From contig JAHQWL010000026.1 of assembly GCA_029856155.1 (NCBI GenBank), forward strand, positions 1-52,545: a DNA stretch of 52,545 nucleotides, in the 5' to 3' direction. Both the position numbers and the translations under genes were made by a program. The stretch is from Promethearchaeia archaeon (GTDB taxonomy: Archaea > Asgardarchaeota > Lokiarchaeia > Sigyniarchaeales > SOKP01). Shown here one piece after another: positions 1-52,545 of this stretch (positions within the stretch are counted from its first letter, which is position 1; each line of letters opens with the position of its first letter). The notes under the pieces are model-generated. The model had not been told where the DNA came from. It worked only from the letters and a program-made list of their open reading frames with translations, and did no database searches.

Positions 1-2
1 CC

Positions 3-379
3 TTTACTTCTTTACCAAGTTATGATCCCCCAGTTATTAACAATGGAACTTACTACATTAGAGTCTGTACACAAGACATTGTAGGTAATATCGCTCCATG
101 GACTACTCTTTATGTATTTAAATACGAAAAGATAGTAAATGGTACAAAGATGATCCTATTGAAGAACCCGTTGACGATCCTGTTGACGATCCTATTGATA
201 ATCCGATTGATGATTCTGATGAAGATCCCAATGATAATTCCAACGACAGTAGTGATGATGAGCTCAATAAAGACACATTTGTTAATATAGAAGATAATAT
301 CATAGTAGAGTTTATTTTAATTATTGGAATATTAAGTTTATTGGTTTTTTTATTTATTAAGGTTCAAACAAAGAGATAA
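3..379 (+). pseudogene. C-terminal part of a membrane-anchored surface protein, frameshifted
   Basis: The 5' end lies outside the window. Frame 3 reads an extracellular-type segment (NGTYYIRVCTQDIVGN) up to about base 128. The reading then continues only in frame 2, as a linker of Asp-Pro-rich repeats (DDPVDDPIDNPIDDSDEDP), one hydrophobic helix (FILIIGILSLLVFLFI) and a short basic end, stopping at 377-379. This is the usual tail of an archaeal cell-surface protein with an acidic stalk and a C-terminal anchor. The shift falls in an A-run at 127-130, and one additional A would restore a single frame. That points either to a homopolymer error or to a real one-base deletion. The function of the lost N-terminal part cannot be seen. 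Confidence 0.6.
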
Positions 380-388
380 TGACTAAAG

Positions 389-466
389 AGCCAGAAAAAA
401 GAAAATTAATCTTAAATTGTTTAGTAATCATTTAGAAAAACTTGAAAAATCATCCAATAAATATGA
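389..466 (+). repeat. 78-bp exact direct repeat of an internal segment of the downstream gene
   Basis: Bases 389-466 are identical to bases 1355-1432, which lie inside the GIY-YIG gene starting at 501. Identity ends abruptly on both sides (388 versus 1354, 467 versus 1433). The upstream copy sits between the stop of the surface-protein fragment and the start of the next gene and is not part of an evident reading frame. It could be a local copying event, a trace of gene insertion or conversion, or an assembly join. Confidence 0.9.
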
Positions 467-500
467 GCTGGAAATTCATTTTTTTTTTAAATATCAATAA

Positions 501-2894
501 ATGTTTAGTTTTTATATGATAGAAAATGCTGAGGACTCCCCAAATTTTTGTAAATATTGTGGTTGTAAATTTCAACAAAATGTAATTGAAAAAATAATAG
601 AAAACAAAGAACTTGTAATCTGTGAGTTCTGTGGAATCGAAATTAATATCGACAGAATTGATACTCAAGAGAGATTTGGTAAGGACTCAAATGAGAAAAC
701 CTCGAATCTTAAAGATGATATTAAGATAAATAAAAAGTCAGTTGTTAAAAAAGTCGGTAAATTTGTGAGAACAAGAAAATATTCAGTGAATGTAATTAAA
801 GAGGACGAGGATTTTCCTCAAATATTCAAAGAAAATTTAATCATAGTGACTTCTCGCTTAATCTACCATTTTATCAGAGAATGGGAGCAAGAAAATAATG
901 CAAATATACGTCATGCACGTCTAAACCAAGCAATTCTTACATATTTAGCAAGTAAGTTAAAGCCTATATTAGTTAAAAGAATAGGCAGAGCTTTTTTAGA
1001 AAATTTACATAACATCTCTCTCAAAGAATTTAATGATTGTTTAAAATTGTTACAAGAAAAAATAGAGTCAAATCAAGATTATCGAACTCATTTTATAACA
1101 TTTTTGATATGGTTACAAAGAATTGTGTTTAAGATAATTTCGCAGATGTGGGAAATGACACACCTCCCTAATTTTCAGGCTATTATCCTTAGAGATCTAA
1201 AGAAATTCATGAAACAAGATTTAGTTTTAGATGAAAAAGAAGTTGCAGTTAATTCTTTAAAAGAATTCGGTCCAGAATTAAATGAACACCAATTTAGTTA
1301 TCAAAAAAAAAATAGTAAGTTTGATCCGAATTTGATTAAGATTGTTCATGAATTAGCCAGAAAAAAGAAAATTAATCTTAAATTGTTTAGTAATCATTTA
1401 GAAAAACTTGAAAAATCATCCAATAAATATGAAAGAACGGCATTTATGGCTTCTGTAAGAATACTTCAAGATTTAATAAAAAAAGAAGAGATTCCTATTT
1501 TCATTAGAGGATCCTACCAGACTTCATTTGGAAAAAGCTATTTAAGAAGAGGTGAAAAAGGGTTTGATCATTTCCACTCATATATTGAAGCAATATATGA
1601 GATTAAATGCTTATTTAAAATGGGTACTAAAACTGATATTTATATTGGACATACCGAGAAATCTCTAAGAAGGAGATTTGAATATCATATAGAAACCGCA
1701 CTTAACGAGTATATTGAAAAAAAAAGGGAACCTCTATCATTAATTAGAAAAGCAATAATAAAAGCATTAGAGCAGGAAGTTACTAAAGATGGAGTCAAAT
1801 ATTTAGGATTGAAATATGAAAAATTTTGTGATATTAGCCATTTTATTGAGCAATATCAGTCTTTAACAAAAAAATCACGCTTTATTATTAGGAAAAAGCT
1901 AATGAACTCTTTTATAGGTAAATATTTTGAAATAAAAGTAATCGAAAAACACTATACAAAAAAAGATGTATCTGACAGAGAAAAATGGTATAAAGAAAAT
2001 TACCCAGATTCCAAAGGCACTGTATTTCCTTATGGACTTAATATGGATTCAACTTTAGAAAGTGTAAAAAAATATATTGCCCTTCCAATGTATGATATTG
2101 TTTTCATGTTATCTTTAGGATATAGAGTACCTTATATTTCAAGAATGATAAAAAAGTTATATAATATAAAAGAAGCATCTGAAGATAACATTTATGCTCG
2201 TATAAAGCAGTTTTTTAAAAGTGTTGAGAATGCTGAAGATCAATTTTTAAGGCTCGTAGTTCAATCATTGCTAGAAAATCATCTTAATTTATCTGGTGCT
2301 CAAATTGGCAGGATTATTCATCGAAAAGGAGGAAAACATTTTTTTGATTCACGAGCTTGTCCTTTTAGACGATGGTTTGGTGATATTAAGTTAAGAGAAT
2401 TGAAAAAAGTAATAGTTCGTGGAGATTTTAGCTGGAAAAAGTTGAATAGCTTATTAGAGGAACTTAGAAATGGATATAATATTAAAGGAATTCATAAATC
2501 GCAATGGATTGATTTATTCATTAAAGGTGCGTCTAATGCTGAATTAGCTATAATTGCTGGTTATAAAAATGCTGATACTTTTAGAAAACATTTTTTTAAA
2601 TTAGAGGAAAGTAGAAAAGCGTTTGGTGTATCTAATAGAAAAGAAGCTGTTAAAAAATATAGAAAATTAAAAACTATACAAATCTTAAAGAATACTACTT
2701 CTCCTTCATTATCAGTTTTTGAAAATATATATGTGGATGTATTTGGATTTCAGAGTCGTCAAGTATATATAAAAAAATATGAAAAACACTACAATAGTGG
2801 TGTTTATTTTTTCGAGAGAGCTCTTAAACAATATTTCATAGCATTATTTGATGGAATGACACTGAAAGAGATAATTGATAAATATAAAACTTAA
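501..2894 (+). CDS. Zinc-ribbon protein with central GIY-YIG nuclease domain
   Basis: The 797-residue protein starts with a Cys4 zinc ribbon (C17-x2-C20, C41-x2-C44) followed by a long helical region of about 250 residues. A GIY-YIG-type domain is visible in the middle: Y366 in YEIK, Y381 in IYIG, the Arg/His run RRRFEYH just after, E494 in the EKWY motif, and N514 in YGLN. These are the catalytic positions of the fold. The C-terminal 270 residues contain helical, probably helix-turn-helix, repeats (for example GAQIGRIIHRKGG and NAELAIIAGYKNADTFRKHF), suggesting DNA binding. It is probably a selfish or genome-editing nuclease, but the target is unknown. ATG 516 is an alternative start. Confidence is good for the fold and low for the role. 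Confidence 0.7.
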   Translation: MFSFYMIENAEDSPNFCKYCGCKFQQNVIEKIIENKELVICEFCGIEINIDRIDTQERFGKDSNEKTSNLKDDIKINKKSVVKKVGKFVRTRKYSVNVIKEDEDFPQIFKENLIIVTSRLIYHFIREWEQENNANIRHARLNQAILTYLASKLKPILVKRIGRAFLENLHNISLKEFNDCLKLLQEKIESNQDYRTHFITFLIWLQRIVFKIISQMWEMTHLPNFQAIILRDLKKFMKQDLVLDEKEVAVNSLKEFGPELNEHQFSYQKKNSKFDPNLIKIVHELARKKKINLKLFSNHLEKLEKSSNKYERTAFMASVRILQDLIKKEEIPIFIRGSYQTSFGKSYLRRGEKGFDHFHSYIEAIYEIKCLFKMGTKTDIYIGHTEKSLRRRFEYHIETALNEYIEKKREPLSLIRKAIIKALEQEVTKDGVKYLGLKYEKFCDISHFIEQYQSLTKKSRFIIRKKLMNSFIGKYFEIKVIEKHYTKKDVSDREKWYKENYPDSKGTVFPYGLNMDSTLESVKKYIALPMYDIVFMLSLGYRVPYISRMIKKLYNIKEASEDNIYARIKQFFKSVENAEDQFLRLVVQSLLENHLNLSGAQIGRIIHRKGGKHFFDSRACPFRRWFGDIKLRELKKVIVRGDFSWKKLNSLLEELRNGYNIKGIHKSQWIDLFIKGASNAELAIIAGYKNADTFRKHFFKLEESRKAFGVSNRKEAVKKYRKLKTIQILKNTTSPSLSVFENIYVDVFGFQSRQVYIKKYEKHYNSGVYFFERALKQYFIALFDGMTLKEIIDKYKT

Positions 2895-2988
2895 CAATTC
2901 TTATCTATTGAAAAACTTCTTTTTATTAGAGTTTTAATTTTTTAAGATATTTGAAATAAATTTAAATGATAAAATGTAATTTTAAGAA

Positions 2989-3786
2989 ATGCGTGAATAC
3001 ACTTACGGACCATTTCAATCGAGGCGATTAGGACTTTCTTTAGGTGTTAATGTTTTAACTAATTATAAATTATGCACATATAATTGTGTATACTGTGAAA
3101 TTGGTTTAACAAAAAAAGAAAATTTAGTTTCTCCTAATTATAGAATAAAATTACCACCATCACCCAATTTCAGAAAAGAATTAAAATCAATTTTAACCTA
3201 TTTTCCACATCTGAACTCAATTACTTTTGGTTATAATGGAGAACCTACCTTAAATGAAAATCTTTTAGATTTTCTTAAAGTAGCAGAGGGTATAAGGAAT
3301 AAATTCGACTGGGCAAATCAAAAACCAATCCTCACATTGTTTACAAATTCTAGTACATTATATATTGATAAAATAAGGAAAAGAGTCAGTCAATTCGAGT
3401 TAGTTTTAGCAAAATTAGATACAGCTAATAATGATGATTTTAAGAGAACTAACCGTCCACATCATGATGTTCCTAATATCGAAATGATAATTGAGTCCTT
3501 AATTAAATTAAAACAAGAAATACCAAAGAATAATAAATTAGCTATCCAGATTTTAATTTATGATTCCTACAATAAGGATTTTATACCAAATAACAATTCT
3601 AAAAATATTCTTGATATTGCTCAAGCATTAAAAAAAATAAAACCTGATATAATACAAATTTACTCAACAGCAAGAATTCCCGCAGAATATTTTGTTTTCT
3701 CAATAGATGACGAAAGAAAAAGGGAAATCGCTTCTATCTTTAAAGAAGTAATCCGTGATGATAAAATTGAAATAAATATTTATTAA
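2989..3786 (+). CDS. Radical SAM protein of the COG0731 (TYW1-like) family
   Basis: The N-terminus carries the family signature YGPFQSRRLGLSLGVN, followed by the radical SAM cluster motif C29-x3-C33-x2-C36 (CTYNCVYC), which should bind a [4Fe-4S] cluster and S-adenosylmethionine. GYNGEPTLNENL corresponds to the glycine-rich SAM-contacting strand. At 265 residues it is a stand-alone radical SAM domain without the extra domains of wyosine synthase, so the substrate is not assigned. It is separated by about 95 bp from the preceding gene and 105 bp from the ROK gene, and is probably transcribed alone. Family assignment is firm; the reaction is unknown. Confidence 0.8.
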   Translation: MREYTYGPFQSRRLGLSLGVNVLTNYKLCTYNCVYCEIGLTKKENLVSPNYRIKLPPSPNFRKELKSILTYFPHLNSITFGYNGEPTLNENLLDFLKVAEGIRNKFDWANQKPILTLFTNSSTLYIDKIRKRVSQFELVLAKLDTANNDDFKRTNRPHHDVPNIEMIIESLIKLKQEIPKNNKLAIQILIYDSYNKDFIPNNNSKNILDIAQALKKIKPDIIQIYSTARIPAEYFVFSIDDERKREIASIFKEVIRDDKIEINIY

Positions 3787-3891
3787 ATCATAGAAAAACT
3801 TTTATTACTGCCATAATATTTTGATGTATTCGAAATCTTTATTTTATTCAGAGGTTAAGGAAAACATAGAAAATTTTAATGTGAGAAAAAA

Positions 3892-4896
3892 GTGGATGAA
3901 AATTTCATTGCTGGTATAGATATTGGAGGTACTTGGGTTCGAGTTGCTATTTGTGCAGCAGATTTAAATGAAAAAAATATTAAAAAAAAAATTACAGCAA
4001 CATTAAAGGAAAATGAATATTCAATTAGCAATTCAGCATGTCAAATTTTATCAGAGTTATTATCTGAAAACAATATTAAAAAAGAACAGATTTTAGGAAT
4101 AGGGGTTGCTACCGCAGGTCCTTTAAACATGGAAAAAGGGGAGGTTTTTAATAATGCTAATCTCGGATTTAGAGTAATTCCCCTAAAAGAACCAATTAGA
4201 GAGAAATTTCCTGAAATCCCTATATATTTTATTAATGATTGTAATGGGAGTGTTTTAGGTGTACATTTCTTTGAAGCCGAAGACGATGAAAAAGACAATT
4301 TAGTATATATCACTATGTCTACTGGAGTTGGAGGAGGCGTTATTTGTAATGGACATTTATTATTAGGAAAAGAAGGGAATGCAGCAGAAATAGGACACAC
4401 ATTAGTTGAACCAAAGAGTAAAGCTCAGTGCAATTGTGGTGCGTATGGGTGCTGGGAAGCTTTTAGTTCTGGAACAGGTGTTCGAAACAGAGCATTAGAT
4501 GCATTACAAGAAGGAAAACTTAATGCAGGTATATTGATGAGCATTGTAGAAAAAGATAAATCGAGAATAACAGCTAAAGAGATTTTTCAAGCTGCAAGAG
4601 AAGGTGATGAATTATCTAAAAAGATAGTAAATGATTGTGTTTTCTATACCAAAATAGGAGTTGGCATAGTAAATAATTATTATGATTGTACATGTATTTA
4701 TTTTGGAGGAGCCATGATGAAAGATAAAGAACAGATAATTCCTCATATAATTAAGCAATTTGAAGTGGATCCCATTAAATTTACAAGTAATCATCCCCCA
4801 AAAATAAAATTAACAAAATATGAAGATGAAATTGGATTAAGAGGTGCTTTAGCTCTAGTCAAATACAAAATTGAAAGTAATTTAATAATCTCCTAA
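3892..4896 (+). CDS. ROK-family sugar kinase (glucokinase-like)
   Basis: This 334-residue ROK protein has the N-terminal phosphate-binding motif DIGGTWVRVA, the second motif GIGVATAGPLN, the catalytic-Asp segment INDCNGSVLG, the adenosine loop STGVGGGV, and the ROK zinc site made of the His in EIGHTLVEP and the Cys cluster CNCGAYGCWEAFSSG. It should phosphorylate a hexose with ATP in the cytoplasm. The best start is GTG 3892, because no in-frame ATG lies near it. It ends 16 bp before a phosphohexomutase, so the pair very likely forms an operon converting free hexose to hexose-6-P and then hexose-1-P. Which hexose is used (glucose, an N-acetylhexosamine or mannose) cannot be decided. Confidence 0.85.
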   Translation: MDENFIAGIDIGGTWVRVAICAADLNEKNIKKKITATLKENEYSISNSACQILSELLSENNIKKEQILGIGVATAGPLNMEKGEVFNNANLGFRVIPLKEPIREKFPEIPIYFINDCNGSVLGVHFFEAEDDEKDNLVYITMSTGVGGGVICNGHLLLGKEGNAAEIGHTLVEPKSKAQCNCGAYGCWEAFSSGTGVRNRALDALQEGKLNAGILMSIVEKDKSRITAKEIFQAAREGDELSKKIVNDCVFYTKIGVGIVNNYYDCTCIYFGGAMMKDKEQIIPHIIKQFEVDPIKFTSNHPPKIKLTKYEDEIGLRGALALVKYKIESNLIIS

Positions 4897-4912
4897 TAAA
4901 AGAATAAATAAA

Positions 4913-6337
4913 ATGGAAGACAAAAATTTAATTTTTACATTAAGCGGAATCAGAGGTCGTGCTGAGAAAGATCTTACATTCGACACTGTTAAGAAAATTG
5001 CGATTGCTTTTGGATTATGGATTGATGGAAAAGATAAGAAAGTGGTACTAGGCAGAGATACTCGACCAAGTGGTTCTCTAATTGAACAAGCGTTAATAGA
5101 AGGATTAAATTTTTCTGGTTTTAAAATATTAAATCTTGGAATATGCCCTACACCTGTAATAATTCATGCTAAGAATAAATTAAATATCCCAGCGGGTATT
5201 ATTATTACAGGATCTCATAATCCTCAACAATGGAATGGTCTAAAATTATTATCTACAAAAACTTTTCTGAATACTGATGATTTAGAAATAATTTCAATCT
5301 ATTTAGAAAACATAGATTTAAATTCTTATAATAAAGATCAGTTAAGTGTAGTCCAGAATGTTGAAACTTTGAATCCAATTAGAGATTATATTCAAGATTT
5401 ATTAAGTCATATTGATCATTTAGAGATTAAACATAAAAATAATCTAAGAGTAGTTATAGACTCGGGAGCAGGAGCGGGAAAACTTGTCACACCACTAGTA
5501 TTAAATGAATTGGGTTGCCATACAAAATTAATTAATAATGACTTGCTTGTAAATAAAGATTTCCCAAGAGAAATTGAACCAATAAAGGAAAATCTCAAAG
5601 ATTTGATAATGGAAGTGTGGCAAGGTAATTATGATATTGGATTCGCTCATGATACTGATGCGGATAGATTAACAATTATTGGAGAAACGGGTATATGTTA
5701 TCCCGAAGACATAGGATTAGCAATAATTACAAAATATTACTTAGAAAATCACCAAGATATGGATAGAAAAATATTTTTTGTTACAAATTTAGCATCTTCA
5801 TTAAGGTTTGACGCGATCGCAGAAAAATATAATGCTCAAATTATAAGAACACCTATAGGAGAACGCTTCTTAACAGAAGAAATGAATAAATTAATTTCGA
5901 ATTCATCAAAGAGTCGATTGGTTTTCGGCGGGGAAGGATCGTGTGGAGGTTTTATGTTCCCATATTTCAATAACACGAGAGATGGGATTTTCGCAGCTGC
6001 AAAAATAGTTGAAATTCTTGTAAAAACAGGAAAAACCATATCACAACTGGTTGCAGAACTACCTAAGTATTATTCTCATCGAGTAAAAATCAATGTAAAA
6101 AATATTGACACTATATCCCTTATTAAAAAAGTGAAAACAGAACTAATAACGGAGGGAGAAGATGTAGAACAAATAAACAATGATCTTAAATTTGGAAAGG
6201 CAAAAGATTGGTTTGTTCTAATCCATCCATCTAATACAGAACCAGTGATTAGAGTGATAAGTGAAGCAAAAAGAGAATCTCTAGCTAGAGTTTATTGTGA
6301 AGCAACAGCAGAACTTGTGAAATTAATCATTTCGTAA
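4913..6337 (+). CDS. Phosphohexomutase (phosphoglucomutase/phosphomannomutase/GlmM family)
   Basis: This is a 474-residue alpha-D-phosphohexomutase with all four domains. The entry motif is SGIRGRA, the phosphoserine loop is GIIITGSHNP, the metal-binding loop is DTDADRLTI (three Asp ligands for Mg), the sugar-binding loop is GGEGSCGG, and the C-terminal phosphate-binding motif is HPSNTEPVIRV. It interconverts hexose 6-phosphate and hexose 1-phosphate through a phosphoserine intermediate. It follows the ROK kinase by 16 bp and probably uses its product to supply sugar-1-phosphate for nucleotide-sugar synthesis. Sequence alone does not separate PGM, PMM and GlmM activity here. Confidence 0.88.
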   Translation: MEDKNLIFTLSGIRGRAEKDLTFDTVKKIAIAFGLWIDGKDKKVVLGRDTRPSGSLIEQALIEGLNFSGFKILNLGICPTPVIIHAKNKLNIPAGIIITGSHNPQQWNGLKLLSTKTFLNTDDLEIISIYLENIDLNSYNKDQLSVVQNVETLNPIRDYIQDLLSHIDHLEIKHKNNLRVVIDSGAGAGKLVTPLVLNELGCHTKLINNDLLVNKDFPREIEPIKENLKDLIMEVWQGNYDIGFAHDTDADRLTIIGETGICYPEDIGLAIITKYYLENHQDMDRKIFFVTNLASSLRFDAIAEKYNAQIIRTPIGERFLTEEMNKLISNSSKSRLVFGGEGSCGGFMFPYFNNTRDGIFAAAKIVEILVKTGKTISQLVAELPKYYSHRVKINVKNIDTISLIKKVKTELITEGEDVEQINNDLKFGKAKDWFVLIHPSNTEPVIRVISEAKRESLARVYCEATAELVKLIIS

Positions 6338-6410
6338 ATCTTTTTTTTTTAAGAAAATTCTCATTAGTTTAATGCTTCACAAACAAGACTTAAATAAGAG
6401 AGAAATTACA

Positions 6411-8237
6411 CTACTCCTTTAGTTGTTCTAATATTTTTTCAGCTAATTTTTTTCCTATTAATTGAGAAATATCTTCCAATGAAGCTTTTTTAATCTTTTC
6501 TACACTTCCAAAATGATTAAGTAATTTATTTCTAGTTATTGGCCCAACGCCTTCAATATCATCTAAAACCGAACCTGTTGTTCGCCTCTCTCTCTGCTTT
6601 ATATGCAATTTTTTTGAAAACCTGTGGGCCTCGTCGCGTACTCTTTGAAATAGTTTTAAAGTTGAGGAATTTCTTGGTAAAATAATGGGTTCTTTCTTTG
6701 AAGGTATATATATTTCTTCATATTTTTTAGCTAAGCCAATAATGGGAATATCAAGGCTTAACTCTTTTAGAATCGATACTCCTGCGTTCAATTGCCCTTT
6801 TCCACCATCTACTAATATTAAATCTGGTAATTCTAAATTTCTTTCTAAAAGCATGTTGTAACGTCTTTTTAAAACTTCTTTCATCATCGCAACATCATCA
6901 GGTGTAGATTTAGATTGAATTTTAAAATGCCGATAATACTTATTATAAGGTTTTCCTTCAAGAAATTAAACCATAGAACCTGTAGCATCTTTGCCATCTA
7001 TATTGGAGATATCAAAGCCCTCAATAATTCTCGGAAATTTAGGTAAATCCAAAACTTCTTTTGTTTCTTCAAGAATTTTCTCTCTAAATTCTTTATCATT
7101 CATTTTGATCTCTTCCATTTGTATTTGCTGCTCAACCATTACTTTTGCGTTTTTATTCGCTATTCGCTGCAAACTTGTTTCATTCTCGTTATGTAAAGTT
7201 CTGATTTGTATATCTTGTTTAATATCTTTTAAAAAATCTGATAGGATTCTAAATCTATCATTTATGTCAGGAATGACAATAATATCTGGTAATTGAGATT
7301 TGAAATTTTGATAATATTGTTCTAAAATTGAATTCATAATCTCTTTCTTTTGAATTAATTTCTCCCGCAAATCAAAGGTAAATGAACTTTTATTTAAAAT
7401 TCTGCTTTCCCTAATATGGATAATTACCATCGCCATATATTTTTCAGTACTATAAAAACCAACAATATCCTTATTGGCTTCATGGTTCATTAATACGTGT
7501 TGTCGATCAGTGGCATGATCTATATCTTCCAATTTATCCCTCCAGAAAGCTGCAGATTCAAAATCCTGGTTTTTAGATGCAAGGTACATTTTTTCTGATA
7601 ATTGATTTTTCAACTCATCAGTTTCTCCTTTTAAAAATAATTCGATTTTCTTAATATTTTCACGATATTCTTCTTTAGTTATCGTGGTAAAACATGGACC
7701 AGGACAAAGTTTTAATTGATAATACAAACACGCTCTCTTTTTTTTTTTAATCGGCTTTTTACATGAACAATAAGGAAAGATTTTTCTTAAATCTCTAAGT
7801 ATTCTTATTATTTCTTTTTTATCTGTATAAGGCCCTAAAAATATATTATCTTTGGAATACTTTTCTGGATTTCTAAGTACACGGATCCTTGGAAAATCTT
7901 CAGAATAAAAAAATGCCACCCAAGGATATGTCTTAGAATCCCTCATGATTACATTAAAGCGAGGGAGATGCTTTTTAATTTGAATATTTTCTAATATTAA
8001 AGCTTCTTTCTCATTTTCAGTTACAATATATTCAATAGAATGTATCAGCTTTACTAGTTCTTTAATTTTCTCTTCATAATATGGATCTGTAAAACTTGTC
8101 TTTAAAAAATATTGATTGACTCTCTTCTTGAGATTTATAGCTTTTCCTATGTAAATAATTGAACCTTTTTTATCAGCAAATAAATAAACTCCTGGTTCAT
8201 TTGGTAAACTCTTTCGTTGTAAGTCTAAATCCTTCAT
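6411..8237 (-). pseudogene. uvrC: UvrC, excinuclease ABC subunit C, interrupted by one in-frame TAA
   Basis: Read from 8237 downwards, the frame has the N-terminal GIY-YIG incision domain (GVYLFADKKGSIIYIGKA), a Cys-rich stretch (CSCKKPIKKKKRACLYYQ), the UVR segment that contacts UvrB, and the start of the RNase H-like C-terminal nuclease (IIEGFDISNIDGKDATGSMV). A TAA at 6966-6968 (codon 424) then interrupts it. The same frame continues with FLEGKPYNKYYRHFKI and PDDVAMMKEVLKRRY, the second catalytic region (LPDLILVDGGKGQLNAG) and a helix-hairpin-helix end, stopping at 6411. No base is inserted or lost, and the full length of about 608 codons is normal for UvrC. The TAA is therefore a nonsense mutation, a sequencing error or, much less likely, readthrough. 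Confidence 0.9.
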
Positions 8238-8407
8238 AAATATGAAATTTTAGTGAGAATTATGATATAATAGTGTGATGAATTTTTTATTTCTATTATT
8301 ATAAGAATAAATCAAGTATTAAAAATCAAAGAGAGTAAATGTTATTTATGATTATTAAATATTAGAAAATAACTGAATTTCTGATATATAAAAAATTTAC
8401 ATTAAAT

Positions 8408-8596
8408 ATGGTAAATATTAGAATTTGCCCAAAATGCAAAAAGCCGACGCTAAAAAATGCAACAAACGTTAGTGGTTGGTTAGCTCCAGATTTATACGAG
8501 TGTAAAGATAAAAAATGTGGTTATTTTGGTCGTTTTTACATCGAAGTTGATTCTGAAGATTATCAATTAGATCAAGATGAAAACTCATTAGAATAA
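8408..8596 (+). CDS. Small zinc-ribbon protein
   Basis: This 62-residue protein has two Cys pairs (ICPKCKKPTL and ECKDKKCGYFGRFYIE) that would coordinate one zinc ion in a rubredoxin-like ribbon, then an acidic tail. A TATA-like stretch (TATATAAAAA, about 8385-8394) lies so close to ATG 8408 that the message may be leaderless. Small ribbons of this type are common in archaea. The partner and role are unknown. Confidence 0.65.
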   Translation: MVNIRICPKCKKPTLKNATNVSGWLAPDLYECKDKKCGYFGRFYIEVDSEDYQLDQDENSLE

Positions 8597-8675
8597 ATAA
8601 GTTTGATTAAATATTGTATTTTGACAACGAAAAGTTCGATTAACCATAAGAAATAATATTAAATGTGAATTTATA

Positions 8676-9608
8676 ATGAAAGAATTGTTAGAAGATGCCC
8701 AAAAGATTAAATCTTTAGAGATTCAAGGTGCTAGTAATGTTGCTATTAGTGCTATTGAATTTTTAAGTAATTATGCAAAAAGATTAAAATGTAAGAATAT
8801 TGAGACTTGTTTTAAGAAACTTAACGATGCACAAGTTATTTTAATAGATACAAGACCAACAGAACCGGCTATGAAAAATGGTTTGAAGTATATAATGAAT
8901 AAGTTAGAACAAGAAAAAGAAAGTATAATTCCTGAATATATATCTGATATTATTGAAAAATACAAGAATCTATATTGTGAAATGCTTCAAGATTCAAAAA
9001 GAAGAATTGCTGAAATAGGATCTAGGCGTATCCCTGCTTCCAGTCGTAAATTTAACGTGATGACTCATTGCCATTCTAGTCTGGTTACTGGTATTCTTTT
9101 AGAAGCTAAAAAACAAGGTAAAAATTTTAAAGTAATTAATACCGAAACACAACCACGATTACAAGGGAGGAAAACTGCAATTAAATTAATGAAGGCAAAT
9201 ATTGAAATTATCCATGTTGTTGATAGCGCTATGAGATGGGCTGTGAGACATTATCAAGTTGATCTGATTTTAATTGGTGCAGATAGTATAACTTCTGAAG
9301 GAACTATTATCAATAAAATAGGATCACGATTATTAGCATTGGTTGCTCATGAAGAACATGTTCCTTTCTATGTTGCATCTCCTTTATTAAAGTATAACCC
9401 TGAGACTAATCTAGGGCTTTTGGAAACTATTGAAATGAGAGATCCTCAAGAAATATGGGAAAACCCTCCAGAAGGAATTAAAATTTTAAATCCCGCGTTC
9501 GAAACTGTAAGTAGAAGATATATAGATGGTTTAATTACAGAAGCTGGTATTTTTGCCTCGAGCCACGTACCAAACTATTTTGCTAAAACATATCCAGAAC
9601 TGGTTTAG
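8676..9608 (+). CDS. Ribose-1,5-bisphosphate isomerase (eIF2B-like family)
   Basis: This 310-residue protein of the eIF2B alpha/MtnA superfamily has the features of archaeal R15P isomerases: the Cys loop MTHCHSSLVTG (C132), the Asp loop LILIGADSIT (D203), NKIGSRLLALVAHEE, and the R15Pi-type ETIEMRDPQEIWENP and KILNPAFETV segments. C132 and D203 match the catalytic Cys/Asp pair of the Thermococcus enzyme. It converts ribose 1,5-bisphosphate to ribulose 1,5-bisphosphate, the substrate of RuBisCO. The RuBisCO gene lies tail-to-tail with it, only 11 bp away on the other strand, which supports this role over a translation-factor role. AMP phosphorylase, the first enzyme of the route, is not in the window. 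Confidence 0.88.
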   Translation: MKELLEDAQKIKSLEIQGASNVAISAIEFLSNYAKRLKCKNIETCFKKLNDAQVILIDTRPTEPAMKNGLKYIMNKLEQEKESIIPEYISDIIEKYKNLYCEMLQDSKRRIAEIGSRRIPASSRKFNVMTHCHSSLVTGILLEAKKQGKNFKVINTETQPRLQGRKTAIKLMKANIEIIHVVDSAMRWAVRHYQVDLILIGADSITSEGTIINKIGSRLLALVAHEEHVPFYVASPLLKYNPETNLGLLETIEMRDPQEIWENPPEGIKILNPAFETVSRRYIDGLITEAGIFASSHVPNYFAKTYPELV

Positions 9609-9619
9609 AAAATATTATT

Positions 9620-10921
9620 TTATTTCATACCCCATTTTTCAATAGCTTTCGCTAATTCAGAGTGGTTTTTTGCATATTCATTTAGACTATAACCTTGTAA
9701 AATTGCATCAACAGCTTGTCTAATCGCTCTTGCTCCCGCTTTAGTTCCATCTGGATGACCATGGCATCCTCCTCCAAACTGGTATACCATATCTTTTCCT
9801 AAAATTTTAATTAATTCGGGAACATGTAATGGACTCAAACCTCCTGATGCGACAGGTAAAACTGGCTTGATTGTATACCAATCTTGATTTAATGTCGTTA
9901 AATTGTTATCTTTAATATGGGGGTTGGAAATTATATCGTTAATTTCTAAGACTTCTTTTTTTTCTCCTTCCATTTTTCCAACAATAGTGCCAGTGTGTAA
10001 TTGATCCATACCTATCAATCTCATTAATTTTGCTAGCGCCAACATAGTCATTCCATGTTTCTTGTTGCGAGTGAATGCCGCATGCATAGCTCTATGGGCA
10101 TGAATTGCTACATCCTTATTATCAAGATATTCTCTGATTTCTTGTAAGGCAGAAAATCCAATGGTCACAATATCAACCATTACATATTCACCACCATTCT
10201 CTACTACAAAATCAGCGCGTTTCTTCATAACGCTTAGCGATGCTGTAATATTTGGCATATAAAACTTCCTTTCTCCGGTTTTGGATTCAATTTTATCCCG
10301 GATTTTTAATGTTTCTGTGATTCTTTTCTCGAACTTGTTAAATGTCATACTTGTTAGATTTTCATCATCTTTAACAATATCTAATCCACCCTGCCAAGCA
10401 TCTCCACAAACTTTGGCATGCTCAACTTCATTTAATCCAACTTTGGGTTTTACAATTGTGCCAAGAAGAGGTCTGTCTTTCACATTAGTTAATTTTTTGA
10501 TACCTTCAATTCCAAATTTAGGTCCTCTATAAGCTTTGACAATATCTTTAGGAAAACTTATATCTAATAACCTTAAAGACTTTAAAACCTTCATTCCATA
10601 TATATTACCTGCAATCGCACTTAAAATTTGAGGTAGATTACTTGCTTCAAATAGTTCTTTAGTGTACGCAATTTTGACAATACTATTTACCTTATCAATA
10701 TAAAAAGTTGATGGCTTAAGTCGTTCAGCTATTTCGGCAGATAATGTTGCTATTTCTGTCCAAGTGCCAATTGAACTTTCTTTTGCGATTTCTTCAGAAG
10801 CTTGCTCTAAATTTTTACACTCTGGTGAAATTTCCACATAATACATTGCAATCAAATCATTTTCACTTGGTTCATAGTCCAAATTTACATAATCCACCAA
10901 ATTATACCACCCAATTATCAT
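9620..10921 (-). CDS. rbcL: Ribulose-1,5-bisphosphate carboxylase large subunit, form III type
   Basis: The 433-residue protein keeps the catalytic set of true RuBisCO: E48 and the GTWTE segment, N106 in AGNIYG, the two lysines of TIVKPKVGL (158, 160), the carbamylation lysine K184 with D186 and E187 in IVKDDENLT, H276 in HAHRAMHAAFTR, loop-6 K316 in GTIVGKMEGE, S359 in ASGGLSP, and GGGCHGHPDG. It should carboxylate RuBP to 3-phosphoglycerate and is not a form IV RuBisCO-like protein. The short N-terminus and the neighbouring R15P isomerase fit form III enzymes of the archaeal nucleotide-salvage route rather than a Calvin cycle. Whether it belongs to a named III subgroup needs a tree. Confidence 0.93.
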   Translation of the reverse strand: MIIGWYNLVDYVNLDYEPSENDLIAMYYVEISPECKNLEQASEEIAKESSIGTWTEIATLSAEIAERLKPSTFYIDKVNSIVKIAYTKELFEASNLPQILSAIAGNIYGMKVLKSLRLLDISFPKDIVKAYRGPKFGIEGIKKLTNVKDRPLLGTIVKPKVGLNEVEHAKVCGDAWQGGLDIVKDDENLTSMTFNKFEKRITETLKIRDKIESKTGERKFYMPNITASLSVMKKRADFVVENGGEYVMVDIVTIGFSALQEIREYLDNKDVAIHAHRAMHAAFTRNKKHGMTMLALAKLMRLIGMDQLHTGTIVGKMEGEKKEVLEINDIISNPHIKDNNLTTLNQDWYTIKPVLPVASGGLSPLHVPELIKILGKDMVYQFGGGCHGHPDGTKAGARAIRQAVDAILQGYSLNEYAKNHSELAKAIEKWGMK

Positions 10922-11044
10922 TTAAACTTTAAATTAATTGAATAATTAAGAAATTTCTATTTAAGAAATTCAAATTTTGAATTACTATAATAAAATCATA
11001 AAAAATTAATAATATTTTTAATTATTTTACAGAGTGATAACACT

Positions 11045-11353
11045 ATGAGTGAAGCAAACAAATCTTTCATAATCAACGTTAAAGATTTAAGTTTTAAGAG
11101 TGAACAATATGTACTTGATTTAATTAGGTTCTTATCCGAAGCATTACCACAAATTATCCTTAACAGAAATGGAAATGATATTGGTGTAGAAATGCCAAAT
11201 AAATTATCAAAAAGAGCATTGAGACTTCGAATTAAAAAATTCCTTCATAAGAAAGGACTTTATAATGATTTCAGACCTATTTCTTATAAAACTTCTGAAT
11301 CTGAAGGATATATTGTGAAAGAGAAGAAAATTGTAGAGTTAAGTTATTATTAA
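11045..11353 (+). CDS. rpl22e: Probable ribosomal protein L22e (eukaryotic type)
   Basis: This 102-residue basic protein follows the L22e plan: an N-terminal strand (FIINVKDLSF), a helix with the pattern of the family (EQYVLDLIRFLSEAL), then the most recognisable part, SKRALRLRIKKFLHKKGL followed by YNDFRPISYKTSESEGY. The last part corresponds to the [20 protein letters not shown]-like end of eukaryotic L22e and its final beta strands. L22e is a eukaryotic large-subunit protein for which Asgard homologues have been reported. It is divergent from RuBisCO across a 123-bp intergenic region and precedes a CitG-like gene by 51 bp. The assignment rests on pattern and length, so it is probable rather than certain. 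Confidence 0.7.
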   Translation: MSEANKSFIINVKDLSFKSEQYVLDLIRFLSEALPQIILNRNGNDIGVEMPNKLSKRALRLRIKKFLHKKGLYNDFRPISYKTSESEGYIVKEKKIVELSYY

Positions 11354-11404
11354 TACCTATTCTCTTTCAAAATAATTAAATTATTTAAAAAAATATTATT
11401 AAAT

Positions 11405-12379
11405 GTGTCTTTACTAGGAACAAATCTTAATATTTCGATTAAACAGATTGATGATTTAATACGATGCCTTAGTTTAGCAAGCTTTTTAGAAGTAGCGGGG
11501 TGGCCTAAACCAGGGAATGTTCACCGTACAAAAGATTTTGAAAATACAAAATTTGAACATTTTTTAGCGGGAATTGTGGCAATTCAGCCAACTTTTAGAG
11601 AATTTTGTTATCAAATTTTTCAAATTCCTTTTAAAAATGACGATGATTATGAAAAAATCGAATTAGGTCAATTTTTCATGAAGGCTACTAAAGAAATGAT
11701 AAATTGGCAAAGTGGAGGTAATGTGTTATTAGGACATATATTAATTTTAGCACCACTCGCCGCAGCATCCGTAATTTGTTTAAAAACACAGAAATATCAT
11801 TATAATGATTTGAGAGATAATTTAAGTAAAGTTATTGATAACAGCACTGTAAATGATACTGTAAATTTGTACAAAGCTATACGAATATGCAATCCTGGTG
11901 GTTTAGGATCTATTGAAAAATATGATATTAACAACGAAAATTCTCTCAATGATATTATTTCTGATAATATAACTCTGAAAAAAATATTTAAACTTTCAAA
12001 GAACAAGGATTTGATAAGTATGGAATATGCGACTGGTTTTACCAAAATTATAAACGAGGGGCTACCCTATTTCTTAGAAGTATTTAACCAATATAGAGAT
12101 ATAAATACTGCAACTGTTAATACATATTTAAAACTCTTATCTTTACATCCAGATACTCTTGTTATAAGAAAATCTGGAATCGATGCTGCATTATATATCT
12201 CAAAAGCAGCATCAAAAATATTAGAAAAGGGAGGTATTTCATCTGATAAAGGTTTAAGATTAATAATGGAGTTAGATAATGAACTTCAACAAAAAAGAGG
12301 AAAATATAATCCCGGTACGACAGCTGATCTTCTATCTGGAATAATATTTTGCGCTTTATTGTTTGGTTTAAGAATCTAA
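11405..12379 (+). CDS. CitG-like triphosphoribosyl-dephospho-CoA synthase family protein
   Basis: The 324-residue protein has the hallmarks of the CitG/MdcB family: the N-terminal EVAGWPKPGNVHR motif, GGNVLLGHILILAPLAAA in the middle, the GGLGSIEKYD turn, a SLHPDTLVIRKSG segment, and the C-terminal NPGTTADLLSG motif. Characterised members attach triphosphoribose to dephospho-CoA for citrate or malonate lyase acyl carriers. Archaea with this gene usually lack those lyases, and no lyase genes are seen here, so the archaeal substrate is open. The start is GTG 11405. Spacing from the L22e-like gene is compatible with co-transcription. Confidence 0.78.
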   Translation: MSLLGTNLNISIKQIDDLIRCLSLASFLEVAGWPKPGNVHRTKDFENTKFEHFLAGIVAIQPTFREFCYQIFQIPFKNDDDYEKIELGQFFMKATKEMINWQSGGNVLLGHILILAPLAAASVICLKTQKYHYNDLRDNLSKVIDNSTVNDTVNLYKAIRICNPGGLGSIEKYDINNENSLNDIISDNITLKKIFKLSKNKDLISMEYATGFTKIINEGLPYFLEVFNQYRDINTATVNTYLKLLSLHPDTLVIRKSGIDAALYISKAASKILEKGGISSDKGLRLIMELDNELQQKRGKYNPGTTADLLSGIIFCALLFGLRI

Positions 12380-12461
12380 ATGCAAAAAAATTATTTGCTA
12401 GAATGAATTTATTATCTATTATAGAAAAAGATTAATAATTTCTCTTTGGGTTATTGAGATT

Positions 12462-12842
12462 ATGGAATTCTGCGACGAATGTGGAGGAATGATGTTACCT
12501 TCAAAAGTAGATGGTATAAAAGTATTAAAATGTAAGTGTGGAGCAACTAAGCCATTTTCAGAAGAAAAGTCTGAAGCTTATAAAGTATCCACTAAAATCG
12601 AGCATTCTATAAGAGAGGAGGTAACAAATCTAGTTGAAGTTATGGACTGGAAGGATAAGAATCTAAGAAGTTCGATTAAAGATTTTAAATGTCCTCGCTG
12701 TGGATATGATAAAGCACACCTTGAGACACGTCAAACACGCAGAGCTGATGAGGGAATGACAACTTAAAATGTGCCATTTTAAGTCATGAATCACTTCATC
12801 ACCTGCTTGAAATGTGGTAAAATGAAAAAAATTGGAAGCTAA
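12462..12842 (+). CDS. TFS/RPB9-type transcription factor, zinc ribbon split by a 30-nt insertion with stops
   Basis: The N-terminal ribbon (CDECGGMMLPSK, CKCGATKPF) and the start of the C-terminal TFIIS ribbon (FKCPRCGYDKA, ETRQTRRADE with the acidic tip) are clear. The frame meets TAA at 12765, but the missing half-ribbon TTCATCACCTGCTTG... (FITCLKCGKMKKIGS) appears 30 nt further on in the same frame, from 12795 to the stop at 12840. Removing 12765-12794 gives seven residues between the DE tip and the third Cys, exactly the spacing of TFS proteins. The insert contains two TAA codons and most of a 10-bp perfect hairpin. TFS binds RNA polymerase and stimulates transcript cleavage. Whether this copy is functional is unclear. 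Confidence 0.72.
12762..12784 (+). repeat. 10-bp perfect inverted repeat inside the TFS-like gene
   Basis: ACTTAAAATG (12762-12771) and CATTTTAAGT (12775-12784) are perfect reverse complements separated by TGC. The hairpin covers the first in-frame TAA, and the second TAA overlaps its right arm. It accounts for most of the 30-nt segment that splits the zinc-ribbon coding sequence. No T-run follows, so it is not a typical terminator. Confidence 0.9.
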
Positions 12843-13099
12843 CCATAAAACTTACATAAAAACTTTTGCTAAATCTAAAGATGGGAAGGGATATCTTGAA
12901 GATCATCCTATAAGTTGAAAAAATTAGAAATTAATAGAAAAAACTGGATTTATATTAAATCCAATTTAAGTAAGTCAAGTATAAAGATGTCTTATTTAAA
13001 GACGTCTATCGGATTAAATAATAATAGTTCAAATTCTCTTTAATATTTGCAATTAGTTTATATAGTTTTATATATTATTAGCAAAATGGCAATGATTAG
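12843..13099. other. Non-coding or degraded stretch with gene debris
   Basis: No intact gene is visible. The first part reads as a short stop-bounded tail (KTYIKTFAKSKDGKGYLEDH) that looks like a leftover C-terminus. A near-perfect hairpin occurs around 12984-13007 (AAGATGTCTT versus AAGACGTCT). The remainder is AT-rich with no recognisable RNA gene. Confidence 0.4.
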
Positions 13100-13315
13100 G
13101 AATATCCAGAATATATAATTTGTCCTATATGTCAAACTAAAATAAGTATAGATTATAATAAAAAAAAGATAGCTTACACAGAAGATATTTATAATATACA
13201 AATTAAAACTCCAGGTCTTAGAGATGCGGGTCGTAGTTCTGTAAGACCAGGGGATACATATATTCAGGTAAGTATATGTACTAATTGTAAAGGAATACTT
13301 GGAACTAGTTGGTGA
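13100..13315 (+). pseudogene. Zinc-ribbon-like small ORF without a start codon
   Basis: An open stretch of 71 codons between TAG (13097-13099) and TGA (13313-13315) encodes two Cys pairs (IICPICQTKI near the start, SICTNCKGILGTSW at the end) separated by about 50 residues. No ATG, GTG or TTG occurs in frame before the first Cys pair. An ATG in another frame (13086) could have been the original start if a base was lost. It is most likely a broken small zinc-binding protein gene. The function is unknown. Confidence 0.45.
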
Positions 13316-13386
13316 TATATAAAAAAAATCTATTAAATTTTTTTTTCTTAAGTTTAAACTATAATTTATTTGCTTTTAGTAATTAA

Positions 13387-13719
13387 AGGAACAAAATTTC
13401 TAGAAGAAAATTTTATGGAATTGCAATAACGGAAAGAACAGTAAAACACTGGAGGTTAGTATGGAATTTATTTCATACAGATCCTAAAGTTAAAGTTGCT
13501 ACCAAGGTAAATCTTATAAAAGAATTATTAGCATTGGAAGATTGGACTTTAGAAGAAATTTATTCTAAACTTATAGGTTATAATTATGATTCCTCAAATA
13601 GTAAACATCGTTATCGATTAAGAAAAAGATTAAAAGAGTGGTTTGCTAATGATCCATTGATTCAAGGATCTAATGATATAGTAAAAAGAATTAAGGAAGT
13701 CTATGGCGTCGCAATGTAA
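13387..13719 (+). pseudogene. Helical ORF fragment, probably a remnant of a larger gene
   Basis: The frame is open from 13387 to the stop at 13717-13719. Its upstream part (GIAITERTVKHWRLVWNLF) looks as protein-like as the part after the only plausible start, TTG 13534 (MEDWTLEEIYSKLIGYNYD). The composition is helical and basic (KHRYRLRKRLKEWFAND), suggestive of a helix-turn-helix or repeat segment of a nuclease-associated protein. Because coding appearance extends before the start codon, it is probably the end of a decayed gene. No family was recognised with confidence. Confidence 0.4.
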
Positions 13720-13748
13720 ATGAGGAGCAGACTAATAAGCTAAATTAA

Positions 13749-14048
13749 TTATTTTTGATTAAAACGTTTTCTAATTACTTCTTCTTCGATATTTTCAAGA
13801 AAAGAAATTTTAATTAATTTATCTTTAGTTTTTGAACCGGAGATAATTTGGATTTGACTTGATGATATTTTTAGTTTTCTTTTTAGAAGATTTGTTAATT
13901 CTTTATTTGCTCTATTTTGGATGGGCTTCGAGGTAAGATAAATTGTCAAAAAACTCCCATTATTAACAATAGCTTGAGTTTTAGAGTTTGTCTTAACATT
14001 CACCCTTAAAAAATAAATAGTATCAGAATGTTTTTCTAAAAAATTCAT
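13749..14048 (-). CDS. DUF167 (YggU-like) protein
   Basis: This 99-residue protein fits the DUF167 fold: an N-terminal strand (FLRVNVKTNSKTQAIV), then FLTIYLTSKPIQNRANKEL, where family members have a P-x-x-G-x-A-N-x-E-L motif (here N-R-A-N-K-E-L), and the closing pattern QIQIISGSKTKDKLIKI. The cellular role of the family is not established. It lies just downstream of the DHH phosphoesterase on the same strand, 28 bp away, and is likely co-transcribed with it. Confidence 0.8.
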   Translation of the reverse strand: MNFLEKHSDTIYFLRVNVKTNSKTQAIVNNGSFLTIYLTSKPIQNRANKELTNLLKRKLKISSSQIQIISGSKTKDKLIKISFLENIEEEVIRKRFNQK

Positions 14049-14076
14049 TTTTCAAAGCCAAATAATATGTTATAAA

Positions 14077-15465
14077 TCAAATAAATTCATCTGCTCTCTT
14101 TTTTAAGATATTATATGACGGATTTGATAATCTAATACCTCCCGCTAATTTGTGCCCTCCACCTACTCCTCCCAATTCTTTCTTTATGCTGGTGATTATT
14201 TTATTTACACCACGGGTTTTATTGTTATCAAGATAATTTCTTGAACACCGAATACTCAATTTAATTGTGCCAGATTTCTTTTCGGGACCTCCTAAAAATA
14301 AGACTTTTTTTGGATTGAAAAGTTCATTTACAGCACTAAAACTAGCTGTATCTGACCAGCTGCTTGGAGGTATTTTACCTTTTACCTCCATAAATATTGC
14401 TTTTTTAGTTTCATGGTGAGGTATCTCATTAGATAAAATTCTTAGATTTCTAGAGAGATCCTGAATATATTCAGAATATATTCCTTTAGCATAACGAGTG
14501 ATTGATTTCAATTGAATAATAGAGAGAGCAGCACTAATATTTTTAAAACAAAGAATATTTAATAAAAGAGCATGTTCAAAAGCAAATTTTAATAATCCTA
14601 ATTTGTGAGGTAATATAGCAAAATGACCAAGACTATTAAAACCCGCGGTTTTTTGAATTAATTCGATTTCTGATTCATTTAGATCAATAAGATTAGTTCT
14701 TGGATTAATGGATAGCGAACTTAAGAAAGACGTGATTTTTTGATCTGATTCCCCTCCAAATTGATTGAGGAAGGGTAATATACTATATTTTAACCCATTT
14801 TTAATAGATTCGTGCATACTTCCAAATAAAATTAAACCTTCTTCATCTTCAATAAGGTCTTCCCTTACCAATTCCTCATAAACTTCTCGGTTAAATGATT
14901 GTAGCTTATCCATTGGTTTTAATGAATCTCCAGCAATTCCAATAACTGTTAACCATCCTTGTTTTATTATGGATGGTTTTACTTGTTTTGCAAACATGTG
15001 TGTTAAAGTTGCTCCAGCAATATGTTCAAGGCCATCATATCCATAAATAGTGGGATTTATAAAAAATAGATTCTCAGGCAATTCCTCTGTGTGAAACTCA
15101 TCTTCTACCTCATGATGATCAAGGATAAAAAAAATTTCTTTTCTATTTTTTATTATTGGGATTAATTCTTTTAAGTTGGAGCCAACATCTGTAAAAATAA
15201 AAGCGTTCTTGTCAGTTTGCCTACTTGAGAGAATTCCGTTTAAATAATTCTCCCAAGAAACCGATCTATTATAAATAAAATAATCATAATTTAGATGCAT
15301 CTTGTATAATAAATTTTGGATTATATGTAAGCAACTTATTCCATCTGCATCATTATGGGAAATAGTTATAACATGTGTAAAGGAACGATCGATGAATTGA
15401 TCTACTGCATTGCTAAGATCTGCTAAAAATTTAGTTTTATTTTGGGTATTGGCCATCCTTATCAT
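14077..15465 (-). CDS. DHH/DHHA1 phosphoesterase (archaeal RecJ-like)
   Basis: The 462-residue protein has the DHH-domain metal motifs: TISHNDADGIS near residue 40, FTDVGSN, and the name-giving DHH in FILDHHEVED. The C-terminal DHHA1 motif is GGGHKLAGGIRL. Archaeal homologues include RecJ-like nucleases associated with the GINS replication complex and oligoribonuclease-type enzymes, so it is likely a Mn-dependent exonuclease or phosphodiesterase. The exact subfamily is not decided from motifs. The start may be the second Met (MANTQ) rather than MIRMANTQ. It heads the short transcription unit that includes the DUF167 gene. Confidence 0.82.
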   Translation of the reverse strand: MIRMANTQNKTKFLADLSNAVDQFIDRSFTHVITISHNDADGISCLHIIQNLLYKMHLNYDYFIYNRSVSWENYLNGILSSRQTDKNAFIFTDVGSNLKELIPIIKNRKEIFFILDHHEVEDEFHTEELPENLFFINPTIYGYDGLEHIAGATLTHMFAKQVKPSIIKQGWLTVIGIAGDSLKPMDKLQSFNREVYEELVREDLIEDEEGLILFGSMHESIKNGLKYSILPFLNQFGGESDQKITSFLSSLSINPRTNLIDLNESEIELIQKTAGFNSLGHFAILPHKLGLLKFAFEHALLLNILCFKNISAALSIIQLKSITRYAKGIYSEYIQDLSRNLRILSNEIPHHETKKAIFMEVKGKIPPSSWSDTASFSAVNELFNPKKVLFLGGPEKKSGTIKLSIRCSRNYLDNNKTRGVNKIITSIKKELGGVGGGHKLAGGIRLSNPSYNILKKRADEFI

Positions 15466-15743
15466 TATTTTTTAAATTATTAGATTATCTATAATCGATC
15501 ATTCAAATAAAAATTAATCCTTAAGATTTATCTTTAAATAGAGTAAATTATCAAAATGGTTTATTTTACTATTCTCATCTTATTTTGAATTTTAATAAAT
15601 CCAAAATAAATTCTATAATTATAAATATTCCGATTTTAATTAAGTCGTATGAAGAAAATGAGTCAAAAGATTAATCCTATAGAAAAATTATTTAATTTAT
15701 TTTAATTTTCTGTTCTAAATACTTTACTATTAAAACGTTAAAA

Positions 15744-17429
15744 ATGTTAAATAAAAAACGGAATTATGTTAATTTAAGTATTAAGATCTTGTTAATCTTT
15801 TTAATATTCTCGCATGTATTAATTCCGTTAGTTTTAGGAAGTAATAGTTTTAACTCCACTTCCCAGATTTATAATCCCGAACTTGAAATAAGTAAATTCT
15901 CTAAGGACGATTATAAAGCGATACTTAACGAAGAAAAACAGGCACTTGGAAATATTACAATAAATGATATTGATTTTAATGAATTAGAAATTGATTTTTC
16001 AATTGAAAATACCAGTTATCCTCTTATTTGGGAAGATATCAAATCTGGTGCGTTGAATATAACACAAATTAATATGCAATTTTTAAATACTTCAGAACCT
16101 GCAATTGTAGATAATATGAATGAAAATATTGAAGATAATAATATTTTAAAAGTGATTCTAAATGAAAGTTTAATGGTTGAACTTAATAGTCCGACTTTAG
16201 GATATTTAATATATCATTCTCGTTTAGTTCCTTGTCGATTACTCCAGTTTTTTGTAGATAATGGTACTAATGTTTTTGAACTTAATAATGAGACAGATTA
16301 CTCAAAGGATAATGATGATTTCATCATTTTTAATTACGAAGATTTTTTTAAAAATTGGCCAAGTTCAGAATTTAAAATGTATCTTATATGGGAATACGAG
16401 TTATCTATTGATGAGTGGCAATTAAATCAAAATTTAAGTAACGATTTAATAATTCAAGACCAAATTCAAAATTTTACCGTGGAATATCATTACTATTTTG
16501 TTTTAACTGGTAAAAAATATAATTTATCTGTTTTTAATCCAATTATTTTTGCTGATAATATAGATGTCGCCTTAACTGTTAATTTACCAGACAGATATTT
16601 ATTAAGTGATCACATATTAGAACTTAACAACCAATTCATTAATATTAATGATTATCTTAATTCAAATAAAACAATTGATATTTCTTTAACAGAACATTTT
16701 TCTGCAGATCAGAGTAAATTCTCTTTAAATTTTACAACATCTTTTACATTCCAATTTATTAAACCCCTGAGAAAGACATGGGCTATAGACAGACTTATTG
16801 AAGAGATAGATATTCGGGAGAGAATTTATTTTCCTTCCTTAATTCAAGGACCTCAACACATATATCTTAAAAATTTGTCATTTTATGAACCTACAATTTA
16901 TTTTGAACAAGTCTTAAAGAATTCTTCATTATTTAATAGAAATTCACCATATTTTTACTTGAATACTTCGCTCACAGGGAAAGTAGGAATATTAGTTAAA
17001 GTTCCCTATTTAGTAGTTGGTGAGACTTGCCCCTTTATAATTAAGTATAGATCAACACAAACTTTAAGATTAATTATAACAGATAATATAAAAATGCCTT
17101 TAGTAGGAGCATATGTAGAAGTATATTATTATGGTCAAAAATATGGAACTTATATTTCTACTGAGGAAATTCAGCCGATAACACCTGGAAATACTAATGA
17201 AAATGGACGCATCACATTAAGTGCTGTTCCTTATGGAAATTATACAATTAGAGTCTATCATAACAGAATCTTTCTTAAAGAATCAACAGCTAGTACTTAT
17301 AATGAATATAACTATATTTACACAACTTATCCTCATTTTCCTCTTTGGATAATAATTTTTGGAGGTATAAATGGGATCATTTTAATCTTTGGATTAATAT
17401 TTTATTTAAAAAATAAGAAATTGCGATAA
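15744..17429 (+). CDS. Secreted, C-terminally membrane-anchored surface protein
   Basis: This 561-residue protein has an N-terminal signal or anchor (basic start, then ILLIFLIFSHVLIPLVLG) and a C-terminal transmembrane helix (LWIIIFGGINGIILIFGLIFY) with a short basic tail, so the bulk would face outside. The ectodomain is rich in Asn/Ser/Thr with many N-glycosylation-type sites. Near the C-terminus, residues about 450-515 (LVGAYVEVYYYGQKYGTY, NENGRITLSAVPYGNYTI) resemble a carboxypeptidase-regulatory or CnaB-like beta sandwich. No enzyme motif is seen. A 278-bp intergenic region upstream holds no other gene. Confidence 0.7.
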   Translation: MLNKKRNYVNLSIKILLIFLIFSHVLIPLVLGSNSFNSTSQIYNPELEISKFSKDDYKAILNEEKQALGNITINDIDFNELEIDFSIENTSYPLIWEDIKSGALNITQINMQFLNTSEPAIVDNMNENIEDNNILKVILNESLMVELNSPTLGYLIYHSRLVPCRLLQFFVDNGTNVFELNNETDYSKDNDDFIIFNYEDFFKNWPSSEFKMYLIWEYELSIDEWQLNQNLSNDLIIQDQIQNFTVEYHYYFVLTGKKYNLSVFNPIIFADNIDVALTVNLPDRYLLSDHILELNNQFININDYLNSNKTIDISLTEHFSADQSKFSLNFTTSFTFQFIKPLRKTWAIDRLIEEIDIRERIYFPSLIQGPQHIYLKNLSFYEPTIYFEQVLKNSSLFNRNSPYFYLNTSLTGKVGILVKVPYLVVGETCPFIIKYRSTQTLRLIITDNIKMPLVGAYVEVYYYGQKYGTYISTEEIQPITPGNTNENGRITLSAVPYGNYTIRVYHNRIFLKESTASTYNEYNYIYTTYPHFPLWIIIFGGINGIILIFGLIFYLKNKKLR

Positions 17430-17434
17430 TTACC

Positions 17435-17725
17435 TTGATTGTTATATTTTGTGATACTATTGACGATTTCATTACATTCATAGACAAAAGAATTATGGAC
17501 GAAATTTTCTATGAAATGAGAGAAAGTGAAAAAGAGATTGTACTTCATTTTCTTGCAAAAGTCTCAGATACTCTAATACTATATGAAACCAAACAAAACA
17601 TAACAAAAGCTACTAATAATAAAGAAGTTATAACTTCATTAATAACTATCCTTACACAGGTAGATCCTGCCTTAAAACTTGTAAAAGGAAAAATAAGGGA
17701 AATTTTTTTGTCATATTCTTCTTAA
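17435..17725 (+). CDS. Hypothetical small protein
   Basis: A 96-codon frame starts with TTG 17435, five bases after the preceding stop, or at ATG 17495, giving 76 residues. The sequence is mainly helical (DEIFYEMRESEKEIVLHFLA, EVITSLITILTQVDPALKL) with no Cys, membrane helix or recognisable motif. The tight spacing suggests co-transcription with the surface protein. No family is recognised. Confidence 0.5.
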   Translation: MIVIFCDTIDDFITFIDKRIMDEIFYEMRESEKEIVLHFLAKVSDTLILYETKQNITKATNNKEVITSLITILTQVDPALKLVKGKIREIFLSYSS

Positions 17726-17748
17726 ATTATATGATTAAACAAATAACC

Positions 17749-19302
17749 CTAATTATGATTTATTGCCTCCCCATACCCAATTAATCTGTACCTTCTATTT
17801 ATAATTCTCGAAATAGCAAAGATGAAATTTTCAGGAGGACATATTGGAGGATTTAGTTTTAGGATAACGCTATTTTTTAGTATTTTTGTGACGGTTCCAC
17901 CCGTTTTTTCTGTTCCGACTACTAGCAATAATTTTTCATTATGTTTAACCGAATGTACTCTAAGCATCTGTTCAGAACCAATCACTCTATCTAAAAGATT
18001 CACTTTTAATTCTACTTCATCAAGAACCTCGGGTAAAGTACCGTGTTTTCCGACTAAATGGCCGATTAAGTGATCACCCTTAGTTAAAGCAGGATCCAAT
18101 TTTGTTCCCAAACCAATGAGCCCACCTGGCTTTGCATTATCCAATAGATTATTTCCCTGACTGATACTTACAACGGTGGATTTTAAAGGAGTGTAATTAT
18201 CTTTTATTCTTAAACCAGGACGAATTTCAATTTGCTCCCCGACATTAATTTTACCTTTTAAAACAGAACCGCCTATTACACCCCCTTTTAGATCATTGAT
18301 TTCTTTCCCAGGTCGATTAATATCAAAAGATCTTGCGATTAAAAATTGGAATTCTCCTTCACTAAATTCAGGAGATGGAATAATTTCTTCAAATGCTCTT
18401 AAAATTAGGCCTATATTTGCCCCAAATACTGCTGAAATTGGTATAATTGGAGCATTTTCAGCAATCGTACCTTTAATAAATTCTTTTATTTGTTGATAAT
18501 TCTCCATTGCTTGCTCTCGTGAAACCGCATCAATTTTATTTTGTAGTATGATAATATTTTCTATATTAGCTATATGCAATGCTTCTAGATGTTCTCTTGT
18601 TTGTGGTTGAGGACATATCTCATCTGCAGCGATTAATAGGCATGCACCATCCATCAATGAAGCACCACTCAACATTGTTGCCATTAAGATTTCATGACCA
18701 GGAGCATCGACAAATGAAATATTTCTTCTAAATTCCAATTGTTCTTTACATTTAGGACATAAAAAACGAGGTTGTCCTTTTTCTCTTGCTTTTTCTGCTA
18801 AGTAATATGTTAAAAACTCGTCACAACTTGGACAATATAAAATTGTTGCATTCGAATACCCCAATTTTATTGAAATTCCTCTTTCTTGCTCTTCTGAATG
18901 TCTATCTGTCCAATCTCCTGTAAGTGTTTTTACTAGTGTAGTCTTACCGTGATCTACATGGCCAACTAACCCAATATTGCATTCTGCTTGTTGTTTTATT
19001 AATTCTTTAATATTTGAAGCTTCAGTTTTAGGTTTAGGTTTAGAAGTAGGTTTGGTTTTTACTTCTGAAATTGCTTTTCCTTCTGATTTAGGTTCTTCTT
19101 GAGGAGTAATTTCTTCAAGTAATTGTTGAGCATTTTCAATATATTTTTGAGCTGTTGTTTTTCCAACACCTTTAATTTTTAATTTTGCTAAATCATCTGG
19201 TTTAATTTTAGCTAATTTTTCAATAGAATCTATTCCTGCTGCTTTCATTTTTTCTGCAGTTGCTTTCCCTATGCCACCAATATCCGTTAAGTCATATGAC
19301 AT
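17749..19302 (-). CDS. aif2g: Translation initiation factor aIF2 gamma with an N-terminal HhH domain
   Basis: Residues from about 107 form a standard aIF2 gamma: P-loop GHVDHGKT (114-121), the switch region RHSEEQERGISIKLGY, two Cys pairs (CPSC, CPKC) of the zinc knuckle, DAPGHE, NKID, and beta-barrel domains 2 and 3 to the C-terminus. It carries initiator Met-tRNA to the small ribosomal subunit as part of aIF2. What is unusual is the extra N-terminus: residues 1-62 are a tandem helix-hairpin-helix domain (LTDIGGIGKATAEKMKAAGI, LKIKGVGKTTAQKYI), joined by a Lys/Pro/Glu-rich linker (63-100). The remaining length of about 417 fits aIF2 gamma. The role of the HhH domain is unknown; nucleic-acid binding is the obvious guess. 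Confidence 0.9.
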   Translation of the reverse strand: MSYDLTDIGGIGKATAEKMKAAGIDSIEKLAKIKPDDLAKLKIKGVGKTTAQKYIENAQQLLEEITPQEEPKSEGKAISEVKTKPTSKPKPKTEASNIKELIKQQAECNIGLVGHVDHGKTTLVKTLTGDWTDRHSEEQERGISIKLGYSNATILYCPSCDEFLTYYLAEKAREKGQPRFLCPKCKEQLEFRRNISFVDAPGHEILMATMLSGASLMDGACLLIAADEICPQPQTREHLEALHIANIENIIILQNKIDAVSREQAMENYQQIKEFIKGTIAENAPIIPISAVFGANIGLILRAFEEIIPSPEFSEGEFQFLIARSFDINRPGKEINDLKGGVIGGSVLKGKINVGEQIEIRPGLRIKDNYTPLKSTVVSISQGNNLLDNAKPGGLIGLGTKLDPALTKGDHLIGHLVGKHGTLPEVLDEVELKVNLLDRVIGSEQMLRVHSVKHNEKLLLVVGTEKTGGTVTKILKNSVILKLNPPICPPENFIFAISRIINRRYRLIGYGEAINHN

Positions 19303-19431
19303 GATAGTAAAATTTTAAGGTGTTTTGACAGCTGAATATATTATTCCTAAGAAAAATTAAGAAAAGACATTTTATTAAATTAATCAATAAATTTGATAAT
19401 TTAAAAAAACTTAACGCTAAAATCTATTATG

Positions 19432-19650
19432 TTATATTGTTTCAATTTTTTTGATACCACCGGGTTTTTTTTCAAGCTCCTTATAAGAAACTCTCAAAAG
19501 GCTATCCATATAAAAAGTAGATAATTTGTTACATGATCTACAAATAATATAAACGGGAGCAGGGTATTGTTTAGAATCAATATCACCCATCTCAATTCTA
19601 AATGTAATTTTACTATTACAATGTGGACAAGAATTAAATCGAAGTGGCAT
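19432..19650 (-). CDS. Small zinc-ribbon protein
   Basis: A 72-residue protein with Cys pairs CPHC (residues 8-11) and CRSC (about 37-40), spaced as in a single-zinc ribbon, followed by a polar tail ending KKPGGIKKIETI. It lies 129 bp upstream of aIF2 gamma on the same strand and could be a separate unit. No specific family is recognised. Confidence 0.6.
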   Translation of the reverse strand: MPLRFNSCPHCNSKITFRIEMGDIDSKQYPAPVYIICRSCNKLSTFYMDSLLRVSYKELEKKPGGIKKIETI

Positions 19651-19751
19651 AAAATTCCGATATTTTTCTATTATAATAATTAGATTCTTATTTTTAATTT
19701 CCTATATCCATTATAAATATATTGAAAAATACTTATTATCATTGATAATAT

Positions 19752-21896
19752 ATGGTTAGGCTTCTTATTAAAAAATTTATTTATCTAATAATCATAATAT
19801 TAGCGTTCACTCCTTTCGTTAGTCTCAGCTTACATTCTAATTCTATTAATTCTAGAGAGCGTATATCTTTAGAAAGTATTAAGACTGCTAATGGGGATTT
19901 AAATGTTGATTTGTCTATTTTACCCGATATTGAATATACTCCTCTAAATAATCTCTGGTATGACTCTAAGATTGAAATGCTAATAATTACTCCAAATAGA
20001 ACTGATTTTATTGATGCTGTTAAACCGTTGATGGAATGGAAAAATGAGAAAGGTGTCAAAACCATTATCTTAAGTAATTTCTCTTTATATGAAGGGGTTG
20101 ATGATGCAGAAAAAATTCGAAATATGATTAGATCTTATTATGAAACTGAAAACATACGATGGGTTCTTTTAGCAGGAGACGCTCAGAATAATTTAATTCC
20201 TATAAGATATGTATACAATCCAGATGCAATTAGGTTTGGGGAGGGAACAAATGAAATAGTTGGAGATGATGAGTATAAACCAACAGATTTTTATTATGCC
20301 GACCTTAATGGTACATGGGATAGTGATGGAGATGGAAAGTGGGGAGAGTCTCCGTATGATAATGCTTATGGATTAGATGAAATTGCTTGGGACCCTGAAG
20401 TATATGTTGGAAGATTTCCCGCAAACACCGCGAATGAACTTGCGATAATGGTAAATAAAACATTGAAATATGAGTCTGAACCAGAAGTTGGCGATTGGAT
20501 GAATAGAATGCTACTAGCAGGGGGGATATCTGATACTATTTATAAAGAGCCTCCAGATGGAGAAGATGAGTCTTTCTTAACAACATATATTTGGCAGAAT
20601 TACGTTGCATCAGAGATGAACTTTACACATTTATGGAGATCAACCTATTATACACCTCCAGAACCTAAAGAACCCCTGACATCAACAAGTTTTAAAAGAG
20701 AAATTAATAAGGGTTATTCAACGGTCATTTTTGCTGGTCATGGAGATCCTTATCAGTATGCGGATGCATCTGGTGGTATTTATACTAATACAAACGCCAA
20801 TAATATTTTAAATACTAATAATCTCTCATTAGTATATGCTGATGCTTGTAGTACATCTTCCTATGATATTAATGATAATAGTATCGGAGAATATTTAATA
20901 AAAAAGAATAATGCTGGAGCTATTGGTTATATTGGAGGATTGAGAGTAACATGGTATTATAAAGATGATTATAATCTTGAAATGTTAAATCGTGGAAATG
21001 CAAAATTATTTTGGAAAGAGTTTTTCCTTAATAATAAATTTCAGCAAGGTAAGGCTTTATATGATTCAAAGGTTGCGTATATGAATAGTGATTATTATGT
21101 ATATGGATTTGGCTCAACGTTTTTTGATTTTGAACGTAAACAACTCCTCACATATTGTCTTTTAGGAGATCCAGAAGTTGATATCTATACCAACAAACCA
21201 AAATTAGCGCTCAACCCGTTTACCGAAACTATCTATGAAGGTCAATTAGTCTCGATAACTATAAGAGATGTTAATAACAGAATTGTTCCTTATGCACGAG
21301 TTCATCTTAGAGGTTCTGATGGAAAATATCACACCGCATATGCCAATGAGAATGGTTTAGTTAATTTTCGTATTCCCGCTGAAGAAAATGAGATTTATAA
21401 TGTAACAATTACGGGGCATAATTTAAAAACCTCAAATTTTAATTTTAAAGCACTTCCAGATAGTACATCACCTCGGTTGTTTGGAATAGAATGTAACCCG
21501 AAAAATCCTAAAACTTCGGATATGACTACATTTAATATCAATGTTCATGATAATAAATCAGGAATTGAATCTGCATTTATTTTTTTATCTAAAAATAATT
21601 TTATCGATTATACATACTATGGATTAGCAAACTCCATTGAAGAAAATAAGGATCTAATACCAATCAAAACGGAGAGATTAACTCCTGGTAAATATTCTTA
21701 CTGTATTGTGTTACGAGATTATGCTAACAATACAGAGATCTTTTATAATTCAGGCTTTATTTTTTCAATTCCTCAACATATAATTAACTATATAGCTCCT
21801 TTCTCTTTAGTTTTAATTATTGCAATAGTGGGAGTTTCTGTCGTAACTCTTTATACAGGTTTAAAAAAATATTCACGTATCTTTAAAGAAATATAA
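19752..21896 (+). CDS. Membrane-anchored C25 (gingipain-like) cysteine peptidase
   Basis: The 714-residue protein starts with a signal peptide (KKFIYLIIIILAFTPFVSL). It continues with a peptidase C25 domain: MLIITPNRTDFIDAVKPL, RWVLLAGDAQN, an Asp-rich calcium-like segment (WDSDGDGKWGES), the His-Gly catalytic motif IFAGHGDPY (H330) and the nucleophile in YADACSTSSYD (C366). The His-to-Cys spacing of 36 is like gingipains. An Ig-like domain follows (GQLVSITIRDVNNRIVPY), then another beta domain and a C-terminal transmembrane helix (FSLVLIIAIVGVSVVTLY). It should act on the outer face of the membrane as a protease. Activity and substrates are inferred from the family. Confidence 0.85.
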   Translation: MVRLLIKKFIYLIIIILAFTPFVSLSLHSNSINSRERISLESIKTANGDLNVDLSILPDIEYTPLNNLWYDSKIEMLIITPNRTDFIDAVKPLMEWKNEKGVKTIILSNFSLYEGVDDAEKIRNMIRSYYETENIRWVLLAGDAQNNLIPIRYVYNPDAIRFGEGTNEIVGDDEYKPTDFYYADLNGTWDSDGDGKWGESPYDNAYGLDEIAWDPEVYVGRFPANTANELAIMVNKTLKYESEPEVGDWMNRMLLAGGISDTIYKEPPDGEDESFLTTYIWQNYVASEMNFTHLWRSTYYTPPEPKEPLTSTSFKREINKGYSTVIFAGHGDPYQYADASGGIYTNTNANNILNTNNLSLVYADACSTSSYDINDNSIGEYLIKKNNAGAIGYIGGLRVTWYYKDDYNLEMLNRGNAKLFWKEFFLNNKFQQGKALYDSKVAYMNSDYYVYGFGSTFFDFERKQLLTYCLLGDPEVDIYTNKPKLALNPFTETIYEGQLVSITIRDVNNRIVPYARVHLRGSDGKYHTAYANENGLVNFRIPAEENEIYNVTITGHNLKTSNFNFKALPDSTSPRLFGIECNPKNPKTSDMTTFNINVHDNKSGIESAFIFLSKNNFIDYTYYGLANSIEENKDLIPIKTERLTPGKYSYCIVLRDYANNTEIFYNSGFIFSIPQHIINYIAPFSLVLIIAIVGVSVVTLYTGLKKYSRIFKEI

Positions 21897-21914
21897 AAAA
21901 TCTGGAAAAAACAA

Positions 21915-22466
21915 TCATTTTTTCTTCAATTTATCTCTCTTCAGATCTAATAGATATCTTATAGAACTAAAAGTACCTAGTATACCGTGGATAATTAATG
22001 CTAAAGCTATTAAAAATACTGCTATGAGATCATTAAATACAAATAAAAATATTATAATAAACATTCCTGCCAAAGTAAATTTCAATACCGAAGAAAATTC
22101 ACTAAATGCAACTTTCCATGTTTTAGATTTTGTTAATCTATCTTTAATCTCATTTTTGTATTCTTCTTCTCCCGCTTCCCTGATATACCAACTTCCTTCT
22201 ATATTATTAGCAAATAGAAAAAGACTCCACCAGAATATGAAGAAACTTAAATAAAAATCCAATGAACCCAATATAACAATCGGAATTTGCATTAATACCA
22301 TTCCTTTCCAACCAATACGTCGGGCTATTTTATTAGTTTCTAATTTTAATTCTCTTGTAACATATCTGGTACTTAGTATATCAAGTAATCTTCCAATAAT
22401 TGTAATAAAAGCATTAATCAAAATTTGATACCATTGTACATCCCGTAGGATTAATTGAAATAACAT
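21915..22466 (-). CDS. Multi-pass membrane protein of unknown function
   Basis: This 183-residue protein has about four hydrophobic helices (near ILINAFITIIGRLLDILS, MVLMQIPIVILGSLDFYLSF, FTLAGMFIIIFLFVFNDLIA and VFLIALALIIHGILG), a charged cytoplasmic loop (EAGEEEYKNEIKDRL) and a Lys-rich end. No transporter or enzyme motif is seen. It is convergent with the C25 peptidase gene (18 bp apart) and divergent from the 5S rRNA unit. Confidence 0.6.
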   Translation of the reverse strand: MLFQLILRDVQWYQILINAFITIIGRLLDILSTRYVTRELKLETNKIARRIGWKGMVLMQIPIVILGSLDFYLSFFIFWWSLFLFANNIEGSWYIREAGEEEYKNEIKDRLTKSKTWKVAFSEFSSVLKFTLAGMFIIIFLFVFNDLIAVFLIALALIIHGILGTFSSIRYLLDLKRDKLKKK

Positions 22467-22596
22467 AATTCACGTACCATCTTGTTTAATCCTTATAAAC
22501 TTAACGTTCTTTATGAAAAAGTTTAATTATTAGCTTTTATTATTCCTATTTACTTATAACCATATAAGTAGGTATTTTCTTATAAAATAACCGACC

Positions 22597-22604
22597 TTAT
22601 ATAA
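22597..22604 (+). promoter_or_regulatory. TATA box of the 5S rRNA transcription unit
   Basis: TTATATAA lies 18-25 bp before the start of the leader stem at 22622, the distance expected between an archaeal TATA box and the transcription start. It is preceded by CCGACC, which could serve as a BRE-like element. The location supports transcription starting near 22622. Confidence 0.6.
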
Positions 22605-22621
22605 TGGGTAAGATTAGCGTT

Positions 22622-22805
22622 TATAACCACATGAATTAGTAGCAATTCGCTACTGCGCTGGAACCATCCGAACCCGGAAGTTAAACTTGTTTAGCGTTGT
22701 AGATAGTACTGTAATTGCGATTTATGGGAAACTACAAACTGTAAGTTAGCTTACGGTCATGGCATACAAGGAAAATACCCGGTCACGCTTTTTTGTGTGG
22801 TTATA
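22622..22805 (+). ncRNA. Precursor of the permuted 5S rRNA with closing terminal stem
   Basis: TATAACCACA (22622-22631) is perfectly complementary to TGTGGTTATA (22796-22805), so leader and trailer close the whole unit. Inside the leader a second hairpin occurs, AGTAGC-AATTC-GCTACT (22638-22654). Next to the 5S core, GCG (22655-22657) can pair with CGC (22786-22788) and TGG (22659-22661) with TCA-type bases 22783-22785, leaving small bulges around the two core boundaries. This resembles the layout recognised by the archaeal splicing endonuclease, but the fit to a strict bulge-helix-bulge is imperfect. Confidence 0.65.
22663..22784 (+). rRNA. rrf: 5S ribosomal RNA, circularly permuted gene order
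   Basis: The segment first reads the 3' portion of an archaeal 5S rRNA: loop C and helix III CCATCCGAACCCGGAAG, TTAAAC, the AGTACTG region, GGGAAAC, then the 3' strand of helix I, CTGTAAG (22739-22745). After a four-base TTAG loop it continues with the 5' portion: helix I 5' strand CTTACGG (22750-22756), TCATGGCATACAAGG and ACCCGGTC (ending 22784). CTGTAAG and CTTACGG pair over 7 bp with one G-U pair, CCGG pairs with CCGG as helix III, and ACAAG with CTTGT as helix II. The two parts add up to about 118 nt, the normal 5S size. The natural ends are thus joined and the new ends lie in loop C. Confidence 0.85.
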
Positions 22806-22811
22806 CGTAGT

Positions 22812-22821
22812 CTACTTTTTT
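22812..22821 (+). terminator. T-tract terminator of the 5S unit
   Basis: A run of six T (22816-22821) follows the terminal stem by about ten bases. Archaeal RNA polymerase commonly terminates in such tracts. Another T6 run (22789-22794) lies between the core and the stem, so an earlier end is possible. Confidence 0.45.
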
Positions 22822-22897
22822 AATTTCATCTAAAATTAAGTTTTTATACTATTAATTATATCCTTAAATAATATTGAAGAATTCTTGGTTTTAAACC

Positions 22898-23440
22898 TTG
22901 CCAAAAAAGTATATAGTCATAGCAAAGACCATTGGAAGAAAGTGGTTTCTAATTCTTGTGGGAATAATTATCATCGTTGCTCTTTATAATCCAATTGCAG
23001 CGATCTGGATGTCCGGCATCACTTTAGTATTGTTCATATTATCGTATGTTCCAAAATTGTTTTTTAAAAATAAACTTCATAAATTTTTGAAAAAATTTTA
23101 TAAAATTGAGGATGAATTGATTGCTCGAAAGTTTAACAAGCGGAACGAGGTAATAAGAGATATTTTGTTTGAAATCTCTCAAAATCAGGAGAAAAAAAAA
23201 TGGTTAATAACCTTTATAAATAAACAATATGTTTTCTATCATCAAGAAACGATCGAAAAATTTAAGGAACTTTATAATAAGGGATTTAGTGAAAAGGAAA
23301 TTCTTGATAATTTAAAAGATTATAAAGTTACCACGAAAGCGGAAATTAAGACCATTAAAGACAGTCTGATTAAACTTAACAGGCTAAGTGAAAGAGAAAT
23401 CTCTGTAAAAGAACACAGAGAGAAACAAAGGTTTGCCTAA
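22898..23440 (+). CDS. Hypothetical protein with N-terminal membrane hairpin and helical cytoplasmic part
   Basis: The 180-codon frame starts with TTG 22898. Two hydrophobic segments (residues 17-29 WFLILVGIIIIVA and 33-50 AAIWMSGITLVLFILSYV) are followed by a strongly charged helical region (EDELIARKFNKRNEVIRD, GFSEKEILDNLKDYKVT) to the end. This suggests a membrane-tethered helical protein. No family is recognised. It is transcribed away from the 5S unit, about 75 bp downstream of it. Confidence 0.55.
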   Translation: MPKKYIVIAKTIGRKWFLILVGIIIIVALYNPIAAIWMSGITLVLFILSYVPKLFFKNKLHKFLKKFYKIEDELIARKFNKRNEVIRDILFEISQNQEKKKWLITFINKQYVFYHQETIEKFKELYNKGFSEKEILDNLKDYKVTTKAEIKTIKDSLIKLNRLSEREISVKEHREKQRFA

Positions 23441-23455
23441 ATAAGATAAAAAGAT

Positions 23456-23929
23456 TTAACGTCTTTTTCTTCCTTTTTTAACAGCAGAAAATTCAATTAT
23501 TATTCCTAATAAGGATTCAGTATCCATATATGCATATTTTAAACCCACTATTTTACCAGCCTGTAACACTCCAATGCCTTCTTCCTTAAATTTTTCTAAA
23601 ACAGCTGGTAAATCGTCAACATCATAGCGTATATGATGCAATCCTTCTCTTCCTTGTTCTAAGAATTCTTTATGAATAGATTCCCCACCTTGAGGTTCTA
23701 TTAATTCAATTTCAGTATTATTAAAAAGTCGACTATAACCAGCGGTTACTGTCCATTTCGTTTCTTTTCCTCTAAGGGTAATTTCCATTTCTATTGGACC
23801 TAATATATTGAATTTAGGGATGCCAAAGAATTGCTCCATTATACTTGCTTGCTTCCTAATATCTTTATAAATATAACCTAATTGGCTAATTCTTAGGGCA
23901 GCAAGATTAAAACTCAATTCATTCTCCAT
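23456..23929 (-). CDS. VOC (glyoxalase/methylmalonyl-CoA epimerase-like) superfamily protein
   Basis: This 157-residue protein has the two beta-alpha-beta-beta-beta halves of the vicinal-oxygen-chelate fold: ISQLGYIYKDIRKQASIMEQ at the start, IELIEPQGG, the conserved GLHHIRYDVDD opening the second half, and IIIEFSA near the end. The usual first metal ligand His is Gln here (ISQLGY instead of a typical IDHIG), while the His pair and terminal Glu are kept. It may be an epimerase or lyase; the substrate is not assigned. It is convergent with the preceding gene (15 bp apart). Confidence 0.75.
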   Translation of the reverse strand: MENELSFNLAALRISQLGYIYKDIRKQASIMEQFFGIPKFNILGPIEMEITLRGKETKWTVTAGYSRLFNNTEIELIEPQGGESIHKEFLEQGREGLHHIRYDVDDLPAVLEKFKEEGIGVLQAGKIVGLKYAYMDTESLLGIIIEFSAVKKGRKRR

Positions 23930-24042
23930 TTTAATTCAACTCAAATCTTATTTCAATTGATTATATTTATCTATATTCATATAAATAGATTTTTTTTTGA
24001 ATTAAAAAAAGAATAAAAAAGTAAAATTAAAAAATCTATGAG

Positions 24043-24336
24043 TTATTCAACCTCTCCAAATTCTAAATCGAAACTATAGTGTTTTCTTATTGGTTTTTTT
24101 ACATTCCAAACACACTTTAAGCCTTTTTCAAATTGGACGAGGTCACCTTTCTTAAATTCTATTTTATCACCTGTATCAGAATCTATAACTTCCACTTCTC
24201 CATCTAAAACATAACACGTTTCTGTTTCGCCATATGACCAATCAAATTCACTAACTTCCTTACTCCAAGTCCCCCATGATTTTACTTTTAATTTCTCTAA
24301 ATCTTCTTCGGTTGGACTTTTCTTTTTCATTTTCAT
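24043..24336 (-). CDS. Small cupin protein (DUF861-like)
   Basis: This 97-residue protein has one cupin barrel: SWGTWSKEVSEFDWSYGE, CYVLDGEVEVIDSDTGDKIE, FKKGDLVQFEKGLKCVW. The pattern F-x-W-x-Y-G-E-x-E-x-x-Y-V-L-x-G is typical of DUF861 (cupin_3), whose best-known members include ureidoglycolate-related and EutQ-like proteins. Metal-binding His residues are largely absent in this subgroup. The role is unknown. The 278 bp upstream hold no gene. Confidence 0.75.
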   Translation of the reverse strand: MKMKKKSPTEEDLEKLKVKSWGTWSKEVSEFDWSYGETETCYVLDGEVEVIDSDTGDKIEFKKGDLVQFEKGLKCVWNVKKPIRKHYSFDLEFGEVE

Positions 24337-24614
24337 AATTAATCACTTTATATCTATTCCTATTAATTTTTCTAAAAAAAGACTGGGAAATATTATTACA
24401 CGGACATTAATAAAATTTATTTTCAAAATCTTTTTTAAGGATTTAAATTTGAAAAAAACAATAAAAAACTAAAATTAAAAAGTATTATTCAATTAAATTA
24501 GATTCAAATTATCGTTTTAAAAAAGAATATTAATTCGTATAAAGATTATATTTATAATAGATAAAATTAACCTCCTTAAAAAAGTAGCTTCAGAAAGTTC
24601 TTACTATATAGTTT

Positions 24615-25166
24615 GTGCCCAAAAATCGAGATGAGTTTACAAGAATGCCACAAAAGTTTATACTGAAAATATTAACCGCAGGTGAAGGTGGCGTTGGAAA
24701 AACCACACTTTTACATAGGTACGTAGAAGGTAAATTTTCAGCTGAGACAAAAATGACAATCGGTGTTGAGTTTTTTTTGAAAGAAACAGAAATAGATTCC
24801 AAACAGTGCACATTGCAACTCTGGGATTTTGGAGGGCAAGAACGATTTCGCTTTTTGCTTGAAAGTTATGTTTTAGGCGCAAAAGGCGCACTACTCATGT
24901 TTGACCTCACTCGCATAACCACTTTGGAGAATTTGCAACAATGGATCAATATTGTACGTAAAGGTGCCCCAAATCTTCCCGTTCTCTTTTTAGGTACAAA
25001 ATTGGATTTAGGTGATGAGATTATGGTTGATGACGATTATGCAATGTCATTTCTAAACGAATTTAATTTATTTGATTTTATGAAAATCTCTTCAAAGACA
25101 GGCGAAAATGTTGCAGAAGCTTTTAATCTTTTAACAAGAAAAATATTAGAGCGTCAAGCCTATTGA
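24615..25166 (+). CDS. Ras/Rab-like small GTPase
   Basis: The 183-residue GTPase shows all motifs: G1 GEGGVGKT (23-30), G2 Thr in MTIGVEFF, G3 WDFGGQERF, G4 GTKLDL, and G5 SSKTGEN. The Q of GGQE, needed for hydrolysis in Ras proteins, is present. No C-terminal prenylation Cys is seen, so membrane attachment, if any, must differ from Rab. The start is GTG 24615 or ATG 24645. A PIN-domain gene overlaps its stop by four bases, and a close paralogue lies 585 bp downstream. Expanded small GTPases of this sort are typical of Asgard archaea. Confidence 0.9.
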   Translation: MPKNRDEFTRMPQKFILKILTAGEGGVGKTTLLHRYVEGKFSAETKMTIGVEFFLKETEIDSKQCTLQLWDFGGQERFRFLLESYVLGAKGALLMFDLTRITTLENLQQWINIVRKGAPNLPVLFLGTKLDLGDEIMVDDDYAMSFLNEFNLFDFMKISSKTGENVAEAFNLLTRKILERQAY

Positions 25167-25606
25167 ATTCTTTTATTAATTTAATAATTCTGGATTCTAA
25201 TTTCATTTTACTTCCTTTTCAGTTTAAAATAGATTATTTTAATGAAATTAGGTTAAATCTTGAAGGAAAACTAAGATTTATAATATATCAACAAATTTTA
25301 GATGAATTAGATTCTAAAAAAAGGAGAGAACCAAAACGCACTAACTTTATAAGGTTGCTTGAAAACGGTTTATTATATCTAAATAAAAATATAGAAAAGT
25401 ATGATATTGAAATAATAGATGATGTTAAAAATGACGTTGAAACTACTGATGACTTTTTATTAAGAATGTCAAAAGAACTTCAGAATGAATCTCAAAATTT
25501 ATACTTAGCAACAAATGATTCAGAATTGCGTAGAAAAGCGAAAAAATTAAACATTGGAACAATTTTTTTAAGACAAAAGAAATATATATCCATCGAGAGA
25601 GTATAA
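25163..25606 (+). CDS. PIN-domain protein (Fcf1/VapC9-like archaeal type)
   Basis: The 147-residue PIN fold shows LIILDSNFILLPF (first Asp), QILDELDSKKR (conserved Glu/Asp), TTDDFLLRMS (third acidic pair) and LATNDSELRRKAKKLNI (fourth Asp and typical end). It is probably a Mg-dependent ribonuclease, as in archaeal COG1412 proteins related to the rRNA-processing nuclease Fcf1. TTG 25163 overlaps the TGA of the GTPase gene, so translation of the two is probably coupled. This is a direct contextual link between a small GTPase and a PIN protein. No antitoxin-like gene accompanies it. Confidence 0.8.
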   Translation: MNSFINLIILDSNFILLPFQFKIDYFNEIRLNLEGKLRFIIYQQILDELDSKKRREPKRTNFIRLLENGLLYLNKNIEKYDIEIIDDVKNDVETTDDFLLRMSKELQNESQNLYLATNDSELRRKAKKLNIGTIFLRQKKYISIERV

Positions 25607-25750
25607 AAGTATGAAATAGTCTATTTTTTTTAATATAATACTGTGATCTAGAATTTATTTAAGATTATTTTAAAACTATTGAATAATTATTACTTTTTAG
25701 AATATAATCGTAATTATCAACTTTAGTAAGAATTCAAGTAGAGACTCCAT

Positions 25751-26281
25751 ATGTTTAAGAACAAGGAATTCAAGCCGATTTTGCTGAAAGTCATTATAGG
25801 TGGTGATGGTGGTGTAGGAAAGACCACCCTCCTGCACAGATACATTGAAAGTGTTTTTCTCGCTGATACTCACCTAACTATAGGAGTAGAATTTTTCCTG
25901 AAAGAGATTCAAATTGATGAGACAAAAATTTTACTTCAAGTTTGGGATTTTGGTGGTCAAGAGCGCTTTAGACCTCTATTAATAAGTTATGCAACTGGAG
26001 CAAGAGGAGCATTATTGCTATTTGATCTAACTAGACCATCAAGTTTAAATCGAATTGACCAATGGGTAAATATTTGTAGGCAAAATAATCAAGATATTCC
26101 AATATTATTATTAGGGTCAAAGTTAGATTTAATTGATGCTATTACGATTGATGATGATTTTGCTACTAAATTTATAGATGAATATAACTTTTTCAATTAT
26201 TTAAAAATATCTTCTAAGACTGGAGAGAACGTAAATTTAGCTTTTGAATTATTAGCTAAAGAACTTATTAAAGACCTATAA
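25751..26281 (+). CDS. Ras/Rab-like small GTPase, paralogue of the 24615 gene
   Basis: This 176-residue protein has G1 GGDGGVGKTTLLHRY, G2 LTIGVEFFLKEI, G3 WDFGGQERFRPLL, G4 GSKLDL and G5 SSKTGEN. It matches the upstream GTPase along its whole length (for example VGKTTLLHRY and IGVEFFLKE in both), so the two arose by duplication with the PIN gene between them. No lipidation Cys is present at the C-terminus (LIKDL). Substrates and effectors are unknown. It has its own 140-bp upstream region. Confidence 0.9.
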   Translation: MFKNKEFKPILLKVIIGGDGGVGKTTLLHRYIESVFLADTHLTIGVEFFLKEIQIDETKILLQVWDFGGQERFRPLLISYATGARGALLLFDLTRPSSLNRIDQWVNICRQNNQDIPILLLGSKLDLIDAITIDDDFATKFIDEYNFFNYLKISSKTGENVNLAFELLAKELIKDL

Positions 26282-26309
26282 AAATATAATAATTTTAAAC
26301 ATTTGACCC

Positions 26310-27497
26310 TTATATTCTATTCAGAACTATATCCTTTATATTCTCTTTGCTTAAATTAGCGGGATTATTTTTTAATTCTGCCCTTTCTACTATTTTATCA
26401 ACATCTTTAAATTCAATACCATATTTTCCTAAGCGATCAATCTCTAATTCGTTTGTCCATTTTTCAAGAGTTTTTATTAATTTCATACAATATTCATTAA
26501 TCTTGCTCTCTTCTAATTGATATTTACCCGATAATAATGCACCAATTTGTGCATGCTTTCTTAAGCTTAATTTACCTTTAGATCCTAGTTTTTGAAGTAT
26601 TTCAATATTCATCTTTGTTGCTTCAAATAGAAGCGTACCACATACTACGCCATGCGGTATTTTAAAGATTCCTCCAATTGGTGAAGCTAATCCATGAACT
26701 ATTCCTAAACCTGCATTAGCAAGAGTGATCCCTGACATTAATGACCCATATGCCATCCCTGATCGAACATTCACATCTGATGCTCCATCTGAACATGCTA
26801 ATAATATATTTTCACTTAAATATTTCATACCACTAAAAGCTAAAGCATCTGTCATTAAGCTTGCTTTTGAAGAAATATATGATTCGAGGAGTTGAGTAAA
26901 GGCATCCATTCCACATGCTGCTGATACTGACTGTGGACATGAAATCATAAGTTCAGGATCAATAATAGCCATATTAGGAACTAAATTATCATGACGAAGT
27001 GATTTTTTAAAACCTTTGGGTCCTACTTCGGTAATAACGGCATTTTTTGTAGCTTCACTTCCAGTTCCAGAAGTAGTAGGGATCGCAATATACGGAATTT
27101 TCTTACCATCATGAATTTTATTTCCAACGCCTTCAAGATAATTTTTAATCGATTCATTCTTTGTTAACATAGCTGAAACTGCTTTTCCTGCGTCAATAAC
27201 ACTCCCTCCACCAATAGCAACGATTAGTTTGAGGTTTTTATTTCTAAATTTTGCCACAGTGTCGTCAATTAGACGGGGAGATGGTTCACTCGAAATTGAT
27301 ATTGATGAAAAATTGATTGCTTTATTTTCTAACATAGCAGTCATTTCATTCCATTTTCCCGATTGGTAGAGAGAACTTCCACCAATAACAAATAATACCT
27401 CATTTCCAAATTTAGGAATAATATTATAAAGTTCGTTTCGCTTTCCAGCTCCGAAAATGATCTGCGGAATACTAGCAAATTTAAAAGGAGAAATCAT
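26310..27497 (-). CDS. Iron-containing (group III) alcohol dehydrogenase
   Basis: This 395-residue protein has the NAD(P)-binding half with AIGGGSVIDAGKAVSAM and IPTTSGTGSEATKNAVIT, and the metal-binding half with MAIIDPELM, the Asp/His ligand motifs CGMDAFTQLLESY, GIVHGLASPIGG and FKIPHGVVCG. It should reduce or oxidise an alcohol/aldehyde pair using Fe(II). The substrate is not predictable. It is convergent with the GTPase gene and divergent from the cupin gene. Confidence 0.9.
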   Translation of the reverse strand: MISPFKFASIPQIIFGAGKRNELYNIIPKFGNEVLFVIGGSSLYQSGKWNEMTAMLENKAINFSSISISSEPSPRLIDDTVAKFRNKNLKLIVAIGGGSVIDAGKAVSAMLTKNESIKNYLEGVGNKIHDGKKIPYIAIPTTSGTGSEATKNAVITEVGPKGFKKSLRHDNLVPNMAIIDPELMISCPQSVSAACGMDAFTQLLESYISSKASLMTDALAFSGMKYLSENILLACSDGASDVNVRSGMAYGSLMSGITLANAGLGIVHGLASPIGGIFKIPHGVVCGTLLFEATKMNIEILQKLGSKGKLSLRKHAQIGALLSGKYQLEESKINEYCMKLIKTLEKWTNELEIDRLGKYGIEFKDVDKIVERAELKNNPANLSKENIKDIVLNRI

Positions 27498-27678
27498 TAA
27501 TCTGCACTTCCACTTCTATTTAATCGCTAAATTCATTATATTTATTTGAATTTATTATACAAAAAAATGCATGATAATTAAGGTTTTCAAACTTTTTATC
27601 TTTTTATAATGAGTAAGATTTATAATTTAATCTAGATAATTTGTTTTATAATATAATTCAACCTATTGGTGATTTACT

Positions 27679-28032
27679 ATCAAAAAAGTTCATGAAAATG
27701 ATTTTGAGTACAGAGGTGGAAGTTCTGGAGTTAAATACTTGATGAGAGGTCCTTCGATAGACTGGGGAGTTATATTACTTAAACCAGGTGAATTCATGGG
27801 TGAAAAATCGCATGGGCATAACATTCTAGATGAAACATTTTTCTTCATGGAAGGTGACGGTATTATGATTATTGATAATAAAGAATATGAGGCAAAAGAA
27901 GGAACTGTGTTTCTTTGCGAACCAAAAGAAATGCATAACATTAGAAATGATTCTGATAAACCAATAAAAGTTATTTTTATTAAAGGAGAATATAAACCTG
28001 AAGATAAGATCTATAATAATAATTTGTTTTAA
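27679..28032 (+). CDS. Cupin protein, start codon unclear
   Basis: The cupin core is clear: GVILLKPGEFMGEKSHGHN, DETFFFMEGDGIMIIDNKEY, EGTVFLCEPKEMHNI, with His and Glu ligand positions. The first ATG (27739) would start inside the conserved fold. In-frame coding-like sequence (KKVHENDFEYRGGSSGVKY) extends upstream to about 27679, where an ATC stands where a start would be expected; a stop lies at 27670. Either ATC or the TTG at 27736 is used, or ATG was lost by mutation or error. The gene ends 17 bp before aIF1A and may be co-transcribed with it. Substrate unknown. Confidence 0.7.
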   Translation: MKKVHENDFEYRGGSSGVKYLMRGPSIDWGVILLKPGEFMGEKSHGHNILDETFFFMEGDGIMIIDNKEYEAKEGTVFLCEPKEMHNIRNDSDKPIKVIFIKGEYKPEDKIYNNNLF

Positions 28033-28049
28033 AAGAAAGTATAGAAAAT

Positions 28050-28430
28050 ATGGCAAAAAAAAAAGGAAAAGCAAAGGGAAGAAAAAGAGGCGTTCAAGAA
28101 GAACCTGTAGTCACTCGTGTAAAATTCCCCAGTAAAAAATTAGGAGAAATGTTTGGACGAGTAGTAGGAATTTTAGGAAATGATCGAATGGAAGTTTTCT
28201 GCGAAGATGGCAAACATAGAATAGGTAGGATAAGAGGGAAAATCAAGAAAAGGGTATGGATAAGGTTGGCTGATCTTGTCATAGTGAACCCATGGGATTG
28301 GGAAACAGAAACCACAGAAAAAATGGGAAAGTGTGAGATTTCTTGGAGATATATGAAGCATGAGATTTCTTGGCTTGAGCGAAAAAATAGGATTCCAGAG
28401 ATTTTAAAAATAAATAATATTCCTCTCTAA
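28050..28430 (+). CDS. eif1a: Translation initiation factor aIF1A
   Basis: The 126-residue protein has a basic N-terminus (AKKKGKAKGRKRG) and the OB/S1 fold of IF1A: EMFGRVVGILGNDRMEVFCEDGKHR split as the first strands, RIGRIRGKIKKRVWIRLADL, VIVNPWDWE, and the C-terminal helix region ISWRYMKHEISWL. It binds the ribosomal A site during initiation. Family length is about 100-110, so there is a modest extension at the C-terminus. Confidence 0.92.
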   Translation: MAKKKGKAKGRKRGVQEEPVVTRVKFPSKKLGEMFGRVVGILGNDRMEVFCEDGKHRIGRIRGKIKKRVWIRLADLVIVNPWDWETETTEKMGKCEISWRYMKHEISWLERKNRIPEILKINNIPL

Positions 28431-28597
28431 TTGAAAAAATACACAAACTTTTTAGATTTGATCATAGATATATTTCTACTAAGGTAAAAAAGTAGAATCT
28501 TAATAAAAAAGTAAAATTTTTTAATTTTGTATTATATTACTAATATATACTTATTTTCCAAAATTAATTTTAAAAAACCCAAATTCAAATAAGATTC

Positions 28598-29371
28598 GTG
28601 AAAAAATTGACCGATCAAGAAGAAAATATGAAAAAAACTGAAAGTAAAGAAGTTAATATAGTGGGAACCATCGGAAAAGAGGATATTGAAGAATTAGAGG
28701 ATTTAACTACTCTATTTGCCGTAAGAACAACTATAAATCAAGAAAGCAATATTTTGAAACAAATCTTTTATCGATTCAAAATATTAGATGTAATTCCCGA
28801 TATAAGAGCTATGTTAGTTAGCCCTCTATTACCAGGATACGTATTTTTCGAGGCTCCACAGAAAAGGGATGTGCAAATAGCGGTACAAGGTATTCCTCAC
28901 ATAAAAGGAAGGATTGTCCAGAATATTAAACTTAAAGAACTCAAACACGTGCTTTTACCAAGAAGCGTAACAGAATACTTAGAAGAAGGAGATACAGTTG
29001 AAATAATTAGCGGTGTTTTTGAAGGTTCACGAGCATTAGTAATGCGTATGCCTCATGACAGTAGTAGTAGTGAGGAAGTTGTTGTAAGGCTCCTCCAAGA
29101 AGAGACTCCTATTACTATTAAGATCCATGGGGATTATTTAAAATTAGTTGAAAAGAAGAAACCAATAGAAGAACCTATTCCACAAATAAAAGTGTCTGCT
29201 GACACTTCTACAGATATAGAACTAGAACAAGCTATAAGTTTTGAAGATGAACTTGAAGACTTTGAAGAAGACGTTTCTGAAAGCTATAAAAGTGATGAGA
29301 TAGAAGAGTATACTGATGATGAGGACGAACTTGAGGAAGAAGATGAATGGGCAAAATTTGATGGATTTTAG
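28598..29371 (+). CDS. spt5: Transcription elongation factor Spt5 with acidic C-terminal tail
   Basis: The 257-residue protein starts with GTG 28598 (ATG 28628 is possible). The NGN domain covers about residues 35-115 (LFAVRTTINQESN, LLPGYVFFEA, VQGIPHIKGRI), followed by a KOW domain (EEGDTVEIISGVFEGSRALV). These make the archaeal Spt5 core, which clamps RNA polymerase with Spt4. Unlike the usual protein of about 150 residues, it has a tail of about 75 residues dominated by Glu and Asp (EYTDDEDELEEEDEWAKF). No CTD-like repeats are seen in the tail. Its role is unknown. Confidence 0.88.
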   Translation: MKKLTDQEENMKKTESKEVNIVGTIGKEDIEELEDLTTLFAVRTTINQESNILKQIFYRFKILDVIPDIRAMLVSPLLPGYVFFEAPQKRDVQIAVQGIPHIKGRIVQNIKLKELKHVLLPRSVTEYLEEGDTVEIISGVFEGSRALVMRMPHDSSSSEEVVVRLLQEETPITIKIHGDYLKLVEKKKPIEEPIPQIKVSADTSTDIELEQAISFEDELEDFEEDVSESYKSDEIEEYTDDEDELEEEDEWAKFDGF

Positions 29372-29562
29372 GGTAAAAATATTATTTTCCATATTATTCA
29401 TGTAGAAAATTTTTTAGTAGATAATTAAATCTAACGAAGTTTTGTAGATTGTCTGTTGCTCATACCTAAAGAAACTGATTAATAAAAGAATTTTTATACA
29501 TAGACTATTATTAAAGAAATTAAAGAATAGAATTTTCACGAATAAAAATTTCCTTGAGATAA

Positions 29563-30315
29563 ATGATAAAGAATATCTTCATAATGAAGGGAAACACTGG
29601 TGAATTAATTTTCTATAAGACTTATGAAGATATTTTTAATGTTAAACTAACAAGTAGTTTTCTAAGTGCAATTTTTTCTTTTGTTAAGCAAACATTAAAA
29701 ACTGAAGAATTATCTGAAATTGAAGTTGGACTGTTTAGGTTTATATTCGAAATTGAAAAAATAGGAAATGATGAATTGTTATTTGCGCTTTTTAGTGATC
29801 GAACGGATAATCTCGTTGAGATTCGAAATCAATTAAGAGAAATTAAGAATCAGTTTATAAATAAATATGATCTAACCTTATTATCCAATAATTTCGATGG
29901 AGAAATTTCAAAATATTTTGAATTTGAGAAAAATATTAATGAAGTTATGGAGAATCATGGTCAATTAGTTTCAGAGGAAATTAAAAAAGATTTATTAAAT
30001 GTTTTTAATGAATTGCATACTTTTTCTTCTTTTGTTGTATCTTCTGCTTTATTAACTCAAACAGGCAGGGTTATAGTATCATCTTTAGAACCGAATATTT
30101 TATCAGAAATAATTAGACTTTTAGAAGGAAGATTTATATCTGGAAATTTCAGAGTTAATGAACTTATATCTTTAGAAAATTTTGGTGTGCTTTCTTTAGT
30201 CGGAATTGATGTACATTTCATTTCTGTGATCCAATTCAAGAGCAATTGCCCCTTTGAAACGGGATTAGTCATCTCAAAAAGGTTTTCCAATAGGATACAG
30301 AAATTAATTTGTTGA
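29563..30315 (+). CDS. Longin-like protein, possibly with a second roadblock/longin-type domain
   Basis: The first 110 residues follow the longin pattern: opening strands IKNIFIMKGNTGELIFYK, helix SSFLSAIFSFVKQTL, central strands EIEVGLFRFIFEIEKIG and ELLFALFSDRTDN, and a long final helix VEIRNQLREIKNQFINKY. The second half (SSALLTQTGRVIVSSL, GVLSLVGIDVHFISVIQFK) has the strand-helix-strand look of a roadblock/LC7 or another longin-type domain. Such proteins often act with Ras-like GTPases in eukaryotes and are frequent in Asgard archaea. No membrane helix is seen. The assignment is by pattern only. Confidence 0.55.
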   Translation: MIKNIFIMKGNTGELIFYKTYEDIFNVKLTSSFLSAIFSFVKQTLKTEELSEIEVGLFRFIFEIEKIGNDELLFALFSDRTDNLVEIRNQLREIKNQFINKYDLTLLSNNFDGEISKYFEFEKNINEVMENHGQLVSEEIKKDLLNVFNELHTFSSFVVSSALLTQTGRVIVSSLEPNILSEIIRLLEGRFISGNFRVNELISLENFGVLSLVGIDVHFISVIQFKSNCPFETGLVISKRFSNRIQKLIC

Positions 30316-30504
30316 AAATGACATGATTAATTCGTAATAAATCGATCAATATTATCCTTTTCATAAAAGGATTTTTTAAAAAAAAATGTGCCATTGTGAA
30401 TATCGTACATTTGTTTTCCAAAAATTAAAAAGTTAATGCACTTTTTCCCTAGTATAATCAATTACTTTAAAAATATTAAACATAAATAAGGGGGTTAAAA
30501 AGTT

Positions 30505-31788
30505 ATGCCAAAGTTTATAGATCAAGTAATTAATGACGAGATTTTAGATAAATTAAGTCTTAAAAATCGATATAATTTCATAAACAATAATTTAATGGCA
30601 ATTTTGACGCCAGAACAGTTTAATTTCTTCAAAAGTGTTCAAAAATTTTGTATGAGGTTCGAAAAGAAAAATGGGATTACTCATGGTCCTGAAGAAGATG
30701 TATATGATTGGATTCCCACCTTTGGGGCAGAAGGGTATGTTACAAGGGCACATAATTTTGAAATGGTCGATGTTAATTATGAATATTATGGAGCTGTAGC
30801 AGATCTCCTTAGGACTCTAGCTCTAGACAGCTTTGATACACAATTTGGGATGGCTATTGGTGCTACAGTATTAGCGGTTAATCCCATTTACGAACATCAT
30901 GAAAATATTCCTATTCGATTAGAAGCATTAAAAAGTCTTGTTATAGGCGAAGAATCAGGATGTATTTGTATAACAGAACCAGAAAGAGGCTCAGATGCGG
31001 TTCATATGTTAACCACCTGCGATGAGCAGGAGGACGGTTCTTTTATTCTCAATGGAGAAAAAGTGTTCAATACGAATGCACCTAAATCAAAATGGGTGAT
31101 TGCATATGCGACTGCTGAAAAAAATAATGGTAACACGATGGCCCAATTCTTAATAGATGCCAAATGGGACGGATTTACAGTTGAGCGTGTAGGAATACCT
31201 TGGGTACCAAAACTCTACTTAGGTCACGAGTGGTTTGAAAATCTCAGAGTGCCAAAAGAATATGTACTTGGTGGAATTGGGAAAGGAAGAGAACATCTCT
31301 TTGAGGGGTTAATACCCGAACGGATTGGTATTGCTTATGGTGCTATTTCCCAGTGTTGGGGGGCTGTGTCTCACGCTGCTATATATGCCAACATGAGAAA
31401 ACAATTTAATCAAGAGGTCTTAAAATTCCAAGGGGTCGGATTCCTATTAACAGATTTGTGGGCAAAAACTACAAATTTGACACTTGGTTTGCTAAAATTC
31501 TGCGAAGAGTATGATAAGAAGATGGAAAAATTCGAACATAATATTCCCGCAAATATTAGCAGAGCTATGGTCGCCTCGGCAAGTCAACTTAAATATCATT
31601 GCACAAATCTGTCCAAGGAGGTGTGCTATGAAGCAGCTAACCTTATGGGGGGTGCTGGGTTATCAGATAACACTTTAATGCATGATTATGTGAATATTTC
31701 ACGAATACAAGAAATAGTTGGAGGAAGCCGCCAAATTCAGCAATATATTATGTCTATGGCGTTACGCCAACTCTTTAAGATGCTCTAA
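30505..31788 (+). CDS. Acyl-CoA dehydrogenase family protein (paralogue 1)
   Basis: This 427-residue protein has the flavin-binding motif CITEPERGSDAVHML, the middle beta domain (NGEKVFNTNAPKSKWVIAYA), the GKGREHLFEGLIPERI loop, and a C-terminal helical domain ending SRIQEIVGGSRQIQQ, the equivalent of the family Y-E-G-T-x-x-I-Q segment. It should oxidise an acyl-CoA or a related compound with FAD. An unusually long N-terminal region before the flavin motif is shared by all three paralogues here. A purine-rich AGGGGG sequence precedes ATG 30505. A penicillin-acylase gene follows 139 bp later. Confidence 0.85.
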   Translation: MPKFIDQVINDEILDKLSLKNRYNFINNNLMAILTPEQFNFFKSVQKFCMRFEKKNGITHGPEEDVYDWIPTFGAEGYVTRAHNFEMVDVNYEYYGAVADLLRTLALDSFDTQFGMAIGATVLAVNPIYEHHENIPIRLEALKSLVIGEESGCICITEPERGSDAVHMLTTCDEQEDGSFILNGEKVFNTNAPKSKWVIAYATAEKNNGNTMAQFLIDAKWDGFTVERVGIPWVPKLYLGHEWFENLRVPKEYVLGGIGKGREHLFEGLIPERIGIAYGAISQCWGAVSHAAIYANMRKQFNQEVLKFQGVGFLLTDLWAKTTNLTLGLLKFCEEYDKKMEKFEHNIPANISRAMVASASQLKYHCTNLSKEVCYEAANLMGGAGLSDNTLMHDYVNISRIQEIVGGSRQIQQYIMSMALRQLFKML

Positions 31789-31927
31789 AATTACTACTAA
31801 TTTTTTTTTCTTTTTCACTTATATCAATTAGGAATTAAAATATATCTTCTTTTAATTCATATACTTTTAATTAATTTTAATTTGATTAGATTATTAACAA
31901 AGGTTTAAAATTTCAAAGGTTTGAAAA

Positions 31928-34171
31928 ATGGAAAATTTACTTAATATTGCTAAAAATGCATTTCCTCCCGTATCAGGATCTGAAATAGTAAAGGGAATCG
32001 CAGAAGAGGTTGAAATATTATGGGATAAGTGGGGGATTCCACATGTTTATGCAAAATCATTAGATGATGCGTATTTTACTCAAGGTTATCTTCATACAAG
32101 ACATAGATTGTGGCAAATGGAAACATTTAGACGTTTAATATCTGGTGAATTATCAGAACTAACGGGAGAAGCAACACTTTTGAGTGATAAATATTATAGA
32201 ACGATTGGATTACATCGGTTAGCAAAAAAGTGTACCTCAAATTTAGAAAAGAAAAAAAAATCAGAAGAATATCGTTTGTTAAAAGCTTATGTAAATGGAG
32301 TAAACATAGGTATAAAAGAAGCTCAAAAAAACCTTCCAATTGAATTTTCAGTCTTAAAGGTTAAACCAAGTGAATGGTTAATTGAAGATTCTTTTAAAAT
32401 AATAAGTATGATTGAATGGAATTTAAGTAGTTGGAATTTTCCTTTAGAAGTAATACGTGAACATTTAATAATTAAATTAGGTCTTGCAAAAGCTAAACAG
32501 TTCATACCTTTTTTTTCAGAAACTTATGTTAAAGGATCTATGGGTAGTAATGCCTGGGCTGTTAGTCCCAATAAATCTGAATCTGGAGCTGTATTATTAG
32601 CAAACGATCCACATCTTGCTCTTACAAATCCGGCTATATGGTTTTTAATTCATTTAAATTGTCCAGAATTAAATGTAATAGGTACTTCGCTTCCAGGATT
32701 ACCTATAATTGTTATAGGACATAATGAAAATATAGCATGGGGTTTAACCAATGTAACTGCCGATACAATAGACTTATTTCAATTGGAAGTAAATCCCGAG
32801 AATCAAAACCAATATAAATATAATGGAGACTGGATAGACTTTGAAATTATAGAAGAGCAAATAACAGTACGAGATAAATCTGAATCAATAAAGCAGAAGG
32901 TTTTGATATCGAAATTTGGTCCAGTTGTAGAATATTTTGATGAAAATCAAAGATATTACAAGTTTAATCTTCCTGGTAAATATGCATTACGGTGGTCAAG
33001 TTTTAAACCAGAACTTCAGAATAATATAACTGGCTTTGTAAAGATAAATAAAGCTTTTGACTGGGAGAGTTTCAGAAACGGAATAAAACATCTAACCATT
33101 AATCCTCAAAACTTTATTTATGGTGATGTAAAAGGGAATATTGGCCATCAACATGGAGGTAGAATTCCTATAAGAAATTTTGGAGATGGTGCTACAATTA
33201 CTCCCGGAACAGATGAGAAGTTTAATTGGAAGAGTTTATCATTCTTCGATCAATTATTTTCACTATATAATCCTAAGGAAGGTTTTGTCTATACCGCGAA
33301 TTTTAATGAAGATAAAGCTCCAAATGGACTATTGATAGCACAAGATAGGATAGAACCTTATAGACAAATTAGATTAAAAAAGTTAATGCAATCAAAAGAA
33401 AAATTCTCAATCGAAGATTTTAAGAAATTTCAACTTGATAGATACACTGAAGAAGCTGCCGAATTATTACCCATTATGTTAAAATATCTAAAATCTGCTA
33501 AAAAATCAGAAGAATACTCAGATTTTATATCAATTCTTGAAGAATGGGATTACTATTTAACTAAAAAAAGTATTGCTGGTACCATTTTTAAAATATGGCA
33601 TCACGAGACATTAGATTTCATTCTAACACCTTTAATTGGTCAAGAAATACTGAAATTATTTTATGGGAGTCGTCCTTTTAATCTAAAGAAAATTATTGAC
33701 TCATATAATGAAAATATAAAGGAATTGGAAGATATATTGCTTACTTCATTCAAAAAAACAATTGATTTTCTAACAGATAAATTATCATCTGATAATAAAA
33801 AATGGCAGTGGGGTAATTTACATAAACTTACACTTGCTCATCCATTTTCGTCTATTAATAAAGATGCCAAAGTATTAAATGCAGGCCCTTTTAAGATTGG
33901 TGGAGATGGAAATACACTTAATAATGGATCTTATGATCGATTAAGCAATTATAATGTTATTGTGGGACCTTCTTATCGCCAAATACACGACTTATCCGAT
34001 TGGGATAAATCAATAGGTGCTTTACCGGGAGGACAATCAGGTTTACCTTTCCATAAACATTACAAAGATTTAATAAAATTATGGATAAAAGGTACTTATA
34101 TTCCCTACTTATTTACCCGAAAAGCAATTTTAGATAACTTAGAAGGAATTTTCAAATTAATGCCGGAATAA
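31928..34171 (+). CDS. Penicillin acylase-type Ntn hydrolase, apparently cytoplasmic
   Basis: This 747-residue precursor has EVEILWDKWGIPHVYAKS and HTRHRLWQMETFRRL in the alpha part. The autoprocessing site is MGSNAWAVSPNKS, with S207 as the expected N-terminal nucleophile of the beta chain. LANDPHLALTNPAIWF and GHNENIAWGLTN (oxyanion Asn region) follow. The family hydrolyses amide bonds, including acyl-homoserine lactones and N-acyl amino acids. Characterised bacterial members carry a signal peptide; here none is evident (MENLLNIAKNAFPP), implying a cytoplasmic role. It lies between acyl-CoA dehydrogenase genes, suggesting a shared acyl-group pathway, but this is inference. Confidence 0.87.
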   Translation: MENLLNIAKNAFPPVSGSEIVKGIAEEVEILWDKWGIPHVYAKSLDDAYFTQGYLHTRHRLWQMETFRRLISGELSELTGEATLLSDKYYRTIGLHRLAKKCTSNLEKKKKSEEYRLLKAYVNGVNIGIKEAQKNLPIEFSVLKVKPSEWLIEDSFKIISMIEWNLSSWNFPLEVIREHLIIKLGLAKAKQFIPFFSETYVKGSMGSNAWAVSPNKSESGAVLLANDPHLALTNPAIWFLIHLNCPELNVIGTSLPGLPIIVIGHNENIAWGLTNVTADTIDLFQLEVNPENQNQYKYNGDWIDFEIIEEQITVRDKSESIKQKVLISKFGPVVEYFDENQRYYKFNLPGKYALRWSSFKPELQNNITGFVKINKAFDWESFRNGIKHLTINPQNFIYGDVKGNIGHQHGGRIPIRNFGDGATITPGTDEKFNWKSLSFFDQLFSLYNPKEGFVYTANFNEDKAPNGLLIAQDRIEPYRQIRLKKLMQSKEKFSIEDFKKFQLDRYTEEAAELLPIMLKYLKSAKKSEEYSDFISILEEWDYYLTKKSIAGTIFKIWHHETLDFILTPLIGQEILKLFYGSRPFNLKKIIDSYNENIKELEDILLTSFKKTIDFLTDKLSSDNKKWQWGNLHKLTLAHPFSSINKDAKVLNAGPFKIGGDGNTLNNGSYDRLSNYNVIVGPSYRQIHDLSDWDKSIGALPGGQSGLPFHKHYKDLIKLWIKGTYIPYLFTRKAILDNLEGIFKLMPE

Positions 34172-34214
34172 AAAGAAAAATAAAAAAAAATAAAATTATT
34201 TTTGATTTATTTTT

Positions 34215-35519
34215 TTATGTTACTGACATCTTATACAACGTTCTTAAAGAAAGAGACATAATATATTGTTGTATTTGTCTGGACCCACCAAGAATCTCCT
34301 GAATTCTTGAAATGTTCAAGTAATCATGCATTAAAGTATTATCACATAACCCAGCTCCCCCCATAAGATTCGCACATTCATAGCACACCTCCTTGGAAAG
34401 TCCTGTAGATTGGTATTTGAATTGACTCGCTGAAGCAACCATTGCTTGAGTAATATTTTTAGGAATATTTCCTTCAAACTTAATATATTTGTCATCATAA
34501 GCCTCACAGAATTTTAGTAATCCTATAGATAAATTTGTAGTTTTAGCCCAGAGATCTGCGAGTGAAAATCCGACGCCTTGGAATTTTAGTATTTCCTGGT
34601 CAAATTGCTTTCTATTATTGGCATAGATTACAGCATGGGTTAAAGCACCCCAACACTCTGCTAAACTCATCATAGCAATTGCTATTCGTTCTGGAATTAA
34701 CCCTTCAAAAAGATGTTCTCTTCCTTTCCCTACGGGTCCTAAGATACATTCCTTTGGTACTCTGAGATTTTTTAGATATTCTTTTCCAACAAATAATTTA
34801 GGGACCCAAGGTATTCCTACACGCTCAACAGTAAATCCGTCCCAATTCGTATTTATTAAGAATTGCGCCATCAAGGTTCCATTATTCTTTTCAGCTGTCG
34901 CATATGCAATAACCCATTTGGATTTAGGACCGTTTGTATTAAAAATTTTAGTTCCATTTAAGATAAAAGACCCATCTTCCTGCTCATCGCAAGTGGTTAA
35001 TTGGTGGACAGCATCTGAGCCTCGCTCAGGCTCTGTAATAAGAATTGCGCCAGGAGACTTTCCAGTAACTAAATCTTTAAGAGCTTCTAATCGAATAGGA
35101 ATATTTTCATGATGTTCGTAAATGGGATTAACCGCTAATACTGTTGCACCTCCTCCCATGGCGAATTGGGGATCAAACATATCGATTGCTAGATTACGAA
35201 GGAAATCTGCTGCTAAGCCCCAATCTTCATACCCAACATCAACCATATCAAATGAGTGTTGACGTGTAATATATCCTTTTTCTCCAAATTCTGGTATCCA
35301 TTCGTAAATATCTTCATCAGGACCGTGTGTTATATTATGCCTTTTCTCAAAACGTAAACAGAAACGCTCTACTTCCCTTAAAAAATTAAACTCTTTCGTT
35401 GTTAAAATAGCAGTTAAGTTGTTATTAAGAAAGGCATATCGATTTTTTAGATTGAATTTTTCAAGAATTTCGTCATTTATTACTTGTGTTTTAAACCTTC
35501 TTTTTTCCGCCATATTCAA
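34215..35519 (-). CDS. Acyl-CoA dehydrogenase family protein (paralogue 2)
   Basis: The 434-residue protein is closely similar to the genes at 30505 and 35707: LITEPERGSDAVHQL for flavin binding, NGTKIFNTNGPKSKWVIAYA, GPVGKGREHLFEGLIPERI, and SRIQEILGGSRQIQQ at the end. It is on the opposite strand, convergent with the acylase (43 bp apart) and divergent from paralogue 3. The differing strand means the three copies are not a single operon although they form one cluster. Substrate specificity is not predictable. Confidence 0.85.
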   Translation of the reverse strand: MNMAEKRRFKTQVINDEILEKFNLKNRYAFLNNNLTAILTTKEFNFLREVERFCLRFEKRHNITHGPDEDIYEWIPEFGEKGYITRQHSFDMVDVGYEDWGLAADFLRNLAIDMFDPQFAMGGGATVLAVNPIYEHHENIPIRLEALKDLVTGKSPGAILITEPERGSDAVHQLTTCDEQEDGSFILNGTKIFNTNGPKSKWVIAYATAEKNNGTLMAQFLINTNWDGFTVERVGIPWVPKLFVGKEYLKNLRVPKECILGPVGKGREHLFEGLIPERIAIAMMSLAECWGALTHAVIYANNRKQFDQEILKFQGVGFSLADLWAKTTNLSIGLLKFCEAYDDKYIKFEGNIPKNITQAMVASASQFKYQSTGLSKEVCYECANLMGGAGLCDNTLMHDYLNISRIQEILGGSRQIQQYIMSLSLRTLYKMSVT

Positions 35520-35706
35520 TTACCTTTTAACTATTTTTTAATATTTTTTGATTTAACTTAATTTTTAATGTGGAAATTCATTTTTAATATAAGTTATTAT
35601 ACCATAATAAATTCGTTCAAATTCTTTAAATAATTTTATTTTTAAGAAATTGATAAAAATAAAATAAAAATCAATATTTTGAAAATGTAATATAAAATAA
35701 TAAAAT

Positions 35707-37002
35707 TTGATGAAAATGGATAGAAGATTTGAAACGCAAGTTATTGATGATAAAATTTTAGAAAAACTAAATCTTACCAATAGATATAATTTTCTTAATG
35801 AGAATTTGTCTCTTATTCTTACTGAAAAGCAGTTTACCTTCCTTAAAGAAGTCCAAGACTTCTGTCTAAAATTTGAAACAGAAAATAAAATAACACATGG
35901 TCTCGAAGAAGATGTTTATGAATGGTATCCTATTTTTGGAGAACAAGGATATATAACTCGCCAACATACGTTTGAATGCATTGATTTGAATTATAAGGAG
36001 GTTGGAATGGCTATGGATTTTATGAGAATATTGGCACTTGATTTATTTGATCCTCAATTTGCTATGGGAAGTGGGGCGACTGTCATCTGTATTAACCCGA
36101 TATATGATCATCATGAAAATATTCCAGTACGGCTTGAGGCCTTAAAGGAGTTAGTGACTGGAAAAGCCCCGGGATGTTTATTGATTACTGAACCCGAAAG
36201 AGGCTCTGATGCCGTACATATGTTAACTACATGTGAGGAACAAGATGATGGGAGTTTCATCTTAAATGGAACTAAAATTTTTAACACTAATGCTCCAAAA
36301 TCAAAGTGGGCGGTTGCATATGCGACTGCCGAACAAAATAATGGCAATTTGATGGCACAGTTTCTTATCAACACATCTTGGGAAGGATGGAATTGTAAAC
36401 GTGTTGGAATATCATGGGTCCCGAAATTACATTTAGGAAAAGAAAAATTAGAAAACTTGAGAGTACCAAAAGAATACGTACTTGGTGGAATTGGTAAAGG
36501 TAGAGAACACCTTTTTGAAGGATTGGTCCCAGAAAGGATTTCTATTGCTGTCAGAGGTGTAAGTGAATGTTGGGGAGCATTAGCACATGCAATTATTTAT
36601 GCTAATATGAGGAAACAATTTGACAAAGAAATTTTGTTATTTCAAGGAGTTGGATTTACATTGACAGACCTATTGGCCAAAACAACAGCTCTTACTCATG
36701 GTATTTTGAAATTCTGTGAAATCTATGATGAGAAAGTGGAGAAATATGGAAATAAACTGCCAGAAAACATTTCACGTGCATTAGTTGCCTTAGGAAGTCA
36801 ATATAAGTACAATTGTGCTTTACTTTCTAAGAAAGTGTGCTATGAAACTGCTAATTTGATGGGAGGAGCAGGATTGTGTGACAATACATTAATGCAGGAT
36901 TATTTAAATATTTCAAGAATCCAAGAGATAATTGGAGGAAGCAGACAAATTCAGCAATTCATTATGTCAAGAAATTTAAGATATCTCTTTAAAAATCTAT
37001 AA
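35707..37002 (+). CDS. Acyl-CoA dehydrogenase family protein (paralogue 3)
   Basis: This 431-codon member of the cluster has LITEPERGSDAVHML, NGTKIFNTNAPKSKWAVAYA, GIGKGREHLFEGLVPERI and SRIQEIIGGSRQIQQ. The first codon in the frame is TTG 35707, immediately followed by ATG 35710 and ATG 35716, so a Met start at one of the latter is more likely. Compared with paralogues 1 and 2 it is the most divergent in the middle domain (for example WEGWNCKRVGISWVPKL). It is likely a flavin-dependent acyl-CoA oxidoreductase. Confidence 0.85.
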   Translation: MMKMDRRFETQVIDDKILEKLNLTNRYNFLNENLSLILTEKQFTFLKEVQDFCLKFETENKITHGLEEDVYEWYPIFGEQGYITRQHTFECIDLNYKEVGMAMDFMRILALDLFDPQFAMGSGATVICINPIYDHHENIPVRLEALKELVTGKAPGCLLITEPERGSDAVHMLTTCEEQDDGSFILNGTKIFNTNAPKSKWAVAYATAEQNNGNLMAQFLINTSWEGWNCKRVGISWVPKLHLGKEKLENLRVPKEYVLGGIGKGREHLFEGLVPERISIAVRGVSECWGALAHAIIYANMRKQFDKEILLFQGVGFTLTDLLAKTTALTHGILKFCEIYDEKVEKYGNKLPENISRALVALGSQYKYNCALLSKKVCYETANLMGGAGLCDNTLMQDYLNISRIQEIIGGSRQIQQFIMSRNLRYLFKNL

Positions 37003-37065
37003 AGATAAATTAAGATATAAGAAATAAAAGAAAATAAATGTTTTTAATCATATAAGCGGGAGATT

Positions 37066-37275
37066 TTATTCATTCTCTTCTTCTCCCAATAATGCTTCTA
37101 CTTTATTTTCGAGTTCTTCAATTTTTTGTTCAAGTGCTTCAATTTTTTTATTAGTTTCACATGTAGCACATCCATCATCTTCATCACATTGCGGAAGTGT
37201 GTCACAAACTTCTTGAAGTTCATCCATTTCTTCTAATAACTTATCGACTTCTTCTTGTAGTTCATCAATACTCAA
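37066..37275 (-). CDS. Small acidic coiled-coil protein with a central Cys cluster
   Basis: The 69-residue protein begins at TTG 37275, preceded by AGGTG at a good Shine-Dalgarno distance. Two heptad-rich helices (ELQEEVDKLLEEMDELQEV and KKIEALEQKIEELENKVEAL) flank a loop with four cysteines (VCDTLPQCDEDDGCATCET), which may bind a metal or form disulfides. It is a helical-hairpin type of molecule. No family is recognised. Confidence 0.6.
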   Translation of the reverse strand: MSIDELQEEVDKLLEEMDELQEVCDTLPQCDEDDGCATCETNKKIEALEQKIEELENKVEALLGEEENE

Positions 37276-37397
37276 ATTTCACACCTAAATTTTTTTAAGA
37301 TAATAAGGATATAATTATTTAATTTTTTTTGGTTTAAAAACTTAAATTAATATGAGACTATTGTTTTAAATAATTTTCAGAACTGTAATAATAAATA

Positions 37398-38393
37398 ATG
37401 GTTATTCAAAACGATTTTGCAGAAATACTTAAAAATTTAAGCGATAAAAGTACTTTAGATCGAGCAGAATCAATTTCAAATAATTGTATAAGAATTTTAA
37501 AGATTGATAAAGAAATTGGATTAATTGAAGCAGAGGTACAAGGTAATAAATTAATTCCGTATAAGCTTAATTTTAATATTTCTCAGAAAAACCTTCATGA
37601 TATGATATATCATGATTGTCCTGATTATTTAGCACGAAAGAAGCCAAATAACAGATTTTGTAAGCATATTGTGAAATTTTTCTACATTCTAAATAGTCAA
37701 GATTCAGTATTAGCACACAGACTATTAACAGAATTCAATACAAAAATAATTGAACACACTCAGAGTAATAAAATCGATTTATTAGACATTAATCATTTCA
37801 TAAATAAAGATCTAGAAAAGCAACTAACATTTGATTATAAAGGATTTGATTTCTTTTTTGACCTTTCTGAACTAGATGATTCAGCGAGAAAAATCGTAAA
37901 GGATATTTTAGTAGAAGCAAGGAAGTTACCAGCAGCTTTAAGAGGTTTTCACGGAGGGTATGAAGGTGGTCTATTTGATCATATTCTACTGGTTACAAAT
38001 TATGCCTATAAGTTAAGTAAATCCAAAAATTATCAAGTGGATGTTAAAAAAGCAGTTCTAACAGCAATATATCACGATTTTGGTAAAGTTTCGTATTATT
38101 CTTATAAAAAAAAGGACATTACATCAAAGATTACAGTAGCACGCGAAGAATTAGATAAAATTCATGATGAAATTGTAAGGAAGTTTAATTATAAGGGTAG
38201 ACATTACCATGTTGAAGAAGCATTAGCAGTACTTGGAAAAAATAAGCATGTTCTGTTCTATGATGATGAGATGTATAAAGCAATTATATTCCATCATGGT
38301 CAATGGAGTAAATATCATCCAATAGATATGAATGAGCTAGCGAATTTAGTACATGAGGCAGATATGATTGCTAGCCAAAAACATTTTGTATAA
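37398..38393 (+). CDS. HD-domain phosphohydrolase with N-terminal SWIM-like zinc finger
   Basis: The 331-residue protein has, at about residues 72-96, a SWIM-like pattern (HDCPDYLARKKP, then NNRFCKHIVKFFYIL, i.e. C-x14-C-x-H). The C-terminal half is an HD domain: GGYEGGLFDHILLVTNYAY, AIYHDFGKVSYYS with the HD pair, FHHGQWSKY, and ANLVHEADMIA with the final Asp. HD proteins hydrolyse phosphoester bonds of nucleotides or nucleic acids. SWIM fingers bind nucleic acids or proteins, so a nucleic-acid substrate is plausible. It is convergent with the permuted GTPase gene, 48 bp apart. Confidence 0.75.
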   Translation: MVIQNDFAEILKNLSDKSTLDRAESISNNCIRILKIDKEIGLIEAEVQGNKLIPYKLNFNISQKNLHDMIYHDCPDYLARKKPNNRFCKHIVKFFYILNSQDSVLAHRLLTEFNTKIIEHTQSNKIDLLDINHFINKDLEKQLTFDYKGFDFFFDLSELDDSARKIVKDILVEARKLPAALRGFHGGYEGGLFDHILLVTNYAYKLSKSKNYQVDVKKAVLTAIYHDFGKVSYYSYKKKDITSKITVAREELDKIHDEIVRKFNYKGRHYHVEEALAVLGKNKHVLFYDDEMYKAIIFHHGQWSKYHPIDMNELANLVHEADMIASQKHFV

Positions 38394-38441
38394 TCCTATT
38401 ATACTCAGAAAGGAGAAATTTTGAGAATTTAATAAAAATTC

Positions 38442-39110
38442 TTAAGTTTCTTTTAATGTTTCTATAATCTCAGATATTTCTTCACTCTTACGATATTTTT
38501 TGACTAATTTTTTATAACTTTTAATTGATTTTTTAATTAGTTCCAGAGTTTCATCTGGGAGATCATCTTCGTGAATTTCAAGATCCTGTATCATAAAGTC
38601 TAAACCAATAGTTAATTTATAATCTTGTTCAAAGCTTTTTTTAGTAAATGTTCTTATTAGTGAAGATTTCCCAACTGCAGCGGCCCCGGCAAGTAAAATC
38701 TTAAACCTAAAATGGTTAGAATCTATGATTTCTCCAAGTCTAGGCTTAAAATCGAGTAAAGCTGTAATGGTCAATCTGTAAAATAATTTTTCCACATTTA
38801 TATTTTCTGAAGCAGAAGTTTCGATATATTCAAATAAGTAATATTGATTTACTTTTTGAATGATTTTTTCTCTAGGTATGGTTTCTCCAATATCTTGTTT
38901 TAGATCGTTCTTATTACCAATTAAAAAAATAGGTATATTACCGGAAATGTCTCTGATTTCATTGAAATATTCATCTATTTTATTAAATGTATCAGGGCGA
39001 CTTAAATCAAAAACCAGACCCAATGCAGCAACACCTTTGAAAAAGTCAGTTTTAAAAAAATCAAATCGTTCTTGTCCTCCCGTATCCCATAGTGATAATG
39101 TGATTTTCAT
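38442..39110 (-). CDS. Circularly permuted Ras-like small GTPase (G3-G4-G5-G1-G2)
   Basis: The 222-residue protein begins with the third G motif: LSLWDTGGQERF (residues 5-16). It continues with G4 LIGNKNDL (63-70) and G5 YIETSAS (95-101). After a linker (118-134) comes the P-loop, KILLAGAAAVGKSSLI with GAAAVGKS at 142-149, switch I with T167 in KLTIGLDF, and strand beta2 (DFMIQDLEIH). Normally this order is G1-G2-G3-G4-G5. The break lies between beta2 and beta3, and every motif is intact. A Lys/Glu-rich helical tail (186-222) is extra. A TAG 18 bases before ATG 39110 excludes a longer N-terminus in frame. It follows a methyltransferase gene by 25 bp. Confidence 0.85.
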   Translation of the reverse strand: MKITLSLWDTGGQERFDFFKTDFFKGVAALGLVFDLSRPDTFNKIDEYFNEIRDISGNIPIFLIGNKNDLKQDIGETIPREKIIQKVNQYYLFEYIETSASENINVEKLFYRLTITALLDFKPRLGEIIDSNHFRFKILLAGAAAVGKSSLIRTFTKKSFEQDYKLTIGLDFMIQDLEIHEDDLPDETLELIKKSIKSYKKLVKKYRKSEEISEIIETLKET

Positions 39111-39135
39111 TTTGGTATTAGCCCTCTACTCATTT

Positions 39136-39840
39136 TTATGGTTCCCAAATACCGATATATTCATCAGAAATATTGTAAATTTTATTAAATCCCATTTTTT
39201 TATATAAATCTTTAAGGCTCTGTTTGCTATAATTCCACTGCGATCTTTTTTGGTATGAATTAATACCATCATTGTCTAAAAAGAAGAAATCAACCATTTT
39301 GAATAAAGTTTTCGGCAGATGTTTACCTAAATATATAACGACCTTTAAAATCTTATCTCGGGCAGAAATCTCTTTAGGTTTAACTGTATAAGGTTCACAA
39401 ATTATAATTTTATGTGCGATATTTTTAGCTATATTAATTAAATCAAAATGTTTTGGGTATATATGATGCAAGATATCACTAATAACAATGACATCTTTCT
39501 TCTCCCCCTGATAGTACTTAAAATCAAATATGTTTTTTTGATGTAATATAATTTTCTTTAAAATAATATTTCTCAGTTTAAGTTCCTTATTTTTTATTCG
39601 TTTTAAAAATCGATGATTTAAATCTACACCCTCATATTCTATCATGGGATGTAGAAAACGCATTAAATATCCGGTACCACACGGTAAATCTAAAACTCTT
39701 TTTGGACCCTTTCCAACTAGTAAAGCAATTGTGAGAAATTTTGTATCTTGATTGTATAATCTCCTAGTAATTGCATTATAGAGCCACCCACTACGGTATA
39801 ATAAACTTCTAAAACGGGGGATTTCCATTTGTTTTTGCAT
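39136..39840 (-). CDS. Class I SAM-dependent methyltransferase
   Basis: This 234-residue protein has motif I VLDLPCGTGYLMRF, the acidic end of strand 2 (YEGVDLNHRF), and motif IV/post-II VIVISDILHHIYP. The C-terminal part is hydrophobic and basic (LKVVIYLGKHLPKTLFKMVD), suggesting that it sits near a membrane or acts on a lipid-like or small hydrophobic substrate. Substrate unknown. It lies directly upstream of the permuted GTPase (25 bp) and 32 bp downstream of the DUF4139-like gene, all on one strand, so the three probably form an operon. Confidence 0.8.
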   Translation of the reverse strand: MQKQMEIPRFRSLLYRSGWLYNAITRRLYNQDTKFLTIALLVGKGPKRVLDLPCGTGYLMRFLHPMIEYEGVDLNHRFLKRIKNKELKLRNIILKKIILHQKNIFDFKYYQGEKKDVIVISDILHHIYPKHFDLINIAKNIAHKIIICEPYTVKPKEISARDKILKVVIYLGKHLPKTLFKMVDFFFLDNDGINSYQKRSQWNYSKQSLKDLYKKMGFNKIYNISDEYIGIWEP

Positions 39841-39872
39841 AATAAAATAAATAGAATTAATTTTTGTTGGAA

Positions 39873-41924
39873 TTAAGGGAGAGAGAGAGAATTCATTTTT
39901 TCCTCAATTGTTTTATTTAAATCTTTAACCTTCTTGTCTAATAACTTAAGTTCTTTATGAATTTCCTCAAATCTACTTTCCTGATCATTTAATTTTTTTA
40001 TGTATCTCTCCTTTAGTGAAATTGATTGACTATCATCGCCTAAAACAGAGATATTCTCTCGTAAACGAGATTGTTCATCAGTCATATTATTTCTCTCTTC
40101 GTCTAATTTTTCTTGTTTAGATCTTAAATCATTTAAAGTTTGAATTAATTCTGCGATTTCTTTTAAACGATTTTCTAGAACTGATTCGATAAATTTCTTT
40201 TTGACGTAAAAACCTACTCTTTTTAATAAATCCTCTTTACTATAATTCCATAAATATATGCTTGAATAATTTTCTCTTTGTTCTTTTATTTTAAAAACAA
40301 TTGCATCCTTTGGTTTTAAAGTGATTTTGAATCGCCAGTAATTAGCAGTTTCTTCTGGCTCTATAGGTTTCTCTATAATCTTGTATTCATAAGTTTTTGG
40401 ATGATCAAGGTAAAGCTCCTTTTCTTCATCAGTTTTATTTTTAATTTTATAGGTGGTCATTAAATTTGTAAAATAATATTCATAAGAGTACCCACTTTTA
40501 AAGGTAACTTTATGTATACTTAAATTCTCAGATTTCTGTTCATGATTAATTATTATAGCCTGTTCTACAGCAAAATTTAATAATCTCGTATCATCTTTAT
40601 TCAAAAAAGGGATAATAGCTTCGCCAGCAAGATTATCATCATAAATAATTGTTACTGGCCCTCTTTCTAGTGTAAGATTAGTGTTGTTTGTAATTTCCAG
40701 GCAAGCATTAGGGTTTTGATCATTTTCATTTTTGTTATAGAGTAAAATTCTCTTTGCTTTAATCGATTCAGTAAGTATTGGAACTAAAGCAGATTGCATT
40801 CGTTTAATTGTTACTGGGTTCGAAATATTATATTCAAATAATTCTCCCAAATCTTTTGTTTGAGTTTTGACTTGAGATTTCACCTTATCATAAACCTCTG
40901 TATCAGACATAATACCTTGCATACGCCCAAATCCACCAGCTCCACCGGGAGCAGGAGGTGGGCGAACTCCTATAGTTGAGGCTATAGCTCTTTTCTTCAT
41001 TGCCTTTGGTTTTGCTTCCATTTCTGCCATAGCAAAATCCTCAAATTTTTCCATTTCCAATCCTTCTTCAATTTCTGTGGGCCTAGCGCTTAAAACTTTC
41101 GGTGGTTGAATTATTGGTCGTTGGATGAAAATAGGTCGATAAAATTCATAAATGAATGAAACTGGCATACCAGCTACTAAAGATAATTCAATATCGTCCC
41201 AATCTTGATTAGTGGTATTTTCAATAAGACTCCACCCCGAAAGTAAGCATTTTTGCTCTAAAGCTTGTTGTTTGCTCATAATTAAACGGTAAGAAGTTTT
41301 CCAGATAGGACTTTCACGAATATACGACACGAAAATGTTTCTTTCAACTTCATCTTCTCCTCCAGACTCACAATTTATTATTATTTTTTTAGCATCTTTC
41401 TTCTTTCCAGCTATAACTGTATCCAAGAAGAATTTCAAATCCTTTTTGATTTCTTCATTTATAATTTCTAAAGAACGAATTTCTGTGAAGTTATATTTAG
41501 TTATTGTACCATCATCTTGATGCAGTATTAATAATTTTTCAGTAATCTTCTCATCTTTAGTCAATTTTTCTGTATATTCGATTCCCATTATTTTCCCCGA
41601 AATTTTCTTTGCACCCCCTACGATTAAAAAAACGTCAGCTCCTTTTATTTGCGTTACTAGGGAAGAAAAAGAATCTCTATCAGGAATGTTTAACATTATG
41701 GATTTTAGTAATTGGTCAGTATCTAATGCTGCATCGTAAGAAATCGAGGATATATACCCTTTCTTGCTTGTATCTAAAACAAAAAGTGATTTTAATACAT
41801 CATTCATCTCATCAATCTTAAACTCAATTTCAAATTTTCCTGAGCTCTTTAAGGTACCCTCAAGAATGTAATAAGATACTCCGTGCTTAAATATAATTAC
41901 TCTTTTTACTTTTAATTTTGACAT
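39873..41924 (-). CDS. DUF4139-like protein with C-terminal coiled coil
   Basis: The 683-residue protein starts with a beta-rich domain (KVKRVIIFKHGVSYYILEG). It contains the DUF4139/MuiA-type core: SPIWKTSYRLIM, LSGWSLIENTTNQDWDDIEL, SLVAGMPVSFIYEFYRPIF, and later strands such as ETANYWRFKITLKPKDAIVF. A low-complexity Pro/Gly insert (PPPAPGGAGGFGRMQG) sits in the middle. The last 110 residues form a coiled coil (KLDEERNNMTDEQSRLREN). It is cytoplasmic by sequence. The family function is unknown. It is the first gene of the unit that continues with the methyltransferase and permuted GTPase. Confidence 0.7.
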   Translation of the reverse strand: MSKLKVKRVIIFKHGVSYYILEGTLKSSGKFEIEFKIDEMNDVLKSLFVLDTSKKGYISSISYDAALDTDQLLKSIMLNIPDRDSFSSLVTQIKGADVFLIVGGAKKISGKIMGIEYTEKLTKDEKITEKLLILHQDDGTITKYNFTEIRSLEIINEEIKKDLKFFLDTVIAGKKKDAKKIIINCESGGEDEVERNIFVSYIRESPIWKTSYRLIMSKQQALEQKCLLSGWSLIENTTNQDWDDIELSLVAGMPVSFIYEFYRPIFIQRPIIQPPKVLSARPTEIEEGLEMEKFEDFAMAEMEAKPKAMKKRAIASTIGVRPPPAPGGAGGFGRMQGIMSDTEVYDKVKSQVKTQTKDLGELFEYNISNPVTIKRMQSALVPILTESIKAKRILLYNKNENDQNPNACLEITNNTNLTLERGPVTIIYDDNLAGEAIIPFLNKDDTRLLNFAVEQAIIINHEQKSENLSIHKVTFKSGYSYEYYFTNLMTTYKIKNKTDEEKELYLDHPKTYEYKIIEKPIEPEETANYWRFKITLKPKDAIVFKIKEQRENYSSIYLWNYSKEDLLKRVGFYVKKKFIESVLENRLKEIAELIQTLNDLRSKQEKLDEERNNMTDEQSRLRENISVLGDDSQSISLKERYIKKLNDQESRFEEIHKELKLLDKKVKDLNKTIEEKMNSLSLP

Positions 41925-42044
41925 AAAATTATTATAACTTATTTAAAATTTAAATTTTAATGATTTTAAAAAAAAATTCTATTTGATAATATTTTGGATG
42001 AAATAAGATGCTATTACAAAAGTAAGATTTCTTTTAATAAATCA

Positions 42045-42551
42045 TTACATATTTCTTACTAGAATCTCTAGAATGCCCTCCTCTAAAGTGGAAGACCACT
42101 TCGGATTTTCTACTATGACTCCAATATAATCACCAGCATCATTAAAGAAATAGAAAGTGGGAATTGCTTTTAAATCAAACTTTGGATCACTTGCTTCTGG
42201 TGGTGACCGTTTTTTGTGCCAAATCGTCTCTCCTGGTTTATGTAATGCGTTCACCATTATACCATATAAAATTTTTAAGTCAACATCTTTAGTATTGATA
42301 TCTTTTACTATTTTTATCATTCTAGGTATATTTTTCGTACAATCAGGACACCAATCAGCACCTAAAGCAACAATTTTTAATTTTTCTCTCTTACTTTTAA
42401 GAAATTGCTTAATTTTCTCAAGGAACTCTGATTTTGGTTCGTAAGTTTCATAGACTTTATTAATTTTTTCCCCATAAATTTTTAAATATTCCTCAGGGGT
42501 CATTGTTGGAGAGATTAGATCAGTCCACTTTAAATCACTTATTGAATTCAT
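42045..42551 (-). CDS. Thioredoxin-like protein
   Basis: This 168-residue protein has a thioredoxin fold with active site ALGADWCPDCTKNIP (C-P-D-C) and the cis-Pro strand LKAIPTFYFFNDAG. About 65 residues of helical sequence precede the fold, and an insertion with HKPGETIWHKKRSPPE lies between the active site and the cis-Pro. It is probably a cytoplasmic disulfide reductase or redox adaptor. It lies divergent from the AOR-family gene and is not obviously linked to it. Confidence 0.8.
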   Translation of the reverse strand: MNSISDLKWTDLISPTMTPEEYLKIYGEKINKVYETYEPKSEFLEKIKQFLKSKREKLKIVALGADWCPDCTKNIPRMIKIVKDINTKDVDLKILYGIMVNALHKPGETIWHKKRSPPEASDPKFDLKAIPTFYFFNDAGDYIGVIVENPKWSSTLEEGILEILVRNM

Positions 42552-42720
42552 ATTTATTATTGAAATTACTTGTTTTAAAAAAATTATTTTAATAATTCAT
42601 AAAACTCAACTTATTAAAGTTTAATTAAGAAAAATAAATGATATGAAAAAAAAATGAATTTTTAATTCCAAAATAGATTTTCTAAAAGATACAAATTGGT
42701 GCTTTCAAATTTTATATTCT

Positions 42721-44553
42721 TTAAGAGATAAGATATTAAAAATTAATCTTACAAATAAAGAAATTTCTATTCAGCCTTTAAATGAAGAAATCGCTAAGGA
42801 TTTCTTAGGTGGAGCTGGTTATGCTTGTCGTTATCTATATGATAAGTTAGAACGAGATACAGATCCTCTTTCTCCAGAGAATATTCTAATGATAATGACA
42901 GGTCCGTTAAATGGAACTTTTGCTCCGAATACGGGTAGATGGGTTGTATGTTCTAAATCACCATTAACAGGAATTTGGGGGGAATCTAATTGTGGAAGTT
43001 GGTTTGGAGCTGAAGTGAAGAAAGCTGGATATGATGGTATTGAAATTATTGGGGTTTCAGAAAAGCCCGTTTATATTGAAATAAATGATAACGATGTTCA
43101 AATTAAAAATGCGGATTTCATTTGGGGAAAGGGAACATTTCATACTACTAAAAAGCTTAAGGAAGTTTTTGAAGTCAATAAAGCGAAGGTGGCATGTATA
43201 GGAATAGCAGGTGAGAACCTTATAAAATATGCAAATATAATTTCTGAACAAAGAGCTGCAGGTAGAACGGGTATGGGGGCTGTTTTCGGTTCAAAAAAGC
43301 TAAAAGCTATCATTGCTAAAGGTTCTAACTTAGAACTCAACGTAGCAGCAAAGGAAAAATTAGATAATGCTATAAAGATCGCGAGGAATTACGTGAAATC
43401 GTCATTCGCGACTAAAATGCTTGGTAAGTTCGGAACTGCTGCCGCTCTTGATATGTATAATGAGACAAGTGAATTACCAATAAGATATCATACACAACCT
43501 AAATGGGTAAAAGCAAGAAATATATCAGGGGTAAAAATGGCAGAGACTATATTAGTAAAACAAGCATTTTGCCATTCTTGTGTAATAGGATGTGGAAGAA
43601 TTATTGAAATAAAAGACGGAAAATACAAAACAGAACAAGTTAAAGGTCCTGAATATGAAACAATTTGCGGATTTGGCAGTTTAATCTTAAATGATGATTT
43701 AAAATCGATTGCTTATATTAATAAAAAGTGCAATGACTTCGGAATTGATACAATCAGTACGAGTGGAGTTATTGCTTGTCTAATTTATCATTATAACTTG
43801 AATAATATAAATTCAAAAGATCTAGATGGTTTAGATCCTGAATGGGGAGAAATGGAAATAGTTGAGCAATTATTAGAAAAAATTGTTATTAGAGAAGGAA
43901 TTGGTAATGTCCTTGCTGAAGGTTCTAATTATTTTGCTGAAAAATTTAAAATAAATAAAGAGGAAATTGCCGCAGTAGATAATTTGGAAGTTACTTATCA
44001 TGATAGTCGTTCTAACTATGGAATGTCAATTGCTTATGGGATAGGACCCCGTGGTCCCTCCCATAATGCATGTGATGCTTATTATATATTAATGGGTATT
44101 CCGTTAGATGAATTAAGTATTAAGCAAATTGACACATATAAGGACGATATGGAAATGGCAGAGTGCTGTTCTTTACTAATGGACTATAGAGCATTGTATA
44201 GCTCGATGATTATGTGCTCTTTTTGTAATCCTTTACCTTCTCAAAATGCAGATATAATTAAATATGCAACTGGATTAAATTTTGGACTAAAAGAAGTAAA
44301 ATTATATGGTGAAAGAATTGCGAATATGAAAAGAATTTTCAATGTTAAAATGGGATTAACCCCTTTAGATGATAGAATACCTCAGATTTTATTAAAACCA
44401 TTTGAAAGTGGAGGGTCAGCAGGAAGATCTCCAAATTTTACCAAATTAAAAGAATTATACTATAAATATCGTGATTGGGATCCTATAACTGGAATACCTA
44501 GCATAAAGAAATTAAAATCTTTAAATTTTGATCAAAAATTTTATAGAAGTTAG
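42721..44553 (+). CDS. Aldehyde:ferredoxin oxidoreductase family protein, start codon unclear
   Basis: From ATG 42889 the protein has FAPNTGRWVVCSKSP, the pterin-binding RAAGRTGMGAVFGSKKLKAI, the [4Fe-4S] motif C-x2-C-x3-C in FCHSCVIGCGRI with the fourth Cys in MCSFCNP, and GPRGPSHNACDAYY. This is a tungsten-pterin AOR family enzyme oxidising an aldehyde or a related substrate. The family N-terminus is clearly encoded further upstream in frame (DKILKINLTNKEISIQPL, FLGGAGYACRYLYDKL), but that stretch, open from 42658, contains no ATG, GTG or TTG. The true start is therefore unusual, mutated, or hidden by a frameshift. The coordinates given start at the homologous extension. The enzyme type is firm. 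Confidence 0.88.
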   Translation, partial: LRDKILKINLTNKEISIQPLNEEIAKDFLGGAGYACRYLYDKLERDTDPLSPENILMIMTGPLNGTFAPNTGRWVVCSKSPLTGIWGESNCGSWFGAEVKKAGYDGIEIIGVSEKPVYIEINDNDVQIKNADFIWGKGTFHTTKKLKEVFEVNKAKVACIGIAGENLIKYANIISEQRAAGRTGMGAVFGSKKLKAIIAKGSNLELNVAAKEKLDNAIKIARNYVKSSFATKMLGKFGTAAALDMYNETSELPIRYHTQPKWVKARNISGVKMAETILVKQAFCHSCVIGCGRIIEIKDGKYKTEQVKGPEYETICGFGSLILNDDLKSIAYINKKCNDFGIDTISTSGVIACLIYHYNLNNINSKDLDGLDPEWGEMEIVEQLLEKIVIREGIGNVLAEGSNYFAEKFKINKEEIAAVDNLEVTYHDSRSNYGMSIAYGIGPRGPSHNACDAYYILMGIPLDELSIKQIDTYKDDMEMAECCSLLMDYRALYSSMIMCSFCNPLPSQNADIIKYATGLNFGLKEVKLYGERIANMKRIFNVKMGLTPLDDRIPQILLKPFESGGSAGRSPNFTKLKELYYKYRDWDPITGIPSIKKLKSLNFDQKFYRS

Positions 44554-44556
44554 TTT

Positions 44557-45036
44557 TTATTTAATTTTGATAAATAGTCTATGCATATAATCTTTAAATC
44601 CGTGTTTCTTCCAAAAAGAGGAAGATATGGGATTAGCTGGTACAATACTAAGTTCTACTCTTTCTAAACCTAACGCTTTAAACCATTTAAGAGCTTCCTG
44701 CCACAATTTATTTCCAATACCCTTTTTTCTATGTTTTAATGTAACATACATATCATAAATAGAGCCATGTTTTTCTAACAAATAAACTGGGGGATAAAGA
44801 TCAATTTTAGCAATTGTATACCCAATGAGTTTTTCATCCTCTAATGCTATGAATATTTTTGCCTCTTCAGATCGGATTAATTTAGCGATAAAAGATTCAA
44901 AGTTTATATGTCCATCTTTTTTCCTGGTAAAAAAAGGATCTATATTTGAATGATAATCAGCAAGCTCTTTCCATAATCCTACAATTTCAGGGATATGTTT
45001 TTCTGTTGCTTCAGCAATCTTAAAAGGAAATGACAT
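44557..45036 (-). CDS. GNAT-family N-acetyltransferase
   Basis: This 159-residue protein has the acetyl-CoA binding motif A (YVTLKHRKKGIGNKLWQEAL, with R-K-K-G-I-G) and motif B (NPISSSFWKKHGFKDYMHRL). The N-terminal half (EIVGLWKELADYHSNIDP) fits the small GNAT subgroup with broad substrates. Substrate unknown. It is convergent with the AOR gene, with stops three bases apart. Confidence 0.85.
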   Translation of the reverse strand: MSFPFKIAEATEKHIPEIVGLWKELADYHSNIDPFFTRKKDGHINFESFIAKLIRSEEAKIFIALEDEKLIGYTIAKIDLYPPVYLLEKHGSIYDMYVTLKHRKKGIGNKLWQEALKWFKALGLERVELSIVPANPISSSFWKKHGFKDYMHRLFIKIK

Positions 45037-45136
45037 AATTTTTATTTAATATCACTATTTTAAATAAACCTAATATCTGTTTCTTTATATTTAATTATAC
45101 TTTTATTAGATTAAAATTAGGTGAAATATAAAAAAG

Positions 45137-45673
45137 TTAGTTTGTTGTTCGTGAATCTCTGTTTTTAAGAATTAATTTTGTCAGTAAGTTAAAAATTTTA
45201 TGAACATTCTCACCAGTTTTAGAACTACACTCGATAAATCCATCTGCACCCTTATTCATCGCTAAGTCCATAGCTTTTTTTGTAGAAACTTCTTTAAGAT
45301 GCATTAAATCAGTCTTTCCCCCCACAAACACGATCGGTAATTTATAGTTGATTTCTTTATCAAGAATTTCAAACCAATCATCTACATGAGCAAGTGAGCC
45401 ATAATTTGTAATATCATACATAAAGATTGCTCCATTAGCACCTCTAATATAAGATGGAAAAAGGAATCTAAATCTCTCTTCACCTGCAAAATCCCAAATC
45501 TGGAGTTTTACCATCTCTCCATCTAATTCAATAGCTTTTAGGTGAAAATCTACACCAAGAGTCATTGTTATATCGTCTTTAAATAAATTCGTTAAGAATC
45601 TATGAGTTAACGTAGTTTTACCAGTTTGTGAATCTCCAAAGATTACTATCTTGAATGTGGAAGTGTAGGACAA
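45137..45673 (-). CDS. Rab-like small GTPase with atypical G4
   Basis: The 178-residue GTPase starts with TTG 45673. G1 is FGDSQTGKTTLTHRF, G2 MTLGVDFHLK, G3 IWDFAGEERFRFLFP, and G5 ECSSKTGEN. G4 reads VFVGGKTDLM, with Gly where N or T normally begins the N-K-x-D motif, so base specificity may be altered or relaxed. G3 has Glu (AGEE) instead of the catalytic Gln, which in Ras-type proteins slows hydrolysis. No C-terminal Cys is present. It stands alone with a long upstream intergenic region. Confidence 0.85.
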   Translation of the reverse strand: MSYTSTFKIVIFGDSQTGKTTLTHRFLTNLFKDDITMTLGVDFHLKAIELDGEMVKLQIWDFAGEERFRFLFPSYIRGANGAIFMYDITNYGSLAHVDDWFEILDKEINYKLPIVFVGGKTDLMHLKEVSTKKAMDLAMNKGADGFIECSSKTGENVHKIFNLLTKLILKNRDSRTTN

Positions 45674-45993
45674 CCCAAATACCCAAAAATTTTAATTAGT
45701 ATACCTAATTCCTTAGGTTTTTATCTGGTGTTATGTATAAATATAATTTCAGACTATAAAAATTTTACATTAAATTCAAATTTCTAAGAATTTCTAACGA
45801 ATTTAATCATAATTTTCTAAATAGTCGTAATTTACTCAATAGGTTGGATTAGCTTTCTTAGTAAAAATTTGGCTCCTTCCTCATCTAAAAGTTTAATAAA
45901 CAAATATTCTCTCAATATAAAAATTTGAAAATATTAAAATTATGATAAAAATGGGTTTACAAGAACAGACCCATACAAAAAAAAGGGAATCTT
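45674..45993. other. Intergenic region without an intact gene
   Basis: The stretch is AT-rich. On the minus strand, 45832-45915 encodes 27 codons (EYLFIKLLDEEGAKFLLRKL) with protein-like character but an upstream stop, probably a leftover of a lost gene. No tRNA or other structured RNA is recognised. Confidence 0.4.
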
Positions 45994-46194
45994 ATGAAAA
46001 CAATTGAATATGCCATTAAAACTTCAAAAATGTCGTCAATAATCCAGCATCATAAAGATGCTATTAATGCAATGATGTATAGATTTATAACAAATACTGT
46101 AGGAGGTGCGATTCCATTGTTCACTAAAAGCATTATTCGCTTTAATAATGTGAGCGTAGGAATAGTCATTGAATTATTCTCTGAATTGAGATAA
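45994..46194 (+). CDS. Small hypothetical ORF
   Basis: This 66-codon ORF starts at ATG 45994 after AAGGGAATCTT, an acceptable ribosome binding site. The product is mixed hydrophobic and basic (MKTIEYAIKTSKMSSIIQHH, VSVGIVIELFSELR) with no recognisable motif. It could be real or chance in an AT-rich gap. Confidence 0.3.
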   Translation: MKTIEYAIKTSKMSSIIQHHKDAINAMMYRFITNTVGGAIPLFTKSIIRFNNVSVGIVIELFSELR

Positions 46195-46219
46195 TAAAAT
46201 GATAAAGGAGGGTGTCTCT

Positions 46220-46408
46220 ATGTTTTCAATAACCTATTATGTAAACCTGCACCTCATACTGCTACAAAGACGGTATTACACCGTCCCCAATTTTTATTCG
46301 ACTTATAAATTTAGTTATTTAGATGAAAATCAAGATCTTCGAAGGTTTCGGGAGCTTGTGTTAATTTTATTCTTATTTGCCAAAAGGATAGATTTTCTTG
46401 CATTATAA
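46220..46408 (+). CDS. Small hypothetical ORF with strong Shine-Dalgarno and internal hairpin
   Basis: A strong AAAGGAGGGTG (46203-46213) precedes ATG 46220 by about six bases, better placed than the ATG at 46199. The 62-codon product (MFSITYYVNLHLILLQRRYY...) is not recognised. A perfect hairpin, GACGGT-ATTAC-ACCGTC (46269-46285), lies within it, so the region could also be a structured RNA or element remnant. Confidence 0.3.
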   Translation: MFSITYYVNLHLILLQRRYYTVPNFYSTYKFSYLDENQDLRRFRELVLILFLFAKRIDFLAL

Positions 46409-46531
46409 TCTAATAAAACCTGTAAAAATCTTTGAACTGAATTTAGAATTAATATTTATTCTATAATTTATTATAAAAAGCCAAATATTTGTGTCCTACT
46501 AGCAGATTTTAATATAAAAAAATTAGATCTT

Positions 46532-49500
46532 TTAACCTGATTCATAATTATCTCCAGTTGTTTCTTCAGGATTTACTTCTTCAGGTTCAGGGAGGGGTTC
46601 ATCATAATTATCTGTTTCATATTCACTTATATTATTTGTTCCTTCTAAAGAATCTTCTATTTCTGAAAAATTGTTTATATCTTCATTGAATTCTTGATTA
46701 AAGTCATCGAAAAAAGAATTTTCCTCATAATATTTTTCATAAATTCCTCCATCATCAAAATCTTTTACGCCTTCATTGATATCTTTAATATCAGAATCAT
46801 CTATTGGTATCAGATTAGAATCAATAAAAGCTTGTTCAGTGTTTTTTTCTAATATCTGTTCATTTGGATTTTCATTCAAAGACTCATTATTAGCTAATTC
46901 TTCTGGATCTGTTATCAACTCGAGATCTCCATCGTGTATTTCCCTTGGTGTATTTTCAGTAGTATCTTCTGTTTGCGTATCACCATCTTTTGAATCATCG
47001 GGCTTATAATTAGCTAATTCTTCTGGATCTGTTATCAACTCAAGATCTCCATCGTCTATTTCCTTTGGTGTATTCTCAGTAGTATCTTCTGTTTGCGTAT
47101 CACCATCTTTTGAATCATCGGGTTCATAATTAGCTAATTCTTCGGGATCGGTTATCAACTTGAGATCTCCATCGTCTAATTCCTCTGGAATGTTTTCCAA
47201 AATTTCCTCATTTGGATTATCTATGTTATTTGGTGTGTCTTGAGATATGGGATTTGAATTATTATCTGGAGGTTCTGGTTCTAAATACGTAATTAATCCT
47301 GAACTCGTCTGTTGAGCTATTGGCTGTTCTATTGGTTGTTCTATTGATTGTGTTGTTGGTTGTTCAGCTGGTTCGTCTATTGTTTGTGTTGTTGGTTGTT
47401 CGGCTGGTTCGTCTACTGTTTGTGTTATTGGTTGTTCAGCTGGAGGGTCTACTGATTGTGTTATTGGTTGCTCAGTTGGTTCGTCTACCGATTGTGTTAT
47501 TGGTTGCTCAGTTGGTTCGTCTACCGATTGCGTTATTGGTTGCTTAGCTGGTTCGTCTATCGATTGTGTTATTGGTTGCTCAGCTGGTTCGTCTACTGAT
47601 TGTGTTATTGGCTGATCAACTGGCTCGTCTACTGTTTGTGTTATTGGCTGATCAACTGGCTCGTCTACTGTTTGTGTTATTGGTTGTTCAGCTGGCTCGT
47701 CTACTGTTTGTGTTATTGGCTGATCAACTGGCTCGTCTACTGTTTGTGTTATTGGTTGTTCAGCTGGCTCGTCTACTGTTTGTGTTATTGGCTGATCAAC
47801 TGGCTGATCTACCGATTGTGTTATTAGTTGTGAAGTTGGCTGGTCTACCAATTGCGTGATAGGATTTAGAATAGAATGATCAATTATAGAACTATTTAAA
47901 TCAGATATTCCGTGTTCTAATCCCTTTTCCCTTATTTCTGTAATACTCTCGTTGTAAAACCCTGAAACTTCATTAGTTTTATGATATTTATCTATATCTT
48001 CTCTATTGAAATGAGTTTTGCCATTTTCTTCTCTCAGAGAATTTGATTTGTTATGAGCGTTCTCTTTAGCCTTATCAAGCAAATATTTTACTCTAGCTTT
48101 ATTATCTTCTCTAACTTTTTCAGCAATCCATAAATATTCATTATCAAATTCATTCGCCTCATCACTATTTTCAGAATTGGACTTAGGGCTATATTCTTTA
48201 AACTTTTCAATTGCATTTATAGTAACCTTTGATTGATTATACTTTGGTTGAAATTTAGCAGATATTTGATGCTCTTTTGTTGGTTTATGTTCTTCTGCCC
48301 TTTCTTTCCTAGTAATCCATTGATCTAAACTTATATCACTAATATCTTCACTTAATAGACTTACTAATCCATGACTGTTAATGTATTCTTCAAATTCTTT
48401 TTGTTGATTTTTGAGATTCTTCAATTCTTTTTTTGCTTTTTTTGCCAAATTTTTTAACTCTTCATAAGCTTGAGGTAAAAAACATGCATCTTGTGCTAAT
48501 TTAACTATTCTACTAAACTCTGCTAATTCTTTTCCAGAATATCCCATAAATCGAGCAAATTCCTTAACTTTTAAAACAGCTACATGGTTTCTATAAGGAA
48601 TGCTATTTGGAATTTTAATTTTTTTCTTAGAAGCGCCTAAATGCACAATAATGAGAAACTTTTCTTTTCCTTGATATCCTTTATTGAGTTTACTATTAAT
48701 AGTTCTTCGTCTTGAACCTATTGTGTAATCAATATTAACAACTTTGATAATTTCTGGTATTTTTATTATATTTTGCCTAGATTCAATGAACTCTCTAAAA
48801 GTTGAATTACGAAAAATTGAATTGTCTACCTTTTTTGGACTATTTAAATTTGGTGAAATTTCATAATAAGAACAACACTTATGTTGCATACAAAATTTAA
48901 TAAAAAGAAGTTCTAAAATTGAATGCAGATTATTTCCCACAATTCTCTCTACTTTTTGCCTTGGTTCTAGCCCAGTGTCACTTATAAATTCCGTATAGGT
49001 TTTATGATTTCTACGTAGTGCCTCAATGAAGCCACCTTTAACAATTTTAGTTAATTCATCCAAGTTTGGAGCTTCATTTTCCTTTAAAGCAAAGCTAATT
49101 TTAGTTTCCGGATATATCTCATCAATAAATAGATCTACCAAGTCTTTATATGTCATATCTTTATATTTATATTCATAATTAGGCAGAAATCCAGATGCTT
49201 TTATTAAATCGTTATAAGAACATATATCATATACTTTGTTTAAAAAACTATTATATCCCAAATCTCGAAGCATTTTCGCTGTTGGAACTTCCTTCTCTTG
49301 TAAAGTAAGATTTAATGCTTTAAATTTCTCTAATATGTCTGGATAAACCTCCACCTTAAATATTTCAACAAGTTCTTCAAAATTCTCTATCCCGCTGTAT
49401 TTTCCATATTTTTGTTGAAATCCCGCATCTGAGAGTAAATCAGAATATTTCTTCTTTACTCTTGTTAAAGCCTGTAAGAAACCTCTAAAATTTTTTTCAA

Positions 49501-50320
49501 TATGCTCATATAGAGGTACTTCATTATCTTTGAGAGAATAAAAATTCTTTATTTTTGGATAAATTTCTTTTTTGAATAGGTTAATTAACTGTTTATACGT
49601 TTTATTGTCATAAAGACGGGCATATTTAGGGTTAAATCCAGATTCCCTTAATATATATGTCCAATTTTTACCGAGATTTCTTATAGCAGCGATAAATCCA
49701 GAATATCCATTGTTATTGAGAATTTCTTTTGTAGGTCGAACTCCTGCTTTAATTATTTTTTTTCTTATCAAATCAGGATATATTTGATTATTAAATATAG
49801 CAACTAAATCTTGAATTGATTTTCCTTTATATTTAAATTCCCGAAGGGGTTTAAATCCTGCTGCGATTAATAAATTTTCATAATTGTAATTCAATTTTTT
49901 TATATTATAGGTAAAACCTCTATAACCGTTTTTATCGAGTTCTTCTTTAGTTGGAGGGATATTATCTTCAAGTGAAAGTTTTTCTCTTAAATCTGGATAA
50001 ATATCATTTAAAAATAGTTCTAGTAAATCTTCAAAACTCATTCCAACATATTTAATTTCAAAATTAGTTTTTAATCCCAGTTCATTTAGATAATCATTGT
50101 GTGTTTTCCCTGTCTTTTTAATTGCATTCAAAAACCCCCGATATCCAAGATTGTTGATTTGTTCAATCTTTGGGGTACTATCGAAATGAGGACAAATAAC
50201 TTCTCTATAGAAGACCAAAGCTTTTTCTTTATCAACCCATTCCCATCTAGTTTTTAATTTTTGTGGATTTATCCCATATCTTTTTAAGAATTCAATTTCT
50301 TCAATAGTTTGGTTTGTCAA
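46532..50320 (-). CDS. Giant repeat protein: six homing-endonuclease-associated-type repeats, nuclease-like core, and tandem-repeat tail
   Basis: This 1262-residue protein starts with TTG 50320. Residues 1 to about 445 hold six units of about 70-75 residues with the pattern DLLELFLNDIYPDLREKL ... NGYRGFTYNIKKLNYNYENL ... AGF, resembling homing-endonuclease-associated repeats that bind DNA. A globular part follows (GNNLHSILELLFIKFC, KVVNIDYTIGSRRRTINSKL, EKFLIIVHLGASKK) that may be a divergent PD-(D/E)xK-like nuclease, though no clean E-x-K is seen. A coiled coil (NLAKKAKKELKNLKNQQKEF), about 15 copies of a 12-residue unit (QPITQTVDEPAE) and three copies of a 40-residue acidic unit follow, ending in an acidic tail. 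The function is not known; DNA binding is likely. Confidence 0.65.
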   Translation of the reverse strand: MTNQTIEEIEFLKRYGINPQKLKTRWEWVDKEKALVFYREVICPHFDSTPKIEQINNLGYRGFLNAIKKTGKTHNDYLNELGLKTNFEIKYVGMSFEDLLELFLNDIYPDLREKLSLEDNIPPTKEELDKNGYRGFTYNIKKLNYNYENLLIAAGFKPLREFKYKGKSIQDLVAIFNNQIYPDLIRKKIIKAGVRPTKEILNNNGYSGFIAAIRNLGKNWTYILRESGFNPKYARLYDNKTYKQLINLFKKEIYPKIKNFYSLKDNEVPLYEHIEKNFRGFLQALTRVKKKYSDLLSDAGFQQKYGKYSGIENFEELVEIFKVEVYPDILEKFKALNLTLQEKEVPTAKMLRDLGYNSFLNKVYDICSYNDLIKASGFLPNYEYKYKDMTYKDLVDLFIDEIYPETKISFALKENEAPNLDELTKIVKGGFIEALRRNHKTYTEFISDTGLEPRQKVERIVGNNLHSILELLFIKFCMQHKCCSYYEISPNLNSPKKVDNSIFRNSTFREFIESRQNIIKIPEIIKVVNIDYTIGSRRRTINSKLNKGYQGKEKFLIIVHLGASKKKIKIPNSIPYRNHVAVLKVKEFARFMGYSGKELAEFSRIVKLAQDACFLPQAYEELKNLAKKAKKELKNLKNQQKEFEEYINSHGLVSLLSEDISDISLDQWITRKERAEEHKPTKEHQISAKFQPKYNQSKVTINAIEKFKEYSPKSNSENSDEANEFDNEYLWIAEKVREDNKARVKYLLDKAKENAHNKSNSLREENGKTHFNREDIDKYHKTNEVSGFYNESITEIREKGLEHGISDLNSSIIDHSILNPITQLVDQPTSQLITQSVDQPVDQPITQTVDEPAEQPITQTVDEPVDQPITQTVDEPAEQPITQTVDEPVDQPITQTVDEPVDQPITQSVDEPAEQPITQSIDEPAKQPITQSVDEPTEQPITQSVDEPTEQPITQSVDPPAEQPITQTVDEPAEQPTTQTIDEPAEQPTTQSIEQPIEQPIAQQTSSGLITYLEPEPPDNNSNPISQDTPNNIDNPNEEILENIPEELDDGDLKLITDPEELANYEPDDSKDGDTQTEDTTENTPKEIDDGDLELITDPEELANYKPDDSKDGDTQTEDTTENTPREIHDGDLELITDPEELANNESLNENPNEQILEKNTEQAFIDSNLIPIDDSDIKDINEGVKDFDDGGIYEKYYEENSFFDDFNQEFNEDINNFSEIEDSLEGTNNISEYETDNYDEPLPEPEEVNPEETTGDNYESG
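46891..47190 (-). repeat. 120-bp tandem repeat, two and a half copies, coding for an acidic 40-residue unit
   Basis: TAGCTAATTC recurs at 46891, 47011 and 47131, and the sequence between repeats is nearly identical with a handful of substitutions. The unit encodes DGDLELITDPEELANYKPDD followed by SKDGDTQTEDTTENTP. The period is exactly 40 codons, so copy-number changes keep the frame. Confidence 0.9.
47322..47866 (-). repeat. 36-bp minisatellite, about 15 units, coding for a 12-residue repeat
   Basis: Repeats such as GTTATTGGTTGTTCAGCTGG + CTCGTCTACTGTTTGT recur head to tail. On the minus strand they encode Q-P-I-T-Q-[TS]-[VI]-D-E-P-[AVT]-[ED]. Alternating AE and VD units at the 3' side (47580-47830) suggest duplication of a 72-bp pair. 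The outer units are more divergent. There are no spacers, so this is not a CRISPR. Confidence 0.92.
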
Positions 50321-50458
50321 TTTTATTTTTGGCTTTTAATATATTTTAAAATTCTTAGTTAAAAAGCCAAAATATTTTCAATTAAAATTAGATGAGTATA
50401 TATTAACATCTTTTAATTAGTATTTGAGAGAATATTGTTTTTAGCATATTAATTAAGG

Positions 50459-52545
50459 CTAAATTAGTAATTTCTTCAAAAGAAATAGAGCACCATTCTT
50501 ATCTAATGGAGAGTTTAAGTTCCCACAACGACTTGACATGCAACAACATGGACAACCATCAGGATTTTTACAGCTACAAGAATCTATCAATTTATAAGTC
50601 ATTTCTAGTAATTTATATAAATTTAAATATAAGACTTCAGATATCCCTATTCCACCTCTATAGGCATCATAAATATAAATGATTGGTTGCTGTTTAATAG
50701 GGTCAAAATCAATTGATACTCCCCCTAAATCCCACCTAGAAATTTGAGCTAAAGCAGGTGCCATGGCAATCATTGCATGTTCTATTGCGTGAATGGTTCC
50801 GCCAAGGTCATGACCACTTATTTCCAATTCTTTTTGATATTCAAAAGGAATAAGGAACCATAGAGCCTGACTTTCAAACTCTATTATAGGGATATCTTCT
50901 AGTGGATGTCTTGAGCGAATCTCTTGATTTACGGTATCAATAACTTTATAAGAGTAATATTCATGCTCTACTTTCACGTTTCCAAAAAAGGCTTCAATAT
51001 TGTTGTTTGGACCTACTTTCTTTTCTGAGATCACTTTAAGAGTAGTGATATCAGTATGTTTTAAGGATTGAGTATAAAAATCTACATCTGTTCTTTTCAG
51101 GAAGACTAATCTCTCATTTATATCTAGTTCTTCTACTAAATAAGTTTCTGCTTCATAAAGATACACAGCACCTTGGTGTAAATCACGGAAAACAAAACTC
51201 TCATCTTCAACAGTCAAAAGTTCTTCGCTTGAATCAGTTCTTAGCAGAACCTTATAACTTCGACTCGATAGATCATTTAATCCATATTTTTCATTAGGAA
51301 AAAAATCGCTATTCCAATAATAGCGATTTCCTCTTTTCATTAGCAAAGATTTAGAAACTAATTCTTCTAAACATTCTAAAAATAGATTTTTATCTTGAAC
51401 CCCAAATTTCTCATAATCATCAACTCTTATTGGACTCTCCTTGCTTGCACAGCAGATATGATTTCTAAGTATGTATTTATTATTTAGAGTTATGAGAACT
51501 TCCTCTTGGATTGGTCCGAATAATTTGTCTGGATTATGGATATAGAAAAAGTCTAAGGGATTTTGCATTGGTATAAGAGTCGATAAGGATAGATCGGTAC
51601 CTCTTCCGGAACGACCAATTTGCTGTCTGAAACTTGAGATTGTTGAGGGGAAGCCAGAACTAATTGTCGCATCAAGAGAACCTATATCAATTCCTAATTC
51701 AAGCGCATTAGTAGAGCTAATTCCTAAGATTTTCTTCTGTTTAAAATTTAACTCAATTTCTCTTCTTTTATTTTTACTAATACCAGCTCGATAACTGAAA
51801 ATTTTATCTTTTAATGTAGGTAGAGTATTTCTTGTCCATATAGCTTGTAATTCAGCCATTTTTCTTGAGAGTGTGAAGGTTAATGTCTGTATTCCATTTC
51901 TCAAATGACTAGCAAATAGATTTTTAGTTTCTTGATGAGCTGAACGATATTTATTGGAAATTTCATCATATGGTAAATCCCATAATATTACTTTTTTCGC
52001 ACCTGAAGGAGAATCATCTCTATCTACAACAACAAACTCTTCGCCTACTAATTTTTCACAAAATTCTTTAGGATTATATATTGTAGCGCTAGATAAAATC
52101 CATTGGGGTTTTATATTGTAGAATTCAAGCAATCTTTTTAATCTTCTAAGTAATAAGGCAAAATTGGATCCAAAAATCCCTCTATAAATGTGGATTTCAT
52201 CTAATACGATGTATTTTAAATTCTGGCAAATTCTTCTCCACTTCTGTTTGAACCAAGGTAAATAAAAATGTAATCCATAGGGATTGGTTATAATAATATT
52301 AGCATTGTTTAAAACGAATCTCTTTTCATTAGGTTCAATATCTCCATCATATACACCAATCCTATTTTGCTTTATATTAGTTTCTTCTAACAGTTTTGAT
52401 AATACAGTAAATTGATCTCTAGCTAAGGCTTTAGTTGGGAAGACATAGAGCGCAGTTGTAGATGGTTCTTCTAAAATTGAGTTTAAAACAGGGAGATTAT
52501 AACAAAGAGATTTTCCTGAAGCTGTTGATGTAACTATTACAGTAT
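50459..52545 (-). CDS. DEAD/DEAH-box helicase with DUF1998 domain (Hrq1/MrfA-like), 5' end beyond the window
   Basis: The open frame runs to the window edge at 52543 without a stop. Walker A is VIVTSTASGKSLCYN, followed by VFPTKALARDQF, NIIITNPYGLHFYL, the DEAH-type box YIVLDEIHIYRG, ILSSATIYNPKEF, and helicase motifs V/VI (NALELGIDIGSLDATISSGF, QQIGRSGRG). The C-terminus has the DUF1998 zinc site: CSCKNPDGCPCCCMSSRCGN. This is the COG1205 family, including yeast/archaeal Hrq1 and bacterial MrfA, 3'-5' DNA helicases involved in crosslink repair. TTG 52132 is internal and not the start. With uvrC, it is the second DNA-repair gene of the window. Confidence 0.9.
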   Translation of the reverse strand, partial: TVIVTSTASGKSLCYNLPVLNSILEEPSTTALYVFPTKALARDQFTVLSKLLEETNIKQNRIGVYDGDIEPNEKRFVLNNANIIITNPYGLHFYLPWFKQKWRRICQNLKYIVLDEIHIYRGIFGSNFALLLRRLKRLLEFYNIKPQWILSSATIYNPKEFCEKLVGEEFVVVDRDDSPSGAKKVILWDLPYDEISNKYRSAHQETKNLFASHLRNGIQTLTFTLSRKMAELQAIWTRNTLPTLKDKIFSYRAGISKNKRREIELNFKQKKILGISSTNALELGIDIGSLDATISSGFPSTISSFRQQIGRSGRGTDLSLSTLIPMQNPLDFFYIHNPDKLFGPIQEEVLITLNNKYILRNHICCASKESPIRVDDYEKFGVQDKNLFLECLEELVSKSLLMKRGNRYYWNSDFFPNEKYGLNDLSSRSYKVLLRTDSSEELLTVEDESFVFRDLHQGAVYLYEAETYLVEELDINERLVFLKRTDVDFYTQSLKHTDITTLKVISEKKVGPNNNIEAFFGNVKVEHEYYSYKVIDTVNQEIRSRHPLEDIPIIEFESQALWFLIPFEYQKELEISGHDLGGTIHAIEHAMIAMAPALAQISRWDLGGVSIDFDPIKQQPIIYIYDAYRGGIGISEVLYLNLYKLLEMTYKLIDSCSCKNPDGCPCCCMSSRCGNLNSPLDKNGALFLLKKLLI

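Follow-up and report, generated by a model that had tools for sequence, protein, structure and literature searches.

The 5S rRNA gene of this Asgard archaeon is circularly permuted. In the window (the whole stretch of DNA analysed, 52,545 nucleotides), reading of the sequence at 22664-22784 revealed the 3' part of the gene ahead of the 5' part, with a TTAG loop between them, and we hold this identification to be practically certain. The swapped order is shared by 123 of 227 Asgard genomes from 21 family-level groups, and the sequences at the new ends suggest that the RNA is very probably matured by bulge-helix-bulge splicing into a circle, with RtcB as the likely ligase. An earlier note on this DNA had described a permuted 5S gene on an archaeal chromosome, with the 3' part first, the 5' part second, a TTAG loop closing helix I and a break within helix III or loop C; the proposal is borne out for this genome of the Lokiarchaeota group, with the loop at 22746-22749. 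Of the range given there, 22663..22784, the end coincides with the predicted 3' cut, and the predicted product begins one base after the start. That description is extended here by a bulge-helix-bulge that the new ends form, by further break positions, by introns in loop C of relatives and by the spread across the phylum.

In gene order, the Rfam 5S model RF00001 scored 28.4 bits at 22635-22747, against a gathering score of 38. Because this match ends at 22747, the 5' part of the gene is not covered, and the lack of a match above the gathering score is expected given the swapped order. Since the match was weak and partial, a rotated model, R1, was derived by aligning seven Asgard 5S genes of normal order (L003-L009) with RF00001 and rotating the alignment columns in silico. 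R1 contains no permuted sequence, and helix III was left out of it so that breaks in loop B and loop C would fit alike. On the window, R1 matched end to end at 22678-22784 (36.3 bits, E 3.1e-7; second-best match 9.9 bits), and across the organism's own genome the window locus had an E value of 2.5e-5, with the next match at 3.1. A normal-order match over the cut-off, which would have spoken against the earlier note, does not occur across the locus; the rest of the genome and the related Asgard genomes, to which the note had also pointed, agree with it as described below. The predicted product consists of 117 nt in normal order plus the 4-nt loop, and its minimum-energy fold gives helices I-V. 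Taken with the R1 and R2 matches and the covariation, this is a molecule of about 120 nt with the conserved elements and the five helices of 5S rRNA, although its folding energy is no lower than that of shuffled sequences (z -0.44). A 14-pair flank helix encloses the whole 5S unit.

Table 1. Features of the permuted 5S rRNA locus, in window coordinates.
Feature	Position	Strand	Basis
TATA-like box TTATATAA, predicted promoter	22597..22604	+	sequence only
Outer flank helix, 5' strand TATAACCACATGAA; 14 pairs with 22792-22805, two of them G-U	22622..22635	+	fold
Leader hairpin AGTAGC-AATTC-GCTACT	22638..22654	+	sequence and fold
GCG, inner end of flank helix; pairs with CGC 22786-22788	22655..22657	+	
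Bulge-helix-bulge strand 1: central helix CTGG 22658-22661, bulge AAC 22662-22664, predicted cut after 22663	22658..22664	+	
5S 3' part: most of loop C, helix III 3' strand, loop B, helix II 3' strand, helices IV and V, helix I 3' strand	22664..22745	+	R1/R2, product fold
TTAG tetraloop closing helix I; joins native 3' and 5' ends	22746..22749	+	sequence
5S 5' part: helix I 5' strand, CAUGG, helix II and III 5' strands, start of loop C	22750..22784	+	R1/R2, product fold
Bulge-helix-bulge strand 2: central helix CCGG 22779-22782, bulge TCA 22783-22785, predicted cut after 22784	22779..22785	+	
Outer flank helix, 3' strand TTTGTGTGGTTATA	22792..22805	+	fold
T run, predicted transcription end	22816..22821	+	letters of the sequence alone

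The 5S locus sits between an ORF on the minus strand (21915-22466) and one on the plus strand (22898-23440). The latter, just downstream of the 5S, encodes 180 aa without a Pfam match, and similar-looking starts were seen by eye after the 5S in L019, L029 and L030. Further genes in the window encode an aIF2-gamma-like GTPase (17749-19302, minus strand) that combines GTP_EFTU and eIF2_C domains with a helix-hairpin-helix at the N-terminus, HHH_5 (E 7e-11), a Peptidase family C25 protein (19752-21896, plus strand; PF01364, E 1.7e-61), and two Ras-family small GTPases that lie near each other (24615-25166 and 25751-26281, plus strand; PF00071, E 1.1e-42 and 4.5e-41).

The locus could in principle be an unused pseudogene or a mis-assembly, with a normal 5S missed elsewhere, and the state of the genome, a draft of 104 contigs that is 97.25% complete, leaves some room for this. 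We consider this explanation extremely improbable. RF00001 at E<=10 found no second 5S in the draft. Recurrence of the same order in so many genomes makes mis-assembly very unlikely, and the permuted loci carry compensatory changes in five of seven helices. Moreover, seven genomes assembled as single contigs (G004, G009, G056, G065, G106, G107 and G108) have a permuted 5S, and none of them gave an RF00001 match over the cut-off that would mark a normal-order gene (E<=0.01, strict filter). Normal 5S genes were met in three genomes with a permuted one, G012 (L002), G098 (L287) and G145 (L288); their contigs adjoin bacterial 23S rRNA, and these genes were therefore set aside as contaminants. The L002 contig of G012 holds, in addition, a group I intron in its 23S.

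To follow the arrangement across the phylum, a second model, R2, was built from 23 permuted loci. R2 scored at least 44.7 bits in 120 of the 227 Asgard genomes; three further genomes, all of family f16, did not pass the strict filter but are permuted as well (57.5, 57.5 and 35.1 bits, the last cut by a contig end). Normal-order loci reached no more than 30.1 bits with R2 within Asgard, and the best of ten non-Asgard genomes searched singly gave 37.6 bits, at a normal-order 5S beside an archaeal 23S. With R1, permuted loci scored up to 64.5 bits and the model's own normal-order source genes at most 29.9, a maximum under which the permuted L113, L061 and L131 fall (26.2-27.7 bits). When RF00001 was run over 58 genomes (the window's own and its relatives), it gave many weak matches, two of them abutting in several genomes, and most were read by eye as permuted. 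Over all 227 genomes RF00001 exceeded its cut-off in 64, including G012, G098 and G145 with their contaminant genes and G087, where a permuted gene lies just above it (38.4 bits). About 60 of the 227 genomes have normal-order genes, nearly all of them outside the groups with permuted genes; they belong to f2, f8, f21, f27 and f28, with the addition of G070 (f15), whose normal-order 5S near a tRNA may not be its own. The other 44 genomes are in neither count, among them G003, in which a permuted-like match is cut by a contig end (29.9 bits).

The window genome and G007 fall in one genus. The sister family f2 has normal-order genes, which indicates that the permuted arrangement can be absent, and since f2 lies in the same taxonomic order as the window's family, the trait was probably lost or gained more than once. 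Two individual genomes deserve mention. The permuted contig of G047 is closer to Jordarchaeia (L193) than to the family of this genome and is possibly a stray. G065, a single contig of 3.33 Mb, has two permuted 5S copies (L244 and L248) whose leaders differ and which both have four of four central pairs in the motif described below.

Outside Asgard, no permuted 5S was found in 398 and 292 genomes of two other archaeal phyla at E<=1e-6, under the strict filter and at a depth of 10-13 scored candidates in each genome, compared with 17 for Asgard. A loose pattern scan of genome contigs returned at least 120 stretches, bacterial ones included, of which the 30 with the strongest hairpins and nine archaeal ones were inspected. 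Among the scan matches listed, nine are permuted 5S genes by R1, and all nine are Asgard (L034, L061, L062, L091, L098, L113, L131, L140 and L146). The Asgard-named stretch L132 was unmatched by R1, which was run on 10 of the at least 120 stretches. The scan is too loose to serve as proof of absence outside Asgard, and the search of the two phyla is the better control.

The permuted loci share a conserved fold. Across 101 aligned loci (92 distinct), 94.8% of pair cells hold standard pairs, and changes on both sides were observed in 20 of 28 pairs. The covariation score was 0.657, compared with 0.193 in shuffled alignments and at most 0.124 in slid ones. The alignment was fitted to the same structure, so the pairing and covariation figures lean towards it. 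Helix I forms a perfect hairpin by script in 117 of 125 permuted loci, the remaining eight having no perfect stem, and its cap is a UNCG tetraloop in 69 of the 125. Extra stretches of about 30 nt were seen by eye in the helix IV/V arm of L015 and L178 and as an extension of the helix I cap in L030 and L230; L208, L212 and L215 are longer permuted loci, too.

A bulge-helix-bulge is the substrate of the tRNA-splicing endonuclease. At the new ends of the window gene, the leader reads GCG-CTGG-AAC and the trailer CCGG-TCA-CGC, so that a central helix of 4 bp is flanked by a 3-nt bulge on either strand, in what we take to be the archaeal orientation, with the predicted cut after the second bulge base. 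The predicted join, ACCCGGUC^CCAUCCGAACCCGG, is letter-identical to the unbroken loop C of relatives whose break lies in loop B, such as L029. The window gene is broken in loop C; relatives most often have the break on the 3' side of loop B, and G038 has it on the 5' side of that loop (join ..AUCGGAA^ACACCCG, four of four pairs, register picked by eye). Loop-B central helices include CCGG//CCGG, CUGG//CCAG, CGUG//CACG, CGGG//CCUG, CUGG//UCAG, CCGA//UCGG and GCCG//CGGU, with others, and typical joins are ..CCGGAA^GUUAAAC and ..CACGGA^AGUUAAG.

To assess how general the motif is, we compared the permuted loci with shuffled leaders. Four of the 125 loci (L205, L277, L278 and L218) were dropped because a contig end cuts the leader or trailer, which left 95 loop-B loci, 19 loop-B loci with an intron, six loop-C loci and G038. 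With the register free to move by a few bases, all four central pairs and 3-nt bulges were found in 104 of these 121 loci (shuffled leaders, 10.2%), and the four pairs together with an outer helix of at least 3 bp in 91 (shuffled, 1.8%). All six loop-C loci, the window included, have four of four central pairs in the free register, and the predicted circle is 117-124 nt long in 105 of the 121 loci. In a few loci the free-register choice does not rebuild a normal loop; for three of these, G038, G047 and G060, better registers give four of four each. In a strict register, defined as the join that restores the 8-nt spacing of loop B present in seven of seven normal-order genes, the test covered the 114 loop-B loci and left out the six loop-C loci and G038. 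Four of four central pairs were present in 89 of the 114 (shuffled leaders, 4.0%), and in 79 an outer helix of at least 3 bp accompanied them (shuffled, 0.6%).

The full central helix is missing from 25 of the 114 loop-B loci in the strict register. Nineteen of these have three of four pairs, including eight of the 11 f18 loci, each with one A-C mismatch in the central helix. In f17, all eight loci need a join that exceeds the normal length by one base to reach four of four. The permuted locus L259 (G063, f14) has no clear splice register, and its break may lie at yet another place, inside helix III or loop C. For the window itself, the helix beyond the central one runs for only 3 bp before the leader hairpin, and one central pair is G-U; a shuffled leader equals its motif with a frequency of 0.005. 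The central helix is not shown by minimum-energy folding of the precursor alone. In the thermodynamic ensemble of the window it appears at about 9%, and the fold in which motif and outer helix are enforced lies 1.4 kcal/mol above the minimum.

The leader CCGG might be read as the leftover of a tandem 5S duplication. In 51 of the 89 strict-register loci, from 16 families, the central helix is non-palindromic, and the leader complements the mature strand instead of copying it. For this reason, the duplication account was rejected as a general one, although it is possible for the 38 palindromic cases.

Alternatively, the permuted transcript could stay linear, with the endonuclease or other nucleases trimming it to the new ends in loop C or B, a closing helix holding these ends together in place of ligation, and helix I a closed hairpin. 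The flank helices could by themselves keep the ends together; their support is stronger than that of the central helix in some loci, and in 58 of 118 loci the longest leader-trailer helix exceeds the 99% level obtained with shuffled leaders. The permuted 5S RNAs of mitochondria provide a linear precedent. Against this, the bulge-helix-bulge is kept in most loop-B loci in the strict register, the join rebuilds a normal loop at three break positions, and archaeal bulge-helix-bulge products are usually ligated. A linear product therefore seems improbable, and splicing into a circle is the reading we prefer.

Some relatives contain a second motif of the same kind. In 19 of 56 loci of f1, the window's family, loop C carries an extra insert of 30-31 nt, preceded by CCGAA (CUGAA in one) and followed by CCCGG or CCCAG (L155, L156, L161, L166, L174, L178, L180, L186, L187, L190-L192, L194, L196, L197, L202, L204, L207 and L230). 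The insert ends form a second bulge-helix-bulge, in which UCCG or UCUG pairs with CGGG, four of four in 19 of 19. The inserts have 7-9 inner pairs when one mismatch is allowed, and their removal restores the unbroken loop. L206 (G047) has a 32-nt insert at a different site with the same properties. Permuted genes that bear such introns would need two splicing events.

The enzymes that this processing would need are encoded in the window's own genome, where PF01974 matches two splicing-endonuclease genes (103.5 and 72.6 bits) and one RtcB gene is present (569.7 bits). The presence of two PF01974 paralogues suggests an endonuclease of the heterotetrameric, broad-specificity class (PMC4731332). 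Transcription would start from the TATA-like box near 22600; a loose TATA-like pattern lies upstream in 24 of 56 loci of the window's family, at varying distance, and the window's own box does not fit it. The transcript would then be cut by the tRNA-splicing endonuclease at the bulge-helix-bulge of the new ends, and RtcB would likely ligate the ends of the product, giving a 5S rRNA circle in which the tetraloop closes helix I. The circle might be reopened at helix I, and the RNA would presumably be used in the ribosome.

Whether the circle is the final form or only an intermediate bears on this last step. Reopening at the helix I tetraloop would yield a 5S with normal ends, and it is a common view, stated in PMC12918454, that archaea re-linearise their circular 16S and 23S precursors before putting them to use; the same source, however, argues that ribosomes keep circular 23S rRNA. 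The frequent UNCG caps and the perfect hairpins described above suggest that the helix I cap is kept, and in some relatives (L030 and L230) the cap is even extended. We regard the circle as a mere intermediate as unlikely, and lean, with some reserve, towards a circle that is retained in the ribosome.

5S rRNA is among the most conserved RNAs, and the permuted genes lead one to expect that a ribosomal RNA is circular in the archaea most closely related to eukaryotes. The tRNA-splicing machinery gains a likely role in 5S maturation, and 5S rRNA genes gain introns. Three break positions, together with sister families of normal order, provide a natural series for how permuted RNA genes arise and revert. 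On a broader scale, it seems fairly probable that most Asgard lineages, with the Heimdall-type ones close to where eukaryotes are proposed to have arisen included, build their ribosomes with a covalently closed 5S from permuted, sometimes intron-bearing genes, the endonuclease and RtcB being obligatory assembly enzymes. In circularised Heimdallarchaeum genomes, 5S genes were unpredictable by existing models (methods of PMC8813620), and the swapped order likely explains why 5S seems to be missing from Asgard genomes. A 5S gene was reported in two Asgard MAGs (PMC9723677); these genes may be half-matches or normal genes. Among the papers listed for this subject from the open-licence PMC literature, a body that leaves out bioRxiv, no title or abstract opening showed an archaeal permuted 5S, and the phrase 'permuted 5S rRNA' had no match in open-licence PMC literature. 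A permuted model could mend 5S annotation.

For the permuted 5S of mitochondria we know of no splice motif. It has its own Rfam family, RF02547 mtPerm-5S (Valach 2014, as cited in PMC10085705), and resembles the Asgard 5S in its permuted order, but is organellar. RF02547 matched none of 31 Asgard genomes over its cut-off, the window genome included, and gave one weak match (24 bits, G017); mtPerm-5S was accordingly rejected as the family of the window gene. Circular isoforms of normal-order 5S occur in Halobacterium salinarum and Sulfolobus, where they have variable ends and are possibly part of 5S degradation (PMC12558985). These circles contain 5S, as predicted here, and where that report treats them they are not described as coming from permuted genes; a circular 5S alone is therefore not new. 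Permuted archaeal tRNA genes are likewise linked to bulge-helix-bulge processing, but they encode tRNA and not rRNA (PMC3218864, PMC3978253). An engineered circularly permuted 5S in E. coli works inside the ribosome (PMC7283268); it is man-made and linked into 23S rRNA, and aberrant 50S subunits build up in the cells as well.

The permuted SRP RNA of Thermoproteus tenax is circularised through a bulge-helix-bulge, as shown by RNA-seq and enzyme cleavage (PMC4731332). Like it, the Asgard 5S is an archaeal structural RNA with swapped halves that was 'missing' from annotation and has its new ends in a loop. Both have a bulge-helix-bulge at the junction, imply the endonuclease and RtcB, and have a TATA box, predicted in the Asgard gene, just upstream of a short leader. 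What marks the SRP type is found in the Asgard genes: swapped order, a motif of a 4-bp helix with 3-nt bulges, a join that restores the loop (with one extra base in f17), and genes for the endonuclease and RtcB. Unlike the SRP RNA of T. tenax and T. uzoniensis, the Asgard case, a prediction from genes, concerns an rRNA in another phylum and extends over many family-level groups. It further differs from the SRP RNA in its three break positions and in the extra introns that some of its genes contain.
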